Assembly (NCBI RefSeq): GCF_001270265.1
Contig: NZ_LGAP01000005.1
Span: 62,001-126,000, forward strand
Direction of reading: 5' to 3'
Length of the DNA stretch: 64,000 nt
DNA from: Ensifer adhaerens
GTDB taxonomy: Bacteria > Pseudomonadota > Alphaproteobacteria > Rhizobiales > Rhizobiaceae
Numbering within the stretch: position 1 is the first letter of the stretch; every line of letters starts with the position of its first letter. Below the pieces are notes generated by a model. That model was given only the letters and a program-made list of their open reading frames with translations, did no database searches and had not been told where the DNA came from. Below, piece by piece: positions 1-64,000 of this stretch. Position numbers and translations under genes: made by a program.

Positions 1-1
1 G

Positions 2-550
2 GATGCGAAGGTCAAGGAACTGACCCCTGGCAACACCCACCTGCACAACTGGCTCGACATGGCGCGCGAGCGCATCTCGTTCCAGGGCCTGCCGGCGCGC
101 ATTTGCTGGGTCGGCCTCGGTGATCGTCATCGCCTTGGCCTCGCCTTCAACGAGATGGTCAGAAATGGCGAGCTCAAGGCCCCTGTCGTCATCGGTCGCG
201 ACCACCTCGATTCCGGCTCGGTCGCCTCGCCGAACCGCGAGACCGAAGCGATGAAGGACGGCTCCGATGCCGTCTCCGACTGGCCGCTGCTCAACGCCCT
301 GCTCAACACCGCCTCTGGCGCCACCTGGGTGTCGCTGCATCATGGCGGCGGCGTTGGCATGGGCTTCTCGCAGCATTCCGGCGTCGTCATCTGCTGCGAC
401 GGCTCGGACGAGGCCGCACGTCGCGTCGAGCGGGTTCTTTGGAACGACCCGGCAACCGGCGTCATGCGCCACGCCGACGCCGGTTACGACATCGCGCTCG
501 ACTGCGCCAAGGACAAGGGCCTGCGCCTGCCCGGCATTCTCGGCAATTGA
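2..550 (+). CDS. hutU: Urocanate hydratase, C-terminal part (5' end outside window)
   Basis: This is the last 182 residues of urocanate hydratase, the NAD-dependent cytoplasmic enzyme that converts urocanate to imidazolonepropionate in histidine degradation. The reading frame is open from the first bases, so the gene begins upstream of the window; the family is about 555 residues long. The family blocks [29 protein letters not shown] and [16 protein letters not shown] are all visible, followed by a normal C-terminus ending LPGILGN. A strong hairpin starts 10 bases after the stop. No other hut gene is visible; the next gene is convergent and unrelated, so this is the 3' end of a hut operon. 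Confidence 0.97.
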
Positions 551-560
551 CGAAGACATT

Positions 561-587
561 GGGGCGCCGATCCGGCGCCCCTTCCTC
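561..587 (+). terminator. Terminator after hutU
   Basis: A perfect 9-bp stem (GGGGCGCCG at 561-569, CGGCGCCCC at 573-581, 3-nt loop) is followed by TTCCTCTC. It lies between the convergent hutU and MFS genes and may serve both directions, though the pyrimidine run fits the plus strand. Confidence 0.75.
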
Positions 588-593
588 TCGCTC

Positions 594-1808
594 TCACGGT
601 GCGGCCGCGGATTTCGGGCTGCCCCCTTCGAGGAAGAGCAGCAGCCCGAGGCCTGCTAGTCCGCCGAGACCCCCAAGAAGTGCAGTTCCGGAATAATCGC
701 TGAGGCGTGTGCCGAGCGCAAAAAGGGCCGCACAAAGACCGCCGCTCATGAAGATGTTGACCGAGATCAGCGAGCTTCCGAGCCCCGGGCGGTCGGCGAT
801 CAGTTCCTGCAGGTAGGTAATGGGGATCGTGATGAGTGCGGCAGCGCCAAAGGCGCTGATCAGCGTCAGCGCATAGATGTGCCACGGCGCCGACGACAGC
901 CCAAGCAGGACCATGTAGCCGATATAGATGACGGTACCGAGCGCCAGCGCCTTGGCTGGCGGCAGGTTCACCTGGATGCGCGCCCAAACGAGGATGAAGA
1001 CCACCTCGAGGAACGCGACGACGCCGACGATGATGCCGATATCCGTGACGCTGCCGCCGACGGCATCGGTCACGATCAACGGCAGTACAGCCGCGTTGAT
1101 ATGCAATGTCGAGGTGATCATCGCCACTGCAACCACCCGGGCGAAGATGCGCGGCGCGAGGATCTCGCCGAAGGACGTCCAATAGGAAAGGCGCCTGCCC
1201 TGGCCCGGATCGACGCCACGCTCGTTCGGCATGGAGAAAAAGACCAGGAGCAGGTTGGCCGCGCATCCGAGACTGGCAAGCAGATAGGCGGGAAGCATGC
1301 TCTTGCCGCCGGCGAGCGCAAAGCCCACCAGCCCCGGCACCAACACCCAGGCAAGCGAGATCGCCGCGCGCGCACCGGTCGTCAAGGCGCCGGCATCCTG
1401 TCCACTCATGCGTCGGGCGACACTGCGCACATTGGCAAAGAGCAGCGTGTAGAGGGCGCCGTAGATCGGCAGGAACAGAAGCACGCTGACGACAAAGCTC
1501 GATTGATACGGCAGGACATAGACGATGCCGTAGCCGACCACGCCGAACAGGATCGCGGTCGACATCAGCACACGATAATTGCCTATGCGATCGGCAAGGA
1601 TGCCGATTGAAACGCTGACGATGACGTTTACCGTCGCGGCTATCAGAATGAGAAGCGAATAGAGCCCGTCACTCAGGCCCAATTCGTTGATGCCGACCAC
1701 GGATTGATAGGGCGACGTAGCTGCCCCGGCGAAGCCGAAAAGAAAGATCGCCAGCATGCTGACCCGGATCGAAGGGTTGCGCATGGCGCTGAAAAGCGAC
1801 GAAGTCAT
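594..1808 (-). CDS. MFS transporter, sugar-efflux-like (SetA/SotB type)
   Basis: This 404-residue protein has about 12 hydrophobic segments spread along its length, as in the major facilitator superfamily. The charged loop after TM2 reads GILADRIGNYRVLMST, matching the MFS signature G-x-x-x-D-R-x-G. The general look (SPYQSVVGINELGLSDGLYS near the N-terminus) resembles the bacterial sugar-efflux transporters. It is the last gene of a minus-strand unit with M81/MlrC, GH20, SDR, RpiR and RidA genes, so its substrate is probably the sugar or product handled there; direction of transport cannot be told. No good Shine-Dalgarno precedes the start; an internal Met at about residue 9 is an alternative. 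Confidence 0.8.
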   Translation of the reverse strand: MTSSLFSAMRNPSIRVSMLAIFLFGFAGAATSPYQSVVGINELGLSDGLYSLLILIAATVNVIVSVSIGILADRIGNYRVLMSTAILFGVVGYGIVYVLPYQSSFVVSVLLFLPIYGALYTLLFANVRSVARRMSGQDAGALTTGARAAISLAWVLVPGLVGFALAGGKSMLPAYLLASLGCAANLLLVFFSMPNERGVDPGQGRRLSYWTSFGEILAPRIFARVVAVAMITSTLHINAAVLPLIVTDAVGGSVTDIGIIVGVVAFLEVVFILVWARIQVNLPPAKALALGTVIYIGYMVLLGLSSAPWHIYALTLISAFGAAALITIPITYLQELIADRPGLGSSLISVNIFMSGGLCAALFALGTRLSDYSGTALLGGLGGLAGLGLLLFLEGGSPKSAAAP

Positions 1809-1894
1809 AATGATGCACGCCCACGAAGGAAGCGATGTCAGGGGGAAGCTTGGCGCCGGCAGGTCGCACCGGCGGTTGTATTGCGGGGAACTGC

Positions 1895-3337
1895 TTACAC
1901 CGATTCCGCCCAGCGCGCCGAGAGTTTTGCCTCAGGCGTAAAGTCGAATTCCTGGTCGAAGGGAAAGACGGGACGGAAGCGGTGCAGGCTTGCAAGATGG
2001 GCGATGTCCTGGTTGACGACACCATCGGTCAACGCCATCAGGTTGGGGTTGGCGATCGGCGCCAGCTCCGGCGAGAGATAGCCGGATTTGACCACCAGCA
2101 GCCGCACCGATTGCGGGTCGAGACCCAGCCGTCGGAAATCCTCGATGTTGTGATAGGGCCGGCGTCGCGCCGAAAGCACGATGTCGATCGCACCGACACG
2201 CACGACCGCCTGGCGCTCCTTTTCCGGACCGGGATCATCAAGCCGCACGACTTCCACCAGCATCTCGGCAACCGGGCTTGCCGGATCGAGGCTGCCGCCG
2301 ATCTTCAGCATCAGATTTTCGCCCACGCCGGCAGCAAAGCAGGCGTCGACTGCGGGACGATCGGCGATACCGGCGATCAGTGCGCCGCGCCACCGCCGCG
2401 CAAGCAGGGCTTTCAGGACATCCGCTCTGTCGCCGACACCGCCGCCGGTCGGGTTGTCGCCGGAATCGGCAAGGATGATGGGGGTTGTCGTCGCCTTTTC
2501 GGCGATATCAAGCATGGCGTCGAGCGAGCCCGTCACCGGACCGAAGCGGAAGTTGCGACGCCCTGCCCAGTATGCTGCCGCGATGTCGACGGCCGCCTGC
2601 TCCGCAGCAGCCCGATCTGTCGCGGTAATCACGGCGCAGGCCGTTGCACGCGGCTCGTCCGCCCAGACGTAACCGACCATCAGGTTGGCATCGAGCACAC
2701 CCGGTCGCCCGTCGATATCGGGCAGCTGCCGGTAGAGGCTTTTGGCCGGTTCGTCCTCCGTCGAGGTACATTCCCCCGGCAGCAGCACGGGAATCTTGGC
2801 CCACGCGACGCCCGGGAGCGTGCCGCTGCGCAGCGCCGAAACGAGCATCGTCCAGGCACGGATCATCGTTTCGCGCGTATCGATGTGCGGCGCCGTGCGA
2901 TAGCCCGCAAAGATATCGATCTGGTCGATGATGCGCTGACTGACATTGCCGTGCAGATCATAGCTGGTGGCGATCGGGCAGTCCGGCCCGACGACGGCTC
3001 GAGCGGCAGAGATCCAATCCCCCTCCGCATCCTCCATGCCGTCGACCTTGATCGCCCCGTGCATGGCGAGATAGAGACCGTCGATTGGCATCACCTGCTG
3101 CAACCGGTCGAGAAACTCCGCCTTGAAGGCGTCATAGGTCGGCCGTGACACCGGCCCGCCGGGCACGGCGCGGGCGTGCAGGAGCGGTAGATGCTCTATG
3201 CCGTCAGCGTCGAGAAAATCGAAATACTCCGCCTGCAGCAGATCCGCGCCACGTAACACCCGAAAATCCTCAGGAACCATCAGCACCGGCGAATAGGTGC
3301 TGCACTCCGTATGGATACCGCCGACGGCAATGCGCAT
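1895..3337 (-). CDS. M81 family metallopeptidase (MlrC-like), copy 1
   Basis: This 480-residue protein belongs to the M81/MlrC family, named after the microcystin-degradation protein MlrC; most members have no known substrate. Family landmarks are the N-terminal GGIHTECSTYSP, the metal-site region YDLHGNVSQR near residue 145, HGAIKVDGMEDAEGDW before it, and LADSGDNPTGGGVGDRADV in the middle. I chose ATG at 3337 because GGAGC lies just upstream; a GTG five codons earlier would swallow that ribosome-binding site. The start is 11 bases after the GH20 stop, so the two are cotranscribed. A second M81 gene lies at 8000 on the other strand; the two proteins are clearly diverged, so this is not a recent duplication. 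Confidence 0.88.
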   Translation of the reverse strand: MRIAVGGIHTECSTYSPVLMVPEDFRVLRGADLLQAEYFDFLDADGIEHLPLLHARAVPGGPVSRPTYDAFKAEFLDRLQQVMPIDGLYLAMHGAIKVDGMEDAEGDWISAARAVVGPDCPIATSYDLHGNVSQRIIDQIDIFAGYRTAPHIDTRETMIRAWTMLVSALRSGTLPGVAWAKIPVLLPGECTSTEDEPAKSLYRQLPDIDGRPGVLDANLMVGYVWADEPRATACAVITATDRAAAEQAAVDIAAAYWAGRRNFRFGPVTGSLDAMLDIAEKATTTPIILADSGDNPTGGGVGDRADVLKALLARRWRGALIAGIADRPAVDACFAAGVGENLMLKIGGSLDPASPVAEMLVEVVRLDDPGPEKERQAVVRVGAIDIVLSARRRPYHNIEDFRRLGLDPQSVRLLVVKSGYLSPELAPIANPNLMALTDGVVNQDIAHLASLHRFRPVFPFDQEFDFTPEAKLSARWAESV

Positions 3338-3348
3338 AAAAGCTCCTG

Positions 3349-5268
3349 TCACAGTTTTGGGCTCAAGGGTGCGATCGCGGCAAAGCGCTGCCAGTCCTTA
3401 GCGGATTTCGGGGTCCATGCGGCTTCGGCGATCGCACAAAGTCTCGGGAAGACAAGATGGTTGAAATAGCCATGCGACAGGAAATGCTCCGACCAGATGC
3501 AGGCCTGGACGCCCTTCATGCGGGCCTTCAGCTCTTCCGGAAACTCGCCTTCGGCCTCGTAGCCGTAGGTATGCGCCGGCGTCGCCGTCCCGGCCCAACT
3601 CGCGCCTGGCTCCTGCCAGGCGTCGGCCTGCGCCATGTCGAGGTAATAGGCCTGGCCGGGAGTCATGACGACGTCATAGCCTTCGCGCGCGAGGTCGATG
3701 CCGACCTCCGGCCGCTCCCACGCCATTAGCAAGGTGTCCTCGGTCGAGACGCCGCCGCCATGGGCGACCTCGTTCCACCCGGCAAGCTTGCGGCCGCGGG
3801 CCGTCAGCATCTGCTTGACCCTCTTCAGGAAGAAGGATTGCAGCGCGAAGGTGCCGGAAAGGCCCTCCTTTTCCATCAGCTTCTTCGCCAGTGGAGAGGC
3901 AAGCCAGGAACCGTTGGCAACCTCGTCGCCGCCGATATGGATATACTGGCTCGGGAACAGCTCGACGATTTCGTCGAACACCTTCTCGAGGAAATCATAG
4001 GTAAAGGCGATCGCCGGGTTGAGTGCATTGTTCGGGTAGCCCTGAACCGAATGATAGCTCTCCGGCGCCTCCTGACCATCCGTCAGATCAGGCAGGGCAA
4101 CGAGCGTGGCCGCGCTGTGGCCGGGAATGTCGATCTCGGGCACGATCTCGACGTTAAGAGCGGAGGCCTGCGCGACCAGAGCTTTCACATCGGCATGGCT
4201 GTAGAACCCACCGGTCGGTTCTGCGCCATTGCCGAGTTGCGGCAACAGAGGTTCATCGGGACCGCGCATGACACCGAGCGTCGTCAAAGCAGGAAACGCC
4301 TTGATCTCAAGCCGCCAGGCCTCGTCGTCGGTCAGATGCCAATGGAAGATGTTCAGCTTGAACCAGGCAAGAATATCGATGAGGCGGGAAATGTCCGACG
4401 TCGGATAAAATTGCCGCGACACGTCGAGATGGCAGCCGCGCCAGCCATAGCGCGGCGCATCGGAAATCGTGCCCTGCGCGGGAAAGCGGAACAGGTCTGG
4501 ATGCGTGCGCGCGCCGTTCATGAGCTGCGCCAAGGTCGTCAGCGCGTATTGCCGGCCGGCTGCACCGCCATAGGCCAGGCGGATCTCCTTGGTCGAGAAC
4601 GCAAGTTCGTAGGCTTCGGGGGCGAGTGCTGCATTCTTCGTGAAAGCAATTGGCCTACCCTGCCCGGAGCCGACAAGGCTAAAGGGCGCGTGACCCGCTG
4701 AGAACAGGCGGTGAAAGAGCGCAAGTACGCTGCCGACGGCGGCCACATCGTCGGACGCCGCACCCGATGTTGGATAAAGCACAACAGGAAAGCTGTCGCC
4801 GGCCCACGCGTCGACATGCGCTGGCCACGGCTGCATTGAAAACGGCAGATCGAGCCTGCCTTGCGGCAAACGGGCCGGCGGCGGTTCGCTGGCCGCATTC
4901 TCCAGCAGCAGATCGGAGACGGCGACTGGCACATGCTCGCCGTTGGAAAGTGTGAGGTAGGCCGACTTCGCACCATCAGTGCAGTGCCTTGCCTGCCGAT
5001 GCAGGCCACTCACCGTGAACGTCCAGCATTCGCCGGGGCCAAGCGTCAGCCCGGCGGGTGGCGCGAATTCGTGAAAGTTGGCGTTGCGGCGCAGGAAAGT
5101 GGCGTTATCGCAGGCCTCCGGCACGATGACACGCGTCAGCGAGGTATAGACCAGCCGAAAGCCCGTGAGCGACGCTTGCGAAAAATTGAAGAGCGTGAAG
5201 GTGAACCGGCCAAATGCACCGCCATCCGGCTGCCAGGACGCTTCGAGACGATAGGAAACGGGCGTCAT
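3349..5268 (-). CDS. Beta-N-acetylhexosaminidase, GH20 family
   Basis: This 639-residue glycoside hydrolase would remove terminal N-acetylglucosamine or N-acetylgalactosamine from oligosaccharides such as chitobiose. The N-terminal 200 residues form the beta-rich accessory part; the catalytic barrel starts near YGWRGCHLDVSRQFYP. FHWHLTDDEAWRLEIKAFP and the catalytic Asp-Glu pair in HIGGDEVANGSW (about residues 448-449) are intact, and the C-terminus carries GVQACIWSEH. No signal peptide is visible: the protein starts MTPVSYRLEASWQPDG, so it should act in the cytoplasm on imported oligosaccharides. A GGAGGAAG ribosome-binding site precedes the ATG. It lies between an SDR gene (25 bp upstream) and an M81 gene (11 bp downstream). 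Confidence 0.93.
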   Translation of the reverse strand: MTPVSYRLEASWQPDGGAFGRFTFTLFNFSQASLTGFRLVYTSLTRVIVPEACDNATFLRRNANFHEFAPPAGLTLGPGECWTFTVSGLHRQARHCTDGAKSAYLTLSNGEHVPVAVSDLLLENAASEPPPARLPQGRLDLPFSMQPWPAHVDAWAGDSFPVVLYPTSGAASDDVAAVGSVLALFHRLFSAGHAPFSLVGSGQGRPIAFTKNAALAPEAYELAFSTKEIRLAYGGAAGRQYALTTLAQLMNGARTHPDLFRFPAQGTISDAPRYGWRGCHLDVSRQFYPTSDISRLIDILAWFKLNIFHWHLTDDEAWRLEIKAFPALTTLGVMRGPDEPLLPQLGNGAEPTGGFYSHADVKALVAQASALNVEIVPEIDIPGHSAATLVALPDLTDGQEAPESYHSVQGYPNNALNPAIAFTYDFLEKVFDEIVELFPSQYIHIGGDEVANGSWLASPLAKKLMEKEGLSGTFALQSFFLKRVKQMLTARGRKLAGWNEVAHGGGVSTEDTLLMAWERPEVGIDLAREGYDVVMTPGQAYYLDMAQADAWQEPGASWAGTATPAHTYGYEAEGEFPEELKARMKGVQACIWSEHFLSHGYFNHLVFPRLCAIAEAAWTPKSAKDWQRFAAIAPLSPKL

Positions 5269-5293
5269 GATCTTCCTCCCAGAAGTCTTTCGG

Positions 5294-6070
5294 TCAGTAG
5301 TGGCTTGATTGCGAGAACGTTCGCGCCAGTTCGGCCTGGCCGGCGGTCAGCCCGCAGTCGACTGGTAGGCACACGCCGGAAATCGCCGCCGCCATCGGAC
5401 CTGCGAGGAAGTGTACGGCGTTGGCGACATCCTCGGGATTGACGATGCGCTGCAGCGGATACCAGCGACGCGCTTCCTCGAAGACCTGCGGATTGGCGGC
5501 GGCACGCGCTTCCCACGCCTGCGTGCGAACCGTCCCTGGTGCAACGGCGTTGGATCGAATGCCGAACTTGCCGTATTCGACGGCGATGAGGCGCGTCAGG
5601 TGCAGGAGACCGGCCTTGGCGACGCTGTAGGCAGGATGGCCGAAGACATTCATGCCGTTGACGGAAGCGATATTGATCACCGAACCGCGGCTTTCCTTCA
5701 GCATGTCTTCGACTGCGCGGAAGCACAGGAAGGCCGCTTCGAGGTTCAACGCATTGTCCATCCGCCAGATATCCGGCGTCGTGTCGTGCAGGCTGACAGC
5801 GCGGGCAGCGCCGGCATTGTTGACGAGCGTGCGCACGGTACCCTGCGTGCCCGCCGCCGCGGCCAGTTTGCCGACGCTGTCAGCGTCCGTCACATCACAC
5901 GCGATCGGCACAAAACGCTCGCCATCCCCGAGATCCTTCGCCGCTTTCTCTGCGGCCGCGTTATCGATGTCGGCAAGCAGGACGACATCATGATCCTCGC
6001 CAAGCCGCCTGGCGATTGCGCGACCGATATCGCCGGCTGCACCGGTGACAATGGCGACAGACTGCGTCAT
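5294..6070 (-). CDS. SDR family NAD(P)-dependent oxidoreductase
   Basis: This is a classical short-chain dehydrogenase of 258 residues. The nucleotide-binding TGAAGDIGRAIA lies at residues 10-21, NNAG near 87-90, the active-site Ser in NIASVNG near residue 137, and the catalytic Tyr/Lys in AYSVAKAG near residue 153. The C-terminal segment SGVCLPVDCGLTAGQ is also typical. An acidic residue after the second strand (LLADIDN) suggests preference for NAD over NADP (inference). It probably oxidises or reduces a sugar or sugar acid in the pathway served by the neighbouring GH20 and M81 genes; the exact substrate cannot be read from sequence. Confidence 0.88.
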   Translation of the reverse strand: MTQSVAIVTGAAGDIGRAIARRLGEDHDVVLLADIDNAAAEKAAKDLGDGERFVPIACDVTDADSVGKLAAAAGTQGTVRTLVNNAGAARAVSLHDTTPDIWRMDNALNLEAAFLCFRAVEDMLKESRGSVINIASVNGMNVFGHPAYSVAKAGLLHLTRLIAVEYGKFGIRSNAVAPGTVRTQAWEARAAANPQVFEEARRWYPLQRIVNPEDVANAVHFLAGPMAAAISGVCLPVDCGLTAGQAELARTFSQSSHY

Positions 6071-6091
6071 GCGGGAACCTTTCGCGGCACG

Positions 6092-6955
6092 TCAGTCTCC
6101 CAGCAGCTGGCGGTCGTCACCGTCGCGGTGGGTCACCAGCTGTTGCTTGATGCGCCGAAGTGTGACGGTTGCCTGCGGCTGGACCCGGTAGGCAACGAGA
6201 CTTGAGAGGATATCGAGCAGCGCCAGATAGGCGATGCGGGTGGAAGTGGGGCGATAGATGTTGTTGCCCTCAGGCAGATCGACAGGAACCGTGATCGTCG
6301 CGGCAGCCGCGACCGGGCTGTTGCTCTGGGTGAGCGCAATCGTCGGCACCTTGAGTTCGCGCGCTAGGGTGAAAGCACGCACCAACTCGGCGTTGCGGCC
6401 CGAGAAGGATGAGCCAATCAGCACATCCGTCGGGCGGGCGGCCGCGGCCATCATCAGCTGCATGCTGTGGTCGGAACTGGCGGTAACCCGCAGGCCATAA
6501 CGAAAGAGCCGGTTCTGCAGCTCGCTGGCAATCATCGAAGAATTGCCGCCCGAGCCGAAGGCATAGATCATTTCTGCGGCCGCGATGCGCTCCACCGCCT
6601 GTTCGATTGACGCCAGATCAAGCGAACGGTGCAGCAGGAACAGCGCATTCTGCGCCTTGGTGATGATGTCCTGGGCGACATCGCCGGTTTCCCGGCTCTT
6701 CGGCTCCGGCTTCAGGTAGCGCATGCCGATATAGGCGGTGCGCGCCAACTGCACCTTGAAGTCGGAGAAGCTGTCGCAGCCGAGCCGGCGGCAGAAGCGC
6801 GTGACCGTCGGCGGAGAGACATCGGCCTTGCCGGCCAGCTCGATGATCGACGCATTCACCGCGAACTCGAAGTCGTTCAGAAGAATATCGGCTATGCGGT
6901 TCTCGGATTGCGAGAGCCGGCCTTTTTCTTCCTGAAGTGTCGCGAAAATATCCAT
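6092..6955 (-). CDS. MurR/RpiR family transcriptional regulator
   Basis: This 287-residue regulator has the two-domain layout of the RpiR family: an N-terminal helix-turn-helix (ELAGKADVSPPTVTRFCRRLGCDSF fragment region, residues about 40-65) and a C-terminal SIS sugar-phosphate-binding domain (YAFGSGGNSSMIASELQNRL near residue 130, then DVLIGSSFSGR and VPTIALTQSNSP). Such proteins usually respond to phosphorylated sugars or amino sugars. It sits inside the minus-strand operon, between ridA and the SDR gene, so it is probably the local regulator. A TGAAAAGAATTTCA inverted repeat at 7451-7464 and a near-identical one at 15186-15200 are candidate binding sites. Confidence 0.9.
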   Translation of the reverse strand: MDIFATLQEEKGRLSQSENRIADILLNDFEFAVNASIIELAGKADVSPPTVTRFCRRLGCDSFSDFKVQLARTAYIGMRYLKPEPKSRETGDVAQDIITKAQNALFLLHRSLDLASIEQAVERIAAAEMIYAFGSGGNSSMIASELQNRLFRYGLRVTASSDHSMQLMMAAAARPTDVLIGSSFSGRNAELVRAFTLARELKVPTIALTQSNSPVAAAATITVPVDLPEGNNIYRPTSTRIAYLALLDILSSLVAYRVQPQATVTLRRIKQQLVTHRDGDDRQLLGD

Positions 6956-6973
6956 CGGCTGATGTCCCCGGGT

Positions 6974-7366
6974 CTATCGGCCTTCCTTCGGTTTGTAGGC
7001 GACGCAGTCGATCTCGACCTTGCAATCTACCATCATCGCCGACTGGACGCAGGCCCGGGCCGGTGGATGCACACCGAAATACTCCTGATAGATCTTGTTG
7101 AATGTCCAGAAGTCACGCGGATCATCGAGCCAAACCCCGCAACGCACCACGTGCTCGGTACCGTATCCGGCCTCTTCCAGAATGGCCAGAAGATTGGCGA
7201 TCGCCTTGTGCGTCTGAGGGATGATGCCGCCCTCGATGATCTCGCCCTTTTCCATGGCGACCTGGCCGGAAACATGCAGCCAACCGTCCGCCTCCACCGC
7301 GCGTGCAAAGGGTAATGGCTTACCGCCCGCACCGACTTGCTCGGTGCCATACCGTTTGATGGTCAT
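6974..7366 (-). CDS. RidA family protein (reactive imine/enamine deaminase-like)
   Basis: This 130-residue protein belongs to the RidA/YjgF/UK114 family, small trimeric enzymes that hydrolyse reactive 2-imino acids and related enamines. Visible family features are VSGQVAMEKGEIIEGG, the alternating stretch TEHVVRCGVWLDD and the C-terminal PPARACVQSAMMVDCKVEIDCVAY; the arginine in PARA is the usual carboxylate-binding residue. I start it at ATG 7366 (MTIKRYGTEQVG); an upstream ATG at 7447 would add 27 residues with no family match and would cover the regulatory spacer. It is the first gene of the minus-strand operon ending with the MFS gene. Confidence 0.88.
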   Translation of the reverse strand: MTIKRYGTEQVGAGGKPLPFARAVEADGWLHVSGQVAMEKGEIIEGGIIPQTHKAIANLLAILEEAGYGTEHVVRCGVWLDDPRDFWTFNKIYQEYFGVHPPARACVQSAMMVDCKVEIDCVAYKPKEGR

Positions 7367-7407
7367 GTGTGCCTTCGTGCAAATTATTTTCTTTGATCGT
7401 TGACAAG

Positions 7408-7439
7408 TGACCATAGAAAGCTGAATTTGACCAGAGAAA
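7408..7439. promoter_or_regulatory. Direct repeats two helical turns apart in divergent promoter
   Basis: TGACCATAGAAA (7408-7419) and TGACCAGAGAAA (7428-7439) differ at one base and start exactly 20 bp apart, so they face the same side of the helix. They lie between the divergent ridA (start 7366) and NTF2-like (start 7480) genes. A TTGACA at 7400-7405 is nearby. This looks like a tandem protein-binding site; the protein is unknown. Confidence 0.45.
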
Positions 7440-7450
7440 AACACCATTCA

Positions 7451-7464
7451 TGAAAAGAATTTCA
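7451..7464. promoter_or_regulatory. Candidate RpiR operator (TGAAA-N4-TTTCA)
   Basis: The inverted repeat TGAAAAGAATTTCA sits 16 bases before the plus-strand gene at 7480 and 85 bases upstream of ridA. A version with one extra base occurs at 15186-15200 before the sugar-importer operon. RpiR-family operators are often AT-rich palindromes of this size, and an RpiR gene lies in this cluster; assignment is inference. Confidence 0.45.
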
Positions 7465-7479
7465 ATCTAGGGCGAAAAC

Positions 7480-7971
7480 ATGCGGGATCCCTTCCTCAAT
7501 CCGTTCCCCTCTTCCGACACCGCGCGCCATGCCATCTGGGAGATGCTGGTTCCGCGCGATATTGACGCTTTTCTTTCTGCCGACTGGTCGATGGTCGCCG
7601 GTGATTTTGTCGAAGACGGCTTCATCGGCATCGACGGACGTCGCGAGACCAATTCCGACAATTGGCGCCTTACCTTCCCGTCGCTTTCGGCCTATCGCGA
7701 CGAGTGGCTGCGCCAGGCGAAAGACTTCGCCGGCCTTTCCTTCGCCGAGGACGCCCGCGCGGCAATCTTCACCACGACGACGCTTGAGGACATCGAGGTC
7801 AACGGCGACTTCGCGCTCGCGCGCAAGAAGTTCGATGGCGGCTTGAAGAAGTCGGACGGCAGCTTCGACGTGATGAAATGGCAGACCGTATATTACTGCC
7901 GACTGCACGAGGGGCGCTGGAAGATTTCCGGCTTCACCGGCTACCTGCCGAACCCGATGGGACCGGCTTAA
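7480..7971 (+). CDS. NTF2-like / SnoaL-fold protein of unknown function
   Basis: This is a 163-residue soluble protein with the pattern of the nuclear transport factor 2-like fold: an N-terminal helical part (VPRDIDAFLSADWSMVAGDFVEDGFIGIDG), then alternating strands and a C-terminal YYCRLHEGRWKISGFTGYLP. Proteins of this type range from small isomerases and hydrolases to ligand-binding proteins, so no reaction can be named. It starts the plus-strand unit and is 28 bases from the second M81 gene, so the two are probably cotranscribed and linked in function. It diverges from ridA across a 113-bp spacer with repeated motifs. Confidence 0.7.
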   Translation: MRDPFLNPFPSSDTARHAIWEMLVPRDIDAFLSADWSMVAGDFVEDGFIGIDGRRETNSDNWRLTFPSLSAYRDEWLRQAKDFAGLSFAEDARAAIFTTTTLEDIEVNGDFALARKKFDGGLKKSDGSFDVMKWQTVYYCRLHEGRWKISGFTGYLPNPMGPA

Positions 7972-7999
7972 AAAGCGCGCACGAGAAAAGGCGACGGCA

Positions 8000-9475
8000 T
8001 TGCGGATCTTCACAGCAGCGCTCGCGACGGAAACCAATACCTTCTCACCCGTCTGCATAGATCGTCGCGCCTTCGAGGCGTCGCTCTATGCGCCGCCGGG
8101 CGAGCATCCGGAGACGCCGACGCTCTGCACGGCGCCGATCACGGTCGGCCGCCGCGTTGCCGCTGAGAAAGGCTGGACGCTGATCGAAGGCACCGCCACC
8201 TGGGCGGATCCGGCCGGCCTCGTCAACCGCCAGACCTATGAGAGCCTGCGCGACGAAATCCTCGATCAACTGCGCGCCGCACTCCCTGTCGATGCCGTCG
8301 TTATGGGTCTGCACGGCGCCATGGTTGCTGCGGGTTACGAGGATACCGAAGGCGATCTTTTGACCTGCATTCGCGAGATCGTCGGCCCCGATGTTCTCGT
8401 CTGCGCCGAGCTGGACCCGCACAGCCACCTGACCCAAAAGCGCGTTTCGGCGGCGGACTTCTTCGTTTTCTTCAAGGAGTTTCCGCACACCGACTTCGTT
8501 GATCGGGCCGAGGATCTCTGGCGGATCGCCATCGATACGCTGGAAGGCCGCGTGATGCCGGTGATGTCCGTATTCGACTGCCGCATGATCGACGTCTATC
8601 CGACATCGCGCGAACCGATGCGTTCCTTCGTCGACAAGCTGATGCGCATCGAGGCAGAAGATCCGGAAGTCCTGTCGCTGTCGGTGGTGCACGGATTCAT
8701 GGCCGGCGACGTCCCGGAGATGGGAACGAAGGTGCTTGCCGTGACAAACGGCAAACCGGAGAAGGGCGAGGCCCTGGCACGGGACCTCGGGCTGGAGCTC
8801 TTTTCGAAACGCGGAACCTTCATCATGCCGCAGATCGACGAAAAACAGGCCGTCGCCGATGCGCTAGCCGCGACCGAGGGCCCGATCGTCATCGCCGACG
8901 TCTGGGATAATCCGGGCGGTGGAACCGCGGGCGATGCGACAGTATTGCTCGAAGAATTACTGGCACAAGGCGCTACCAATGCCGCCGTCGGAACGATCTG
9001 GGATCCGATGGCCGTGCAGATCTGCATGGCCGCCGGCGAAGGGGCGGAAATTCCGTTGCGTTTTGGCGCCAAGTCGGCGCCGGGGACTGGCAACCCGGTC
9101 GACGGCATCGTCAAGGTGATCAAGCTGGTGCGCGATGCGCAGATGCAGTTCGGCGAGAGCTTCGCACCTTTTGGCGACTCTGCCCTCATTTCCTATCGCG
9201 GCATCGACATCATCCTGAATTCGACACGGGCGCAAAGCTTCGATCCCAGCCTCTTCTCGGTGATGGGCGTCGATCCGCAGGCAAAGAGCATCCTGGTTAT
9301 CAAGTCGACCAATCACTTCTACGCATCCTTCTCCAAGATCGCCGCGCAGATCCTCTATTGCTCGGCCGGAACGCCCTATCCGAACAATCCCGCCAAGACC
9401 GCCTATCTCCGCGCATCCGGGAATATCTGGCCGAAGATTGCCGATCCGCATGGCCTTGGAAAGGGAGCGGCCTGA
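8000..9475 (+). CDS. M81 family metallopeptidase (MlrC-like), copy 2
   Basis: This 491-residue M81/MlrC family protein begins MRIFTAALATETNTFSP. Family landmarks are GLHGAMVAAGYEDTEGDLL (about residues 100-118), the metal-site region AELDPHSHLTQ, KEFPHTDFVDRAEDL and IADVWDNPGGGTAGDATV. The start codon is TTG, preceded by AAAAGG at a normal distance; no ATG nearby fits. Compared with copy 1 at 1895, the N-terminal motif has THR-GLU-THR in place of HIS-THR-GLU, and overall similarity is low, so the two may act on different substrates of one pathway. The C-terminal domain around GVDPQAKSILVIKSTNHFYASF is intact. Confidence 0.87.
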   Translation: MRIFTAALATETNTFSPVCIDRRAFEASLYAPPGEHPETPTLCTAPITVGRRVAAEKGWTLIEGTATWADPAGLVNRQTYESLRDEILDQLRAALPVDAVVMGLHGAMVAAGYEDTEGDLLTCIREIVGPDVLVCAELDPHSHLTQKRVSAADFFVFFKEFPHTDFVDRAEDLWRIAIDTLEGRVMPVMSVFDCRMIDVYPTSREPMRSFVDKLMRIEAEDPEVLSLSVVHGFMAGDVPEMGTKVLAVTNGKPEKGEALARDLGLELFSKRGTFIMPQIDEKQAVADALAATEGPIVIADVWDNPGGGTAGDATVLLEELLAQGATNAAVGTIWDPMAVQICMAAGEGAEIPLRFGAKSAPGTGNPVDGIVKVIKLVRDAQMQFGESFAPFGDSALISYRGIDIILNSTRAQSFDPSLFSVMGVDPQAKSILVIKSTNHFYASFSKIAAQILYCSAGTPYPNNPAKTAYLRASGNIWPKIADPHGLGKGAA

Positions 9476-9483
9476 ACCGAGCC

Positions 9484-9544
9484 AGAGCGTTTCATGTACA
9501 CACGGAATCGTGGAAACGCTCTATCCCTCTGTTTTTACGCAATT
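9484..9544. repeat. Rhizobial-type intergenic palindromic repeat
   Basis: AGAGCGTTTC (9484-9493) and GAAACGCTCT (9513-9522) form a perfect 10-bp inverted repeat, followed by a tail ending in TTTTTACGCAATT. I recognise this from memory as an element scattered between genes in Rhizobium and Sinorhizobium genomes. It could act as the transcript end for the M81 gene at 8000. Confidence 0.6.
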
Positions 9545-9634
9545 GCGAGCTCTAGGTTTGCGCAGCCAGCCCGACTGAGGCGGCCAGCCAGCACAGACGT
9601 GCCTTTTGATCTGGCCTGCTCTACTGCCAGTGAC

Positions 9635-9670
9635 AAAAACGGCCGCCGTCCTGATCATGGACGGCGGCCG
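9635..9670 (-). terminator. Rho-independent terminator of the sugar-importer operon
   Basis: A perfect 12-bp stem (CGGCCGCCGTCC at 9640-9651, its complement at 9659-9670, 7-nt loop) is followed on the minus strand by TTTTTGTC. It lies 20 bases after the stop of the ATP-binding gene at 9691 and ends the operon starting at 15087. Confidence 0.85.
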
Positions 9671-9690
9671 ATTGCATTGGCGAGGCTATC

Positions 9691-10824
9691 TCAGGCCGCA
9701 GCCGGGTCGAGCAAGCCCATGTCGATATCGGTGAGTTCGACACGCCGCTCGAGCGCCATGCCTGCCTCATCGAACAGGTGGCAATCGGCGGCACGAATGC
9801 CCGTCAGCACCTGTTCTTCCGGGCGGATTGCGACGGTGCCCGGCAGCATCGCGCAATAGTTTTCCCCTTCGCCATTGAGGGCCGCATAGGCGACGGTGTG
9901 GGCGCCGAGGCGCTCGATCACCGTCGGCGTAACGGTCAGCGACAGGTCGCCGGCGCCGAGCAGAATGTGCTCGGGCCGCACGCCCAGCGTCAATGTCCGC
10001 CCGACCAGACCGTCATGCGGCCCGACCGGGACGACAGCAGTCTGCCCCTTGTAGTCGACCTCCACCCCGGCATCGCTGACACCTTTGCAGGTGACCGGCA
10101 GGAAGTTCATCTTCGGATTGCCGATAAAGCCGGCAACGAAGATATTGGCAGGCTTGTGATAGAGTTCGAGCGGTGCGCCTGTCTGGGCGATTTCACCGGC
10201 ATTAAGGACGACGATCCGGTCCGCCATCGTCATCGCTTCGACCTGGTCGTGCGTGACGTAGATCATCGTGGCCTGCAATTGCCGGTGCAGCTTCGCCAGT
10301 TCAATGCGCATGTCGGCGCGCAGCGCCGCATCGAGATTCGACAGTGGCTCGTCGAAGAGAAAGATCTTCGGTTCGCGCACGATCGCCCGGCCGATCGCCA
10401 CCCGTTGGCGCTGGCCGCCGGACAGCATTCCCGGCTTTTGCTGCAGCCGTTGGTCGAGATGGAGGATGCGGGCTGCATGTTCCACCTTGGCCTTCAGTTT
10501 CTCTTCCGGCATCTTTTCCACGCGAAGTGGAAAGGCAATGTTCTCGAAGACGGTCATGTGCGGGTAGAGCGCATAGGACTGGAAGACCATGGCGATTCCG
10601 CGCTTCACGGGCGGCAGGTCGTTGACGCGTTTGCCTTCGATCAGGATGTCCCCCGAGCTGGTCTCGTCGAGACCGGCTATCATCCTGAGCAATGTCGACT
10701 TGCCGCAACCGGAGGGTCCGACGAAAACGACGAACTCACCGTTTTTCACCTCGAGCTCGATGCCTTTCAGCACCTCGAACGTCCCGTAGAATTTCTGAAC
10801 CCTATTGAGATTGAGCTGTCCCAA
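9691..10824 (-). CDS. Sugar ABC transporter ATP-binding protein (UgpC/MalK type)
   Basis: This 377-residue ATPase powers the CUT1-type importer encoded just upstream. It has Walker A (VGPSGCGKST, about residues 34-43), the Q-loop (VFQSYALYPH), the signature LSGGQRQRVAIGRA, Walker B (FLFDEPLSNLD) and the switch histidine in YVTHDQVEA, then a C-terminal regulatory (TOBE-like) domain of about 140 residues. The start is uncertain: GTG at 10842 has no ribosome-binding site, whereas TTG at 10824 has GGAGA seven bases upstream and gives the family N-terminus MGQLNLNRVQKFYG. A hairpin separates it from the binding-protein gene. Confidence 0.9.
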   Translation of the reverse strand: MGQLNLNRVQKFYGTFEVLKGIELEVKNGEFVVFVGPSGCGKSTLLRMIAGLDETSSGDILIEGKRVNDLPPVKRGIAMVFQSYALYPHMTVFENIAFPLRVEKMPEEKLKAKVEHAARILHLDQRLQQKPGMLSGGQRQRVAIGRAIVREPKIFLFDEPLSNLDAALRADMRIELAKLHRQLQATMIYVTHDQVEAMTMADRIVVLNAGEIAQTGAPLELYHKPANIFVAGFIGNPKMNFLPVTCKGVSDAGVEVDYKGQTAVVPVGPHDGLVGRTLTLGVRPEHILLGAGDLSLTVTPTVIERLGAHTVAYAALNGEGENYCAMLPGTVAIRPEEQVLTGIRAADCHLFDEAGMALERRVELTDIDMGLLDPAAA

Positions 10825-10877
10825 GAAACTGTCTCCGGCCACCGGCGTGAAGCGGCCCGTTCGTAGCGGATTGGTTT

Positions 10878-10905
10878 GGGCCGCGAACCCAAGGATCCGC
10901 GGCCC
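10878..10905 (-). terminator. Hairpin between binding-protein and ATPase genes
   Basis: GGGCCGCG (10878-10885) and CGCGGCCC (10898-10905) form a stem 8 bases after the binding-protein stop. There is no T-run, so it is more likely an RNA-stabilising or attenuating structure than a full terminator. Confidence 0.5.
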
Positions 10906-10912
10906 GATGATC

Positions 10913-12142
10913 TTACTTGTACTCTTCGAGGTCGGAAGCCGCCTTCTTCAGGGCGTCGGCGGGTTCGGCCTTGCCGGTCACCACGGCCTGGACCATCTCG
11001 ATGATGACGTTCTGGAAGCCCTTGTAGTCGGTGAAGAGCGGCTCCGGACCACCGAAGGAGATGCCGTCGATGAACGGCTTCCAATAGGGATCCTTCTTGA
11101 CGAACTCGTCGACCATCGGCGATGGGCGCAGCGGCGTCAGGCCGGCGCCGCCCTGCAGCTCATATTCGCCCTGCGGACCCGGGGAGGTGATGAACTTGGC
11201 GAATTCTGTCGCCTTCTCCTCGACACCCGAACCCTTGAAGATCGCCAGGCTGTCGGTAATGAGCAGCGTTCCCTCGCCCTTGGCCGAGGGGCCGAGCGGC
11301 AGTGGCGCAACACCCCAGTTGACCTTGGTTTCCTTCAGGCGAACGGCGGCGCCCGACCCGCCTTGGATCATGCCGACCTTGCCATCAAGGAAGATGGCGC
11401 GGACCTCGTTCTGTTCGTAGGCGGTCGCTCCTTCAACGGAATAGGGCGTGATGTCCTTGTAGGCCTGGAGCGCAGCAAGAACTTCCGGGCTGTCGATGAC
11501 GATCTTGTCGCCGTCGATCACCTTGCCGTTGTTGGTGTACACCCAGTGCATGAACTGGTGCATCGTGTTGTCGAAGGTCTTGGCCGGAAGGCCGTAACCG
11601 GCGATGCCCGTCTTTTCCTTGATCGCCTTGGCAAACTCGATCTCTTCGGCCCAGGTCTTCGGTGGCGTCTCCGGATCAAGGCCGGCCTGCTTGAACAGGT
11701 CCTTGTTCCAATAGAGCGCCTTGGTTGAGAAGGCCACCGGAACGCCCCACTGGTTGCCGTCGAAGGTCACCGTGTCGACGATGTTGGGGTAGTAGGTCTT
11801 CTTTTCCTCGTCCGTCATCGGCACGGGAACGATAAGGTCGTTCTGGGCGAACTCCTTCAGCGTGCGCGAGCCGACATAGGCCATGGCGACCGGCGTCCCG
11901 GCAGCGGCTAGCGTCGTCGCCTTGTCCTGGCACTGAGCCCAGCCGACAACTTCCGGCGTGACTTTCCAGCCTGGATTCTTTTCCTCCCACTGCTTGATGT
12001 ATTTCGCGTGAACCGCATCCATGGTGTCGCCGCAGTAGATCCAGCTGATCTCCTGGTCGGCCGCCTGGGCGGTGACGGCGCCAAGCGCGGTCGAACCGAG
12101 CAGGGCCAGGGCGAGTACCCCTGTCTTGAATTGAATTGACAC
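10913..12142 (-). CDS. Extracellular sugar-binding protein (ABC importer, family 1)
   Basis: This 409-residue periplasmic solute-binding protein starts with a signal peptide (MSIQFKTGVLALALLGSTALGAVTAQA, cleavage about residue 27). The mature part begins ISWIYCGDTMDAVHAKYIKQWEEKNPG and has the typical family 1 pattern, including GVPVAFSTKALYWNKDLFKQAGL near residue 140. CUT1 proteins of this kind bind oligosaccharides, polyols or glycosides; the ligand cannot be named. It follows the two permease genes in the operon and is followed by a hairpin and the ATPase gene. Linkage to the GH20 cluster through a shared operator-like repeat makes an N-acetylhexosamine oligosaccharide a reasonable guess. 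Confidence 0.88.
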   Translation of the reverse strand: MSIQFKTGVLALALLGSTALGAVTAQAADQEISWIYCGDTMDAVHAKYIKQWEEKNPGWKVTPEVVGWAQCQDKATTLAAAGTPVAMAYVGSRTLKEFAQNDLIVPVPMTDEEKKTYYPNIVDTVTFDGNQWGVPVAFSTKALYWNKDLFKQAGLDPETPPKTWAEEIEFAKAIKEKTGIAGYGLPAKTFDNTMHQFMHWVYTNNGKVIDGDKIVIDSPEVLAALQAYKDITPYSVEGATAYEQNEVRAIFLDGKVGMIQGGSGAAVRLKETKVNWGVAPLPLGPSAKGEGTLLITDSLAIFKGSGVEEKATEFAKFITSPGPQGEYELQGGAGLTPLRPSPMVDEFVKKDPYWKPFIDGISFGGPEPLFTDYKGFQNVIIEMVQAVVTGKAEPADALKKAASDLEEYK

Positions 12143-12177
12143 GTTGCAAGCTCCCGTTCTCTGGTGGTTGGTTGGTC

Positions 12178-13035
12178 TTATTGTTTCACCGCGCCTGCGG
12201 TCAGCCCGCTGACGAGATACCGTTGTAGGAGGAAGATCACGACGACTGCCGGCGCGATGCCGACGAAGCTCGCCGCCATGAGCTCGTTCCAGATCACCTC
12301 CTGGCGACCGAAATAGGCGAAGAGCCCAACCGGTAGCGGCATGTATTCGGTCTTGGAATTGAAAGTCAGAGCGTAGATGAATTGCTGGGCATAGGCGCCG
12401 ATGAAGGTAGTGATCGCCACCACCGTGATGCCCGGCATGGCGATCGGCAGGATCACCCGGCGCAACGTATAAAAATGGCTCGCGCCGTCGACAAAAGCGG
12501 CCTCGTCCAGCTCGCGCGGGATGCGCATCATATAGGTGCGCAACAGCCAGATCGCCGACGGGATAAGGAAAGCGACGCCGGGCATAATCATGGCAAGATA
12601 GGTGTTGAGCACGCCGAAGCTGCGCATCAGCCGGAACAGCGGGATGAGCAGCACGGCGCCGGAGAACATGTTGACCGCGAGGAACGCACCGAGCAGCGCG
12701 CCGCTACCGCGGAAATTGAACCGGGCAAAGGCATAGGCGGCCGGAATGACCAGTATCAGCACGATGGCCGTCACGATGGTGGAGATGAAGAAGGAGTTGA
12801 AGATGTATCGGGCAAAGCCGGGCACGCTCTCCCACATGGTGACGTAGGCCGCGAAGGAACCGTTTTCCGGCCAAAACTTGTAGGGCGACGAAAAAAGCAG
12901 ACCCAACGGCTTCAGCGAGACCAGGAAGCCTTCGACGAACGGCGCCAGAATGAAACCCAGAAACACAAGAATACCGGCATAGATGGCGACGAGTTCATAC
13001 CAGCGATAGCGGTTGATCATGGCAGGCTGGCTCAT
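12178..13035 (-). CDS. Sugar ABC transporter permease (MalG type)
   Basis: This 285-residue inner-membrane permease has about six transmembrane segments, the first at residues 13-35. The cytoplasmic EAA loop that contacts the ATPase is ELDEAAFVDGASHFYTLRRVILPIAMPG near residue 180 (read in parts). It is the second permease of the CUT1 pair; its start overlaps the MalF-type stop by four bases (ATGA), indicating translational coupling. It would form the channel for the sugar delivered by the binding protein encoded 36 bp downstream. Confidence 0.9.
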   Translation of the reverse strand: MSQPAMINRYRWYELVAIYAGILVFLGFILAPFVEGFLVSLKPLGLLFSSPYKFWPENGSFAAYVTMWESVPGFARYIFNSFFISTIVTAIVLILVIPAAYAFARFNFRGSGALLGAFLAVNMFSGAVLLIPLFRLMRSFGVLNTYLAMIMPGVAFLIPSAIWLLRTYMMRIPRELDEAAFVDGASHFYTLRRVILPIAMPGITVVAITTFIGAYAQQFIYALTFNSKTEYMPLPVGLFAYFGRQEVIWNELMAASFVGIAPAVVVIFLLQRYLVSGLTAGAVKQ

Positions 13036-13916
13036 TTCTGTTCCCCCGCGGCGAGGCGACTGGTGACCCGGAAATAGGCGAAGCAGAAGATCGACAGGAA
13101 GATGCAGATCAGCACGGCACGCGCAGCACCCTCCCCGTATTTCTTCGACCCGATGGCGGTCCGGTAGGTATCGATGATCATCGTGGTGGTCTCCCCGTTC
13201 GGGCCGCCCTGGGTGAGGATCCAGATGATGTCGAAAGAATTGAAGGTGGCGATCAGCGACAGCATCGACATCGTGATCAGCGAAGGCACCAGAAGCGGCA
13301 GCGTGATGCGGCGGAAGCGATAGAAGCGCCCTGCCCCGTCCGTCCAGGCCGCCTCATAGAGGTCCTGCGGGATCGCCTGCATCGCAGCCAGCATATAGAG
13401 CGTGACCAGCGGCACGCCGATCCACACGTCGGTGATGATCGTCGCCCAGAAGGCCGTCTCGCCGCGTGCAAGGAAAGCGATCGGTCCGTCGATGAGCCCC
13501 CAGTTCTGCAGCACGCCGGAAATCATGCCGAACTGGCCGTTGTACATCCAGCCCCACATGAAGATGCCGATGGCCATCGGCACGATCCACGGCGGCATGG
13601 TGAGCAGGCGGAAGACCGCACGGCCGGGCACGGCCGCATTCAGCATCGTCGCGCCGAAGACACCGATGATCATTTTGATCGAGACCGAGAAGAAGGTCCA
13701 GATGAAGGTGCGGAAGATGACCTCGGCGAAGGTTTCGTTGAAAATCTTGTCGTAGTTGGCCCAGCCGACCCAATTCGTCGTCTTTTTCAGCGACGCGTCG
13801 GTGAACGACAGGATGAAGGTGTCGACAAGGGGATAGGCGACGATGACCGTGACGTAGAGCACGGCGGGCAAGAGCAGGATCCAGGCGAAGATGACCGTGC
13901 TGCGTTGAACACTCAT
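13032..13916 (-). CDS. Sugar ABC transporter permease (MalF type)
   Basis: This 294-residue integral membrane protein is the MalF-like half of the CUT1 channel. The first transmembrane segment is at residues 9-31 (IFAWILLLPAVLYVTVIVAYPL), and the EAA loop LYEAAWTDGAGRFYRFRRIT lies near residue 190. It lacks the long periplasmic insert of E. coli MalF, as most CUT1 permeases do. It lies 13 bases after the Gfo/Idh/MocA gene and overlaps the MalG-type gene by four bases, so all belong to one transcript. Confidence 0.9.
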   Translation of the reverse strand: MSVQRSTVIFAWILLLPAVLYVTVIVAYPLVDTFILSFTDASLKKTTNWVGWANYDKIFNETFAEVIFRTFIWTFFSVSIKMIIGVFGATMLNAAVPGRAVFRLLTMPPWIVPMAIGIFMWGWMYNGQFGMISGVLQNWGLIDGPIAFLARGETAFWATIITDVWIGVPLVTLYMLAAMQAIPQDLYEAAWTDGAGRFYRFRRITLPLLVPSLITMSMLSLIATFNSFDIIWILTQGGPNGETTTMIIDTYRTAIGSKKYGEGAARAVLICIFLSIFCFAYFRVTSRLAAGEQK

Positions 13917-13929
13917 CCCGCTACTCCCC

Positions 13930-15087
13930 TCAAGCCGCGCGCGAATGCAAGGCTTCGTCGAAACGATCCCAGATCGGCCGCAGATCGATCACGCTTCGCT
14001 TGCGCCGTGCCTCGTCCATCGACAATGCGAGGATACCCGCTTCGAGCGCATCGATGGTCGAGACCGGCAGCGGTCTTCCGTCGCGCACATGGCCGATGAT
14101 ATCGCTCGCCATCTGCTCGTCGGCGCCGTAGTGCTGCGACAGTTCGGTGGCCGCGTATTTGTTCTCGATGACCTTCTTGCCGGTCAGCATCTCGTGCACG
14201 TCGAAGTAACCGCGGATGAAATCGCCCTCGGCCATGCCGCGCGATCCCATGATGCAGAAGCGGCGGAATTGGTCCGGCACATTGAGATTGGTGTGGAAGT
14301 TCATCCCGACACCGTTGGCGTATTCGACGATCGCAACCTGATAGTCGATGATGTCGCCGTCGCTGTCGAACACCTTGTCGGACCCCATCCAGCCGCTCGG
14401 CTTGCGATGGAAGAGTTCGAGGTCGTTGATGCCCTCGCGTGCGGGATCGTTGGCCGGGATGAAGCTCTTGCGGCCGCCGAAACTGGCGACGCGTTCCGGC
14501 CTCGCACCGATAACGCCGTTGTAGAGATCGAGGTCGTGGCAGCATTTCTCCAGCATGAAACTGCCGGAATAGCGCTCATAGCGACGCCAGTCGCGCATGA
14601 AGAAGGCGCCGTGGTAGGGCTCGATATGTTCGGACGCCTCGATCGAGACGACCTGGCCGAGTTTGCCTTCCGCAAGGGCCGCGCGCAGGTCGCGGTACAT
14701 CGGCGCGTAGCGCAGCACGAGGCCGACCATCAGCCGTTCATGGCCGAATTTCGCCATCAAGTGCGAAAGCTCCAGGCTCTCCTGGACCGTCGTCACGATC
14801 GGCTTTTCGCTGAACACCTTGAGACCGGCTTCAAGCCCGATCCGGATATGATCGAGGTGCATGTGGTTCGGCGAACCGATCATCAAGAGGTCGAGCTTCT
14901 CGTTGGCGATCAGTTCTTCCGGCGTCGCATAGGCCGTGCCGGCGGAGATGCCTTTTTCCGTCAGGCCCGGCAGTCCAGCCGGATTCGGATCGACGTATCC
15001 GGCGATCTCGAAGTTCTCATCCATGGCTTTGAAAACGTAGCCCAGATATCCCAGGCGGAATCCGAGTCCGATTATCCCGACTTTCAT
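13930..15087 (-). CDS. Gfo/Idh/MocA family oxidoreductase
   Basis: This 385-residue NAD(P)-dependent dehydrogenase opens with a Rossmann motif (VGIIGLGFRLGYLG, residues 2-15) and carries the family motif EKP (KVFSEKPIVTT, about residue 97) and CCHDLDLYNGVIGA with the catalytic-region histidine. Members act on sugars, inositols, sugar acids and glycosides. I use ATG 15087 because the protein from there matches the family start; an upstream start at 15213 would add 42 residues of promoter-like sequence. It is the first gene of the sugar-importer operon, so it probably acts on the imported compound. Confidence 0.88.
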   Translation of the reverse strand: MKVGIIGLGFRLGYLGYVFKAMDENFEIAGYVDPNPAGLPGLTEKGISAGTAYATPEELIANEKLDLLMIGSPNHMHLDHIRIGLEAGLKVFSEKPIVTTVQESLELSHLMAKFGHERLMVGLVLRYAPMYRDLRAALAEGKLGQVVSIEASEHIEPYHGAFFMRDWRRYERYSGSFMLEKCCHDLDLYNGVIGARPERVASFGGRKSFIPANDPAREGINDLELFHRKPSGWMGSDKVFDSDGDIIDYQVAIVEYANGVGMNFHTNLNVPDQFRRFCIMGSRGMAEGDFIRGYFDVHEMLTGKKVIENKYAATELSQHYGADEQMASDIIGHVRDGRPLPVSTIDALEAGILALSMDEARRKRSVIDLRPIWDRFDEALHSRAA

Positions 15088-15185
15088 GCTCGCACTGTTC
15101 CCTTGCCTTATGGCGTAATTTATTTTCGCAGACTGGTGCAGTTTTTTCAGGCCGTCAACCCAAATCCGCGTATTTTGTAAAATTG

Positions 15186-15200
15186 TGAAATTCATTTTCA
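15186..15200. promoter_or_regulatory. Candidate RpiR operator upstream of sugar-importer operon
   Basis: On the minus strand this reads TGAAAATGAATTTCA, an inverted repeat with arms TGAAA/TTTCA. It differs from the site at 7451-7464 by a single inserted base. It lies about 100 bases upstream of the Gfo/Idh/MocA start, a normal operator position. Confidence 0.45.
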
Positions 15201-15203
15201 TAA

Positions 15204-15238
15204 CGCGAAGCAAATGCCGCTAAAGCAGGCATTTCGCG
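15204..15238 (-). terminator. Hairpin downstream of the pirin-like gene
   Basis: AAATGCC (15212-15218) and GGCATTT (15228-15234) are perfect arms, with flanking CGCGAA/TTCGCG pairing extending the stem. It lies about 95 bases after the pirin-like stop on the minus strand and may end the yeh-type operon. No long T-run follows. Confidence 0.4.
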
Positions 15239-15329
15239 GACAACCAACGAGGGTGCGATCGCCGCAACTCTCCGAGAGGAAGAAAGCGGTCCAGACCACT
15301 GCACGTTGCGTGGATGGTTTCTGATCAGT

Positions 15330-16157
15330 TCAGGCTTTTCTGAACAGGCGGTTGCGCCAGTGCAGCAACCGCAGCAACGGCCGGGCCAGATAGGGTGGCG
15401 GTATCTTGGGATGGTCGCCAACCGTCCCCTGCCGCGCGACAGGCGCATTTGGATCAATCAGGAACGCAACGATCAGCGAACTGCGAGTGGCCAAAAGGTC
15501 CAAAGGCTCGTCCGAGAGAAACAGCCCCTGATCGCCTTCGCCAAATCCGACACCCCCGACCTGCACCGAGCCGGAAAAGAGATAGAAGTAGAGGTGTCGC
15601 CCCTCCGCCCAGGGAAATTTAGCTTTTGCCTCTGCCTCGAGCCTGAGGTCGAATATGTCGACGGCGCTGCGCACGAAAAACGGCGCCATGCCACCTTCCG
15701 CCCCAACAAGATGCCTCCATTGATTGCCGGGTACGGCTGCAATGGGGCCGTGCTGGATGTTGGGCGGGAGATCGAGACTATGGGGGCGCACGAGAATTTG
15801 GAGCATTCGGAGCGGCGGATCGCTCGGCAATGTCTCCTCCGAGTGCCAGAAGCTTTGTCCAGCGTTCATCACCATGAGGTGCGCGTTGTCGGTGATCAGC
15901 CGGCCGGTAACACGGTCATCGTGACGCATGACCCCATCTGGCACCCATGACAGGATTTCATCGTTGCGGTGCTCGTGCATGGCGATAAGCCTGCCTGGCT
16001 CCAGCATCGACTCGACGACCATCGCCAGCGGGCCATAACCATGATCGCGTGGTCTGGGCAACAGCCATCCGGGCATATTGAGCCTGGTCTTGAACCCGCC
16101 CATATCCCTGACAACAGGACTTTTGGCGCCTCGGTACAGCACGCACCATTCTAGCAC
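15330..16157 (-). CDS. Pirin-like bicupin family protein
   Basis: This is a protein of about 275 residues with the pirin (YhhW-type) bicupin pattern: RDMGGFKTRLNMPGWLLPRP, then the metal-site cupin stretch IAMHEHRNDEILSWVPDGVMRHDD and NAGQSFWHSEETLPSDPP. Pirins are cytoplasmic metal-binding cupins; some are quercetin dioxygenases, others redox-linked regulators. The frame is open further upstream to 16277, but that would overlap the preceding permease; GTG at 16157 or 16142 are plausible starts and neither has a clear ribosome-binding site. It follows the betaine-type importer genes on the same strand 70 bases after the permease stop, so it may be the operon's last gene. Confidence 0.72.
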   Translation of the reverse strand: MLEWCVLYRGAKSPVVRDMGGFKTRLNMPGWLLPRPRDHGYGPLAMVVESMLEPGRLIAMHEHRNDEILSWVPDGVMRHDDRVTGRLITDNAHLMVMNAGQSFWHSEETLPSDPPLRMLQILVRPHSLDLPPNIQHGPIAAVPGNQWRHLVGAEGGMAPFFVRSAVDIFDLRLEAEAKAKFPWAEGRHLYFYLFSGSVQVGGVGFGEGDQGLFLSDEPLDLLATRSSLIVAFLIDPNAPVARQGTVGDHPKIPPPYLARPLLRLLHWRNRLFRKA

Positions 16158-16227
16158 GTAGCACCGTATTTTGGTGCAGCGCGTTGTCAGCGACTTTTGT
16201 CGTCTTGCCGGGGTTGCAGCGTATGCC

Positions 16228-16968
16228 CTATCGCCCCATCCGGGAACCGAGGCTTCGTTCGGCCGCCTGCAGGGCATCGTGGATCAGCACTGCGAGCACC
16301 GCAACGATGAGGCCGCCCTGGACGACGAAGGCAAGGTTGTTCGACTGGAGGCCGGCGATGATCACTTCACCGAGCGTTCTTGCCGCCACCGTCGAGCCGA
16401 TCGTCGCGGTTGCCAGGCTGATGACGACTGAGAGCCGGATGCCGGCGAGGATCACCGGCATCGCCAGAGGCAGTTCGATTTTCAAGAGCCGCTGGCGACC
16501 GGTCATGCCGGTGCCCCGCGCCGCCTCCATTATCGATTGCGGCAGGGTGGTCAGCCCGGTCAGAGCGTTCTCGAAGATCGGCAGGAGGCCATAGAGGAAG
16601 AGCGCGATGAGCGTCGGCTTTTCGCCGAAGCCGAAGATCGGCACGGCGAGCGCCAGCACGGCGACCGGCGGAAACGTCTGGCCGATATTCACAAGGCTGC
16701 GCGAGAGCGGCAGGAATTCTGCACCCGATGTCCGCGTCACCAGGATCGCCAAAGCCAGTGCGACCACGGTTGCGCCAGCCGTTGCAATCGCGACAGTGCG
16801 CAGATGCAGCAGCGTCAGTTGCAGCAGGCTGCCCTGATTATAGATTGCCGGCGCGTTCTCCTGCACCAGCGGCCGCAGCAGCGGCTCGAACCATTGCGGC
16901 TGAACCAGGAAAGCGATCAGAACTGTAAGAGCGAGCAGCCGAAACAGGTTGGGAAGACGCAGCATCAC
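16228..16968 (-). CDS. yehW: Glycine betaine-class ABC permease (YehW type)
   Basis: This 246-residue permease with about five or six membrane segments has the OpuC/YehW-type cytoplasmic loop EAARGTGMTGRQRLLKIELP followed by LAMPVILAGIRLSVVISLATATIG. It matches E. coli YehW (243 residues) in size and position, after the ATPase gene. Its ATG overlaps the ATPase stop by four bases. Together with the larger permease at 17900 it forms the heterodimeric channel. YehZYXW systems import glycine betaine with low affinity and are linked to osmotic or stationary-phase stress; whether this copy does so is inferred from family only. Confidence 0.88.
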   Translation of the reverse strand: MMLRLPNLFRLLALTVLIAFLVQPQWFEPLLRPLVQENAPAIYNQGSLLQLTLLHLRTVAIATAGATVVALALAILVTRTSGAEFLPLSRSLVNIGQTFPPVAVLALAVPIFGFGEKPTLIALFLYGLLPIFENALTGLTTLPQSIMEAARGTGMTGRQRLLKIELPLAMPVILAGIRLSVVISLATATIGSTVAARTLGEVIIAGLQSNNLAFVVQGGLIVAVLAVLIHDALQAAERSLGSRMGR

Positions 16969-17903
16969 GATCGTCCCGCCGCACGCTGCGCCAGACCATC
17001 AAGGCTGACCTTGCCAAGGAGAACACCATCGGGACCGACGACGGGAAGAGCCTTGCGGCCGGACCAGAGCAGCGTCGACAGGGCCTCGCGCTGGCTGGCG
17101 GCGCTCGAAATCGCCTCTCCTTCTGCCGTACCGGGTTCGACAGCACTCGCGACGGCTTCGATCGCCAGCAGCCGAAACGGGCGTTCGCCGGCCCCTATCA
17201 GGCTCTCGACGAAACCGGTCGCCGGTTTTACGAGCATCTCGGCCGGCGTTGCGTATTGCACCACTTCGCCCTTGTCCATCACCGCGATCCGGTCGGCCAG
17301 ATGGAAGGCTTCCTCCATGTCGTGCGTGACAAGGACGATTGTCGTTTCGAAATGCTTCTGGATCGCCAGCAGATCGTCCTGAGCCTTGGCGCGAATGATC
17401 GGATCGAGTGCACCGAACGGCTCATCCATCAGCAGCACCTTCGGCTCTGCCGCAAGCGCGCGGGCAACGCCGACGCGCTGCTGCTGGCCGCCGGAGAGTT
17501 CGTGCGGATAGCGCGGGCCGAACGCAGCCGGATCGAGCTGAAACAGCGTCAGCAGCTCGGCGACCTTCGCGTCGATGCGGGCGCGGTCCCAGCCGAGCAG
17601 CGTCGGCACGGTGGCGATGTTCTGCGCGACGGTTCGATGCGGAAACAGCCCGTGACCCTGGATCGCATAGCCGATCCGCCGGCGCAGCTCGTAGCCCGGC
17701 AGCGACCGGTTGTCCTCGCCGTCGAGCCTGATCTTGCCCGATGTCGGTTCGACCAGGCGATTGATCATCCGCAGCAGCGTCGTCTTGCCGGAGCCGGACG
17801 TGCCGACGATGACGGTGACCGTGCGTGGTGCGATCGTCAGGCTGACATCCCTGACGACGGTGGTTTCGCCGTAGCGCTTGGTGATGCCTTCAATCTCGAT
17901 CAT
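16965..17903 (-). CDS. yehX: Glycine betaine-class ABC ATP-binding protein (YehX type)
   Basis: This 312-residue ATPase has Walker A (VGTSGSGKTT, near residue 33), signature [15 protein letters not shown] and Walker B (VLLMDEPFGALDP). The C-terminal tail (LPVVGPDGVLLGKVSLDGL) looks like a single CBS half-motif, as in the OpuCA/ProV group, where CBS domains sense ionic strength; only a short version is present. The start ATG at 17903 overlaps the upstream permease stop (ATGA). A much longer same-frame reading upstream to 18923 runs through the yehY gene in another frame and is not real. Confidence 0.9.
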   Translation of the reverse strand: MIEIEGITKRYGETTVVRDVSLTIAPRTVTVIVGTSGSGKTTLLRMINRLVEPTSGKIRLDGEDNRSLPGYELRRRIGYAIQGHGLFPHRTVAQNIATVPTLLGWDRARIDAKVAELLTLFQLDPAAFGPRYPHELSGGQQQRVGVARALAAEPKVLLMDEPFGALDPIIRAKAQDDLLAIQKHFETTIVLVTHDMEEAFHLADRIAVMDKGEVVQYATPAEMLVKPATGFVESLIGAGERPFRLLAIEAVASAVEPGTAEGEAISSAASQREALSTLLWSGRKALPVVGPDGVLLGKVSLDGLAQRAAGRS

Positions 17904-19066
17904 GCGCTTTGCACCTGGTTGCGGTTTGGTGTGGCCATCTCGATCAAGGCATCGAGGACAATTGCGGCCGTGAACGCCAGGACGACGGTCGGAACCGCCC
18001 CGAGCAGCACCAGATCCATCGCCGTCTGCCCGACCCCCTGGAAAACGAAGACGCCGAAGCCGCCGCCACCGATCAGCGCAGCGATCGTCGCTAGTCCAAT
18101 GTTCTGAACGAGGACGATGCGAATGCCGGTGAGAATGACCGGGAAGGCCAGCGGAAATTCGATGCCGGCGAGGCGCTGGAAATCCGTCATGCCGATGCCG
18201 CGTGCCGCATCGTTGGCCTCTCTCGGCACACCGGCAAGCCCAACCACGGTATTGGCGACAACAGGCAGAAGCGAATAGAGGAAAAGGGCGACGAAGGCCG
18301 GCGCTGCGCCGATCCCGCGGATGCCGATGGCGGCGGCGCCGGGAACATGAATTGCGATCCAGCCAAGCGGCGCGATCAAAATGCCGAAAAGCGCGATCGA
18401 CGGGATCGTCTGGATCGCATTCAAGACGCCGAGCAAGCCGTCGCGCAGGCGCGTCACGCGATGGCAGAGAACGCCGACCGGAATGCCAATGATGGTTGCG
18501 GCCGCAAGCGACCCCAAGGCGAGCATCACATGCTTGCCGGCCTCGGCCCAGAACGTGTCGGCGCGGCCGGCGTATTCCTTGAGGAGCGACAGGCCGTCCC
18601 AGGTGCCTGACATCAGGACAGCGGCGATAAAACCAAGCACGCCGCAAAGAAACAGGACCCGCACCAAGGGCGACGGCCGCAGCCGGGTCAAGGCGTCGGC
18701 GGCCAGCAGACCGAGCGCAAACAGCAGAACCCAGAACCCGGAAGCCGGAGAAACACGAGCATAGCTGTTTTCGGGTGGTGTCAGGTGGCCGGCGGCAGCA
18801 CCGATGCCCAGCGCCAGGGCGGCAAGCGTCGAGAAGGCGATGGCAAGGCGCAGCGAGCTTGGCGTTTTCAGAACGGCGACAATTGCTGCAGCAATGACGA
18901 AGAGAAGGATGATGGCGGCCCACACCGGCGGCAGGGCTTCGCTGATCGACCTCGCCTCACCTGCGACGATGCGATTGGCGCGAAAGGTCGCGAAAGGCGC
19001 CAGGAATGCGCCGTAGGCGGCAAGTGCGGCAATGATCACGCCAAGCTTGTCCACGCGGAGCTGCAT
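17900..19066 (-). CDS. yehY: Glycine betaine-class ABC permease, long form (YehY type)
   Basis: This 388-residue permease is the long partner of the pair: about 150 extra N-terminal residues with four hydrophobic segments precede the standard permease domain, exactly as in E. coli YehY (385 residues). The cytoplasmic loop is DAARGIGMTDFQRLAGIEFPLAFPVILTG near residue 290 (read in parts). Gene order binding protein, long permease, ATPase, short permease matches yehZYXW. A terminator-like hairpin lies between the binding-protein gene and this start. Confidence 0.88.
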   Translation of the reverse strand: MQLRVDKLGVIIAALAAYGAFLAPFATFRANRIVAGEARSISEALPPVWAAIILLFVIAAAIVAVLKTPSSLRLAIAFSTLAALALGIGAAAGHLTPPENSYARVSPASGFWVLLFALGLLAADALTRLRPSPLVRVLFLCGVLGFIAAVLMSGTWDGLSLLKEYAGRADTFWAEAGKHVMLALGSLAAATIIGIPVGVLCHRVTRLRDGLLGVLNAIQTIPSIALFGILIAPLGWIAIHVPGAAAIGIRGIGAAPAFVALFLYSLLPVVANTVVGLAGVPREANDAARGIGMTDFQRLAGIEFPLAFPVILTGIRIVLVQNIGLATIAALIGGGGFGVFVFQGVGQTAMDLVLLGAVPTVVLAFTAAIVLDALIEMATPNRNQVQSA

Positions 19067-19122
19067 CAGATCCCTTTTTCTCGCCCGGCTTCCGCTCGAC
19101 GGACCCTGGTTGTTCTATGCTC

Positions 19123-19164
19123 AGAAAAGAAAACGCTGGCCGGATGAGCGCATCCGACCAGCGT
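19123..19164 (-). terminator. Terminator/attenuator after osmF-type gene
   Basis: A long stem with one internal bulge (ACGCTGG...GGATG at 19133-19146 pairing with CATCC...CCAGCGT at 19151-19164) is followed on the minus strand by TTTTCTTTTCT. It follows the binding-protein stop at 19182 by 17 bases. Because the permease genes continue on the same strand, it is probably a partial terminator giving more binding protein than channel. Confidence 0.75.
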
Positions 19165-19181
19165 CGAGCTTTTGCGTCAAC

Positions 19182-20093
19182 CTATTTCAGGAAGCCGTTC
19201 TTCTTCAGGAAGTCTTCGGCAACCGTCTTGGCCGGCTCGCCGCCGACCTGGACGCGGCCATTCAGTTCCTGAAGCGTCACCAGGTCGAGTTTCTCGAAAA
19301 CCGGCTTCAGCAGGGTCTCGATCTTAGGGTTCTCCTTCAGCACCGCCTCGCGAATGATCGGAGTCGGCTGGTAGACCGGCTGCACTGCCTTGTCGTCCTC
19401 GAGGACCACGAGGCCGGAGGGCGCGATACCACCATCGGTTCCGTAGACCATCGCGGCATTGGCGCCATTCGTCTGGTTGGCCGCCGCAGCGATCGTCGCC
19501 GCCGTATCACCACCGGAGAGGGTGATGAGTTGCTCCGGCTTCAGCGTGAAGGCATAGGTCGTCTGGAATGCGGGAAGAGCTGCGGCCGAGTTGACGAACT
19601 CGGACGATGCGGCGAGCACGACGTTTCCGCCGCCAGCGACATATTTGCCGAAATCAGACAGCGTCTTCAACTTGTTGGCCTCGGCCACATCCTTGCGTAG
19701 CCCGATCGCCCAGGTGTTGTTGGCGGGCGACGGCGTCAGCCAGACGATCTTGTTGGCATCATAGTCGAGCTTCTTGGCGGACTCGTAGGCCTTCGCCGCG
19801 TCCTTCCAGACCGGGTCATCCGCCTTTTCGAAAAAGAAGGCGGCATTGCCCGTGTATTCCGGATAGATGTCGATCTCGCCGGCGGTAATCGCCTTGCGCA
19901 CCACCGGCGTGGCACCGAGCTGCACCCGGTCCACCGTCTTGATATCATTGGCATTCAACACGGCCAGGATGATGTTGCCGAGCACACCGCCCTCCGTATC
20001 GATCTTCGAGGACACCACAACGTCGGCGTTGGCGGCCGCTGCGGTGAGCGTGAAGGCAAAGGCTGTCCCGATAAGCAGTTTGGTCAGGCGCAT
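19182..20093 (-). CDS. osmF: Glycine betaine-class substrate-binding protein (YehZ/OsmF type)
   Basis: This 303-residue periplasmic binding protein has the signal peptide MRLTKLLIGTAFAFTLTAAAANA. The mature sequence starts DVVVSSKIDTEGGVLGNIIL and includes PVVRKAITAGEIDIYPEYTGNAAFFF, typical of the OpuAC/OsmF domain that binds quaternary ammonium compounds. E. coli YehZ has 305 residues. I start at ATG 20093, which has GGGAGA at the right distance; a start at 20156 would add 21 residues before the signal peptide. It is the first gene of the operon and is followed by a terminator-like hairpin. Confidence 0.9.
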   Translation of the reverse strand: MRLTKLLIGTAFAFTLTAAAANADVVVSSKIDTEGGVLGNIILAVLNANDIKTVDRVQLGATPVVRKAITAGEIDIYPEYTGNAAFFFEKADDPVWKDAAKAYESAKKLDYDANKIVWLTPSPANNTWAIGLRKDVAEANKLKTLSDFGKYVAGGGNVVLAASSEFVNSAAALPAFQTTYAFTLKPEQLITLSGGDTAATIAAAANQTNGANAAMVYGTDGGIAPSGLVVLEDDKAVQPVYQPTPIIREAVLKENPKIETLLKPVFEKLDLVTLQELNGRVQVGGEPAKTVAEDFLKKNGFLK

Positions 20094-20429
20094 GGAGTTC
20101 TCCCTCGAAATTCGGTCCCGCAGTTTGATCACGGAATATTCGCGTCGTCCGGGCAAGCCATTCCATATATGTCAGTCTTCGACGAAAAATAGAGCTGCAC
20201 GCAGAGAGTGCGGCACGCGAAAAATTCCAAACGTCGAGTGACGCCATCGAAAGCATAGACTACTGCCTGAGGCGACACACGATTGGGCGTTGCAATCGGC
20301 AGCGTTGTCGGCCACTCTGATTGAGGCCCGCCAGAAACATCCGCTTTCACTCTTGGTTGCGATGCCGCTCGATCCGAACCGCTTGGGGGCTGGCGGCGCG
20401 GGTGCGCCCGGCGAACGTTCGGGGAATTG
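20094..20429. other. Intergenic region without a gene (336 bp)
   Basis: This divergent spacer must hold the promoters of the osmF-type operon (minus) and of the DUF4126 gene (plus). I found no convincing paired -35/-10 boxes, no clear palindrome and no convincing small ORF. Good ribosome-binding sites are present at both ends (GGGAGA before 20093, GGGGAA before 20430). Confidence 0.5.
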
Positions 20430-20897
20430 ATGTCGATCTATCTTCTCGCGCTTCTTATTGGCGTGGTCGCCGGCCTTCGCACAATGACAGCACCTGCTGC
20501 CGTCAGCATTGCCGCTGCCGCCGGCTGGCTGCCGCTTTCCGGCACCTGGGCAACCTTCATGGGCTTCCGGTTCACGCCCTATATCTTCGGGCTCCTGGCC
20601 CTGGTCGAATTCGTCACCGACCAGTTGCCGAGCACGCCGAGCCGCAAGGTACCGCAGCAGTTCGGCACACGCATCGTCAGCGGCGGTTTCTGCGGTGCGG
20701 TCCTTGGCACTGCCGGCGGCTCGCTGATCGGCGGCTTGATTGCCGGCATTATCGGCGCAGTGATCGGAACGCTTGGCGGCTATGAGGCGCGCAAGCGGCT
20801 TGTCGCAGCGACCGGCGGCAAGGACCTGCCGATCGCGCTGCTCGAAGACGTCGTTGCGGTGCTGCTCGCACTTTGGGTGGTGTCCTCGGTGCTATGA
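20430..20897 (+). CDS. DUF4126 family membrane protein
   Basis: This 155-residue protein is almost wholly hydrophobic, with about four or five membrane segments and many glycines (GAVLGTAGGSLIGGLIAGIIGAVIG stretch near residues 90-115, glycine-zipper-like). The sequence around GVVAGLRTMTAPAAVSIAA and VEFVTDQLPSTPSRKV is what I associate with DUF4126, a family of unknown function. I use ATG 20430; a TTG one codon earlier is possible. Its stop overlaps the ATG of the flavoprotein gene by four bases, so the two are made together. Confidence 0.75.
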   Translation: MSIYLLALLIGVVAGLRTMTAPAAVSIAAAAGWLPLSGTWATFMGFRFTPYIFGLLALVEFVTDQLPSTPSRKVPQQFGTRIVSGGFCGAVLGTAGGSLIGGLIAGIIGAVIGTLGGYEARKRLVAATGGKDLPIALLEDVVAVLLALWVVSSVL

Positions 20898-22270
20898 CAA
20901 AACATTTCGACGCCATCATCATCGGCGCTGGCCAGGCGGGACCATCATTGGCCAGCCGTCTGGCCGCTACGGGCAAGACGGTCGCGCTTGTCGAGCGCAA
21001 ACTCTTCGGCGGCACCTGCGTCAACACCGGCTGCATGCCGACCAAGGCGATGGTCGCGAGCGCCTACGCCGTGCACATGGCACGCCGCGGCGCCGACTTC
21101 GGCGTGACGACCGGCCCGGTTTCTGTCGATTTCAAGCGCGTCATGGCACGAAAGGACAAGGTGCGTACCGACGCCCGTTCGGGCGTCGAAAGCTGGCTCA
21201 AGGGGATGGAGAACTGTACCGTCTTTGAAGGCCATGCCCGATTTGAGGACCCGCACACGATCCAGGTCGGCGAGCAAAGCCTCAGCGCCGACCAGATCTT
21301 TCTGAACACCGGCGGGCGGGCGGCGACGCCGGACTTTCCGGGTGTCGGCGACGTGCCGTTCCTCACCAATGTGTCGATGTTGGACCTCGACGTTCTTCCC
21401 AGGCATCTCGTCATCGTCGGCGGTAGCTACATCGGTCTTGAATTCGCACAGATGTTCCGCCGCTTCGGCTCCGAAGTGACGGTGATCGAGAAAGGCCCGA
21501 GGCTTATTGCGCGCGAAGACCCTGACGTCTCCGATGCCGTTCTTGCGATCCTTGAGAAGGAGGGCATTCGGTTTCGGCTCAATGCCGAATGCATCCGCTT
21601 CACCAGGCAAGGCGCGGATGTCGCCGCCGGCGTCGACTGTACCTCCGGCGCGCCCGAGGTCATCGGCTCGCATCTGCTGCTTGCGACCGGACGCCGCCCA
21701 AACACCGACGATCTCGGGCTCGACAGGGCGGGCGTGAAGACCGATGCGCGCGGCTATGTCGAGGTTGACGACGCCTTGTGCACGAATGTGCCGCATATCT
21801 TCGCCATGGGCGACTGCAACGGGCGCGGCGCCTTCACCCACACTGCCTATAACGACTTCGAGATCGTGGCTGCCAACCTGCTTGACGGCGAGCCGCGGCG
21901 CGTCAGCGACCGCATCTCCACCTATGCGCTCTATATCGATCCGCCGCTCGGGCGTGCCGGCATGAGCGAGACCGAGGCGCGCAAGACTGGCCGAAACATC
22001 GCCGTCGGTAGGCGGCCGATGACCCGCGTCGGCCGTGCGGTCGAGAAGGGTGAAACCGAAGGATTTATGAAAGTGGTCGTCGACGCCGACAGCAAGGAAA
22101 TCCTCGGTGCGTCGATCCTGGGCACCGGTGGCGACGAAGCGGTTCAGAGCATTCTCGACGTCATGTATGCCAAGAAGCCCTACACCACGATCACCCATGC
22201 CATGCACATTCACCCGACGGTGTCGGAGCTCATCCCGACGGTCTTCGGCGACCTCGCACCGGCAAGCTGA
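20894..22270 (+). CDS. FAD-dependent pyridine nucleotide-disulfide oxidoreductase (MerA/RclA-like)
   Basis: This 458-residue flavoprotein of the class I disulfide reductase family has FAD-binding IIIGAGQAGPSLASRLAA at the N-terminus, the redox-active cysteine pair in GGTCVNTGCMPTKA (about residues 42-47), NAD(P)-binding IVGGSYIGLEFAQMFRRFG near residue 175, GDCNGRGAFTH with the second FAD contact, and the C-terminal dimer motif HIHPTVSELIPT. It lacks the N-terminal metal domain and C-terminal Cys-Cys of true mercuric reductases, so the substrate is unknown; RclA-like proteins act in oxidant or metal stress. ATG 20894 overlaps the DUF4126 stop. Confidence 0.88.
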   Translation: MTKHFDAIIIGAGQAGPSLASRLAATGKTVALVERKLFGGTCVNTGCMPTKAMVASAYAVHMARRGADFGVTTGPVSVDFKRVMARKDKVRTDARSGVESWLKGMENCTVFEGHARFEDPHTIQVGEQSLSADQIFLNTGGRAATPDFPGVGDVPFLTNVSMLDLDVLPRHLVIVGGSYIGLEFAQMFRRFGSEVTVIEKGPRLIAREDPDVSDAVLAILEKEGIRFRLNAECIRFTRQGADVAAGVDCTSGAPEVIGSHLLLATGRRPNTDDLGLDRAGVKTDARGYVEVDDALCTNVPHIFAMGDCNGRGAFTHTAYNDFEIVAANLLDGEPRRVSDRISTYALYIDPPLGRAGMSETEARKTGRNIAVGRRPMTRVGRAVEKGETEGFMKVVVDADSKEILGASILGTGGDEAVQSILDVMYAKKPYTTITHAMHIHPTVSELIPTVFGDLAPAS

Positions 22271-22290
22271 CGGTCGGAAGGCCGACCGTC
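22269..22290. terminator. Bidirectional-type terminator hairpin
   Basis: GACGGTCGG (22269-22277) and CCGACCGTC (22282-22290) form a perfect 9-bp stem with a 4-nt loop between the convergent flavoprotein and M20 genes, overlapping the flavoprotein stop. No strong T-run on either side. Confidence 0.6.
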
Positions 22291-22300
22291 AGGCCTCCAG

Positions 22301-23452
22301 TCACACCAGTGCAGAGCGCGCGAGATGGTAGAAATACATCGCACCGCGCTCGAGGATGTCGTCGTTGAAGTCGTAACGCGTCGTGTGGAGCCCACTTGAG
22401 TCACCATTGCCGATCAGCACATAGGCGCCGGGAACCTCTTCCAACAGGAAAGAAAAGTCCTCGCTGCCCATCAGCGGCTGGGCGAGTTCGACAAACGACT
22501 CCTCGCCGAATTTTTCGATGATCACGGCGCGCGCCTCACCGACCGCATCCGCGTTGTTGATGGTCGCGGGATAGCCGACCTGCCAGCCGAAGGTGACATC
22601 GACATTGAAACTCTGCGCCTGGAACTGGGCGATCTGCTCGACGCGCTCCTGCAACTGTTTACGAACGACCGGGTCGGTTGCCCGCATGCTGATCTCCAGC
22701 ACGGCCGTGTCGGGAATGATGTTCGAGGCAGAGCCCGATTGGAACGAGCCGACGGTGACCACCGAAGGCTGATGCGGCGAGACGTTGCGCGACACGAGCG
22801 TCTGCAGCGCCATGACGATGCTGGAGCCGACGACGACGGGATCGACCGTCAGTTCCGGCTGCGCCCCATGGCCGCCCTTGCCCTTGATCGTCAGCGTCAG
22901 CACGTCAATCGACGCGGCCACGGCGCCCGCACGCGTCGAGAAGGTGCCGGCCTGCAGACCCGGCCAGTTGTGAAGCGCAAAGACGCGCTCGCAGGGAAAC
23001 CGCTTGAACAGGCCATCCTCGATCATCAGCTTGCCGCCGCCGAAATTTTCTTCGGCCGGCTGGAAGATCAGATGCACGGCGCCGTTGAAGCTTTCATCCT
23101 GCGACAGTAACCAGGCAGCACCCAGCAGCATGCTCGTGTGGCCATCATGGCCACAGGCATGCATCGCGCCGGGATGCTTGCTTTGATAGGCAAGACCGGT
23201 TTCCTCCTGCATCGGCAGCGCATCCATGTCAGCGCGAAAACCGATCGAACGGTTGCTGTTGCCGCGCTTCAGCGTCGCGACCATGCCGGTCGTCGCCAGT
23301 CCGCGTGTCACTTCGAAACCCCAGGACTGCAGCAGGCCGGCAACGAATTCCGAAGTCTTCACTTCGGACAAGCCGATTTCGGGCATCTCGTGCAGTTTGT
23401 GGCGGATGTTGACGAGTTCGGGCAGGAATTCCGCCAAGGTTGCGTCGCGCAT
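22301..23452 (-). CDS. M20 family amidohydrolase (N-acyl amino acid hydrolase type)
   Basis: This 383-residue metal-dependent amidohydrolase of the M20D (hippurate hydrolase/IAA-amino acid hydrolase/AmaA) group has the metal motifs FRADMDALPMQE, HACGHDGHTSMLLGAA (about residues 98-113) and PAEENFGGGKLMIEDG; GKGGHGAQPELTVDP marks the dimerisation domain, and GSEDFSFLLEEVPGAY the C-terminal ligand. It would release an amino acid from an N-acyl or amide conjugate in the cytoplasm. It is the last gene of the arginine-family operon, 10 bases after the ATPase gene, suggesting the importer also brings in conjugated amino acids. Confidence 0.88.
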   Translation of the reverse strand: MRDATLAEFLPELVNIRHKLHEMPEIGLSEVKTSEFVAGLLQSWGFEVTRGLATTGMVATLKRGNSNRSIGFRADMDALPMQEETGLAYQSKHPGAMHACGHDGHTSMLLGAAWLLSQDESFNGAVHLIFQPAEENFGGGKLMIEDGLFKRFPCERVFALHNWPGLQAGTFSTRAGAVAASIDVLTLTIKGKGGHGAQPELTVDPVVVGSSIVMALQTLVSRNVSPHQPSVVTVGSFQSGSASNIIPDTAVLEISMRATDPVVRKQLQERVEQIAQFQAQSFNVDVTFGWQVGYPATINNADAVGEARAVIIEKFGEESFVELAQPLMGSEDFSFLLEEVPGAYVLIGNGDSSGLHTTRYDFNDDILERGAMYFYHLARSALV

Positions 23453-23462
23453 GGTTCTCTCC

Positions 23463-24227
23463 TCAGGCCATCTGCAGGAACTGGCGCAGGCGCGCCGATT
23501 TCGGATCGCGCATGACCTGTGACGGGGCGCCGCGTTCCTCGACGAGCCCCTTGTGAAGGAAGATGACTTCGCTTGAGATCTCCCGCGCCAGCGACATTTC
23601 GTGCGTCACCATCACCATGGTGCGCCCCTCCTCCGCCAGTTTCTTGATGACCAGCAGCACCTCGTTGACGAGTTCCGGGTCGAGCGCCGAGGTCGGCTCG
23701 TCGAAGAGCATGACATCGGGCTTCATCGCCAAAGCCCGGGCGATTGCCGCGCGTTGCTGCTGGCCGCCCGAAAGCTGGTTGGGATAGTGATCGCGCTTCG
23801 GCGTGATGCCGACCTTCTCCATCAGCACTTCCGCCTCGCCGACGGCGTCCTTGCGCGTCATGCCGAGCACATGCATCGGACCTTCGATGATGTTTTCGAG
23901 GATGGTCTTGTGCGACCAGAGATTGAAGCTCTGGAACACCATGCCGAGACGGGTGCGGATATGCTCGAGCTGCCGCTTGTCTGCGGCAACGAGCTTGCCG
24001 TCCTTGCCCTTCAAGGTCCGGATCACTTCGCCCGACACCGAGATTTCCCCCTCGTCCGGCGTCTCGAGATAGTTGATGCAGCGCAGCAGCGTGCTTTTGC
24101 CCGAGCCGCTGCTGCCGATCAGCGAAATGACATCGCCGGATCTCGCTTCGAACGAAACGCCCTTGAGCACCTCGACCGAGCCGAAGCTCTTGTGGATGTT
24201 CTTCACAGACAGTGCGGTTGCGACCAT
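23463..24227 (-). CDS. Polar amino acid ABC transporter ATP-binding protein (HisP type)
   Basis: This 254-residue ATPase of the polar amino acid (PAAT) family has Walker A ([12 protein letters not shown], about residue 37), signature [15 protein letters not shown], Walker B ([14 protein letters not shown]) and the switch histidine in [11 protein letters not shown]. The insertion [22 protein letters not shown] near residue 70 is typical of HisP/OccP. It works with the two permeases just upstream to import basic amino acids or derivatives. The context (DDAH, CtlX, OCD) suggests arginine, methylarginine, citrulline or ornithine. Confidence 0.93.
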
Positions 24228-24263
24228 CGTCGTTCCTCCCGTGGCGCCTTGCGCGCCTTGTGC

Positions 24264-24968
24264 TTATGCCTTCGCCGTACGGTAGCGGGTCAGCCGCTTT
24301 TCGACGACGTTCATCACCCGCGTCAGGATGAAGACGACGGTGAAATAAATGATGCCGGCCGCGATCAACGGCTCGAAGATCAAGAGCGACTGGCGCTGCA
24401 GCATACGTGCGGTGCCCATGACCTCGAGAATGGTGATCGTCGAGGCGAGCGAGGTCGTCTTCAACAGGATGATGAGATCACCCGTCAGAACCGGCAGGCA
24501 GGAACGCAGCGCCTGCGGCAGCGTGATGCGTCTGAGGATCAGCGACGACCGCATGCCGATCGACTTCGCCGCCTCGATCTGCCCGCCCGGGATCGCCTTG
24601 ATCGCACCGCGGATGACTTCCGCGTTGTAGGCCGCCTGATTGAGGCTGAGCGCGAAGATCGCATACCACAGGCCGTCGCGAAGATAGGGCCACAGGAAGC
24701 TGTGGCGAACCCAGGTTCCAGGCAGGACCTGTCCGAGGCCATAATAGACGAGGTAGATCTGCACGAGCAGCGGCGTGCCGCGGAACGCGAACGTGAAGAC
24801 ATAGGCCGGCATCGACAGGATGCGGCGGGTCGAAAGCCGCGCGAGCGCGACAAGCGTGCCGATGGCCAGGCCGAAGACGCCGGCAACGGCCGTCAAAAGC
24901 AGCGTCAGCGGGGTTGCCTTGATGAGCGCCGGCAGGAAGCCGATAACGTTGGAGATCGTTTCCATCAA
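24264..24968 (-). CDS. Polar amino acid ABC permease (HisM type)
   Basis: This 234-residue inner-membrane permease has the PAAT loop EAAKSIGMRSSLILRRITLPQALRSCLP near residues 130-158 (read in parts) and GTPLLVQIYLVYYGL in the middle, which is highly typical. It has about five membrane segments. Its start overlaps the HisQ-type stop by four bases (ATGA), so the two permeases are translated together and form the heterodimeric channel. The ATPase gene follows after 36 bases. Confidence 0.92.
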   Translation of the reverse strand: MMETISNVIGFLPALIKATPLTLLLTAVAGVFGLAIGTLVALARLSTRRILSMPAYVFTFAFRGTPLLVQIYLVYYGLGQVLPGTWVRHSFLWPYLRDGLWYAIFALSLNQAAYNAEVIRGAIKAIPGGQIEAAKSIGMRSSLILRRITLPQALRSCLPVLTGDLIILLKTTSLASTITILEVMGTARMLQRQSLLIFEPLIAAGIIYFTVVFILTRVMNVVEKRLTRYRTAKA

Positions 24969-25678
24969 TGGTGCCCCCGGTTAAGGCGGCGTTCGATCTG
25001 AGCGATCACCAAGGCGGAGACGAGCGTGATCAAAAGGAACAGGACGGCCGTCAACCCGTAGAAGAAGATGTATTGCTTGGTGCCAGCGGCAGCGCGGTAA
25101 CCGGTATAGAGCAGTTCGCTAAACGAGCCGAGCACACTGATGATGGCGCTTTCCTTGGTGATGGAAAGCCACAGATTGCCCATGCCGGGCACGGCGTGGC
25201 GCATCATCTGCGGCAGCACGACGCGGGTGAAGACCTTGCGCGGCCGCATGCCGATCGAAACCGCAGCCTCGATCTGTCCCGGCGGAACAGCAAGGAAGGC
25301 CGAACGCAGCACTTCCGTCATGAAGGCGCCGGAGACGAAGGCAAGAGCGATGATGGCCGCCCAGAACGAGCTGAACTGGAACGTCTCGGCAACGAGACCG
25401 AAATGCTTCAGCAGCCGCTCAGCACCGCTTGCCACCGAGAAATAGAGAAGCAGGATGACCAGTAATTCGGGAAGCGAACGCACGACGGTGGTGTAGATAT
25501 CGGCCAGCAGCCGCGGCAAGCGGTGCTTCGACAACTTTCCGGCAGCACCCAGCAACCCGAAGACGACCGCGACCGCATAGGCGACCACGGAGACCTGCAG
25601 CGTCATCACCAGGCCCCAGGCGAAATCGTCGCCCCAGCCCTCGCCGCCCCAGGCAAGCAATTGCCAGTAATAGTCCAT
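24965..25678 (-). CDS. Polar amino acid ABC permease (HisQ type)
   Basis: This 237-residue permease partners the HisM-type protein. Family marks are RSLPELLVILLLYFSVASGAE and the EAA-type loop EAAVSIGMRPRKVFTRVVLPQMMRH. The N-terminus MDYYWQLLAWGGEGWGDDFAWGLVMTLQVS matches arginine/ornithine/octopine-type systems of rhizobia. It follows the binding-protein gene across a 124-bp gap that holds a strong hairpin. Confidence 0.92.
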   Translation of the reverse strand: MDYYWQLLAWGGEGWGDDFAWGLVMTLQVSVVAYAVAVVFGLLGAAGKLSKHRLPRLLADIYTTVVRSLPELLVILLLYFSVASGAERLLKHFGLVAETFQFSSFWAAIIALAFVSGAFMTEVLRSAFLAVPPGQIEAAVSIGMRPRKVFTRVVLPQMMRHAVPGMGNLWLSITKESAIISVLGSFSELLYTGYRAAAGTKQYIFFYGLTAVLFLLITLVSALVIAQIERRLNRGHH

Positions 25679-25757
25679 CCGTCGTTACCTGTTCCCGATT
25701 GGTGTCGTCAGCCAAAGGCTACGATGATGCCCCGGACGCTGCGGTCCGTTCGGCAAT

Positions 25758-25789
25758 CGAGGGCGAAGGGGCTCAGCCCCTCGCCCTCG
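25758..25789 (-). terminator. Intercistronic hairpin after amino-acid-binding-protein gene
   Basis: A stem of about 15 bp (CGAGGGCGAAGGGGCT at 25758-25773 against AGCCCCTCGCCCTCG at 25775-25789, one bulged A) lies 13 bases after the binding-protein stop. There is no T-run on the minus strand, so it probably protects the binding-protein message or partially ends transcription. Confidence 0.6.
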
Positions 25790-25802
25790 ATAAAATCAGT
25801 GA

Positions 25803-26603
25803 CTACTTCTTGCCGAAGATCCACTTGTCGACGAGCGTCTTGACCTGTCCGTCCTTTTCGAGAGCGGCGAGACCGGCATTGACCTTTTCGAGCGTCGCAG
25901 CGTCACCCTTGCGCACGGCATAGGCAACACCTTCGCCGAGAACGGCATTCTTCGGCACTTCGACCTTGACTTCGTAGTCGGCGCCGTCGGGCGACTTGAG
26001 GAACGTCTGGATGTAGAGGTCCGGGATCAGAACGTAGTCAACGCGGCCGGCGACGAGATCGGCAACGGAGTTGTCGGCGGTGTCGTAGCTCTTCGCCTCG
26101 GCGCCCGGCAGATACTTGGCAACATAGGCCGACTGCACGCTCGACGTCTGGACGCCGATGATCTTGCCCTCGACGCTGGCCGGATCGATGATCTGGCCGG
26201 TGCCATCGGCAGCGTCGATCGTCTTGATCTCGCTGGTGTCGGACTTGGCACCGACGAAGGACGTGCCCTCGGTGTAGTAAGGCGTCGAGAAATCGACGAC
26301 CTTGCGGCGTTCATCGGTGATAGAGAACGCGCCGATGATGAAATCGACCTTGTTTTCCTTCAGCGAGGGAATGAGACCATCCCATGCCATCTGGTTGATG
26401 TCGCACTTCACCGCCATCTTTTCGCAGAGCGCGCGCGACAGGTCGGCCTCAAGGCCTTCCCATTCGCCGCCGGCATTGACCTGCGTGAAGGGCATGTATG
26501 GCTCAGGTGTCATGCCCAGACGCACCGTGTCTTCAGCGAAAGCGGCGCTCGCCGCCATGGAAAGGGCGATCCCTGCGAACAGGGCCGACTTGAACGTTCT
26601 CAT
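25803..26603 (-). CDS. Basic amino acid-type periplasmic binding protein (ArgT/HisJ type)
   Basis: This 266-residue periplasmic binding protein has a signal peptide (MRTFKSALFAGIALSMAASAAFA). The mature protein has the SBP family 3 signature: VRLGMTPEPYMPFTQVNAGGEWEGLEADL, then LIPSLKENKVDFIIGAFSITDERRKVVDFSTPYY, and VEGKIIGVQTSS at the second lobe. It should bind arginine, ornithine, citrulline or a methylated arginine and deliver it to the HisQM-type channel. It lies 29 bases after the DDAH gene in the same transcript. Confidence 0.9.
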   Translation of the reverse strand: MRTFKSALFAGIALSMAASAAFAEDTVRLGMTPEPYMPFTQVNAGGEWEGLEADLSRALCEKMAVKCDINQMAWDGLIPSLKENKVDFIIGAFSITDERRKVVDFSTPYYTEGTSFVGAKSDTSEIKTIDAADGTGQIIDPASVEGKIIGVQTSSVQSAYVAKYLPGAEAKSYDTADNSVADLVAGRVDYVLIPDLYIQTFLKSPDGADYEVKVEVPKNAVLGEGVAYAVRKGDAATLEKVNAGLAALEKDGQVKTLVDKWIFGKK

Positions 26604-26632
26604 GATATTTCCTCCGCGAATATGTGTTTGGA

Positions 26633-27436
26633 TCAGAGCGTGTTGCTGAACCAGCGCAGCGACATGCAGGACAGGCCTGCATCGATCTTGCCGATTTCGG
26701 TGGTCTTCAGCGGTGCGACCTTGTAGCCGAGCTTGTCGAGCATCTCGATCGTGCGCGGGAAGTCGGAACCAACCATGACGACATCGTTGACGCGCAGCGC
26801 GTTGGCCGCCGGCTCTTCGCCTTCCGGAATGATGACCTGCTTGAAGCGGTCGAACACGCCCGACTTGGCGAGACGAGCGGTCGAAAGCACGGTTTCCTCA
26901 TCGAGCAGCGAGCAATCGGTCTTGAAGTGCAGCACGCCTTCAGGGGTGGCGACGATCTCGCTCTTGCGGCCGAGCTTGTCGAGGCAGGCCTGCAGCGCTT
27001 CCGCACCGACCTTGTCGGTGCGCGCCGAAAGGCCGATCATCACGCTTTCGCGGGTCGTCAGCACGTCGCCGCCGTCGGCAAGGCCGCTACCCGGCAGGTC
27101 GAGAACCGTCTCGAACATGGCGCGAAGGGTCGGCTCGATCTCGATCGTTTCCTTGACGCGGGTCGCAGCGCCCGGACGCAGGAGGATCGCACCTTCGGTG
27201 AAGACCAGCGCCGGATCTTCAACGAAGATCGAATCCGGGAAGGCTTCGAGTGCCGGAAGAACGGTGACCTTGACGCCCGCATCCTTCATCGCAGCGATGT
27301 AGGTATCGTGCTCGGCCTTCACGCCCTCATAGGTCGGATTGCCACGATCGTCGGCGCGCAGGCCGTTGACGACGGTGGTCGACGGCGTACGGACGATGAT
27401 GTTGTTGAAATTGTAGACGGGGCGTGCTTGCGACAT
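26633..27436 (-). CDS. Dimethylarginine dimethylaminohydrolase-like enzyme (DDAH)
   Basis: This 267-residue enzyme of the guanidine-modifying superfamily would hydrolyse N-omega-methylated arginine to citrulline plus methylamine or dimethylamine. It starts MSQARPVYNFNNIIVRTPS, carries FPDSIFVEDPALV (residues 66-78), LADGGDVLTT (119-128), the catalytic histidine in VLHFKTDCSLLD (His170) and the nucleophile in GLSCMSLRWF (Cys257). Length fits DDAH (about 254-285) rather than arginine deiminase (about 410). I start at ATG 27436; the reading frame extends upstream through the ctlX tail and is not used. A 31-bp gap separates it from the CtlX-like gene. Confidence 0.87.
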   Translation of the reverse strand: MSQARPVYNFNNIIVRTPSTTVVNGLRADDRGNPTYEGVKAEHDTYIAAMKDAGVKVTVLPALEAFPDSIFVEDPALVFTEGAILLRPGAATRVKETIEIEPTLRAMFETVLDLPGSGLADGGDVLTTRESVMIGLSARTDKVGAEALQACLDKLGRKSEIVATPEGVLHFKTDCSLLDEETVLSTARLAKSGVFDRFKQVIIPEGEEPAANALRVNDVVMVGSDFPRTIEMLDKLGYKVAPLKTTEIGKIDAGLSCMSLRWFSNTL

Positions 27437-27467
27437 TTGTAGTACCTTTGGCTTGGATGAGGTGCTT

Positions 27468-28439
27468 CTATCGATCGGATGTGGCGGCGTAAAGCTTTTG
27501 CGTACCGGCCGGTTCTCTGCGCGACAAATGAACGCCGGCGAGCATGCAGCGCACGGAGCCGCCGGCAAGCTCGATGGTGGGCACGTCGAAGGCGAGCACA
27601 CGGGCCGAAGCCTCAAGCGCCTTGATCTGATCCGGGCGGAGCGACGCAAGCGCGCGCGCCGACATCACGACGACACGCCCATCGGCACCATCGAGTTCTA
27701 TCGCGTTGCCGGCAAAGTTCTCGATCTGATCGATCGTGAGGTCGATGACCTGCCGGCCGGTTTCTTCCAACCGCGCGCAGATCTCCTGGCGCCGTGCAGC
27801 ATCGGGGATCATGCTGGTGCCAATCAGTGCAAAGTCGGTGCCGATGCACATCAGCACATTGGTGTGGTAGATCGAATTGCCGTTGCGATCGACCGCGCCG
27901 AAGACCATCGGTTCGAAATTGAAGTGGGTGCAGAAACGTTCCAGCGCCACCTCGTTGGTGCGGTTCGACCGCGCCGCATAGGCCACGCGACCGATATGGT
28001 CGAGCACCATGGCGCCGGTACCTTCGAGATAGACGCCGTCCTTTTCGAGGCCCGAATAGTCGATCACGTCCTGGACGCGGTACTCGTTCTTGAGCATCTC
28101 GATGATATCGGAGCGGCGCTCGCTCTGACGACTTTCCGAATACATCGGATAGATCGCCACGTGCCCACCCGAATGGGTGGAGAACCAGTTGTTCGGAAAC
28201 ACCGAGTCCGGACGCGTCATCGTCTCGTCCTCGAACAGATGGACGGCGACGCCGGCGGCCGACAGGCCGTCAGCCATGCGCGTCACTTCGTCGAAAGCAG
28301 CCGTTGCGATCGCCGAAGGCTGACGCGCCTCGTCGTTCGACTGAAAGGCATTGTCCTTGGCCGTCATCGGGTTCGGGCCGAAATGGTGCGGACGGATCAT
28401 CACGACGCCCTTGGGCGCCTGCACGGACAGTCTCTTCAT
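27468..28439 (-). CDS. ctlX: CtlX-like citrulline/arginine hydrolase (amidinotransferase superfamily)
   Basis: This 323-residue protein of the guanidine-modifying (pentein) fold has RPHHFGPNPMTAKDNAFQ at the N-terminus, RPDSVFPNNWFSTH with the Asp-Ser-Val-Phe substrate site, LEGTGAMVLDH in the middle, YHTNVLMCIG with the catalytic His, and the nucleophilic Cys in GGSVRCMLAG near the end. Its blocks match proteins named citrulline utilization hydrolase CtlX; the product would be ornithine. ATG 28439 begins one base after the ocd stop, so the two are coupled. The name is recalled, not searched, and an arginine-deiminase-like role is the main alternative. Confidence 0.75.
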   Translation of the reverse strand: MKRLSVQAPKGVVMIRPHHFGPNPMTAKDNAFQSNDEARQPSAIATAAFDEVTRMADGLSAAGVAVHLFEDETMTRPDSVFPNNWFSTHSGGHVAIYPMYSESRQSERRSDIIEMLKNEYRVQDVIDYSGLEKDGVYLEGTGAMVLDHIGRVAYAARSNRTNEVALERFCTHFNFEPMVFGAVDRNGNSIYHTNVLMCIGTDFALIGTSMIPDAARRQEICARLEETGRQVIDLTIDQIENFAGNAIELDGADGRVVVMSARALASLRPDQIKALEASARVLAFDVPTIELAGGSVRCMLAGVHLSRREPAGTQKLYAATSDR

Positions 28440-28440
28440 T

Positions 28441-29490
28441 TCAGGCAACGCTCCGCTCGGCAAGGGCAGCGGCAACCGGCTGCTTGAACAGACCATAGAG
28501 GTCACGCGGATGCTCCGGCTGCGTTGTCAGGTCGAGCTCGGTGTAGAAGGCCGTGCCCTGAATCCTGTCGCGAAGGAAGCGCAGCGCCGAGAAGTCCTCA
28601 GTGGCAAAGCCGACGGAATCGAAGATGGTGATTTGGGAGCCCGACCGGCGCCCTTCCGCCTCGCCCACAATCACGCGCCAAAGCTCGGTTACCGGGAAGT
28701 CCGGCGCCATCTGCTGGATTTCGCCTTCGATCCGGGTCTGCTCCGGATATTCGACGAAGACGTCGGCGCGACGCAGGATATCTCCCTGCAGTTCGGTTTT
28801 ACCGGGGCAATCGCCACCAACGGCGTTGATGTGCACGCCAGCGCCGACCATGTTGTCGGAGAGGATCGTCGCGTTGCGTTTGTCGGCTGTCACCGTCGTG
28901 ATGATATCGGCTCCGGAAACAGCCTCTTCGGCGGTCTTCGCCACAACGATATCGAAATCCATGTCGGCGAGGTTCTTCTGGAACTTGTCCGCCGCTTCGA
29001 TATCGATATCGAAAACCTGCAGACGCTTGATGCCGAGCAATGCCCGGAACGCCAGCGCCTGGAATTCAGATTGCGCGCCAAGGCCGATGATCGCCATCGA
29101 GCGGGCATCTGGGCGAGCGAGGTATTTTGCCGCCAGCGCCGAGGTCGCGGCGGTGCGCAGACCGGTCATGATCGTCATCTCGGAGACGAGACAGGGATAA
29201 CCCGTGCTGACATCGGAAAGAACGCCGAAGGCCGTGACCGTCTGCAGGCCGACATTCGGGTTCTTCGGGTGGCCGTTGACGTATTTGAAGCCGTAATGCT
29301 CGCCGTCAGACGTCGGCATCAGTTCGATGACGCCCGTCTTCGAATGGCTCGCAAGCCGCGGGGTTTTCTCAAAAGCGTTCCACCTGCGGAAATCGTCTTC
29401 GATATATTCCGCAAGACCCAACAGGAACGTTTCAATGCCGATCGATTTGACCAGCTCGATTACGTTGCCGACACCGACATACTGAACCAC
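28441..29490 (-). CDS. ocd: Ornithine cyclodeaminase
   Basis: This 349-residue NAD-dependent enzyme would convert ornithine to proline and ammonia. Marks of the OCD/mu-crystallin family are MTIMTGLRTAATSALAAKYL (about residues 105-124), the Rossmann motif IIGLGAQSEFQALAFRAL, VFDIDIEAADKF after it, and VGAGVHINAVGGDCPGKTEL with the catalytic Asp. The C-terminus and length match Agrobacterium and Sinorhizobium Ocd. As the first gene of the operon ending with the M20 hydrolase, it takes the ornithine produced by the downstream hydrolases, giving proline as the end product. It is divergent from an Lrp/AsnC gene. Confidence 0.92.
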   Translation of the reverse strand: MVQYVGVGNVIELVKSIGIETFLLGLAEYIEDDFRRWNAFEKTPRLASHSKTGVIELMPTSDGEHYGFKYVNGHPKNPNVGLQTVTAFGVLSDVSTGYPCLVSEMTIMTGLRTAATSALAAKYLARPDARSMAIIGLGAQSEFQALAFRALLGIKRLQVFDIDIEAADKFQKNLADMDFDIVVAKTAEEAVSGADIITTVTADKRNATILSDNMVGAGVHINAVGGDCPGKTELQGDILRRADVFVEYPEQTRIEGEIQQMAPDFPVTELWRVIVGEAEGRRSGSQITIFDSVGFATEDFSALRFLRDRIQGTAFYTELDLTTQPEHPRDLYGLFKQPVAAALAERSVA

Positions 29491-29560
29491 GATTCCAACT
29501 CCATCGGGAAATTCGATGAAGTCAGCCTAGGCATGCAAGAAGCGAGTTGAAATTTTAAAC

Positions 29561-29599
29561 TTGCGTAATATTTGAAGAAAGATTGCGCAATTTGCGCAA
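29561..29599. promoter_or_regulatory. Lrp-type operator: tandem TTGCGCAA boxes
   Basis: TTGCGCAA occurs at 29583-29590 and again at 29592-29599 (9-bp period); a degenerate TTGCGTAA is at 29561-29568. Each box is itself a palindrome. They lie 18-57 bases before the Lrp start and 71-110 bases before the ocd start, so one Lrp-type protein could control both directions. Confidence 0.6.
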
Positions 29600-29610
29600 T
29601 TACGCTATAC
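29583..29610 (+). promoter_or_regulatory. Possible promoter for Lrp gene giving a leaderless message
   Basis: TTGCGC (29583-29588) and CTATAC (29605-29610) are spaced by 16 bp. Transcription would begin within a base or two of the ATG at 29618. No Shine-Dalgarno precedes that ATG, which fits a leaderless message. The -35 overlaps the TTGCGCAA operator, suggesting autorepression. Confidence 0.4.
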
Positions 29611-29617
29611 GATTTTC

Positions 29618-30043
29618 ATGCATATCTTCGATGATCTTGACCATCAGCTTATCTCGCTACTGCGAGAAGACGGCCGAGCGCCCTACTCCAAGGTCGCCTC
29701 GGTTCTCGGCATATCACGGGCGACGGTGCAGACGCGCATCGACCGGCTGCTCGAGACCGGTGCGGTGCTGGGTTTCACGCTGCGCGTGCGCCAGGATTAC
29801 GACCAGCGCGCTATCCGTGCGATCATGATGATCGAGGTCAGCGGGCGCACAACCACCAAGGTCATCAAGTTCCTTCGCGGCCTGCCCGAACTCTATGCTC
29901 TCCACACCACCAATGGCGCCTGGGACATGGTGGCCGAAATCCGCGCCAACAGCCTCAGCGACTTCGACCGCATTCTGCGCGAAGTCCGCGACGTCGAAGG
30001 TGTGCTCAACAGCGAGACGAGCATTCTTCTCAGCACCATCTGA
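29618..30043 (+). CDS. Lrp/AsnC family transcriptional regulator
   Basis: This 141-residue regulator has an N-terminal helix-turn-helix (DLDHQLISLLREDGRAPYSK then VASVLGISRATVQTRIDRLLETG, residues 5-47) and a C-terminal RAM ligand domain (RAIMMIEVSGRTTTKVIKFLRGLPELYALHTTNGAWD, read in parts). Such proteins respond to amino acids. Its divergent position next to ocd makes it the likely activator or repressor of the arginine/ornithine operon, with ornithine, arginine or proline as probable effector (inference). It is followed 34 bases later by an AhpD-like gene on the same strand. Confidence 0.92.
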   Translation: MHIFDDLDHQLISLLREDGRAPYSKVASVLGISRATVQTRIDRLLETGAVLGFTLRVRQDYDQRAIRAIMMIEVSGRTTTKVIKFLRGLPELYALHTTNGAWDMVAEIRANSLSDFDRILREVRDVEGVLNSETSILLSTI

Positions 30044-30077
30044 CATCGGCGCATCCCCGCGCCCCGCAAACACAGGC

Positions 30078-30605
30078 ATGACCGTGAGCCATATTCCGCA
30101 GATCGATTACGACACCGCGCCCGACGCTATCCGTTCCGCCCATGACGAGGAGGTCCGCGTCCGTGGGCGGATGACCAACATGAAGCGCACCCTCTTACAT
30201 TCGCCGACAGCGCACCGGATCTACGCGGAGTGGTTCACGCTGAGGGAGGAGTTGCGGCCGGCGCTCGACGATCGGGCAATCTGGTTGCTCTCGCATGCGA
30301 TCTCCGAGGCGATGCAGTCACCGATCGCCATGGGCTTCTTCCGCCGCGCCTTCGCCAATTCCGGCGTCGATTTTCATTCGCTCGTACCGACGGCAGACGA
30401 ACAGCGGCTGATCGACTTCGGCCGGGCGATCGTCGCCAATTCCAATGCGGTACCCGCAGATATCTGGGATGGGTTGAAAGCACGCTACGACAATGCGGCG
30501 CTCGTCAACCTCGTGGCGTTTGCGGGGATCATGGTTGCAACCGCGTTGTTCAACAATGTCGTCGAAGTCGAATTCGACCCGGAATTGGCGCCGTTCATGG
30601 ACTGA
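30078..30605 (+). CDS. Carboxymuconolactone decarboxylase/AhpD-like protein lacking the CxxC pair
   Basis: This 175-residue all-helical protein has the AhpD-like layout: TNMKRTLLHSPTAHRIYAEWFTLREEL, then ALDDRAIWLLSHAISEAMQSPIAMGFFRRAF and a C-terminal VNLVAFAGIMVATALFNNVV. Redox-active family members carry Cys-x-x-Cys with a nearby His in the second helix; here the place reads SEAMQSPIAMGF, with no cysteine in the protein, so it is not a peroxidase reductase of the usual type. It may be cotranscribed with the Lrp gene. Function unknown. Confidence 0.7.
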   Translation: MTVSHIPQIDYDTAPDAIRSAHDEEVRVRGRMTNMKRTLLHSPTAHRIYAEWFTLREELRPALDDRAIWLLSHAISEAMQSPIAMGFFRRAFANSGVDFHSLVPTADEQRLIDFGRAIVANSNAVPADIWDGLKARYDNAALVNLVAFAGIMVATALFNNVVEVEFDPELAPFMD

Positions 30606-30641
30606 GTGAGCAGTGGTCCGAGGCAGTCGGGCTGCACATAA

Positions 30642-30746
30642 ACAGCGCCCGCGCGTCAAACACGACGCGCTAAGGACACTGCAATCCCATTAAACGTGCC
30701 GCATAATTTCCGCCTCAACTCGATTCCGACGTAAGGCATTGTGCAG
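30642..30746 (-). repeat. Mosaic palindromic repeat, diverged copy
   Basis: The minus strand aligns along about 105 bases with the copy at 39027-39130: first an AT-rich palindromic module (30693-30746), then a GC-rich module whose core is GCGCGTC...GACGCGC next to CCTTA (30642-30683). This copy is more diverged. It is a noncoding interspersed element of rhizobial type, lying between convergent genes. Confidence 0.7.
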
Positions 30747-30755
30747 CAAGGCGGA

Positions 30756-31184
30756 TCAATCGGCGTATCGGGTGGTGAATTCCGGGTTGCCGCGCAAGGT
30801 GTTGCTGACGGTGCAGATTTCGTTTTCGGCAGCCTCGGCGATCGCATGCCGGGTCGCCTCGTCAAAGTCGCCCTTGATATCGAACAGGATGTCGAATTTC
30901 GCGATGCGTGACGGTTCGTCATGGGCTTTCTCGCCCGTCACCTTGGCGCTGACTTCGGTCAGCCGGTCGAGCACGCCAAAGCGGCTAGCGGCAATGCGGG
31001 CGCTCAATACCAGGCAGCTTGCGAGCGAGGCGTAGAGGAGATCAAGCGGTCCGTAGCCGGGCTGCGATGGTCCCGTCACGATATCCAGTTCACCACCCGT
31101 CACCGAGGTCACATGCGGGAAGCCGGTTTTGCCAACCGTGGCCGTTGCGCCTGTTTCTCGCGTCCGTACCTTCACATCTGCCAT
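30756..31184 (-). CDS. OsmC family protein
   Basis: This 142-residue protein has the OsmC/Ohr fold pattern: PLDLLYASLASCLVLSARIAASR with the first reactive cysteine (about residue 57) and AAENEICTVSNTLRGNPEFTTRY with the second (about residue 122). These two cysteines reduce hydroperoxides in active members. Lack of the Ohr-specific surroundings suggests an OsmC/YhfA-like subgroup. ATG 31184 is preceded by GGAGAAGG at good spacing; the frame opens 13 codons earlier but that start is not needed. It stands alone between repeats and hairpins. Confidence 0.85.
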   Translation of the reverse strand: MADVKVRTRETGATATVGKTGFPHVTSVTGGELDIVTGPSQPGYGPLDLLYASLASCLVLSARIAASRFGVLDRLTEVSAKVTGEKAHDEPSRIAKFDILFDIKGDFDEATRHAIAEAAENEICTVSNTLRGNPEFTTRYAD

Positions 31185-31256
31185 TTTATTCGCCTTCTCC
31201 GATATTCGCGAAATCGGTCTCAACGCTTACGCAGTAGTCCCGATCCGGCCGTCATG

Positions 31257-31280
31257 CCGTGGGCCACTTGTGGCCCACGG
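31257..31280 (-). terminator. Hairpin after peptide-binding-protein gene
   Basis: CCGTGGGCCA (31257-31266) and TGGCCCACGG (31271-31280) form a perfect 10-bp stem with a CTTG loop, 51 bases after the binding-protein stop at 31331. No T-run follows on the minus strand. Confidence 0.55.
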
Positions 31281-31330
31281 TTCTGATATGTCCGCGCTCC
31301 GTCGCTGGCGCAAGTGAGCGCGCGCTGGAA

Positions 31331-32923
31331 TCAGTCCTTCTTGACGAGGCGGTAGAAGACGAAGTCGGAGGTGGCGCCGTTGACGTAACCTTCAACCTTG
31401 TCCTTCATTGCAACCTGCGTTGCAGCCTGGAACGTGATCACGATCGGCGACTTCTCCTGCACCTTGCGCTGCAGGTCGACATAGAGCGCCGAGCGCTTGG
31501 CCGGATCGGCTTCCTTCAACGCAGCTTTCGTCGCTTCGTTGAGTTCGGCCGGGACCGCCCAGCCGTTACGCCACGTGGTCGTCGACTGATACTTGTCGTC
31601 CGCATTGTCTTCGTTATAGGCGAAGGCCTTGGCGTTCGAATGCGGGTCCATGAAGTCCGGACCCCAATAGAGCAGCATGGCTTCGTGGGTACGGGCGCGG
31701 TACTTGGTGATGACCTGGCTGCCGGTTCCCGGGATGATCTCGAAGTTGATGCCGGCCTCGGCGAAGGAAGCCTGCAGCGACTGTGCCATGTCGGTGAACG
31801 GCGTCGAGTTGATGACGTCGAGCGTCACCTTGATCGGCGTCTGGATGCCCGCGTCAGCGAGGATCTTCTTCGCCTTTTCGACATCGTACGTGTAGGGGGT
31901 TTCGTCGAGTGAGCCCGGGAAACCCTTCGGCCAGAAGGCCTGGTGGACCTCCATCTGGCCCTTGAGGAAACTGCCGGTCATGCCCTTGTAGTCGACGAGA
32001 TAGCGGGCTGCTTCCCAGACGGCTTCCGGCTGCAGCGCTGCGGCCTTCTGGTTGAACGACAGGAAGTGAACGGCTGCCTGCGGATAGGATTCGACCTTCA
32101 TGCCGCCCTTGGCTGCAAGGCTTGCGACCTGGTCGGGCGTCAGGTTCTTCGCCATGTCGACGTCGCCGGTTTCAAGCATCAGTTGCTGCGTTGCGGCTTC
32201 TGCGACGTGACGGATGATCACGCCCTTGATTGCCGGAGCGCCACCGAAATAATTCGGGTTGCTCTGCAGGTTCAGAAGTTCGCCGGCGCGGAAGGCCTTC
32301 AGCACGAACGGGCCGGATCCGGCCGAATTCGCCTTGAGCCAGGCATTGCCATAGTCGCCGTCGGCTTCATTTGCTTTGACGGCTTCCGCATCGACGACCG
32401 AAGCCGGACGTGCCGCCAGCACGTTGAGCACGAAGGCCGACGAGAAGTCGCCCTCATATTTGATCGTGACCTTGTTGCCATCGGCAGTCACCATCTTGTC
32501 GATGTTCTCAGGGGTCCAGCCGAGCTGCGTCAGGATGAAGGCAGGCGCTTTGTTGAGCACGACGACGCGCTTGAAGGAGTAGACGACATCTTCGCCGCGC
32601 AGCGGGTTGCCCGAGGAGAAGGTCACGCCGTCACGCAGGGTGAAGGTGATCGTCTTTGCCGCATCGTCAGCGGTCCATTCGCTGGCAAGTCCCGGTGCAA
32701 GCTTCAGAACGTCAGGCGCATCATATTGCACCAGACGGTCATAGGTCTGCGTCACATATTCGCCGGACGAAAACTCATAGGCCTCAGCCGGATCGATGCT
32801 GACGATATCGTCGATGTTCTGGGCAACCACCAGCACTTCGGCGGGTGTCTCCGCCAAAGCTGCCGGAGACACGCTCAGCATTAAGGACGCCGCGAAAACC
32901 GCGGCCTTGAACATTCTCATCAT
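31331..32923 (-). CDS. Peptide-class ABC substrate-binding protein (SBP family 5)
   Basis: This 530-residue periplasmic protein has the signal peptide MMRMFKAAVFAASLMLSVSPAALA. The mature part shows the family 5 pattern: NIDDIVSIDPAEAYEFSSGEYVTQTYDRLV, then LAPGLASEWTADDAAKTITFTLRDGVTFSSG and VVYSFKRVV. These proteins bind peptides, opines, nickel or other large ligands. It is encoded with an XRE-cupin regulator (8 bases upstream) on the minus strand, while its channel and ATPase genes start on the plus strand at 33738. Two adjacent ATGs could start it; AGGAG favours the second slightly. The ligand is unknown. Confidence 0.88.
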   Translation of the reverse strand: MMRMFKAAVFAASLMLSVSPAALAETPAEVLVVAQNIDDIVSIDPAEAYEFSSGEYVTQTYDRLVQYDAPDVLKLAPGLASEWTADDAAKTITFTLRDGVTFSSGNPLRGEDVVYSFKRVVVLNKAPAFILTQLGWTPENIDKMVTADGNKVTIKYEGDFSSAFVLNVLAARPASVVDAEAVKANEADGDYGNAWLKANSAGSGPFVLKAFRAGELLNLQSNPNYFGGAPAIKGVIIRHVAEAATQQLMLETGDVDMAKNLTPDQVASLAAKGGMKVESYPQAAVHFLSFNQKAAALQPEAVWEAARYLVDYKGMTGSFLKGQMEVHQAFWPKGFPGSLDETPYTYDVEKAKKILADAGIQTPIKVTLDVINSTPFTDMAQSLQASFAEAGINFEIIPGTGSQVITKYRARTHEAMLLYWGPDFMDPHSNAKAFAYNEDNADDKYQSTTTWRNGWAVPAELNEATKAALKEADPAKRSALYVDLQRKVQEKSPIVITFQAATQVAMKDKVEGYVNGATSDFVFYRLVKKD

Positions 32924-32930
32924 CGCTCTC

Positions 32931-33617
32931 CTATTTTCGATGAGGTTTGGTTTTTGTTGTCGTCGCCGGCTTGGTCGCCGCCTGGGGCATGCCGGTCTCG
33001 TTGGGCAAGGGTGCGCGGGACCGGAACAGCGGCAAGGTGCCGGTCCAGATCAGCCGGACGGGCGTATCCGTCCTGTTCCACCAGTAGTGTGGCTGGATGC
33101 CGCGAAAATGCAGGCCGTCGCCGGGGGTAAGCGTGGTCTCGTCATCATCGAGGCCGAACAGGATTTCGCCTTCGAGCAGATAGACCAGTTCCTCGCCCTC
33201 ATGGCTGAACACCTCTGAGCGGTGCCCGGCGGGGATGGTGATGACAAAGCTGGACAGCTGGTTTCCAGCAAAATCCGCGCCGATCCGCTCATAGGACACC
33301 GGCGAACCGCCGACGGAAAAGACCATGCGTTCGCCGGCACGCGACAGACCGGTATCGATCGCCGGCGCCAGGATGAAGTGGTTGAGCTCGGCGTTCAGCC
33401 TCTGGGCGATCTGCGCTAGGGTGCCGAGCGAGGGCATGGCGAGGTCACGTTCGATCTGGCTGAGATAGCCGACCGAGACGCCGGCCGCATCGCTGAGCGC
33501 CTGCAGCGTCATATGCATCTGCCGTCGCCGCGCGCGCACCAGCGCGCCGATCCGCGGCTGGCCCGCAGTCGCGGTCCTGGCGGATGCGGTCTCTGCATCC
33601 TCAGATGGCACGGTCAC
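32931..33617 (-). CDS. XRE family regulator with C-terminal cupin domain
   Basis: This 228-residue protein has a helix-turn-helix (IGALVRARRRQMHMTLQALSDAAGVSVGYLSQIERDLAMPSL region, residues about 23-64) joined to a cupin sensor domain (HRSEVFSHEGEELVYLLEGEILFGLDDDE, about 130-158, then TPGDGLHFRG). Such PuuR-like regulators sense small metabolites and commonly control amine, amino acid or peptide uptake. The start is GTG, preceded by GAGGAGAAG. It sits at the head of the binding-protein transcript and faces the importer operon, so it probably controls both. The last 30 residues are Thr/Lys-rich and probably disordered. Confidence 0.9.
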   Translation of the reverse strand: MTVPSEDAETASARTATAGQPRIGALVRARRRQMHMTLQALSDAAGVSVGYLSQIERDLAMPSLGTLAQIAQRLNAELNHFILAPAIDTGLSRAGERMVFSVGGSPVSYERIGADFAGNQLSSFVITIPAGHRSEVFSHEGEELVYLLEGEILFGLDDDETTLTPGDGLHFRGIQPHYWWNRTDTPVRLIWTGTLPLFRSRAPLPNETGMPQAATKPATTTKTKPHRK

Positions 33618-33737
33618 GATGGCTTCTCCTCACCAGTAAAATTTTTTTGATTTAAGCAAACTTATTTATATACTCCAAGCGAATTCTTGCGCTATCGACA
33701 GCCGCGACCGCAAGCGAACGAGGGATGGAATCGCCAC
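33618..33737. promoter_or_regulatory. Divergent promoter region of the split peptide importer
   Basis: This 120-bp AT-rich spacer separates the XRE/binding-protein transcript from the permease operon. It contains TTTGATTTAAGCAAA (33646-33660), an imperfect inverted repeat, and TTTATATACT at 33665-33674, which could be a -10 for the plus strand. No convincing -35 was seen. Confidence 0.35.
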
Positions 33738-34814
33738 GTGGCAAATAACAACACGACTACAGCGCCCGCGCCGACGCGCCGCGCCAGGGCGCAAAGCCCG
33801 GGCAGACGACGCCTTTTTTCGTTCCTGGGTTTTCTCGTCACGCTTGGCGTGACCTTCATCGGGCTGCTCGCAATCACCTTCTTCATCGGCCGTATCGTGC
33901 CGATCGATCCGGTGCTCGCCGTCGTCGGTGACCGCGCCCCCGTCGCCGTCTATGAGCGTGTCCGCGAGGAGATGGGGCTTGACCGGCCGCTGGCCGCCCA
34001 GTTCGTCAGCTATGTCGGCGACGTGGTGACCGGCAACTTCGGCACTGCGGTTTCGACAGGAAAGCCTGTGATCGAGGATCTCGCCCGGGTCTTCCCGGCG
34101 ACCCTGGAGATGGCGACGCTCGGTATCATCCTCGGCGTGCTGATCGGCGTGCCGCTTGGCGTCGTCGCCGCAAGCCGTCGCGGTTCCTGGCTCGATCAGG
34201 GCATCCGCGTCATCGGCCTGCTCGGTTACTCCGTCCCGGCCTTCTGGCTCGGCCTCGTCGGGCTGGCTGTCTTCTACGCGAAGCTGAAATGGGTTGGCGG
34301 CCCCGGCCGGGTCGACATCTTCTATGACGGCGTCGTCACTCCGATCACCGGCCTTATCCTCGTCGACAGCATCATTGCCGGCGACCGGGAGATCTTCCGC
34401 AACGCGGTCTGGCACCTCGTCCTGCCGGCGTCCTGTCTCGGCTTCTTCTCGCTGGCCTATATCGCCCGCATGACGCGATCCTTCATGCTGGACCAGTTGA
34501 GCCAGGAATATGTGACCACGGCGCGGGTCAAGGGCGTACCGGAACGGCTCGTCATCTGGCGCCATGCCTTCCGTCCGATCCGCGTGCCGCTGATCACCGT
34601 CATCGGCCTTTCCTATGCCGGCCTGCTCGAAGGCTCCGTAATGATCGAGACGATCTTTTCGTGGCCTGGCATCGGCAACTACCTGACCGTCGCCTTGCTC
34701 AACGCCGACATGGCAGCCGTCCTCGGCTCGACCCTGGTGATCGGGGCGGTCTTCATCGGCATCAACAAGATATCGGACGTGCTCTATCGCGTGCTCGATC
34801 CGCGTGCGCGCTAG
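33738..34814 (+). CDS. Peptide-class ABC permease (DppB type)
   Basis: This 358-residue inner-membrane permease has an N-terminal basic tail of about 30 residues before the first membrane segment (FLGFLVTLGVTFIGLLAITFFIGRIVPIDP). Family marks are EMGLDRPLAAQFVSYVGDVVTGNFGTAVSTG, LLGYSVPAFWLGLVGLAVFY and the EAA-like loop YVTTARVKGVPERLVIWRHAFR, with ETIFSWPGIGNYLT near the end. I use GTG 33738, with GGA about eight bases upstream; the frame opens further upstream at 33687. It is the first gene of the DppBCDF-type operon. Confidence 0.88.
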   Translation: MANNNTTTAPAPTRRARAQSPGRRRLFSFLGFLVTLGVTFIGLLAITFFIGRIVPIDPVLAVVGDRAPVAVYERVREEMGLDRPLAAQFVSYVGDVVTGNFGTAVSTGKPVIEDLARVFPATLEMATLGIILGVLIGVPLGVVAASRRGSWLDQGIRVIGLLGYSVPAFWLGLVGLAVFYAKLKWVGGPGRVDIFYDGVVTPITGLILVDSIIAGDREIFRNAVWHLVLPASCLGFFSLAYIARMTRSFMLDQLSQEYVTTARVKGVPERLVIWRHAFRPIRVPLITVIGLSYAGLLEGSVMIETIFSWPGIGNYLTVALLNADMAAVLGSTLVIGAVFIGINKISDVLYRVLDPRAR

Positions 34815-34826
34815 GGAGAAGCGGAC

Positions 34827-35732
34827 ATGACAACACTTCGCGACTGGCTGATCGACGACAGCCCCGCCTCGCCGATGCAAGCGCGCCTCGGCAGATTCTA
34901 CCGGATTTTCGGCGCGCTGATGCACAACCCGCTCGCCGTGGTCGGCGCGATCATCATTCTGGTGCTCGTTTTGACGGCGCTGTTTGCGCCCTGGATCGCA
35001 ACGCATGATCCGCTGCGCCAGGCGCTCGGCGAACGCCTGCTGCCGCCGAGTGCTGCCCATTGGATGGGAACTGACGAACTCGGCCGGGATATCTGGTCGC
35101 GCGTCGTCTACGGTGCACGCATCACGCTTGCGATCGTGACGCTGGTCGCCGTGCTTGCAGCACCCGCCGGCCTGGTGATCGGCGTTGCCGCCGGCTATTT
35201 TGGCGGGTGGGTCGATCGCATCCTAATGGGCATCACCGACATTTTCCTATCGCTGCCCAAGCTGATCCTGGCGCTTGCCTTTGTCGCGGCCCTGGGACCA
35301 GGCATCGAAAACGCGATCATCGCCATCGCCATTACCTCCTGGCCTGGCTATGCCCGCGTTGCCCGCGCCGAAACGCTAACCTTCAAGAACTCCGAATTCA
35401 TCTCGGCCGTGCGGCTGCTCGGTGCGTCGAGCCTCCGGGTCAATCTCGGCCACGTCCTGCCGCTCTGCACCTCGTCGATGATCGTGCGCGTCACGCTCGA
35501 TATGGCAGGCATCATCCTGACTGCCGCCGGCCTCGGTTTCATCGGGCTTGGCGCCCAGCCGCCGCTGCCTGAATGGGGCGCGATGATCTCGCGCGGTCGC
35601 TCCTTCATTCTCGACCAATGGTGGGTGGCAACGATGCCCGGCTTTGCGATCATTCTCGTCAGCCTCGGCTTCTGCTTCCTCGGCGACGGCCTGCGCGACG
35701 TGCTCGATCCGAAGAGCGGGGAGCAACGCTGA
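34827..35732 (+). CDS. Peptide-class ABC permease (DppC type)
   Basis: This 301-residue permease partners the DppB-type protein. Typical DppC blocks are MHNPLAVVGAIIILVLVLTALFAPWIA, HWMGTDELGRDIWSRVVYGARI and the loop ITSWPGYARVARAETLTFKNSEFISAVRLLGAS, followed by LGFIGLGAQPPLPEWGAMISRGRSF. GGGAGAAG precedes the ATG. Its TGA overlaps the next ATG by one base. Confidence 0.92.
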   Translation: MTTLRDWLIDDSPASPMQARLGRFYRIFGALMHNPLAVVGAIIILVLVLTALFAPWIATHDPLRQALGERLLPPSAAHWMGTDELGRDIWSRVVYGARITLAIVTLVAVLAAPAGLVIGVAAGYFGGWVDRILMGITDIFLSLPKLILALAFVAALGPGIENAIIAIAITSWPGYARVARAETLTFKNSEFISAVRLLGASSLRVNLGHVLPLCTSSMIVRVTLDMAGIILTAAGLGFIGLGAQPPLPEWGAMISRGRSFILDQWWVATMPGFAIILVSLGFCFLGDGLRDVLDPKSGEQR

Positions 35733-36571
35733 TGAACCCGCTTCTCGAAATCGAAAACCTGCGCGTCACCTTCCCGACGCCGCGCGGCGACCTGGAGGTC
35801 GTGCGGGGTCTGTCCTTCACGCTCGGCCGCGAACGCCTCGGTATCGTCGGCGAAAGCGGTTCGGGAAAATCGATGACCGGCCGCTCGATCCTCAAGCTGG
35901 TGCGTGCACCCGGCCGAGTGACGGCAGACAGACTGACCTTTGACGGCATCGACCTGCTGACGCGCTCCGAACGGCAGATGCGCGCCATCCGCGGCGCGCG
36001 CATCTCGATGGTGATGCAGGACCCGAAGTTCTCGCTGAACCCGGTCATGACCATCGGCGAACAGATCGCCGAGGCACTGCTGACGCATCAGCGCCTGCCG
36101 CGCCGTGAGGTGAACAACCGCGTTTTCACCATGCTGGAATCTGTCCGGATCGCCGATCCGGAGCGTGTGGCCAAGCTCTACCCGCATGAAGTTTCCGGCG
36201 GCATGGGCCAGCGCGTGATGATCGCGATGATGCTGATCCCCGAACCGGATCTGCTCATTGCCGACGAGCCGACATCTGCGCTCGACGTCTCGGTGCAGGC
36301 CCAGGTGCTCGACATCATCGATGAACTGGTTAAGCGCAAGGGCAAGGGCATGGGCCTGATCTTCATCAGCCACGACCTCAATCTGGTTTCGAGCTATTGC
36401 GACCGCATCCTGGTGATGAACACCGGCGAGGTGGTGGAAGAGTGCAAGGCGGGCGAGTTGATGAATGCCACGCACCCCTACACCCGCGGCCTCATCGCCT
36501 CCATCCCGCGTCTCGATGAAACCCGGAACGAGCTCCCTGTGCTCGACCGCAGCGCATGGGCAACGAAATGA
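35732..36571 (+). CDS. Peptide-class ABC ATP-binding protein (DppD type)
   Basis: This 279-residue ATPase has Walker A ([12 protein letters not shown], about residue 41), Q-loop region VMQDPKFSLNPVMTIGEQIAE, signature SGGMGQRVMIAMML, Walker B ([12 protein letters not shown]) and switch His in FISHDLNLVSSYC. The signature reads Ser-Gly-Gly-Met rather than Ser-Gly-Gly-Gln, a common DppD variation. It lacks the long C-terminal oligopeptide extension with a cysteine cluster seen in many DppD/OppD proteins, which suggests a non-oligopeptide ligand (inference). The start ATG overlaps the upstream stop. Confidence 0.9.
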   Translation: MNPLLEIENLRVTFPTPRGDLEVVRGLSFTLGRERLGIVGESGSGKSMTGRSILKLVRAPGRVTADRLTFDGIDLLTRSERQMRAIRGARISMVMQDPKFSLNPVMTIGEQIAEALLTHQRLPRREVNNRVFTMLESVRIADPERVAKLYPHEVSGGMGQRVMIAMMLIPEPDLLIADEPTSALDVSVQAQVLDIIDELVKRKGKGMGLIFISHDLNLVSSYCDRILVMNTGEVVEECKAGELMNATHPYTRGLIASIPRLDETRNELPVLDRSAWATK

Positions 36572-37308
36572 CGGCGCTTTCTCTGAAGAACCTCGACATC
36601 TCCTATGGCGACGTGCAGATCACCCACGACGTCAACCTCGAGATCGCCGATGGTGAGAGTTTTGCTCTCGTCGGCGAGAGCGGCTCGGGCAAGTCGACGG
36701 TGCTGAAGGCGATCGCCGGCCTTGCTCCGGAATGGACCGGGGAGATCAACGTCTTCGGCAAGCCGCGCAGCCACGGCATCGAGCGTGCCTTCTCCCGTCA
36801 GTGTCAGATGGTGTTCCAAGATCCCTACGGCTCGCTGCATCCGCGCAAGACCGTCGATGCCACGCTCGGCGAAGCGTTGACGATCCACGGCATCGGCGAT
36901 CGCAGTGCGCGCATCGAAGAGGTGATGGCCTCCGTCGGCCTGGACCGGAAATTCCGCTTCCGCTTTCCGCACCAGCTCTCCGGTGGCCAGCGCCAGCGCG
37001 TCGCCATCGCCCGGGCGTTGATGCTGAAGCCGAAGGTGCTTTTACTCGACGAGCCCACCTCGGCGCTCGATGTGTCGGTGCAGGCAGAAATCCTGAACCT
37101 GCTTAAGCGATTGCGGCAGGAGCAGAACCTTACTTTCCTGATGGTCACCCACAATCTGCCGGTCGTTTCCTTCCTCTGCGATCGGCTGGCCGTCATGCGG
37201 CAGGGCCGCATTGTGGAGGTGGCAGATGTCGCCGACCTCAAGCGCGGTGACCTCAAGGACCCCTATTCGCGTGAACTGATGCACATCAGCGCAGCGCACG
37301 CGAATTAA
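36568..37308 (+). CDS. Peptide-class ABC ATP-binding protein (DppF type)
   Basis: This ATPase of about 246 residues has Walker A ([13 protein letters not shown]), MVFQDPYGSLHPRKTVD, signature LSGGQRQRVAIARAL, Walker B ([12 protein letters not shown]) and MVTHNLPVVSFLCDRLAVM. It forms the ATPase heterodimer with the DppD-type protein. The start could be ATG 36556 or ATG 36568; the latter gives the common ATGA overlap with the upstream stop. It lacks the C-terminal cysteine-containing tail of DppF. A GAF protein gene follows after 21 bases. Confidence 0.9.
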   Translation: MTALSLKNLDISYGDVQITHDVNLEIADGESFALVGESGSGKSTVLKAIAGLAPEWTGEINVFGKPRSHGIERAFSRQCQMVFQDPYGSLHPRKTVDATLGEALTIHGIGDRSARIEEVMASVGLDRKFRFRFPHQLSGGQRQRVAIARALMLKPKVLLLDEPTSALDVSVQAEILNLLKRLRQEQNLTFLMVTHNLPVVSFLCDRLAVMRQGRIVEVADVADLKRGDLKDPYSRELMHISAAHAN

Positions 37309-37329
37309 TCAACATTCCAAGGACATATG

Positions 37330-37836
37330 ATGAACAGTGAACAGATCGCTGCCGCGTTGGCTGAATTCGACGCGGCGATTGCCAGGGACATCGACGCGGA
37401 CGCCGTATGGGGCGCGCTTCAGACGCTTTGCCGCCAGGTGATCGGCGCCAAGCTCTTCACAATCATGACCGTCGACATGGTCAACGAGGTCGCCTGTCGT
37501 GCCTATACCTCGCATCCCGAGGAATACCCGACGTCCGGCACCAAGCCGATCCGTTACGACAGCTGGTTCGACATCGTGCACAAGGCGCATCAGACATTCG
37601 TCGCCAATACGATTGTCGATATCTCCAAGGTGTTCGGCGACCACGAGACCATCTGGGCGCTCGGCTGCGGATCGGTTACCAATATCCCCGTTGTCGTCGG
37701 TGGCGAGCTGCTCGGAACTGTGAACTGCCTCGACGTCGAAAATCATTACACACCAGAGCGCGTTGCCCTTTCGAAACACCTGGAGATGCCGGCAAAGCTG
37801 GCGTTCCTTGCCGCCGCACGCTCGGCCAAGAACTGA
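37330..37836 (+). CDS. GAF domain protein linked to the peptide-class importer
   Basis: This 168-residue protein consists essentially of one GAF domain: LQTLCRQVIGAKLFTIMTVDM at the start, KPIRYDSWFDIVHKAHQTFVANTIVDISKVFGDH in the middle, and GCGSVTNIPVVVGGELLGTVNCLDVENHYTPE at the end. No output domain is present. GAF domains bind small ligands. It is the last gene of the plus-strand importer operon, so it may sense or modify the imported compound; stand-alone GAF proteins also include methionine-sulfoxide reductases, but the cysteines of that group are not seen. AAGGA suits the second of two ATGs. Confidence 0.8.
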   Translation: MNSEQIAAALAEFDAAIARDIDADAVWGALQTLCRQVIGAKLFTIMTVDMVNEVACRAYTSHPEEYPTSGTKPIRYDSWFDIVHKAHQTFVANTIVDISKVFGDHETIWALGCGSVTNIPVVVGGELLGTVNCLDVENHYTPERVALSKHLEMPAKLAFLAAARSAKN

Positions 37837-37843
37837 TTCTTCG

Positions 37844-37872
37844 AGACCGGGGGCATCCATTGCCCTCGGTCT
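37844..37872. terminator. Terminator between convergent operons
   Basis: AGACCGGGGGCA (37844-37855) pairs with TGCCCTCGGTCT (37861-37872) with one mismatch and a 5-nt loop. It ends the plus-strand importer operon and may also end the minus-strand sugar operon whose last stop is at 37884. Confidence 0.65.
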
Positions 37873-37883
37873 TGATCTTTGCT

Positions 37884-38975
37884 TCAGCGACCGATCGCCA
37901 TCCCTGTCTGCTTCAGGAAGAAATGCATCTTCTGCGCCTCGATCGGCACCTCGATCGTATCGTCCGGCCTGACACGCGATGCCGCATGTATCTGTCCAGT
38001 GAAGGCCGCTTGGCCCACCCTCCCGAGCGCCAGCGTATGCGGCCCAAGCGGCTCGATATCACGCACCTGTAGCGTGAGCTTCGGCGCATCGGCCTCCGAC
38101 GACATCGTGTGCTCCGGCCGAATGCCGAGCACGACCGCCTGACCGACGAAAGCGCCGAGCTTGTCGGCACGAGCGTCCGGGATGTTGACCGCGATACCCC
38201 CATCCGCCTTGAACCACAGCCCACCATTGCCACGTTCGAGCAATCCTTCGACGAAGTTCATGCTCGGAGCGCCGATGAATGCGGCGACGAACAGATTGCT
38301 CGGCGCTTCGTAGAGCGTGATGGGATCGGCGGCCTGCTCAATGCGTCCCTGGTTCATGACAACGACACGGTCGGCCATGGTCATGGCCTCGACCTGATCG
38401 TGGGTAACGTAGACAGCGGTCGTCTGAAGACGGCGGTGCAACAGCTTGATTTCCGTGCGCATTTCAATGCGCAGCTTGGCGTCGAGGTTCGATAGCGGTT
38501 CGTCGAACAGGAAGACATCCGGCTGGCGGACGATCGCGCGACCGATGGCGACGCGCTGGCGCTGGCCACCGGAAAGAGCGCTCGGCTTGCGATTGAGATA
38601 GGCGCCCAGATTGAGAATACGGGCCGCCTCGGCGACGGATTTTTCGATGTCGGCCTTCGAGGTGCCCCGGACCTTCATGCCGTAACCGATGTTCTCCGCC
38701 ACCGTCATATGCGGATAGAGCGCGTAGTTCTGGAACACCATCGAACAATTGCGCAGGCCCGGGCGCAAATCGGTTACGTCACGTTCGCCGATCCGAACCG
38801 CGCCCGAGGATGCGGTCTCAAGGCCCGCAATCATGCGCAGGGTGGTGGTCTTCCCGCAACCGGACGGCCCGACGAGAACGACGAACTCCCGGTCGGCAAT
38901 TTCAAGATCGAGCGGCGGGATGACGGTGACGCTACCGAAGGACTTGGTAATCTGCTCCAACCGGACCTGGGACAT
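37884..38975 (-). CDS. Sugar ABC transporter ATP-binding protein (UgpC/MalK type)
   Basis: This 363-residue CUT1 ATPase has Walker A (VGPSGCGKTTTLRM, about residue 36), Q-loop MVFQNYALYPHMTVAENIGYGM, signature LSGGQRQRVAIGRAI, Walker B (FLFDEPLSNLD), YVTHDQVEAMTMAD and a C-terminal TOBE regulatory domain (IRPEHTM region onward). It serves the permease pair at 40708-42611. The start at ATG 38975 gives the family N-terminus MSQVRLEQITKSFG; upstream in-frame codons lie in promoter-like DNA. It is separated from the binding-protein gene by 236 bases containing a repeat and a hairpin. Confidence 0.9.
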   Translation of the reverse strand: MSQVRLEQITKSFGSVTVIPPLDLEIADREFVVLVGPSGCGKTTTLRMIAGLETASSGAVRIGERDVTDLRPGLRNCSMVFQNYALYPHMTVAENIGYGMKVRGTSKADIEKSVAEAARILNLGAYLNRKPSALSGGQRQRVAIGRAIVRQPDVFLFDEPLSNLDAKLRIEMRTEIKLLHRRLQTTAVYVTHDQVEAMTMADRVVVMNQGRIEQAADPITLYEAPSNLFVAAFIGAPSMNFVEGLLERGNGGLWFKADGGIAVNIPDARADKLGAFVGQAVVLGIRPEHTMSSEADAPKLTLQVRDIEPLGPHTLALGRVGQAAFTGQIHAASRVRPDDTIEVPIEAQKMHFFLKQTGMAIGR

Positions 38976-39026
38976 GCTGACGCCTTTTCTGCTGACGATA
39001 ACCGGCGCGACGGTCGGCCGGGACAC

Positions 39027-39130
39027 TGCATAATTCCTCAAATCAGCATCGATTTAAGGAGAAAATTATGCAGCAGGTTTCAAGCGCTACAGCGTCCTTA
39101 GCGCGTCATATTTGACGCGCGGCGCTGTAG
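39027..39130 (+). repeat. Mosaic palindromic repeat, well-preserved copy
   Basis: Two palindromic modules lie in a row: an AT-rich one (39027-39072, ends TGCATAATT and AATTATGCA) and a GC-rich one (39087-39130, ends CTACAGCG and CGCTGTAG, inner arms GCGCGTC/GACGCGC). The diverged copy at 30642-30746 is in opposite orientation. It is inserted between two genes of one operon. Confidence 0.75.
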
Positions 39131-39133
39131 TGT

Positions 39134-39163
39134 GCCTGCGACCGGTGTGCCCCGGTCGCAGGC
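39134..39163 (-). terminator. Hairpin after sugar-binding-protein gene
   Basis: GCCTGCGACCGG (39134-39145) and CCGGTCGCAGGC (39152-39163) form a perfect 12-bp stem with a 6-nt loop, 48 bases after the binding-protein stop. There is no T-run on the minus strand. Confidence 0.6.
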
Positions 39164-39211
39164 ATCAGGAAATCCGTTCCGATTGCTTCGGAGCGGATGG
39201 GTTGTCTCATC

Positions 39212-40666
39212 CTACTTCTGCGGCAGGCCCATTGATGCGCGATAGGCAGCGAGCTGCTTGTCGCGACCGAACTCGTCCGTCAGCTGGTTCCACTGCTCAG
39301 CGACGCTATCGAGCGCCTGTTGTGGTGTGACTTCTCCGGCAAGCGCCTTGGAGAGTTCGATCTCAAGCACTTCGGTATAGGAGAAATAGCCCGGCAAACG
39401 CATGTCGAGCGCGATGTTCTTCGCGGTGACCGCGTCCTTCTGCGCGCCGAGATACTCCTTGGCTTCACGCTCGGAGAAGATCTTCGACCAGAGATCGAGA
39501 TTGGTCGTGTGGGAGATGCGATAAGGATTGACGCCGGTACCGCCGGTGATCGCCGCCTGGCCGGAGACGGCAGGGCTCGACAGATACTGGATGTAGTTCC
39601 AGGCCGCTTCCTGCTTGGTGGATGATGCGGGCACCGCCGCCTGCCAGCCGCCGAAGGCCATGAAGGAGGTCTGCACGACGTGGTCGAACTTGTCCCACTT
39701 CTTGGTCTTGTAGTTCCAGATCTCGTCCGAGCCCGGCAACGGTGCCGAGCCGACACTGCCTGCCACCTTCGACTGCTTCGGGTCGGCGCCGATGACGCCG
39801 GTATCGCCCCAGCCGATCGACTCGGCAACCTGGCCGCCGGCAAAGGCCGCGTTCACTTCGCCGAAGGAGAAGTTTAGGGCATTCGGCGGCGCGAGCTTCG
39901 ACGCGCGGATATATTCTTCGAGGCCGCGGATCCAGCCGGGATTGTTGACCTGTGCATCCATCGTGTCCGGATCGAAGAACATTCCGCCCGGATTGTCGGG
40001 GTGGCTGGTGTAGCCGGCGACGTGGCTGAAGAGGAACCAGAACTGCTGACCGCCGCGGCGGAAGGCCTCTGCGGTTCCCCACAGGTTGTTGGAGGGCTGG
40101 TTGAAGTACTCAGCAATATCGAGATACTGCTTCCAGCTCTTCGGCGGCGCCAGATCGTAGCCGTATTTCTCCTTGAAGGCCTTCTGGTTGTCGGCGTTCT
40201 CGAACAGGTCGATGCGGTAGCTGTAAGTATGGGCGTCACCGTCCATCGTCTGTGACAGGATCTTGCCGTTCCAGACCATCAGCTGCTCGCGATAGACCGG
40301 CGCGATATCCTCCCAATCAGCGCCCTTCTGCATATCAGCGGGCATTTCCGACAGGAAATCGGTGAAGTCCGGCGCCCAGGCCGGCGCAAAGGCAATGACG
40401 TCAAAGGCATCTTCACCCGATGTCAGGGACGTGACGATTTTCGGGTAGAGTTCCGACCACGGAAACTCGACGACCTTCACCTTGCCGCAGGTCTTTTCCT
40501 CCCAACCCTTGGCCGCAAGTTGCAGCGCGGACGCGATATAGGGCCCGGTCTGCGTGGTCGCCGTCAGTTCGACGCCGGAATAATCGGGGTCGCAGGCGAG
40601 TGCCGTGCCGGTGCTTGCCATGGCAAGAACACCCAGCGACGCTGATGCTAGTAGCAGTTTCCTCAT
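39212..40666 (-). CDS. Extracellular sugar-binding protein (ABC importer, family 1)
   Basis: This 484-residue periplasmic binding protein has the signal peptide MRKLLLASASLGVLAMASTGTALA, then CDPDYSGVELTATTQTGPYIASAL. SLTSGEDAFDVIAFAPAWAPDF near residue 75 and the late block AWNYIQYLSSPAVSGQAAITGGTGVNPYR are typical of CUT1 binding proteins. An AAGGGAGGAAAG ribosome-binding site fixes ATG 40666. It follows the two permeases in the operon of ribokinase, RbsD/FucU, ALDH16 and DeoC genes; a pentose, deoxypentose or nucleoside-derived ligand is likely from context only. Two cysteines (positions 25 and about 53) may form a disulfide. Confidence 0.88.
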   Translation of the reverse strand: MRKLLLASASLGVLAMASTGTALACDPDYSGVELTATTQTGPYIASALQLAAKGWEEKTCGKVKVVEFPWSELYPKIVTSLTSGEDAFDVIAFAPAWAPDFTDFLSEMPADMQKGADWEDIAPVYREQLMVWNGKILSQTMDGDAHTYSYRIDLFENADNQKAFKEKYGYDLAPPKSWKQYLDIAEYFNQPSNNLWGTAEAFRRGGQQFWFLFSHVAGYTSHPDNPGGMFFDPDTMDAQVNNPGWIRGLEEYIRASKLAPPNALNFSFGEVNAAFAGGQVAESIGWGDTGVIGADPKQSKVAGSVGSAPLPGSDEIWNYKTKKWDKFDHVVQTSFMAFGGWQAAVPASSTKQEAAWNYIQYLSSPAVSGQAAITGGTGVNPYRISHTTNLDLWSKIFSEREAKEYLGAQKDAVTAKNIALDMRLPGYFSYTEVLEIELSKALAGEVTPQQALDSVAEQWNQLTDEFGRDKQLAAYRASMGLPQK

Positions 40667-40707
40667 TCTTTCCTCCCTTGAATGAATTGTTGCCGAAAAA
40701 CAGGTCG

Positions 40708-41736
40708 TTATTTGATCGCCCCCAGGAGCAGACCGGAGCGCATGAGCCGGCTGAGAAGCCCGGCCATGATCATCATCGGAATGATCGCCACCAGAGCGGC
40801 TGCGGAAATCGCCCACCATTCGTCGCCGCGCTGGCTGTTCTGACCGGCAACGAGGATCGGCAACGTCTGCCATCTCGAATTGGTCAGGAACAGCGCGAAC
40901 AGGAACTCGTTCCAGACGAAGGCAAGCGTGATCATGAAGGTCGCGATCAGCCCCGGCTTCGACATCGGCAGGACGATGCCGAAGAAGATCCGCCAGGACG
41001 GAACGTTGTCGACCATGGCCGCCTCTTCGACCTCCACTGGCAAAGCCTCGAAAAAATCACGCATCAGCCAAATGACGATCGGCAGCGAGAAGGCCACATA
41101 GGCGAAGGTCAGGCCGATATAGCTATCGACCAGCTTGAAGCCGAGCTTGCCCATCTCTGTGTACATCAGATAGAGCGCGAAGGCGGCCACGATCGGCGGG
41201 AACATGCGCTGGCTCACGAACCAGAAGACGATGTCGTTGTTGCCGAGTTCCGGTCCCGGCAGCCGGAAACGGCTGGAAAATACGGCCAACGCCAGGGCGG
41301 CGATGAAGGCATAGATCAGCGAGATCCCCTGCCCGAAACCGAGCACATTGCGACCGAGCAGGAAGCCGCCGAAGGCGATGACGACGAAGATCAGGGCCGA
41401 CAGCAACCGAAAGCGGAACGTGAAGCGCACCAGCGCATAGGCTGCCATCGCGCCGATGCCCGTCGCGAGGATCGACGCCGAAAGGCCGATGATCGTCGAG
41501 GCCAGGAAGGTGTTGTAGAACTGGCCGCGCTGGCCGGACAGAAGCTCGCGCCAGGCCGTCAGGCTCGGCTCGAAATCGACGAAAGGCAGATAGGTCGGGC
41601 CGCCGACGACGGCGATCGGCGTCTTGAACGACGTGATCAAGACCCAATAGAGCGGGAAGAAAGTGATGGCGAGCCAGACGAGGCAGCCGCCGAGCGCGAC
41701 CCAGCGCCGTTTTCCCTTAAGAGTGCGCACGCTCAT
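40708..41736 (-). CDS. Sugar ABC transporter permease (MalG type)
   Basis: This 342-residue permease is longer than most MalG-type proteins (about 280) because of an extra pair of membrane segments near residues 95-145. The coupling loop is ALPVEVEEAAMVDNVPSWRIFFGIVLPMSKPG near residue 230 (read in parts). Its start overlaps the MalF-type stop by four bases. It forms the channel with the 41733 gene product for uptake of the sugar handled by this cluster. Confidence 0.9.
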   Translation of the reverse strand: MSVRTLKGKRRWVALGGCLVWLAITFFPLYWVLITSFKTPIAVVGGPTYLPFVDFEPSLTAWRELLSGQRGQFYNTFLASTIIGLSASILATGIGAMAAYALVRFTFRFRLLSALIFVVIAFGGFLLGRNVLGFGQGISLIYAFIAALALAVFSSRFRLPGPELGNNDIVFWFVSQRMFPPIVAAFALYLMYTEMGKLGFKLVDSYIGLTFAYVAFSLPIVIWLMRDFFEALPVEVEEAAMVDNVPSWRIFFGIVLPMSKPGLIATFMITLAFVWNEFLFALFLTNSRWQTLPILVAGQNSQRGDEWWAISAAALVAIIPMMIMAGLLSRLMRSGLLLGAIK

Positions 41737-42611
41737 TTGTGCTTCTCCAGGTACGGCTTGAGGATGGCGAGATACACGAGGCCGATCACGGTGATGACAA
41801 TCAGGAACAGGAACGACAGCGCCGAGGTGTAGCCGAGATTGAATTTCTTGAAGCCCTCCTGATAGGCAAAGAGCGTCAGCGTCTCGGTCGAGATTCCAGG
41901 TCCACCCCCGGTCATCACGAACACGGTATCAATGATCTTGTAGCTTTCGATCAGCCGGATGAAGACGACGGCAACGGAGATCGGCAGGAGCATCGGAAAG
42001 GTGATGTCGCGGAACTGTTGCCAGGGCGTGGCATTCTCCAGCGCCGCTGCCTCGTAGACGTCATCGGGCAGCGTTTGCAGTCCGGCCAACATCATCAGGA
42101 TGACGAAGGGCGTCCATTGCCAGACCTCGACGGCGATGATCGACCCGAGCGCCCAGCTCGTCTGCGTCAGGAAAGGCAAATTGGGAAAGCCAAGCGCGCT
42201 CATCAGCTCGTTGAGCGGCCCCATCGTCGGGTTAAGCACCTGACGGGCAATGAGCGCCACTGCGACCGGCGCGACCAGCATCGGCAGGAGAAAGCTGACG
42301 CGAAAGATGCCCTCGCCCGGAACCCGGGAATTGAGCGCAAGCGCGACAGAAAGGCCGATCGCATATTGCAGGCCGACGGAGATGAAGGCGATCAGCGTGG
42401 TCGTCCCAGCCACATGCCAGAAACGTGGGTTCTGTAAGAGGTCGGCATAGTTGCCGAAGCCAACGAAACGCGCGGGCACCGGCGGCACAAGCCGCATGCT
42501 CATGAAGCTGGTGGTCAGCGAATAGACCAGCGGAAAGATAGAGATCACCAGAACGATGATGAGAGCCGGCCAGATGAAGAAGTGCTTGATCGGGTCGTTG
42601 CGCGTGGTCAT
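41733..42611 (-). CDS. Sugar ABC transporter permease (MalF type)
   Basis: This 292-residue membrane protein is the MalF-like partner. The first membrane segment is at residues 13-34 and the coupling loop reads LPDDVYEAAALENATPWQQFRDITFP near residue 187 (read in parts). It overlaps the ribokinase-family gene by four bases upstream and the MalG-type gene by four downstream, so kinase and channel are translationally coupled, linking uptake and phosphorylation of the same sugar. Confidence 0.9.
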   Translation of the reverse strand: MTTRNDPIKHFFIWPALIIVLVISIFPLVYSLTTSFMSMRLVPPVPARFVGFGNYADLLQNPRFWHVAGTTTLIAFISVGLQYAIGLSVALALNSRVPGEGIFRVSFLLPMLVAPVAVALIARQVLNPTMGPLNELMSALGFPNLPFLTQTSWALGSIIAVEVWQWTPFVILMMLAGLQTLPDDVYEAAALENATPWQQFRDITFPMLLPISVAVVFIRLIESYKIIDTVFVMTGGGPGISTETLTLFAYQEGFKKFNLGYTSALSFLFLIVITVIGLVYLAILKPYLEKHK

Positions 42612-43540
42612 GCGGCCGCCCCTTGCGCAAGGAGAGCCTCGATCTCCGCAAGCGTCGGCATGGCAGGTGCCGTGCCGCGACGGGTGACCGAGATCCCGGC
42701 TGTCGCGCAGCCGAAGCGCGCTGCGTCGACCGGGGCCAATCCTCGCGCCAAGGCCGCTGAGAACCCACCGACGAAGGCATCGCCCGCACCGGTCGTGTCG
42801 ATCACAGGGCCGCTTGCCATCGCCGGGACGAAAACGGACTGGCTTTTATCGTGGAGAAGAACACCTCGCTCACCGAGGGTGATCAGCGCCGTCTTGGCGC
42901 CCTTCTTCAAAAGTGCATCCCCGGCCCGCCGCGCATCGTCAGCCGTGGCAATCGCAAATCCGACCAGCGCCGCCGCTTCGGTCTCGTTCGGCACGATGTA
43001 ATCGCAGAGCGGGTAGATCGTATCCGGGAAGGGTTCTGCCGGCGCCGGATTGAAGACTGTGATCACGCCTGCAGCATGTGCGATTTCCAGCGCTCTCTGG
43101 GCGGCAGCCGCGGGCTGTTCGAGCTGGGTAACGAAGATGCGCGATGCTTCGATCGTTTCGCGCGCCGCCTCGACATCGTCGATACCGATCGAGCCGGCCG
43201 CGCCGGGATAGACAATGATAGCGTTCTCACCATTCTGGTCGTTGACGTAGATGAAGGCTGCCCCGGTCGGCAGCTCGTCCATCTGGACGATCTTCGGTGT
43301 CACTCCCGCCTCCGCATAGGTGCGAAGCGCCATGTCGCCGAATGTGTCGCGCCCGAGCTTCGAAATGAAAGAAACCTGGCTGCCGGCGCGTGCCGCGGCA
43401 ACCGCCTGGTTCGATCCCTTGCCACCCGGGCCGACCGAAAAGCCGCTCCCGGTGATCGTTTCGCCGACGACCGGCATCCGCCGCGCCAGATAGGCCGTAT
43501 CGGCCACGAAGATCCCAAGGATCGAAACACCAACCTTCAT
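42608..43540 (-). CDS. Ribokinase-family (PfkB) sugar kinase
   Basis: This 310-residue kinase of the PfkB/ribokinase family has the N-terminal signature GGKGSNQAVAAARAG (about residues 38-52) with SFISKLGRDTFGD, and the C-terminal ATP/anion-hole motif DTTGAGDAFVGGF with the catalytic Asp near residue 250. These features fit ribokinase or deoxyribokinase; the two cannot be separated by eye. Neighbouring deoC suggests that 2-deoxyribose may be the substrate. ATG 43540 has GGAGGCAGGA upstream. A LacI-type operator-like palindrome lies 43 bases before the start. Confidence 0.9.
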   Translation of the reverse strand: MKVGVSILGIFVADTAYLARRMPVVGETITGSGFSVGPGGKGSNQAVAAARAGSQVSFISKLGRDTFGDMALRTYAEAGVTPKIVQMDELPTGAAFIYVNDQNGENAIIVYPGAAGSIGIDDVEAARETIEASRIFVTQLEQPAAAAQRALEIAHAAGVITVFNPAPAEPFPDTIYPLCDYIVPNETEAAALVGFAIATADDARRAGDALLKKGAKTALITLGERGVLLHDKSQSVFVPAMASGPVIDTTGAGDAFVGGFSAALARGLAPVDAARFGCATAGISVTRRGTAPAMPTLAEIEALLAQGAAA

Positions 43541-43582
43541 TCCTGCCTCCCGCGGGTACGTCACGAGAATGACGACACCAGA

Positions 43583-43592
43583 CAAACGTTTG
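43583..43592. promoter_or_regulatory. LacI-type operator-like palindrome before kinase gene
   Basis: CAAACGTTTG is a perfect 10-bp palindrome with the AACGTT core seen in many LacI-family operators. It lies in the 114-bp gap between the RbsD/FucU and kinase genes, 43 bases before the kinase ATG. No LacI-type gene is in the window. Confidence 0.4.
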
Positions 43593-43654
43593 CGATTTCA
43601 AGATGTTATGGTGACAAGCTTAGACGAGCCGATCGCAGGCTCACGTTACGTCAG

Positions 43655-44110
43655 CTAGGTCGTTTCGGGCGGAATGACGCCCTTGGTGAAAAGGAAGCAG
43701 CCATAGAAGCGCGTCTCCCCGGTGGTAATGACGCAATAGGCCTTCTTGGCTTCCTCATAGAAGGCGAAGCGTTCGATGCCGTACATCGGCGCAGGCTTGC
43801 CCTCGGCGCGGTCGATTTCGGCCTGGACCTCCTGTTGCACACCAGGGATTTCCGTCGGTGCCCCCATGATCTCCATGCGTCCGGCCGATGGCTGCAACGG
43901 AGTGTCGAGCGGCAGGACCGACAGGATCGCCTTCACGGCACGGGCGGCAGATACATTGTCGATCCGCAAAAGCTTGCCGAGCGTGGTCTGTCTGGCGATC
44001 GCATCGGACGGGAAATTGGTGTCGGAAATGACCAGCGTATCGCCGTGCCCCATGGACCGAAGCGCGTGCAAAACATCGGCATTGAGTGCCGGGTCCAGAT
44101 TTTTCAGCAT
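43655..44110 (-). CDS. RbsD/FucU family sugar mutarotase
   Basis: This 151-residue protein of the RbsD/FucU family would interconvert ring forms of a sugar (pyranose/furanose or anomers) before phosphorylation. The N-terminal block LNADVLHALRSMGHGDTLVISDTNFP contains the family catalytic histidine and aspartate, and the C-terminal ERFAFYEEAKKAYCVITTGETRFYGCFLFTKGVI is typical of FucU-like members. ATG 44110 is chosen because the conserved sequence begins at once (MLKNLDPALN); GGAGG occurs upstream. It lies between the ALDH gene and the kinase gene on the same strand. Confidence 0.87.
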   Translation of the reverse strand: MLKNLDPALNADVLHALRSMGHGDTLVISDTNFPSDAIARQTTLGKLLRIDNVSAARAVKAILSVLPLDTPLQPSAGRMEIMGAPTEIPGVQQEVQAEIDRAEGKPAPMYGIERFAFYEEAKKAYCVITTGETRFYGCFLFTKGVIPPETT

Positions 44111-44203
44111 CGACAACCCTCCTCCAGACGCCCGCTCGCATGCTTGCGAGTGGCGTGAAACTGTGTAACGCCATGTCGGCGCCACGCTCTCCCAAATTTC
44201 CCT

Positions 44204-44215
44204 TGCAACGTTGCA
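44204..44215. promoter_or_regulatory. LacI-type operator-like palindrome before RbsD/FucU gene
   Basis: TGCAACGTTGCA is a perfect 12-bp palindrome sharing the AACGTT core with the site at 43583-43592. It lies 94 bases before the RbsD/FucU start in a 153-bp gap. Confidence 0.4.
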
Positions 44216-44263
44216 GCCGCTGCATTCTCGGGCCGGCTCCCCCCGCCCCGAGATGTGGACCCC

Positions 44264-46648
44264 TTACTCTCCGTAAGGGATCCAGATGTTCTTGACGTCG
44301 GTGGCGCGGCGCAGATACGCCTGCCCCTCTGCCGCCGAGCGATCGAACCAATCGGTGGCCTTGCCATAGTCGACGAAGGTCCGCTTCAGGTTGCCGGCTG
44401 AGAGCCTTTCGACCACCGTCGAAAGCTCCTGCGTGCCGAAGGCCCAGAGCGCGTCGACGTCGTTGTGGCTTGCCAGCGTTTTTGCCAGTTCCATCGCCGA
44501 GCCCGTGACGATGTTGACGACCCCGGCCGGAACGTCCGACGTCTCGAGGATCGAATAGAAATCCGTCGCCGCCAGCGGGTGCTGTTCGCTCGGTACTGCA
44601 ACGACGCGGTTGCCGGTGGCGATCAACGGCGCCACGAGGCTGATGAAGCCGAGCAGCGGCGCTTCCGCAGGGCAGACGACACCGACGACACCGATCGCTT
44701 CGGGCATGGCGAGAGCCACACCCCGCAGCGGTGGCTGATGGACCACGCCTTCGTACTTGTCGGCCCAGGCGCCGTAGCTGAAGAGCCGGGCGATCGACGC
44801 CTCGACCTCCGCCTTCGCGTTGGCTGCCGATGCGCCGGTCATCGCGACGATACGGTCTGCGAATTCATCGGCCCGACCACTCAGGTTTTCGGCGATGTAG
44901 TAGAGGATCTGTGCCCGATTGTGCGACGTCGCCGACGCCCAGCCGGAAGCAGCGTGCGCGGCAACCACGGCGTTGCGGATATCCTTGCGGTTACCTTCGC
45001 CGACCTCGCCGATCACCTTGCCCTTCGGGGAGAGCACGGCACGCGAATAGTTGCCATCCGGACGGGCCTGCTTGCCGCCGATGAAAAGCTTGGCCGTGCG
45101 GTCGAGCGACGGAGCCGAGAAATCGCCGGACGCCGGCTTCAACACCGGCTCTGCTGGCGCTGCACGCAGCTTGCGACCCACCCAGGCCTTAGGCTTCAGA
45201 TATTCGTAGCAACCTTCGCGGCCGCCCTCGCGGCCGAAACCGGATTCACGCTTGCCGCCGAAACCAGCCGCAGCGTCGAAAAGATTGGTGGCATTGACCC
45301 AGACGACGCCGGCCGCAAGCTTGGCGGCGACATGCAGCGCCAGGCCGATCGTTTCGCTCCACACGCTTGCGGCCAGACCGTAGCGCGAATGGTTGGCGAG
45401 CTGGATTGCCTCTTCCGGCGTGCGGAACGTCATCGACACGGCAACGGGGCCGAAGATTTCCTCGGTCGCGACGATCGATGTCGGCTGCACGTTGGTGAGC
45501 AAGGTCGGCGGATAGAAGCTGCCGCGCTTGGGCAGCTCGATCTTCGGCTGATGAAGCTTTGCACCTTCGGCGACACCCTTGGCGACCAGACTCTCGATGC
45601 GCTGCAGCTGCACCGGCGCGACGATCGCCGCCATGTCGATTGCCTTGTCGAGCGGGTGGCCGACACGCAGGGTTTGCATGCGCCGCGTCAGGCGCTCGTA
45701 GAAGAGCGGTGCGACACCTTCCTGCACCAGAAGCCGCGAACCGGCGCAGCAGACCTGCCCCTGGTTGAACCAGATCGCGTCCACCACACCCTCGACCGCA
45801 CCGTCGATATCGGCATCATCGAAGACGATGAACGGCGACTTGCCGCCGAGCTCGAGCGTCAGCGATTTGCCGGTGCCCGCGGTCTTCTCCCGGATCAGAC
45901 GGCCGACTTCCGTCGAGCCGGTGAAGGCGATCTTGTCGATATCCGTATGCTCGACGATCAGCGCGCCGGTTTCGCCCTCGCCGGTCACGACGTTCAGCAC
46001 GCCCGCCGGCAGACCCGCGGCAGTGGCGAGTTCGGCAAAGAGCAAGGCCGTCAGCGGCGTGAACTCGGCCGGCTTGAGGATGACCGTGTTGCCCAGCGCC
46101 AAAGCGGGCGCGACCTTCCAGGCGAGCATCAGGAACGGAAAATTCCAGGGAATGACCTGGCCGACGACGCCAACCGGCACCTGATCGGCAAACTCGGTTT
46201 CCTGCAGCTGCGCCCAGCCGGCATGATGGTAGAAGTGGCGCGCCGCCAGTGGGATGTCGATATCGCGTGTCTCGCGGATTGGCTTGCCGTTGTCGATCGC
46301 CTCGACCACCGCAATCAGGCGCGCATGGCGCTGGATCAAACGGGCAAGGGCATAGAGGTGGCGGGCACGGGCGTGGCCCGGCAGCTTGGCCCAGGACCCT
46401 TGCGCCTTTCGCGCCGCGGTGACCGCATCATCCACGTCCTTGGCGCCGCCAAGGGCTACCTTCGCCAGAAGCGCACCGGTTGCGGGCTCAAAGGTATCGA
46501 AGGTCTTGCCGGAGGAAGACGCAACAAAAGCACCATTGATGAAGTGGCCGAACTCGCCCTTGTGGCGCGCCAGCCACTGGCGGGCCTCGGTATCGGCTTC
46601 CGGCGCGGGACCATAGGACATTTCGTCAAAATACCTTGCGACTGTCAT
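44264..46648 (-). CDS. Two-domain aldehyde dehydrogenase (ALDH16-like)
   Basis: This 794-residue protein has two ALDH-like domains. The first (about residues 20-490) is complete: VIPWNFPFLMLAWK, LELGGKSPFIVFDDAD with the general-base Glu, and FNQGQVCCAGSRLLVQ with the catalytic Cys. The second (about 510-794) resembles an ALDH cofactor domain (VVCPAEAPLLGFISLVAPLIATGN, DVPAGVVNIVTG) but ends after LKRTFVDYGKATDWFD, without the catalytic Cys motif. This layout matches the ALDH16 family. Next to deoC it probably oxidises the acetaldehyde made by DeoC (inference). ATG 46657, overlapping the deoC stop, is an alternative start; long in-frame extension into deoC is not real. Confidence 0.88.
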   Translation of the reverse strand: MTVARYFDEMSYGPAPEADTEARQWLARHKGEFGHFINGAFVASSSGKTFDTFEPATGALLAKVALGGAKDVDDAVTAARKAQGSWAKLPGHARARHLYALARLIQRHARLIAVVEAIDNGKPIRETRDIDIPLAARHFYHHAGWAQLQETEFADQVPVGVVGQVIPWNFPFLMLAWKVAPALALGNTVILKPAEFTPLTALLFAELATAAGLPAGVLNVVTGEGETGALIVEHTDIDKIAFTGSTEVGRLIREKTAGTGKSLTLELGGKSPFIVFDDADIDGAVEGVVDAIWFNQGQVCCAGSRLLVQEGVAPLFYERLTRRMQTLRVGHPLDKAIDMAAIVAPVQLQRIESLVAKGVAEGAKLHQPKIELPKRGSFYPPTLLTNVQPTSIVATEEIFGPVAVSMTFRTPEEAIQLANHSRYGLAASVWSETIGLALHVAAKLAAGVVWVNATNLFDAAAGFGGKRESGFGREGGREGCYEYLKPKAWVGRKLRAAPAEPVLKPASGDFSAPSLDRTAKLFIGGKQARPDGNYSRAVLSPKGKVIGEVGEGNRKDIRNAVVAAHAASGWASATSHNRAQILYYIAENLSGRADEFADRIVAMTGASAANAKAEVEASIARLFSYGAWADKYEGVVHQPPLRGVALAMPEAIGVVGVVCPAEAPLLGFISLVAPLIATGNRVVAVPSEQHPLAATDFYSILETSDVPAGVVNIVTGSAMELAKTLASHNDVDALWAFGTQELSTVVERLSAGNLKRTFVDYGKATDWFDRSAAEGQAYLRRATDVKNIWIPYGE

Positions 46649-46653
46649 CGGGA

Positions 46654-47694
46654 TCATCCAATCGGGTGTCGGTTGAGGGCCGAGTAGGCGCCGGTCACGT
46701 GGTGCTCCAGCTGCCGTTCGATATCGCCGAGCAGGCTCGATGCGCCGATGCGGAAAAGATCCGGCTCGAGCCACTCGCGACCGAGTTCGTCCTTCATCAG
46801 GAACTGGTAGTTCAGGATATCCTTGGCGGCGGAAATGCCGCCCGCCGGCTTGTAGCCAACCTTGATGCCCGTGCGCTCCTGATAGGCGCGGATCATGCGC
46901 AACATGACCAGCGTCACCAGCAGGGTGGCGTTGACGCCTTCCTTGCCGGTGGAAGTCTTGATGAAATCGGCGCCCGCCATCATGCAGACGAGCGAGGCGC
47001 GGGCAACGTTGCGCAGCGTCTTCAGATCGCCGGTCGCCAGGATCGCCTTGACATGGGCATCGCCGCAAGCGGCGCGGAAATCCCGCATCTCATCATAGAG
47101 AGCCTGCCAATTGCCGGTGAGCACATGCTCACGGGTGATGACGATATCGATTTCCCTGGCGCCGTCGGCAACGGAAGCCTCGATTTCGCGCAGTTTGACG
47201 TCGTGCGGAATGAGACCGGCAGGAAAGCCGGTGGATACGGCAGCAACCGGAATGCCCGAGCCTTCAAGCGCTTCGACGGCAGTCGAAACGAAACGGTGAT
47301 AGACGCAGACGGCACCGGTCGTGATACCGCGGTTGCCCATGCCGAGCGCGTCGAGAATGTCCTGGCGCACCGGCTGGCGCGCCTTGGCGCAGAGCCGCTT
47401 GACGCGTTCTGTCGTGTCGTCGCCGTTGAGCGTCGTCAGGTCGATACAGGTCACGGCCTTCAGAAGCCATGCGGCCTGCGCGTCCTTCTTCACCGTCCGG
47501 CGACCGGGCAGCGTCGAGACGCGCCGTTCGGCAGCCGACAGATTGACACGCTGGTCGACGACCCAGCCGAGATCGAGTTCCGTGCCGTCGTTGCGCGGCC
47601 AGTTGTGACCCGAGGCCACCGGTGCCACGACTTTCGCGGTCACATTCTTCACAGCAAGGTCTTCCAAGCGATTGCTCCTCGAACTCCCTGACAT
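46654..47694 (-). CDS. deoC: Deoxyribose-phosphate aldolase
   Basis: This 346-residue class I aldolase would split 2-deoxyribose 5-phosphate into acetaldehyde and glyceraldehyde 3-phosphate. The Schiff-base lysine lies in DFIKTSTGKEGVNAT and the second active-site lysine in GYKPAGGISAAKD; TCIDLTTLNGDDT near residue 83 is the usual N-terminal phosphate/substrate block. It belongs to the long DeoC group (about 320-350 residues) with an extra N-terminal 70 residues and a C-terminal tail. The start is uncertain between ATG 47694 and 47733. The ALDH gene follows within six bases. Confidence 0.93.
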   Translation of the reverse strand: MSGSSRSNRLEDLAVKNVTAKVVAPVASGHNWPRNDGTELDLGWVVDQRVNLSAAERRVSTLPGRRTVKKDAQAAWLLKAVTCIDLTTLNGDDTTERVKRLCAKARQPVRQDILDALGMGNRGITTGAVCVYHRFVSTAVEALEGSGIPVAAVSTGFPAGLIPHDVKLREIEASVADGAREIDIVITREHVLTGNWQALYDEMRDFRAACGDAHVKAILATGDLKTLRNVARASLVCMMAGADFIKTSTGKEGVNATLLVTLVMLRMIRAYQERTGIKVGYKPAGGISAAKDILNYQFLMKDELGREWLEPDLFRIGASSLLGDIERQLEHHVTGAYSALNRHPIG

Positions 47695-47760
47695 CGCAAC
47701 ACGATACCACAGGGGGCACTTTGTCGGTTGCAATTCTCAATTTTGTTATTTTTCTATCGG

Positions 47761-47798
47761 ATATTTGTGAGCATTCCATCAATAACGCCGAGTGTCAA
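47761..47798 (-). promoter_or_regulatory. Possible deoC promoter with DeoR half-site
   Basis: On the plus strand ATATTTGTGA (47761-47770) repeats exactly the left part of the palindromic site before deoR (48628-48637). On the minus strand TTGACA (47798-47793) would be a -35 whose -10 region falls next to this half-site; the -10 itself is poor (AATGCT). It lies 67-104 bases upstream of deoC. Confidence 0.4.
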
Positions 47799-47848
47799 GC
47801 GACGCATGTCACGTTTCTGCCCATTGATATTATTTTTTCAGAATATGC

Positions 47849-48580
47849 TCAGACGGCAAGCGTAGGCGTTTCGCCGTCTTCGGTAATCACTGAGCGGAAT
47901 ACGCTCATGGGCGCAAAGAAAGCCGGCTTCAGCTTGCCGATCTTGCTCCGATCGACGACGAGATAATTTTCGCGGACAAGGGAAATGACCTTCTGCTTCA
48001 CCGCGACTTCGTGGAAGTGGACGCAGGTCGCCCCCCGTCCTGGATCGACGCCTGCGGCCGAGAGAAAAGCAACATTGATCCCGAGCGAATCGAGCGTTTC
48101 CAATCCCGAATTCCCGGAGAACGACGCGGACGACGGATGATAGACGCCACCGAGCATGACGATGCGGACATTGGGCTTTCGCGTCAGCCTGTCCGCGACA
48201 TTCAGTGAATAACATACGGCGGTGATTGAATAATTTTCGGGAATGAGGTCGACCAGATATTCGAGCGTCGTGCCGCAATCGATAAAGATGGTTTCGTCGG
48301 GACGGATGTGCCGGGCAGCATGAACACAGGCCTCACGCTTTGCCGCCGCATGGCTGTCGGCTTCGCGTGCCAGTTCATACGGCATGTCGCCGTCGATATC
48401 GCCCGCCGGCACGATGTGACCGCCGAGGAAGGTGAATTGCCCCGGATTATCGGCGACGTCTCGCCGAACAGTCATCTCGGAAACCCCGAGCAAAGCCGCG
48501 GCATCGCGCAGGTGGAGAACGCGACGGCCGGAAAGCGCGTCGGCGAGTTGAATGATGCGGGCTGTCTTGCGGTTGACCAT
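47849..48580 (-). CDS. deoR: DeoR family transcriptional regulator
   Basis: This 243-residue repressor has an N-terminal helix-turn-helix (LRDAAALLGVSEMTVRRDVAD, residues about 24-44) and the DeoR-C sugar-phosphate domain (ETIFIDCGTTLEYLVDLIP near residue 100 and YLVVDRSKIGKLK near 210). It heads the operon containing deoC, so deoxyribose 5-phosphate is the likely inducer, as for classical DeoR. The frame extends 16 codons upstream, but ATG 48580 fits the family start. A perfect 20-bp palindrome lies 51 bases upstream and is the likely autoregulatory operator. Confidence 0.9.
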   Translation of the reverse strand: MVNRKTARIIQLADALSGRRVLHLRDAAALLGVSEMTVRRDVADNPGQFTFLGGHIVPAGDIDGDMPYELAREADSHAAAKREACVHAARHIRPDETIFIDCGTTLEYLVDLIPENYSITAVCYSLNVADRLTRKPNVRIVMLGGVYHPSSASFSGNSGLETLDSLGINVAFLSAAGVDPGRGATCVHFHEVAVKQKVISLVRENYLVVDRSKIGKLKPAFFAPMSVFRSVITEDGETPTLAV

Positions 48581-48630
48581 GATTGTTCCGTATGTCCGGT
48601 CGTTCGAGCAGTAGAGATGGTCGAACAATA

Positions 48631-48650
48631 TTTGTGATAATTATCACAAA
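48631..48650. promoter_or_regulatory. Perfect 20-bp palindrome, probable DeoR operator
   Basis: TTTGTGATAATTATCACAAA is a perfect palindrome 51 bases before the deoR start. Outer arms GTCGAA (48620-48625) and TTCGAC (48660-48665) enclose it. The left half recurs before deoC at 47761. Confidence 0.6.
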
Positions 48651-48694
48651 GTGTCGTTATTCGACAAGTAAGTTCACACGACCCTGCAAAGACA

Positions 48695-48728
48695 GACCGC
48701 GGAGGCTGCAACGCACGCCTCCGCGGTC
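48695..48728. terminator. Hairpin between M24 operon end and deoR promoter
   Basis: GACCGCGGAGGC (48695-48706) and GCCTCCGCGGTC (48717-48728) form a perfect 12-bp stem with a 10-nt loop. It lies about 70 bases after the aminopeptidase stop. No T-run, but it would insulate the deoR promoter. Confidence 0.55.
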
Positions 48729-48753
48729 CTAAATCTTCGCTTTTGGAACAGCC

Positions 48754-48786
48754 AGGGGCGGTCGCTCATTGAAACCCACCGCCCCT
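48754..48786 (-). terminator. Hairpin after Xaa-Pro aminopeptidase gene
   Basis: AGGGGCGGT (48754-48762) and ACCGCCCCT (48778-48786) form a perfect 9-bp stem with a 15-nt loop, 10 bases after the stop at 48797. With the second stem at 48695 it makes a tandem terminator. Confidence 0.55.
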
Positions 48787-48796
48787 ATTCGTTCGG

Positions 48797-50599
48797 CTAA
48801 CTGCCGATCGGGGCGGTGCGCGCTGCCAGCCACGCCGCGGTCTGCGGATCAAGCAAGCCTTCCATCGTCCTGGCGACACGCCAATGATAGGCGTCGATCC
48901 ATTCCTTTTCGGTTTCGCTCAACAGCCTGCTATCCACGAGCCGCAGATCGATCGGCACCAATGTCAGGCTGCGGAAGCTCATGAAGCCGTCGCCGTCGTC
49001 GATCACTTCCACCTGGTTCTCGATACGGATGCCGTATTCCCCAGCCTTGTAATAACCGGGCTCGATGGTTGTCACCATGCCCGGGCGCAGTTCGATCTCG
49101 TTGACGCGGCGGTCGAAGCGCTGCGGCTGCTCGTGCACCGACAGGAAATGGCCGACGCCGTGGCCGGTACCGTGATCGTAGTCGAGCCCGAGGTCCCAAA
49201 GCGGCCGGCGCGCGAAGGCGTCGAGGTGATGGCCGTAGGTCCCTTTCGGAAATTTGAGCGAGACCATGGAAATCAGCCCCTTGAGGACTGCCGTATAGGC
49301 ACGCCTGATCTCATCGTTGACAGGCCCAATTGCCGTCGTGCGTGTCGCATCCGTCGTGCCGGTGAAGTATTGCCCACCGGAATCCAGCAGATAGACGCCA
49401 CGTGAGGTGATCGGCGCGTTGCTCTTTGCGCTCGCCGCGTAATGGCACATGGCGGCATGGCCGGCGGCGGCCGAGATCGATCGGAAGCTCGGCTCGACGA
49501 ACGTCTCCTCCATCTGCCGGAAGGCGAGGATACGATCCTCCGCCTCCATTTCGGTCACGGGCCGTCCCTCCTGCTCCCGCTCGGCCGCATTGGCCTCAAG
49601 CCAGGCGAAGAACTTGATCCACGCGGCGCCGTCATGGCTGTGGCAATCGCGAAAGCCCTGGAGTTCGACCGGGTTCTTCAGCATCTTGGCAAGCGTGATC
49701 GGGCTGCGCAAAAGGCGGACGTTGCCGCCGGCCCCACGCGTCGCATGGGCGACTGCCGATGGGGCGAAGCCGGGATCGACGAGCGCTACACGCCCGGCGG
49801 CGACCGTCCGGACGCGGTCAAGAAGCACTTCCGGCGCGGACATCGTCACGCCGTCGAGCTCGAAGTTCGAGAGATCGTTGGACAGTTTGCGGTGGTCGAC
49901 GAGCCATTCGACCCGACCATCCCTGTCGGCGATCATGAAAGATTGCGGCATCGGATTGAAGGCCACGTCGCGACCGCGGACGTTCAGGAACCAGGCGATA
50001 TTATCTGGCTGCGCCTCGATCAGGAGATCGGCACCGTGCTCCTCCAGCATCTGGCCAATGCGGCGCTTCTTGTCGGCGACGCTTTCGCCGGCATAGTCGC
50101 GCGACAGGGCAATGACATTGCCAAGCGGGCGTTCGGGCTGGTCCGACCAGATCGCGTCAACGAGATCATCCGTCACGGCAACCCACTCGGCGCCGGCGGC
50201 GGCGACGGATTGGCCGCAATCGACATCCCAGGTCGACGGCAGCAGCATCGAATTGAAGCCGACGCGTTCGCCCTTGCGCAGGTTCTTTCGCAGCCAGTCC
50301 TTTAGAGGTGCATCGTAGAAATGCTCGATTGCGAAGCTGTCGACGTCGATCTCCTGCCGAACCTGCACCTGGTAGCGGCCGTCGACAAAGATGGCCGCGC
50401 GGTCGCGCATGACGATCGCCACGCCTGCCGATCCGGTGAAGCCGGTCACGAAGGCGAGCCTGTTGTCATGGGGCGCACAGTATTCGCCCTGATGCTCGTC
50501 GAACCGCGGGATGACGTAGCCGTCCAGTCCTTGCTCGTCGAGTTCGCGGCGCAGGGCCTCGATCCGACCGGAGGCGTCCTGCCTGTCTTTCGATGTCAT
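48797..50599 (-). CDS. Xaa-Pro aminopeptidase, M24B family
   Basis: This 600-residue metallopeptidase would remove the N-terminal residue of peptides with proline in second position. Two creatinase-like N-terminal domains (FDEHQGEYCAPHDNRLAFVTGFTGSAG near residue 33) precede the pita-bread catalytic domain, where the metal ligands are visible: DSGGQYFTGTTDATRT (two Asp), GTGHGVGHFLSVHEQP (His) and TTIEPGYYKAGEYGIRIENQ (two Glu). No signal peptide is present, so it acts in the cytoplasm on imported peptides. It is the last gene of a peptide-importer operon, 28 bases after the ATPase gene. Confidence 0.93.
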   Translation of the reverse strand: MTSKDRQDASGRIEALRRELDEQGLDGYVIPRFDEHQGEYCAPHDNRLAFVTGFTGSAGVAIVMRDRAAIFVDGRYQVQVRQEIDVDSFAIEHFYDAPLKDWLRKNLRKGERVGFNSMLLPSTWDVDCGQSVAAAGAEWVAVTDDLVDAIWSDQPERPLGNVIALSRDYAGESVADKKRRIGQMLEEHGADLLIEAQPDNIAWFLNVRGRDVAFNPMPQSFMIADRDGRVEWLVDHRKLSNDLSNFELDGVTMSAPEVLLDRVRTVAAGRVALVDPGFAPSAVAHATRGAGGNVRLLRSPITLAKMLKNPVELQGFRDCHSHDGAAWIKFFAWLEANAAEREQEGRPVTEMEAEDRILAFRQMEETFVEPSFRSISAAAGHAAMCHYAASAKSNAPITSRGVYLLDSGGQYFTGTTDATRTTAIGPVNDEIRRAYTAVLKGLISMVSLKFPKGTYGHHLDAFARRPLWDLGLDYDHGTGHGVGHFLSVHEQPQRFDRRVNEIELRPGMVTTIEPGYYKAGEYGIRIENQVEVIDDGDGFMSFRSLTLVPIDLRLVDSRLLSETEKEWIDAYHWRVARTMEGLLDPQTAAWLAARTAPIGS

Positions 50600-50627
50600 G
50601 TCGTCTTTCCCTGTTGGATAATGGTCT

Positions 50628-51641
50628 TCACACGCCGCCGATCGCTTCTGCGAAGTGACAGGCGGTCAAGCCGTTGCCGACTGGCCGGAGTGCCGGCTTT
50701 TCCCGACGGCAAAGCTCGGTGGCGTGCGGGCAGCGGACGTGGAAGGGGCAGCCCGGCGGAATGTCGAGCGGGCTCGGCAACTCGCCGGATAGCGCCGGCG
50801 CTCGGCGCCGCTCAGTCGGATCGAGCGAAGGGGCTGCCGCCAGCAGGGCTTGCGAATATGGATGCATTGGCTTTGAAAAGAGCGCCTCCGACGGACTGAT
50901 CTCAACGATGGCGCCGAGATAGATCACCGCCACACGATGGGAGACATGGCGCACCAGTCTGAGGTCATGGGCAACAAACAGCACCGTCAGCCCGAGATTG
51001 TCCTGCAGCTCGAGCAGCAGATTGACGACCTGCGCCTGAACGGAAACGTCGAGCGCGGAAACCAGCTCATCGGCGACAAGGCAGGTCGGCTCCAGCGAAA
51101 GCGCCCGCGCGATGCCAATGCGCTGACGCTGTCCCCCGGAAAATTCGTGCGGATATTTGTCGGCCGCGCCGTCAGGCAGCCGCACCAGTTCAAGCAGTTC
51201 GTCGACGCGGCGGTCGATGCCGGCGCCATCGCGCATGCGATGGACCGTGATCGCCTCCCGCAGGGTGTCGCGCACGGTCATGCGCGGATTGAGCGACGTA
51301 TAGGGATCCTGGAACATCATCTGGACGCGCTTGTTGTAGCCGCGTCGCCTGGCGCCCTTGAGGTCGATGACACTTTCGCCTTCGAAGCGGATATCGCCTG
51401 ATGTCGGCCGGTGCAGGCCGGCGATGCAACGCGCGAGCGTCGACTTGCCGCAACCGGATTCGCCGACGATGCCGAGTGTTTCGGCCGGCATTACGTCGAG
51501 GTCGACGCCGTTCAACGCCGACACGACCTGCCGCGGCCGTCCGGCAAGCGTGTCCGACAGCGAGCGACGCTTTTCAAACCGCATGAAAAGATCGCGAATG
51601 GAAAGCAGCGGCGTGGCCGCCTGATGCGTTGTTTGGCTCAT
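50628..51641 (-). CDS. Dipeptide/oligopeptide ABC ATP-binding protein (DppF type)
   Basis: This 337-residue ATPase has Walker A (GIVGESGCGKSTLAR, about residue 57), MMFQDPYTSLNPRMTVRDTL, signature FSGGQRQRIGIARAL and FVAHDLRLVRHVS. Walker B reads CLVADELVSALD, where the usual Asp-Glu-Pro is Asp-Glu-Leu, a variant also common in rhizobial DppF proteins (from memory). The C-terminal oligopeptide domain with clustered cysteines (GCPFHVRCPHATELCRR) is present, unlike in the 31-37 kb system, supporting true peptide transport. ATG 51641 overlaps the upstream stop (ATGA). Confidence 0.92.
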   Translation of the reverse strand: MSQTTHQAATPLLSIRDLFMRFEKRRSLSDTLAGRPRQVVSALNGVDLDVMPAETLGIVGESGCGKSTLARCIAGLHRPTSGDIRFEGESVIDLKGARRRGYNKRVQMMFQDPYTSLNPRMTVRDTLREAITVHRMRDGAGIDRRVDELLELVRLPDGAADKYPHEFSGGQRQRIGIARALSLEPTCLVADELVSALDVSVQAQVVNLLLELQDNLGLTVLFVAHDLRLVRHVSHRVAVIYLGAIVEISPSEALFSKPMHPYSQALLAAAPSLDPTERRRAPALSGELPSPLDIPPGCPFHVRCPHATELCRREKPALRPVGNGLTACHFAEAIGGV

Positions 51642-52651
51642 TGCGCCGCCTCCCGCGCGCTGAAATGGGCGAGTGCTTCCTCGCGGTGATGGCAGGCGAC
51701 CTGGCGCTGTCGTCCGGCAGCTTCCAGGCTCGGGCGAACATCGAGGCATTCCGGGCCGGCCACGGGACAGCGGGCCGTAAACGCACAACCAGCCGGTAAG
51801 GCGTTCAATGCCGGCGGTGCACCGGGGATGGAATAAAGCGGCGTGCGCGGTGCTACGTCACGTGGGATGGAGCGCAAAAGCCCGAGCGAATAGGGATGCC
51901 GAGCGTCGCCGATGACATCAGCCGTTGGTCCCGTTTCGCACAGTCGCCCGCCATACATCACCGCCACCCGATCGCAGGTCTCTGCCACGACGCCCATATC
52001 ATGGGTGACGAGGATCACGGCCATGCCGAGATCGCGGCTGAGCGCCTGAATGAGGCGCAGGATCTGGTCCTGAATGGTGACATCGAGCGCCGTCGTCGGC
52101 TCGTCGGCCAAGAGCAGCTGCGGGTTGGAAGCAAGGGCAATGGCGATCATCACCCGTTGCCGCATGCCGCCGGAAAACTCGTGCGGATAGTCGCCGAGCC
52201 TGTTGCGCGCCGCGGGAATGCCGACCATGTCGAGCAGTTCAATCGCGCGAGCCTTCCGCGCCTTCGCATCCAGCTCGGTATGAGCGGCGAGGTTTTCCGA
52301 GATCTGCAAGCCGACGGTCAGAAGCGGGTTGAGCGACGACATCGGCTCCTGAAAGATCATCGCGATCTCGCGTCCGCGCACCCGTCGCAGCGCCGCCTCG
52401 TCAAGCGGCACCAGATCCCTTCCCTTCCAGAGAATTTCACCGCTGACGCGGCCGCGCGGCCGCGCAATGCCGAGGATCGAACGCAGGGTGATGCTCTTGC
52501 CCGAGCCGGATTCGCCGACAAGCCCCAGGATTTCCCCGGTCCTCACCTGAAACGACACATCGTCGACAGCGACCAAAGGGCGCTCGGCCAAACCGAATTC
52601 GGTTCGCAGGTGCCGGACGTCCAGAACCATTTCTTTTTCAGCGTGGCTCAT
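51638..52651 (-). CDS. Dipeptide/oligopeptide ABC ATP-binding protein (DppD type)
   Basis: This 337-residue ATPase has Walker A ([15 protein letters not shown]), [20 protein letters not shown], signature [15 protein letters not shown], Walker B ([12 protein letters not shown]) and [15 protein letters not shown]. The C-terminal extension has the cysteine-containing [17 protein letters not shown] typical of peptide transporters. ATG 52651 follows the permease stop by one base; the frame opens further upstream but would overlap the permease gene. Confidence 0.93.
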
Positions 52652-52652
52652 G

Positions 52653-53522
52653 TCAGCGCCCTTTCGGTCGAAGCAGATCGGCCAGTGCATCGCCGACAAG
52701 GCTGAAGCCGAGGCCGGTGAGCACGATCGCGATGCCCGGCATCAGGCTCATCCACCAGGCCGTCAGCAGGAAATTGCGGCCCTCGGCGATCAAGACGCCC
52801 CATTCGGCTGCGGGTGGTTGTGCGCCCAGGCCGAGATAACCGAGCGACGAGCCGAGCAGGATGGCGAGCGCCATATCGGTCATCCAGTAGACGATGATCG
52901 GCGATGTCGCGTTGGGAAGCAGATGCCGGAAGATGATGCGCCGGTCGGAATAGCCGAGCACGCGGCCGGCCGCGGCATAGTCGTTGGCCTTCTGCGCCAT
53001 GATCTCCGCCCGCGTCAGACGGGCATAATAGACCCAGTTCACCGCCGTGATCGCCACATACATGTTGACGAGGCCAGGCCCGAGCACCGCAACGATGGCG
53101 ATGACCAGCACGAGGAAGGGAAAGGTGATGATCGCATCGACGCAGCGGCCGAAGATGGTGTCGGCGATGCCGCCGTAATAGCCGACGAAGGCGCCGACGG
53201 TCACCCCGATCAGAAGCGCAAAGATCGTGGCGAAGAAGGCCATCTGCATATCGACACGATAGGCCCAGATGACTCGCGAGAGCACATCGCGGCCGAAATT
53301 GTCGGTGCCGAAGGGATGGGCAAGGCTCGGCCCTTGCTGGATCGCACTCAGGTCGAAGGCGAGCGGATCGTAGGGTGCCAGCACCTGCGGAAAAAGAGCC
53401 AGCGCGATCGACAGGGTGAGAATCGCAAAGCCGATGACGAAGGACGGTCGCGAGAAGGCCCGGCCAAGAAAGGGACGCAAGCGACCCGCTTTGCGGATGG
53501 GAGATTGCACGACAATGCTCAT
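52653..53522 (-). CDS. Dipeptide/oligopeptide ABC permease (DppC type)
   Basis: This 289-residue permease has AHPFGTDNFGRDVLSRVIWAYRVDMQ, FVGYYGGIADTIFGRCVDAIITFPFLVLVIAIV and the coupling loop AQKANDYAAAGRVLGYSDRRIIFRHLLPN, followed by LGYLGLGAQPPAAEWGVLIAEGR. About six membrane segments. Its start overlaps the DppB-type stop by four bases. Confidence 0.93.
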   Translation of the reverse strand: MSIVVQSPIRKAGRLRPFLGRAFSRPSFVIGFAILTLSIALALFPQVLAPYDPLAFDLSAIQQGPSLAHPFGTDNFGRDVLSRVIWAYRVDMQMAFFATIFALLIGVTVGAFVGYYGGIADTIFGRCVDAIITFPFLVLVIAIVAVLGPGLVNMYVAITAVNWVYYARLTRAEIMAQKANDYAAAGRVLGYSDRRIIFRHLLPNATSPIIVYWMTDMALAILLGSSLGYLGLGAQPPAAEWGVLIAEGRNFLLTAWWMSLMPGIAIVLTGLGFSLVGDALADLLRPKGR

Positions 53523-54460
53523 GACTGGCGAAGCCTCGGATCGAGCCAGGATTGCACGATGTCCGTCAGCAGGAAGACGACGGAAACGAGCACAGCGAAG
53601 GTGAGCGTGAGCCCCTGGATCAGCGGATAGTCACGCGCGAAGATCGCCTCCAACATCAGCCGACCGACGCCCGGAACGGCAAAGACGGTCTCGGTGACCA
53701 GCGTTCCGCTCATCAGGTTGCCGATGGAAAGGCCGAGCAGCGTCACGGTCGAGACCAGCGCGTTGCGCAGCACATGCCGCGTCATGACGATGCGCCGCGA
53801 CAACCCCTTGGCGCGGGCGAACTGCACGTAGTCGGCATCGAGCACTTCGATCAGGGAGGCCCTCAGGTTGCGCAGGATGATGGCCGAGGTGTAGAGCGCG
53901 ACGCTGAGCGCCGGCAGGATCAGGTGATGAAGGTTGTCGAGAAAGCCCGTCCCGTAGCCGCCGACGGGAAACCAGCGCAGCTGGGCTCCAAGAACCGTCA
54001 GCAGCACCAGACCGATGTAAAAGACCGGCATGGACAGCCCGACCTGGAAGACGCTGCGAATTGCCACATCAACGGGACTGTTGACCCGCGAGGCGGCAAG
54101 AAACGCGAGCGGCCCTGCGAGACAGATTGCCAGCAGAACCGAGTAGAGTGCCAGGAAGATCGTGGTCGGCAGGCGCGCGAGGATGATCTCGGTGACCGGC
54201 GCCTTCAGCATGATCGAACGCCCGAGATCGCCGGTCAGTGTGTTCTTGACGAACACGAGAAACTGGATCGGCAGCGGCTGATCGAGGCCGAGATTGTGGC
54301 GGATCTGCTCGAGTTGCGCGTCCGTCGCCTTGGCTTCGGCCATGGCGATGGCAGGGTCCCCGGGCAGCAGCCGGACAAGCAGGAAGATGAAGATCATGAC
54401 CAGAAGAAAGGTCGGGATGATCTGCAGCAACCGCGCCAGAAGATAGGATAACGAGGGCAT
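53519..54460 (-). CDS. Dipeptide/oligopeptide ABC permease (DppB type)
   Basis: This 313-residue permease has the family N-terminus LSYLLARLLQIIPTFLLVMIFIFLLVRLLPGDPA, NLGLDQPLPIQFLVFVKNTLTGDLGRSI, the loop YVQFARAKGLSRRIVMTRHVLRNAL and ETVFAVPGVGRLMLEAIFARDYPLIQG. It follows the binding-protein gene across a 65-bp gap with a hairpin and is coupled to the DppC-type gene. Confidence 0.93.
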   Translation of the reverse strand: MPSLSYLLARLLQIIPTFLLVMIFIFLLVRLLPGDPAIAMAEAKATDAQLEQIRHNLGLDQPLPIQFLVFVKNTLTGDLGRSIMLKAPVTEIILARLPTTIFLALYSVLLAICLAGPLAFLAASRVNSPVDVAIRSVFQVGLSMPVFYIGLVLLTVLGAQLRWFPVGGYGTGFLDNLHHLILPALSVALYTSAIILRNLRASLIEVLDADYVQFARAKGLSRRIVMTRHVLRNALVSTVTLLGLSIGNLMSGTLVTETVFAVPGVGRLMLEAIFARDYPLIQGLTLTFAVLVSVVFLLTDIVQSWLDPRLRQS

Positions 54461-54480
54461 GGATTGAACCTTGTGAGCGG

Positions 54481-54506
54481 TGTCGGGCAGCGCTCGCCGC
54501 CCGACA
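54481..54506 (-). terminator. Hairpin after peptide-binding-protein gene
   Basis: TGTCGGGC (54481-54488) and GCCCGACA (54499-54506) form a perfect 8-bp stem with a 10-nt loop, 19 bases after the binding-protein stop. No T-run; likely an intercistronic stabilising or attenuating element. Confidence 0.5.
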
Positions 54507-54525
54507 TGCGGAAATCACGCTGTCG

Positions 54526-56103
54526 TCACTTGGCCCGCCAGGCCTCGGAGAAATCGTTCGCACCGAGTGGCGTCTGTACATATCCCTCGATCGACTTCGA
54601 AACGGCAACGGCAAAGGGGGTTTCGAACAGGAAGAGCAGCGGCGCGCCCTCTGCATAGATTTCCTGCATCTGCTTGTATTCGTCCTTGCGCTTGGCCGGA
54701 TCGACCTGGACATTGGACGCCTCGAACAGCGTGTTGAATTCTGCGTTGTTCCAGCCGGTACCCACTGCCTGCCGCTGCTTGTAGTAGCCGAGCCAGCCGG
54801 TGACCTGCGCCGGGTCGTTGACGTCGTTTGCCCAGCCATAGGTGTGGATGTCGAAGTCTCCGGACCGGTTCTTCTCGCCGCGTGTCGGATTGTCGACCTG
54901 TTCGACCTTGAGGTTGACGCCGAGCGGCGACCACATCTGCTGCAGGGCGGTGAACAAGGTCGCGTCGTCCGCGCTGCCGGCAAGCGTGGTGAACGTCACC
55001 TCGAAGCCCCCGCCGAGGCCGGCTTCGTCGAGCAGTTGCTTGGCCTTTTCAGAATTGTAGGGATAGAGCGGCTCGGGTCCGTAATGGAGCTGGGTGGCGG
55101 CCGACATCAGCGACGTCATCGGCTTGCCAGTATCGAAGGTGACGAGCTTGATCAGGACGTTCTTGTCGGTGGCGTAGTTCAGCGCCTGCCGTACCTTGAC
55201 GTCGGCAAGCGGGTTCTTGGAGCCGTCCTTGCGGGTCTCACGCGTATTGATCGGTGCATAGACGATGCGGGTCGAGGGAAAGAGCTCCATCTTCAGCGCG
55301 GGATCGGCGCCGAGTTCGCCAACCCGGGCGAAAGGAATGAATTCCGCGGCATCGACCTCACCGGCCTGGAGCTTGAGAATGCGAGTAGCGTCGTCAGGGA
55401 TGATGACGAAATCAACCTGGTCTAGATAGGGCAGCGGTTGCCCGTCCGTGCCGGGCCGCCAATAGTTCGGGTTGCGTGCGAAGGTCATGCTCGAGCCCTG
55501 CACGCGGCTCTTCATGGTGAATGGGCCGGAGGTTACCGGGCCGGCCTCGAAGAAGGCGCGCGCCTTTTCCTGGTCGTTTGCGCCGGCCGCCTTCTCGAAG
55601 GCCGCTTGCGGCATGATGCCGGTGTTGAAGGTCGCGAGAATCGAGACGATGGTCGGGTCCGGGTTCTTGAGCGTCAGCGTCACCTGGTTGCCTTCGGCGG
55701 AAACCTTGTCGACGGCGCCAAGCAGGCCGGCCCAGGGGCCAAGCTCTGGGTTGCGGGCCCGATCGAGCGAGAACACCACGTCGGCACCCGTCAGGGCCGA
55801 CCCGTCGGAGAATTTCAGGCCGTCACGCAATTTGAGCTTGATCGAAAGCCCGTCGGCAGCGACGTCGTAGCCCTCGGCCAGCCCCGGCACGATCGACCCG
55901 TCCGGGCCGTTGCGCAGCAGCGTTTCGTAAAGGCCGGTGACCATCCAGAGATCCGGATTGCGATCTGCATAGACCGGGTCGATGACCGTGGAATCGTCGT
56001 AGCGCGCAAAGGTCATCGCGCCGCCACGCTCGATGGCCAGTGCAGACGTGGCCGCAGCCAGCCCGAGTGCCGCGCCTAGTAAGATCGGCAACAAACGTTT
56101 CAT
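54526..56103 (-). CDS. Peptide-class ABC substrate-binding protein (SBP family 5)
   Basis: This 525-residue periplasmic protein has the signal peptide MKRLLPILLGAALGLAAATSALA. The mature part starts IERGGAMTFARYDDSTVIDPVYADRNPD, with the family 5 blocks VPGLAEGYDVAADGLSIKLKLRDGLKFSDG and VKVRQALNYATDKNVLIKLV. It is the first gene of the importer operon ending with Xaa-Pro aminopeptidase, so peptides with proline or hydroxyproline are the likely ligands. A TTGGATCCA-type site lies 58-75 bases upstream. Confidence 0.9.
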   Translation of the reverse strand: MKRLLPILLGAALGLAAATSALAIERGGAMTFARYDDSTVIDPVYADRNPDLWMVTGLYETLLRNGPDGSIVPGLAEGYDVAADGLSIKLKLRDGLKFSDGSALTGADVVFSLDRARNPELGPWAGLLGAVDKVSAEGNQVTLTLKNPDPTIVSILATFNTGIMPQAAFEKAAGANDQEKARAFFEAGPVTSGPFTMKSRVQGSSMTFARNPNYWRPGTDGQPLPYLDQVDFVIIPDDATRILKLQAGEVDAAEFIPFARVGELGADPALKMELFPSTRIVYAPINTRETRKDGSKNPLADVKVRQALNYATDKNVLIKLVTFDTGKPMTSLMSAATQLHYGPEPLYPYNSEKAKQLLDEAGLGGGFEVTFTTLAGSADDATLFTALQQMWSPLGVNLKVEQVDNPTRGEKNRSGDFDIHTYGWANDVNDPAQVTGWLGYYKQRQAVGTGWNNAEFNTLFEASNVQVDPAKRKDEYKQMQEIYAEGAPLLFLFETPFAVAVSKSIEGYVQTPLGANDFSEAWRAK

Positions 56104-56160
56104 CTCTCACTCCTCCTGTTTGATCGACCGGCAAACGCCGGCGCGACACCTCGGCGCATT

Positions 56161-56178
56161 AATTGGATATTGGATCCA
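56161..56178. promoter_or_regulatory. Candidate GntR operator, site 1 (importer operon)
   Basis: AATTGGATATTGGATCCA matches the minus strand of 58141-58158 at 16 of 18 positions, including an exact 12-base run ATATTGGATCCA. It lies 58-75 bases upstream of the binding-protein gene start, a normal place for a repressor site. Confidence 0.6.
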
Positions 56179-56183
56179 CTTTT

Positions 56184-56208
56184 TCCGGACGTTTTTCTTG
56201 CGTCCGGA
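56184..56208. other. Hairpin inside divergent regulatory region
   Basis: TCCGGACG (56184-56191) and CGTCCGGA (56201-56208) are perfect 8-bp arms around TTTTTCTTG. It sits just upstream of the GntR-type site. It could be a second protein-binding site or an RNA structure in the leader of the XRE gene. Confidence 0.35.
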
Positions 56209-56282
56209 TTGCGGCGAAGGCATTCTTGTTGTTCCCCTTTTTAAAGCGGTAAAGCAGCGGAGCTGATCCGCTTGCATAACCG

Positions 56283-56301
56283 ACTTTAGCTGGACTAAAG
56301 T
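56283..56301. promoter_or_regulatory. Candidate XRE-cupin operator
   Basis: ACTTTAG (56283-56289) and CTAAAGT (56295-56301) are perfect arms around CTGGA, 36 bases before the XRE-cupin start. Palindromes of the type TTTAG-N5-CTAAA are what I expect for this regulator family, so autoregulation is likely. Confidence 0.5.
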
Positions 56302-56336
56302 ACAACAACAGACGCGAGTCAAGCAGAAAGAAAACC

Positions 56337-56957
56337 ATGCCTCTCGATACGGATGAGGCGCCTGTGGCCGACGCCGGCGCCCCCCTTTCCGACATGCCTG
56401 CGGCCGCAACCATCGGCCAGATGCTGCGGGCACGCCGCAAGGAAATCGGCAAGACGATGAAGCAGGTCGCGCACGAAGCGGGTCTGACCGAGGGCTTTAT
56501 CAGCCAGATCGAAAGAGGCATTTCGACCCCGTCGCTGATCTCGCTCTACAATGTCGCCAATGCGCTCGGCACCAGCGTCGACACCTTCCTGTCGCAGCCG
56601 CCTCAGCATGCCCATTCCATGGTGTCTCACGCCGGCGAGCGCCGCGGCTATAACGTCGAGACCAAGGAGCGCGTCTATGAACTGCTCGAGCGCGGCTTTC
56701 CCGGCGCCCAGCTCAACGGCTGCATCACCCACATGCCGGTCGGTTACGCCTCCGAACTGACCAGCCATGAAGGCGAGGATTTTCTCTATCTGATCGAAGG
56801 CGAGATGCTCTACGAGATCGACGGAAAGGAATATGTGCTGAAGGCAGGAGACACCCTGCACTTCCCCTCGTCCCTGCCGCACCGCGCCCGCAACATCGGC
56901 GCAGGGCCGGCCCGCGAACTCTGGGTCGGCACCACGCGCATCATTGCCGAGGAATAG
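56337..56957 (+). CDS. XRE family regulator with C-terminal cupin domain
   Basis: This 206-residue regulator has a helix-turn-helix (IGQMLRARRKEIGKTMKQVAHEAGLTEGFISQIERGIS region, residues about 23-62) and a cupin domain (VGYASELTSHEGEDFLYLIEGEMLYEIDGKEY, about 135-165, with LKAGDTLHFPSSLPHRARN). It is divergent from the peptide importer and convergent with the hydroxyproline-type enzyme gene. It resembles the 32931 regulator in layout but is not a close copy. It probably senses an amino acid or amine from peptide breakdown and adds a second layer of control beside the GntR protein. Confidence 0.9.
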   Translation: MPLDTDEAPVADAGAPLSDMPAAATIGQMLRARRKEIGKTMKQVAHEAGLTEGFISQIERGISTPSLISLYNVANALGTSVDTFLSQPPQHAHSMVSHAGERRGYNVETKERVYELLERGFPGAQLNGCITHMPVGYASELTSHEGEDFLYLIEGEMLYEIDGKEYVLKAGDTLHFPSSLPHRARNIGAGPARELWVGTTRIIAEE

Positions 56958-56969
56958 GCCGCCGAGGGC

Positions 56970-58001
56970 CTACTGTTTGCGAGGCCAGGTATCGGCGAGC
57001 CGGTAGCCGGCCGGCCACGGATCAGCCGGATCGAGCATCACCTGGTGCGTGCCGGTGACCCAGGCGCGACCGGAGATTTCCGGAACGATGGCCGGGCGCC
57101 CACCAACGGTCGTTTCGCCGACGATGCGGCAATCGAACGTCGAATCGATGATGGAGTGACCGACAAAACGCTGCCCGACCTTCATTTGTCCGCGGGCGTG
57201 CAGCACCGCCATGCGTGCCGAGCAGCCCGTGCCGGTCGGCGAGCGGTCGAGCTTAGCTGGCTGGATCACCACCGTGTTGCGACCGTGCAGGACGCCGTCG
57301 CGCTCTTCCACCGGCAGCGTCAGCTGGCAAAACGAGATATGAGCCCATTCCGAGTTTTCGGGATGTGAAAATCCGAGCTGCTCGTTGGCGGCACGCGTGA
57401 TCTTGATACCGGTCTCGGCCAGTTCGCGGGCTTCGTCCGGCGTCACTGAAAAGCCGAGCGTGCGAGCATCGGTGATCACGAAGCTGTCGCCGCCATAGGC
57501 CGTGTCGACGGTGAGCGTGCCGAGCCCTTCCACCTCAAGCTTGGCATCGAGCTTGCCGGCAAAGGAGGGCACGTTGGTCACCGTGATGCGCTCGGCCTTG
57601 CCGTTGCGGCAGGTGGCGACGACATCGACCAGTCCGCCGGGCGCCTCCAGCACCATCCTCGTCTCGGGCTCCTGCATCGGCACGATGCCGCTGTCGAGCA
57701 GCACGGTCGAGACGCAGATCGAGTTGGAACCCGACATCGGCGGCGTGTCCTCCGGCTCCATGATAATGAAGCCCATGGTCGCGCGCGGATCCTTCGGCGG
57801 CACCAGCAGGTTGATGTGACGGAAGACCCCGCCGCGCGGCTCGTTGAGCACGAAATTGCGCAAGGTCTGATCCTCGGCGATGAAGCGCCGTTGCTCCCAG
57901 AGCGTCTTGCCCGGCGGCGGCGCGACGCCGCCGACGATAACATCGCCGACTTCCCCCTCCGCATGGCAGGAAACAATATGAATGACCTTGCTGCTGCGCA
58001 T
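56970..58001 (-). CDS. Proline racemase superfamily enzyme (hydroxyproline epimerase / 3-hydroxyproline dehydratase type), Ser/Cys variant
   Basis: This 343-residue enzyme has the proline racemase fold signature: [19 protein letters not shown] at the start, then [17 protein letters not shown] (residues 89-105) and [21 protein letters not shown] (from residue 252). The first catalytic position, Cys in racemases (MCGHG), is Ser90; the second is Cys260. Family members act on proline, 4-hydroxyproline or trans-3-hydroxyproline; the Ser/Cys pair argues against a plain proline racemase. ATG 58001 is preceded by GAGAGATG; the frame extends upstream through the promoter and is not used. It is divergent from a GntR gene. 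Confidence 0.87.
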
Positions 58002-58138
58002 CTCTCGCCTCCACACGAAGCATGCGAACCGCATCCACATGCCATGCCTTGATATCTGCACGTCGACACTCAGGAGAACGGCTCTCATTCGGCGGCCAAA
58101 GGGCCGCTGACAGTCGACTTGCCAACAGTCATAGAAAG

Positions 58139-58158
58139 ATTGGATCCAATATACAATC
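58139..58158. promoter_or_regulatory. Candidate GntR operator, site 2 (between divergent genes)
   Basis: ATTGGATCCAAT (58139-58150) is a perfect 12-bp palindrome, followed by ATACAATC. The minus strand repeats site 1 at 56161-56178 with 16 of 18 matches. It lies about 140 bases before the hydroxyproline-type enzyme and 126-145 bases before the GntR start. Confidence 0.65.
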
Positions 58159-58283
58159 TGAAATATACGAAACTTTGAGGAAAGCCGCACGCTCTGTTGC
58201 CCGGCCAAAGGAATGGACCTATGACCAGAACCACGGCAGTTTTCCGCACTGCCAGAGACACAAGCCGCTGGGGTCTGGACGCA

Positions 58284-58949
58284 ATGAAACTCGATGCCGT
58301 TGATATCAGGCAAGCCGCTTCTGCAGCCGATATCGTCTATGAGGCATTGCGCAAGGCGATCATCGAGGGCGCGCTCGCCGAAGGCGAAAACCTGCGGCAG
58401 GACCAGATCGCCCAGATGTTCAACACCAGCCGCATCCCCGTGCGCGAGGCGCTCTCGCGCCTTGAACAGCATGGGTTGATCACGACACAACGCTACAAGG
58501 GCGCCGTCGTTGCCGGCCTCTCCATCGAGGAAATCGAAGAGATCTTCGAATTTCGCGCGCTGCTGGAGGCAGAAGTCATCCGGCTTGCCGTGCCCAACAT
58601 GGACAGAAGGACGCTCGAGCTTGCCCGCAGACACTGCGACGAGTTTGGAAAAGAATCCGATTCGGCCAAGTGGGGCGAGACCAACCGGAACTTCCACTAC
58701 AGCCTCTATGAGGCCGCGCGGCGGCCCTACTACCTGCAGATCGTGCGCGCCTCGCTCGACCGTATCGATCGCTATCTCCGCGCTCAACTGACGCTGACGG
58801 ACGGCATGAAGCGCGCGGCGCGCGAGCATGAGGCGATCCTCGAGGCCTGCACCAAGGGCGACGCCGAACTGGCCTCGTCGCTCACCCGAGACCATATCCT
58901 CGACGCCGGCCGCTCGCTCGTCGCTTTCCTTAGGGAACAGAGAGGTTAA
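58284..58949 (+). CDS. GntR family regulator, FCD subgroup
   Basis: This regulator of about 221 residues has a winged helix-turn-helix ([41 protein letters not shown], residues about 15-55, read in parts) and an all-helical FCD ligand domain ([64 protein letters not shown]), where Asp/His residues bind a metal. FadR-type proteins often control amino acid or sugar acid catabolism. Earlier in-frame starts exist at 58221 and 58197; 58284 gives the usual family length. The divergent partner and shared operator suggest it represses the hydroxyproline and peptide-import units. Confidence 0.88.
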
Positions 58950-59009
58950 GCGCCCTGTCGGCGTGATGTCGTCGTACCAGGACACGCTGTTCGTTCTCGC
59001 GTAAATTGT

Positions 59010-59026
59010 CGTCCAACTCTTGGACG
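59010..59026. promoter_or_regulatory. 17-bp palindrome before alpha-2-macroglobulin gene
   Basis: CGTCCAA (59010-59016) and TTGGACG (59020-59026) are perfect arms around CTC. TTGACA follows at 59034-59039, a possible -35 for the gene at 59100; no good -10 was seen. It may be an operator or part of the GntR transcript end. Confidence 0.4.
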
Positions 59027-59099
59027 TCTGCGGTTGACAAGGCGTCAGGAACCTTGAAAAAGTGAAGCCCTATCGAGACCGGCTGCGTTGGGAGGACTT

Positions 59100-62000
59100 A
59101 TGTCTGTGCGCGCGTTTTTCGGCCTTTCCACTCTCCTTGTTTCTGTTCTGGCCGCCGGATACCCGGCTTTTTCGGCCGAGACCGGCCGCCAGGTCGAGAT
59201 CACCCAGGACGGTGACTATTTCGGTTTCGATCTTCGAACCGAGCAGAATGTCTCCCTGGATCAGTGCGAGACCGCCTGCATTGCGGACCAATCCTGCCGT
59301 GCGTTCACCTACAATCCCAAGGTGAAATGGTGCTTTCTGAAGTCGGACTACAACCAGTTGAACGACTTCCCCGGCGCCATCGCCGGCAAGATCGTCCAGA
59401 CACAGGCCGCGCAGCCGGACCTCGGCGCTCCTCCGCGCCTTTCCTTCATTTCCGACCAGATCCTTCAGGACGCGCGCGACGCCAAGGCGAACCTTTCGCT
59501 TGCCGACGACCAGCAGGGCTTCGGCGTCAACAGCCTGATCGAAACGGCGCGCGCCCAAGCGGCCGCTGGCATCATCGACGGTGCCTTGAAGGCATTCCAG
59601 GGCGCGCTTGCGATCACCCCCGAAGACAGTGAGCTGTGGCTCGAAACGGCGCGCACGGCAAACCGGGTCACCGGCAATACCGATGTCGCCACGCAGGCCG
59701 CCCTTGCGGCGATCAACGGCTACCAGCTGACCCGCACTGCCGAAAGCCGCGCCCATGCGCTGGCCGTTCTCGCCAAGGCACTGGAAAATGCCGAGAACTT
59801 CCGTGGCGCGCTGAATGCCTACAAGGCCAGTCTCGAACTCGTGCAATCGAAAACGGTCGAGACCGCCTACCTCGACCTGAAAGAGCGCAAGCGCTTCCGC
59901 GTGATCGAAAACACTGTGGACGCCGACAGCGCCTCGCCGCGCGCCTGCGTGCAATTCTCCGAGCAACTGCTGAAGAGCGGCGCCGACTATGCCTCCTTCG
60001 TCACGCTCGACGGCGCTGCACCGAAGGCAGTCGAAGCCAAGGGCGACCAGATCTGCGTCGAGGGATTGTCGCACGGACAGCGCTACAAGCTGACGCTGCG
60101 CACCGGCCTGCCCTCGTCGGTCGACGAAGTGCTGGAAGCGCCCGTCAGCCTTGAAATCTATGTCAAGGACCGCGGGCAGATGGTGCGCTTTACCGGCGAT
60201 AGCTTCGTGCTGCCGTCGACGGCGCGGCGCGGCATCCCGCTAGTTTCCGTCAACACCGACAGCGCCAAGCTCAAGCTCTATCGCATCGGCGATCGCAGCC
60301 TGGCCCAGGTGCTGCAGAATTCGCAGTTCCTGACGCAGATCGACGGCTACAGTGCCCAACGCATCGAGGATGAAAGCGGCGAGCTCGTCTGGCAGGGCTC
60401 GATCGGCATCGAGAGTATCCTCAACAAAGAGGTCATCACCAGCTTCCCCGTCGATGAAGCGTTGCCGCAGCGCAAGCCCGGCGTCTACGTGCTGACCGCG
60501 GCATCGGAAACCGGCGTCAGCCAGGATTGGGACGCCCGCGCCACCCAATGGTTCGTCGTCTCCGACATCGGTGTATCCACCTATGCGGGGACCGACGGCC
60601 TGAATGTCTTCGCCCGCTCGCTCGCCACTGCCAAGCCGATCGAAGGCGTGGAGCTGCAGCTTGTCGCCAAGAACAACGAGATCCTCGGCACGGCGACGAC
60701 GGATGGCGATGGCCGCGCCACCTTCACCGCAGGCCTCATCCGCGGCACCGCCGCCCTGACCCCGGCCGTGATCACCGCCAAGAACGGCGAGGACGATTTC
60801 GTCTTCCTCGACATGACCAGGGCCGGATTCGACCTATCGGATCGGGGCGTCACCGGCCGTGCCGCCCCCGGCGCGATCGACATCCTCGCCTGGACGGAGC
60901 GCGGCATCTATCGCGTTGGAGAAACCGTGCATGCGGCTGCCCTCGCTCGCGACGTCAATGGCGAGGCGATCGAGAACCTGCCGCTCACCTTCGTGTTCCT
61001 GCGCCCTGATGGCGTCGAATACCGTCGGATGATCAGCGATGGCGGCAAGCTCGGCGGCCACACGCTCGATCTCGATGTTCAGGAAAGCGCCATGCGCGGC
61101 ACCTGGACGATGCAGATCTTCACCGACCCCAAGGCCTCGCCGATCGGCGAGAAGCAGTTCCTGGTCGACGATTTCGTGCCGGATCGCACGGAATTCGATC
61201 TGACGAGCGAAGCAAAGGAGATCGCCGTCGGCGAACCGGTGCAGGTCGCCGTCGACGGACGCTATCTCTATGGTGCACCAGCCGCCGGGCTTACGCTTGA
61301 GGGCGAAGTGGTTCTCAAGCCGACGCGCGAAAGTGCTGCTTTCAAGGGATATTTCTTCGGCCTTGCCGACGAGGAGGCGAGCGAGGACACGCGCCTGCCG
61401 CTGGAAGAGCTGGTGCCGCTCGATGACGACGGCAAGTCGACCTTCGACGTTGCGCTCAGCGAAGTGCCGTCGACGACGCAGCTCATCAACGCCAATGTCA
61501 CCGTGCGCATGCGCGAAGCCGGCGGCCGCGCCGTCGAGCGCTCCTTGACGCTGCCGGTGAAGCCGGAAGACCCGATGATCGGCATCAAGCCGGAATTCTC
61601 CGGCGATCTTCAGGAAAACTCGGTCGGCAAGTTCCGCGTGATCGCTATCGACCCCGACGGCGGCAAGGCCGCCATGCCGGGCGCGCTCTGGAAGCTCATC
61701 AGCGTCGAGCGCAACTATCATTGGTACCGCGACGGAACCGCCTGGAAATACGAACCGGTGGTCACCACCAAGCAGGTGGCGAACGGCACGCTCGACGTGA
61801 CCGCCGAGGGCGGCGAGATCGCCGTGCCGGTCGGCTGGGGTCGTTACCGTCTCGAAGTTGAGACGGCTGCTCTCGACGGACCGACGTCGAGCGTCGAGTT
61901 CGATGCCGGCTGGTATGTCGCCTCGACGTCGACCGAAACGCCCGACGGCCTCGAAATCGCGCTCGACAAGGAAAACTATGCCGTCGGCGAGACCGCCAAG

Positions 62001-64000
62001 CTCAAGGTTTCGCCGCGTTTCGCCGGCGAGTTGCTCGTGACCGTCGGGACCGAAGACCTGGTCACGACGCAGACCGCAACGATCGCCGCCGAAGGTGGCG
62101 AGGTCGATCTGCCCGTCACCGCCGATTGGGGAGCCGGCGCCTATGTGACTGCGACCCTCTATCGCCCCGGCGACGCGCAGGAAAGCCGCATGCCGATGCG
62201 GGCTATCGGCATCAAATGGTTGGCCGTCGATCCGGCCGATCGCAAGCTTGCCGTCACCCTCGAAGCGCCCGAAAAGACCGAGCCGCGCAAGCCGCTCGAC
62301 ATCAGCCTGCAGGTGGCAGGCGCCGGCGCCAACGAGGAAGCCTATGTCACGATCGCCGCGGTCGACGTCGGCATCTTGAACCTGACCCGTTACGAAGCTC
62401 CGGATCCGGCGGCCTGGTATTTCGGCCAGCGCCAGCTCGGCCTCGAAATGCGCGATCTCTACGGCCGTTTGATCGACGGCTCGCTTGGCGCGACCGGTAA
62501 ATTGCGCACCGGCGGCGACGGTGGCCAGGTCGCACTGCAGGGAAGCCCGCCCACCGAGAAGCTCGTGGCGTTCTTCGAAGGCCCAGTGAAGCTCGACTCC
62601 GACGGCAAGGCGACAGTCAATTTCGATATCCCGCAATTCAACGGCACGGCGCGCATCATGAGCGTCGCATGGACAAAATCCGGCGTTGGGCATGCCGTCC
62701 GTGACGTCGTGATCCGCGATCCGATCGTCGTGACCGCAAGCCTGCCCCGCTTCCTCGCGCCGGGAGATCGCGCCGAACTGCGGCTCGATATCGCCAACAC
62801 TGACGCCCCGGCCGGTGACTACCAGGTAGAGCTGACCACCAACGGACCGGTGACGGTGGAACAGGCAGGTCCTAGCGAAACGGTGCGCCTCGAACAGGGC
62901 GGCAAATCGGTTCTGACGCTGCCGCTCGTCGGCCAGCACACGGGCGACGGCCTCGTCACCGTCCAGCTCACCGGCGCCTCCGGGCTTTCGCTCGAACAGG
63001 CGCTCAACATCCCAGTGCGCCCGGCTACTCTGCCGGTCACGCAGCGGCAGGTGGTTAACCTTGCAGCAGGAAGTAGCCTGACGATCGATGGTCAGTTGCT
63101 GGCCGATAGCGTGCTCCAGGGCGCGTCGGTTTCGCTGAGCGTCACCCGGTCGGCCGCCTTCGACATTCCCGCCATCCTGATGGCGCTCGACCGCTACCCT
63201 TATGGCTGCGCCGAGCAGACGACGAGCCGGGCGTTGCCGCTTCTCTATATGAGTGAACTGGCGAAGCAGTCGGGCCTCCCCGAGGACGGCGAGGTGACGA
63301 AGCGGGTGCAAGAGGCGATCTACCGCGTGCTCTCCTACCAATCGTCTTCCGGCAGTTTTGGCCTTTGGGGTCCGGGTTACGGCGACCTCTGGCTTGACGC
63401 CTATGTCACCGACTTCCTGACACGCGCACGCGAACAGAAGTACGACGTGCCTGAGGCAGCGATGGTGCAGGCGCTGGAAAACCTCCAGAACGGCCTCGGC
63501 TACGACACCAACGTTAGGGATCGCGGCAACGAGATCGCCTATTCGCTCTATGTGCTCGCGCGCAATCGCAAGGCTGCGGTCAACGACATCCGCTACTACG
63601 CCAACACGCTAATCAACGATTTCCCCACGCCACTGGCCAAGGCGCATATCGCGGCGGCATTGGCGCTCTATGGCGATGCCCAGCGGTCGCAGGAAATCTT
63701 TGCGTCCTCCGCCAACATGTCGACCGGCCTCGTCAATGTCAGCCTGTCGCGCTCCGACTACGGTTCTTCGCTGCGCGATGATGCAGCCGTCCTGGCTCTG
63801 GCCGCGGAAAGCCGTCCGGTTCCACCGATCATCCCGGAACTGTCGAAGGTCGTCGCCCGGCAATGGGAGCAGAAGAAGTACACCAGCACCCAGGAACAGG
63901 CCTGGATGCTGCTTGCAGCCCGTGCCGTTCAGGGTGGCGACGAGGACATGCTGCTTGACGTCAACGGCGCCTCGAAGACCGGCAGCTACGCCGCGAGGAT
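59100..64000 (+). CDS. Alpha-2-macroglobulin family protein with PAN domain (3' end outside window)
   Basis: The first 1633 residues of a very large secreted protein are present; the frame is open to the window end. ATG 59100 has GGGAGGA upstream. A signal peptide (MSVRAFFGLSTLLVSVLAAGYPAFSA) has no lipobox cysteine, so the protein is probably free in the periplasm. Residues about 55-100 form a PAN/Apple-like domain (CETACIADQSCRAFTYN with further Cys at KWCFLK). Macroglobulin domains follow (RAAPGAIDILAWTERGIYRVGETVH, YHWYRDGTAWKYEP), and the thioester motif PYGCAEQTTSRALP places Cys at about 1370. Such proteins trap proteases in the periplasm and are often paired with penicillin-binding protein 1C. 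Large antisense frames over it are shadows. Confidence 0.92.
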   Translation, partial: MSVRAFFGLSTLLVSVLAAGYPAFSAETGRQVEITQDGDYFGFDLRTEQNVSLDQCETACIADQSCRAFTYNPKVKWCFLKSDYNQLNDFPGAIAGKIVQTQAAQPDLGAPPRLSFISDQILQDARDAKANLSLADDQQGFGVNSLIETARAQAAAGIIDGALKAFQGALAITPEDSELWLETARTANRVTGNTDVATQAALAAINGYQLTRTAESRAHALAVLAKALENAENFRGALNAYKASLELVQSKTVETAYLDLKERKRFRVIENTVDADSASPRACVQFSEQLLKSGADYASFVTLDGAAPKAVEAKGDQICVEGLSHGQRYKLTLRTGLPSSVDEVLEAPVSLEIYVKDRGQMVRFTGDSFVLPSTARRGIPLVSVNTDSAKLKLYRIGDRSLAQVLQNSQFLTQIDGYSAQRIEDESGELVWQGSIGIESILNKEVITSFPVDEALPQRKPGVYVLTAASETGVSQDWDARATQWFVVSDIGVSTYAGTDGLNVFARSLATAKPIEGVELQLVAKNNEILGTATTDGDGRATFTAGLIRGTAALTPAVITAKNGEDDFVFLDMTRAGFDLSDRGVTGRAAPGAIDILAWTERGIYRVGETVHAAALARDVNGEAIENLPLTFVFLRPDGVEYRRMISDGGKLGGHTLDLDVQESAMRGTWTMQIFTDPKASPIGEKQFLVDDFVPDRTEFDLTSEAKEIAVGEPVQVAVDGRYLYGAPAAGLTLEGEVVLKPTRESAAFKGYFFGLADEEASEDTRLPLEELVPLDDDGKSTFDVALSEVPSTTQLINANVTVRMREAGGRAVERSLTLPVKPEDPMIGIKPEFSGDLQENSVGKFRVIAIDPDGGKAAMPGALWKLISVERNYHWYRDGTAWKYEPVVTTKQVANGTLDVTAEGGEIAVPVGWGRYRLEVETAALDGPTSSVEFDAGWYVASTSTETPDGLEIALDKENYAVGETAKLKVSPRFAGELLVTVGTEDLVTTQTATIAAEGGEVDLPVTADWGAGAYVTATLYRPGDAQESRMPMRAIGIKWLAVDPADRKLAVTLEAPEKTEPRKPLDISLQVAGAGANEEAYVTIAAVDVGILNLTRYEAPDPAAWYFGQRQLGLEMRDLYGRLIDGSLGATGKLRTGGDGGQVALQGSPPTEKLVAFFEGPVKLDSDGKATVNFDIPQFNGTARIMSVAWTKSGVGHAVRDVVIRDPIVVTASLPRFLAPGDRAELRLDIANTDAPAGDYQVELTTNGPVTVEQAGPSETVRLEQGGKSVLTLPLVGQHTGDGLVTVQLTGASGLSLEQALNIPVRPATLPVTQRQVVNLAAGSSLTIDGQLLADSVLQGASVSLSVTRSAAFDIPAILMALDRYPYGCAEQTTSRALPLLYMSELAKQSGLPEDGEVTKRVQEAIYRVLSYQSSSGSFGLWGPGYGDLWLDAYVTDFLTRAREQKYDVPEAAMVQALENLQNGLGYDTNVRDRGNEIAYSLYVLARNRKAAVNDIRYYANTLINDFPTPLAKAHIAAALALYGDAQRSQEIFASSANMSTGLVNVSLSRSDYGSSLRDDAAVLALAAESRPVPPIIPELSKVVARQWEQKKYTSTQEQAWMLLAARAVQGGDEDMLLDVNGASKTGSYAAR

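Follow-up and report, generated by a model that had tools for sequence, protein, structure and literature searches.

Does a single GntR-type regulator join peptide uptake to hydroxyproline use in Ensifer adhaerens? The question arose from a stretch of 64,000 nucleotides (contig NZ_LGAP01000005.1; hereafter the window), for which a preliminary description had claimed two related 18-bp sites, AATTGGATATTGGATCCA at 56161-56178 on the plus strand and GATTGTATATTGGATCCA at 58141-58158 on the minus strand. Both were found as described, and they agree at 16 of 18 bases. One lies in front of a predicted importer operon that ends with an Xaa-Pro aminopeptidase gene, and the other in front of a hydroxyproline-type enzyme gene that neighbors a gntR gene (Table 1).

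Gene content of the locus

The importer has the Opp/Dpp layout, with an SBP_bac_5 binding protein, two permeases, and two ATPases in order on one strand. The binding protein scored below the cutoff in all 10 NCBIfam models listed, and its matches in the PDB (best 60 of 103) were dipeptide-, nickel-, haem-, and opine-binding proteins. The aminopeptidase was matched best by Xaa-Pro aminopeptidase 1 (3ctz; 348 bits, residues 20-598) and has the APP1-type architecture.

The enzyme reached one dehydratase equivalog (Table 1) and fell below a second model of the same name (NF045511; 211 vs 540 bits). It carries Ser90, Asn93, and Thr256, as read from the sequence, and is 72.4% identical to a protein annotated as trans-3-hydroxyproline dehydratase in Allorhizobium ampelinum S4. 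We therefore predict a trans-3-hydroxyproline dehydratase of the Ser90/Thr256 type according to the signature in PMC4113996, where the cluster of such enzymes is described as heterogeneous, with dehydratase and 4-hydroxyproline epimerase functions.

Both the N-terminal GntR helix-turn-helix and the C-terminal FCD domain of the regulator scored above the Pfam gathering score, giving the FCD-GntR architecture. The ATG at 58284 was preferred as its start to 58221, which falls inside a promoter-like block. The preliminary description mentions neither the XRE-cupin gene nor the further conserved palindrome located between it and the importer-side site. PuuR-type XRE-cupin regulators have the same combination of HTH and cupin domains, but the window protein scored far below the PuuR cutoff (61.2 bits vs 211), is not a PuuR equivalog by that model, and has a palindrome of its own.

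Table 1. Features of the locus, with positions in the window
Feature	Position	Strand	Evidence or remark
Xaa-Pro aminopeptidase (M24B, three-domain), last in importer operon	48797..50599	-	Pfam M24, Creatinase_N, Creatinase_N_2, M24_C
Importer ATPase 2 (OppF-like)	50628..51641	-	scanned as 50628-51788; 337-aa form for locus comparison
Importer ATPase 1 (OppD-like)	51638..52654	-	scanned as 51638-52699; 338-aa form for locus comparison
Importer permease 2	52653..53522	-	Opp/Dpp/Nik permease models, all listed ones under cutoff
Importer permease 1	53519..54460	-	Opp/Dpp/Nik permease models, all listed ones under cutoff
Periplasmic binding protein, peptide-type ABC importer (SBP_bac_5)	54526..56103	-	Pfam PF00496, 296 bits
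Predicted GntR operator, importer operon front	56163..56179	+	TTGGATATTGGATCCAC
Promoter-like block of XRE-cupin gene (putative), overlaps palindrome	56271..56299	+	CTTGCn-N17-ACTAAA, 16/16 loci
Palindrome, probable XRE-cupin operator	56283..56301		ACTTTAGCTGGACTAAAGT; 15/19 columns invariant in 16 loci
XRE-cupin regulator divergent from importer, PuuR-like	56337..56957	+	Pfam HTH_3 and Cupin_2
trans-3-Hydroxyproline dehydratase (predicted)	56970..58001	-	NCBIfam NF047722 equivalog, 659 bits vs cutoff 550
-10-like CTATGA, dehydratase promoter (putative)	58129..58134	-	16 bp from TTGTAT of operator
Predicted GntR operator, dehydratase gene front	58140..58156	-	TTGTATATTGGATCCAA
Promoter-like block of gntR (putative)	58197..58225	+	TTGCCn-N17-TATSAC, 22/25 aligned stretches
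FCD-type GntR regulator	58284..58949	+	Pfam FCD 89.4 bits, GntR 60.3 bits

Placing and conservation of the two sites

The pattern ATTGKATATTGGATCCA, derived from the same two sites on which it was then scored, gave two matches in the window at up to 3 mismatches, both mismatch-free, against 0.14 expected; a count of 2 was reached in 1 of 100 shuffles. The 11-mer TATTGGATCCA, common to both sites, has exactly two copies in the 7.46-Mb assembly, both at this locus (reversed-pattern control, 0). By an arithmetic estimate, base composition alone predicts about 1 to 2 copies of the bare 11-mer per genome. Its enrichment was dropped as evidence, since the genome count is no higher than that, and it is therefore the placing and the conservation of the sites, not their number, that carry the argument.

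A genome-wide search, as the preliminary description had proposed, was made with the 17-bp pattern TTGKATATTNNATCCAA at up to 3 mismatches and returned 56 places (reversed control, 25). Only the two window sites had 0-1 mismatch; two other places had 2 and the remaining 52 had 3. At up to 1 mismatch, TTGKATATTNNATCCAA occurred at exactly two places in each of 16/16 genomes of the genus, one before the importer operon and one before the hydroxyproline-type enzyme gene, and its reversed control at none. Elsewhere in the assembly, TATTGTATACAATA (C45:6241), considered as a third target, resembles the inner form of the site and not the 17-bp form, and was left uncounted. It precedes what appears by eye to be an amino-acid ABC binding-protein gene.

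Intergenic regions from Ensifer/Sinorhizobium, Shinella, Aminobacter, and Rhizobium/Pararhizobium were aligned, 16 for the importer side and 25 for the dehydratase side. The importer-side site was an exact match to TTGKATATTNNATCCAA in 14/16 rows and had one mismatch in 2/16; in the window it is one substitution off the usual genus form, TTGGATATTGGATCCAA. It tied for the top-ranked 17-bp block with 13/17 columns invariant, in regions closely related overall (60/205 columns outside the site were also invariant). The dehydratase-side site was exact in 21/25 regions and had one mismatch in 4/25. With 15/17 columns invariant, as against 8/203 outside, it was the second-ranked block, one base off the first. 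The genomes cannot be counted as independent samples; the sets overlap, and for 10 of the 24 loci described below the DNA is that of 10 of the 16 genus genomes. Two chance look-alikes would fit the count of the 11-mer core, which is about that expected from composition, but the exact two-site pattern in 16/16 genus genomes and the conservation in Shinella, Aminobacter, and Rhizobium/Pararhizobium have already refuted that explanation, whose probability we regard as negligible.

The half-sites stand in tandem, such that an outer 17-bp and an inner 10-bp palindrome overlap; locus L123 has a 24-bp palindrome with 11/12 pairs. Such overlapping palindromes might let two dimers bind together.

The site follows gntR rather than the importer

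Counts of orthologous loci were based on 24 of 27 (L031-L033, at 30-35% identity and without the dehydratase, were dropped), and L168 was left out of all counts. The dehydratase occurred with the site in 24/24 loci. In 9/24, neither the importer nor an XRE-cupin orthologue was present in the fetched stretch, and the dehydratase-side site was kept with 0-1 mismatch. These loci bear on the possibility that the XRE-cupin protein owns the shared site and would control both operons, with gntR an incidental neighbor. The XRE-cupin gene does sit between the two sites and adjoin the importer. However, the nine loci have the site but no orthologue of that gene in the fetched stretch (L014, one of them, does hold a remote XRE-type gene at 25% identity), and L095 and L096 have the XRE-cupin gene and the importer, keep the different palindrome, and lack the shared site. 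By this two-way dissociation, the XRE-cupin protein was rejected as owner of the site, and we hold that assignment to be very improbable.

Sampling of 297 family genomes for the importer gave 17 with a binding-protein match at E 1e-150 or better; in 10 of these the identity was at least 70%. Among these 10, the site was found in 7/7 with a GntR orthologue (at least 83% identity) and in 0/3 without one (G207, G268, and G048). The other seven genomes, with binding-protein matches of 48-52%, were left out of this comparison; their GntR proteins reached 37-39% at most, and the site was not found in them even with 3 mismatches allowed.

Among more remote GntR proteins of 55-61% identity, the core palindrome was intact upstream in L051 and L052 and had one mismatch in L050. 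The site was absent at three loci with relatives at 39-48% (L053, L056, L108), present with 2 mismatches at L055 (42%), and perfect at L054 (39%). Motif and GntR clade thus coincide only in part. Overall, a near-palindromic, conserved site tracks the FCD-GntR gene and is a candidate operator of its product.

In 5/16 genus genomes (G002, G010, G011, G013, and G014, three of which are also L018, L020, and L022), the distance between gntR and the site is 0.9-27 kb; in G014, where it is about 27 kb, both sites are still present. The gntR promoter-like block, which in L018, L020, and L022 lies before the displaced gntR, moves with that gene. Because the site stays with the enzyme where gntR has moved, the second site belongs to the enzyme promoter and not to that of gntR. 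Judged from this gene order, autoregulation of gntR through the dehydratase-side site is not conserved. The single GntR regulon of the preliminary description is partly supported: by genome comparison, the two sites form one two-operon unit that tracks an FCD-GntR gene across species.

The regulator is not HypR

The window GntR protein was considered as HypR and rejected. It is only ~32% identical to S. meliloti HypR, which was picked from its place beside hypD, and falls in a separate clade of a tree that gave long-branch warnings on several remote rows. A distinct HypR orthologue (87%) is encoded with the hyp cluster on another contig of this genome (C12:2624-3319), and the whole-genome scan found no TTGKATATTNNATCCAA at 0-1 mismatch on that contig or in the hyp region. 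Among the open-licence PMC matches listed, none named this GntR clade or its operator.

A predicted two-operator regulon

On the observed sites, their conservation and uniqueness, their association with gntR, and the gene families, we consider it likely that a local two-operator GntR regulon joins the peptide importer operon to the trans-3-hydroxyproline dehydratase; binding, repression, ligand, substrate, and operon structure are predictions of this model.

Promoter boxes were assigned from conservation and are putative. TTGTAT-N16-CTANNA was present in 22/25 dehydratase loci and CTATGG took the place of the -10-like box in the other 3; TTGTAT is a weak -35, and neither intergenic region gave a promoter in sigma-70 scans at tool thresholds. 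The predicted operator at the dehydratase spans most of the spacer as well as the -35 region, which makes GntR most likely a repressor. FCD-GntR proteins can both activate and repress, and an activator, or opposite effects at the two promoters, would accord with the importer-side site, which is oriented oppositely with respect to transcription and starts 44-60 bases away from the start codon. In 22/25 loci, however, the dehydratase-side site covers a -35-like hexamer together with most of the spacer, which is typical of repression and makes either alternative improbable.

As a repressor, GntR would most likely hold both operons off until trans-3-hydroxyproline or a product appears, and would release DNA on binding trans-3-hydroxyproline or the pyrroline-2-carboxylate made from it. 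Induction would bring in more proline/hydroxyproline peptides, increase their cutting on the N-terminal side of (hydroxy)proline, and increase dehydration of the trans-3-hydroxyproline set free. A candidate Ldh_2-type reductase encoded in the separate hyp cluster would carry out the reduction to L-proline. An ornithine cyclodeaminase-family gene at 28441-29490 was rejected for this step, as it matched the ornithine cyclodeaminase model (550 bits vs 350) and stayed below the cutoffs of the reductase models. By analogy with PMC4113996, the Ldh_2 gene beside HypR (C12:4554-5528) is a better candidate. A second Ldh_2 gene was seen at C16:11473.

A conserved palindrome of its own in front of the importer makes the XRE-cupin regulator a probable second controller of the importer, beside GntR. 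ACTTTAGCTGGACTAAAGT is the sole place in the genome with 0-1 mismatch to ACTTTAGNNNNNCTAAAGT; the reversed-pattern control was commoner (2 + 2 vs 1 + 1), so this uniqueness says little by itself. The palindrome was also present in L095 (1 mismatch) and L096 (0), both without the GntR site.

GntR might bind both sites and yet serve another compound, such as proline-rich peptides in general, opine-like compounds, or 3-hydroxyproline lipopeptides, with the dehydratase as a side branch. G207, G268, and G048 have the importer and aminopeptidase but no GntR orthologue, and no dehydratase in the fetched stretches; the importer's main duty may for this reason not be hydroxyproline peptides. The binding-protein matches are of mixed specificity and lie below all listed equivalog cutoffs, and PMC5144071 favors peptide antibiotics over collagen as a source of free hydroxyproline. 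Against this, the dehydratase and its site in 24/24 loci make the trans-3-hydroxyproline step the constant part of the regulon, and we rate service to another compound as possible but rather unlikely. The extensin fragments suggested earlier are a poor guess: extensin carries 4-hydroxyproline, and the Ser90/Asn93/Thr256 enzyme is predicted to be of the trans-3-hydroxyproline type.

Relation to known systems

The earlier statement that no regulon with this combination had been described was too strong, given PMC5343134 and PMC6608401. The HypR regulon of S. meliloti and other Proteobacteria likewise places hydroxyproline use under a GntR/FCD protein, and PMC5343134 describes predicted HypR regulons with the proline peptidases PrdP, AmpP, and YpdF and a proline di/tripeptide permease in Alteromonadales/Aeromonas, and with collagenases in Alteromonadales. 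A similar combination is thus already predicted under HypR in gammaproteobacteria, and the present one is a variant under a GntR protein that is distinct from S. meliloti HypR and whose predicted operator is absent from the hyp region.

The Streptomyces coelicolor HypR described in PMC6608401 is likewise a FadR-subfamily GntR repressor that ties a putative collagenase gene, which it represses, to hydroxyproline catabolism. Its description sets it apart by its operator, CTNTGC(A/C)ATGTCAC, by the 4-hydroxyproline pathway, and by a collagenase in place of a peptide importer. The t3HypD neighborhoods of PMC4113996 likewise feature a Ser90/Thr256-type dehydratase and Ldh_2-type (MLD2) reductases, and the t3HypD clusters of Bacilli hold peptidase families as well as transport of the TRAP and ABC types; the main text of that paper contains no occurrence of "GntR", and its passages on these clusters assign them no regulator or operator.

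Possible origin and significance of the predicted regulon

We tentatively propose a dedicated trans-3-hydroxyproline peptide-scavenging regulon under a non-HypR GntR protein that arose by capture. A peptide importer controlled by an XRE-cupin protein, found in other Rhizobiaceae without this GntR protein, would have come to lie beside a dehydratase-GntR pair, and its promoter would then have gained a GntR operator. Peptide uptake would as a result respond both to the XRE-cupin ligand and to trans-3-hydroxyproline or its product. In Rhizobium-type relatives, the dehydratase-GntR pair adjoins the hyp cluster.

Under the two-operator model, a GntR clade for which we found no name gains a sharp predicted operator with two targets per genome, along with a ligand that can be tested, and is set apart from HypR, with which neighborhood-based annotation would confuse it. 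The locus would also offer a clear example from nature of how a promoter acquires an operator once two gene modules have come to adjoin each other, with the apparent before states still visible in relatives: the importer and XRE-cupin gene without the site, and the dehydratase-GntR pair without the importer.

Two candidate operators and the genes that they precede

Two similar 18-bp sequences, one ahead of the importer operon and one between the dehydratase and GntR genes, had been reported in the preliminary description; both are present at those places and are alike at 16 of 18 bases. The 11-mer that they share occurs twice in the entire assembly (7,459,544 bases in 99 contigs, with the window at C45:62001-126000), both times inside the window. 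A longer form of the site, TTGKATATTNNATCCAA, matches the dehydratase site with no mismatch and the importer site with one. The genome-wide search that the description had proposed returned, at 0-1 mismatch, these two sites alone, a count that is not an independent test within this genome since TTGKATATTNNATCCAA was derived from the sites and their relatives; the real test therefore lies in other genomes. At up to three mismatches, there were 56 places versus 25 for the control, including, beyond the two sites, 2 with two mismatches and 52 with three.

The third-best PDB match of the dehydratase is 4k7g, named 3-hydroxyproline dehydratase, which we take to be B9K4G4 of Agrobacterium vitis. Residues Ser90, Asn93, and Thr256 of the window's dehydratase form the signature given for B9K4G4 in PMC4113996. 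The importer genes through the aminopeptidase are likely one putative operon, because they lie in order on a single strand with short gaps. The terminal aminopeptidase belongs to M24B, and its similarity to Xaa-Pro aminopeptidase 1 (3ctz) extends from residue 20 to residue 598 of its 600. The ligand of the binding protein is not deducible from sequence.

Positions of features in the window and in other fetched stretches (G, genomes, with G000 the window's own; C, contigs; L, fetched loci)
Feature	Position	Strand	Remark
Aminopeptidase gene	48797..50599	-	ends importer operon
Binding-protein gene	54526..56103	-	importer operon
Importer site	56163..56179	+	17 bp
XRE-cupin gene	56337..56957	+	divergent from importer
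Dehydratase gene	56970..58001	-	trans-3-hydroxyproline type
Dehydratase site	58140..58156	-	17 bp
GntR gene	58284..58949	+	FCD type
Long ORF downstream of gntR	about 59091 onward		1818 aa in L126
Amino-acid binding protein, two enzymes, and ornithine cyclodeaminase	25803-29490		
TATTGTATACAATA, perfect palindrome	L005:1501-1514 (G000:C45:6241-6254)		112 kb from the two sites
HypR orthologue and hyp-like cluster	L167:2492-14296 (G000:C12)		
24-bp palindrome	L123:6736-6759		11 of 12 pairs
Second-clade GntR gene	L056 (G012:C20:74907-75527)		
gntR separated from dehydratase-side site	G002 (L018), G011 (L020), G013 (L022), G010, G014		

Conservation and architecture of the site

In each of 16 genomes of the genus, TTGKATATTNNATCCAA was found at exactly two places with at most one mismatch, one upstream of the binding-protein gene and the other upstream of the dehydratase gene (G010 included), and the reversed-pattern control was found in none. 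Searching a public genome collection with the GntR protein gave 27 loci; three remote ones were dropped, and the 24 orthologous loci (80-98% identity), 10 of which are the same DNA as in 10 of the genus genomes, span Ensifer/Sinorhizobium, Rhizobium/Pararhizobium, Shinella, Aminobacter, and further Rhizobiales. The dehydratase is present in all 24. Fifteen have, in addition, the XRE-cupin and binding-protein genes with part or all of the importer; in nine, both the XRE-cupin orthologue and the binding protein are absent from the fetched stretch. In alignments that include the window, 13 of 17 columns are invariant in the importer-side site versus 60 of 205 outside it (16 sequences), and 15 of 17 in the dehydratase-side site versus 8 of 203 outside (25 sequences). 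Among ranked 17-column blocks, the former tied for first and the latter came second, one base from the first.

The near-universal positions of the site read TTGKATATT..ATCC, and three TTGKAT-type half-sites are readable. The outer pair, with 5 bases between, covers 17 bp, and the inner pair, TTGGATCCAA, covers 10 bp. Aminobacter importer sites, TTGGATATTTTATCCAA (three rows), retain the outer pair alone; in Aminobacter dehydratase sites, the last half-site is weakened.

Upstream of the dehydratase, TTGTAT-N16-CTANNA is found in 22 of 25 loci, with CTATGG in three; the predicted operator would therefore span the -35 element, for which TTGTAT is a weak version, and most of the spacer. Promoter scans at a fixed threshold found none. 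GntR would repress the dehydratase. A conserved promoter-like block belongs to gntR itself and still precedes it in three loci where gntR is displaced by 0.9-5.9 kb and the operator remains at the dehydratase. In five of the 16 genus genomes, gntR is separated from the dehydratase-side site, by about 0.9 to 27 kb. Autoregulation of gntR is not a constant part of the scheme. G014 keeps gntR beside the long downstream ORF, with the importer and dehydratase about 27-30 kb off.

Association of the site with GntR

The site persists at the dehydratase in the nine loci that lack the importer and an XRE-cupin orthologue, one of which (L014) has a remote XRE-type gene (25% identity). Three genomes with no GntR orthologue (best GntR relative 30-32%), G207, G268, and G048, have importer orthologues of 71-72% and no site ahead of them; the site is present in G260 and G271, with importers of 85 and 83% and GntR orthologues of 84 and 83%, respectively. 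Five genus genomes of the same sample agree with an association of site and GntR.

The genes of more remote GntR proteins (55-61%) are preceded by the core palindrome, which is unchanged in L051 and L052 and has a single mismatch in L050; their neighbors resemble 4-hydroxyproline operon genes (L119 and L120) or encode a TRAP transporter (L118). For relatives at 39-48% in L053, L056, and L108, the site was not found; L055 (42%) carries a copy with two mismatches, and in L054 (39%) the site is perfect. Given L053-L056 and L108, motif and GntR clade do not match perfectly. The L123 palindrome, with a perfect 18-bp core, GATATTGGATCCAATATC, is flanked by a GntR gene (39% identical) and a divergent class I/II aminotransferase gene.

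A second GntR clade without the operator (L056 and L053/L121; 47-48% identical) was also observed. In L121, its gene is near one 39% identical to the dehydratase and near an F420-oxidoreductase-fold gene whose pyrroline-5-carboxylate reductase dimerization match is below cut-off. Elsewhere, TATTGTATACAATA lies about 110-150 bp upstream of a gene resembling, by eye, an amino-acid ABC binding protein, and is possibly the operator of another GntR protein.

A second candidate regulator of the importer

The stretch from the importer site to the XRE-cupin gene contains a palindrome, ACTTTAGCTGGACTAAAGT, with 15 of 19 columns invariant in 16 loci. It is the sole place of its kind in the window's genome, although the reversed control occurs more often there. 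A CTTGCn-N17-ACTAAA block, conserved in 16 of 16 loci, overlaps it. The palindrome is retained in L095 and L096, both without the GntR site; L097 (XRE-cupin protein of 48%) has neither. The natural owner of this putative operator is the XRE-cupin protein, and thus the importer probably answers to two regulators.

Relation to hyp clusters and known systems

On contig 12, an orthologue of HypR (87% identical to what is taken for HypR in S. meliloti) is followed by HypD-like, Ldh_2 enzyme, HypMNPQ-like, HypO, epimerase, and dehydratase genes, the Hyp names being assigned here from similarity and gene order. Its 4-hydroxyproline epimerase scored 612 bits against a cut-off of 376, and its cis-3-hydroxyproline dehydratase 948 against 700. 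The S. meliloti cluster runs on into a dehydratase 72% identical to that of the window; on contig 12, no trans-3-hydroxyproline dehydratase follows the cluster within the 20 kb examined, the copy being in the window instead. A HypR-like gene is directly downstream of the GntR gene in eight of the nine importer-less loci. In the simplest history that we infer, a dehydratase-GntR pair beside a hyp cluster would have come to adjoin an importer under XRE control, and the importer promoter would then have acquired the GntR operator.

Elsewhere in the window, an amino-acid binding protein lies with two enzymes that by eye resemble those of arginine/ornithine catabolism. Next comes an ornithine cyclodeaminase, the sole PF02423 match in the genome, which scored 550 bits against a cut-off of 350 as an NCBIfam equivalog.

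Earlier papers describe comparable systems. HypR of Alteromonadales and Aeromonas is predicted to exert GntR control over peptide uptake, proline peptidases, and hydroxyproline catabolism (PMC5343134); a putative collagenase gene and hydroxyproline genes were shown to be repressed together in Streptomyces (PMC6608401); and transport and peptidase genes adjoin trans-3-hydroxyproline dehydratases in Bacilli (PMC4113996). Like those HypR systems, the present one would join peptide uptake, proline peptidase, and hydroxyproline genes, and, given the predicted HypR regulons, the earlier view that no described regulon with this combination is known goes too far. No description of this GntR system was found in the open-licence PMC papers searched. 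What is new is the regulator clade, its predicted operator, the dehydratase-centered core, the ABC-type peptide importer that would be the second target, and the proposed co-control of this importer by the XRE-cupin protein.
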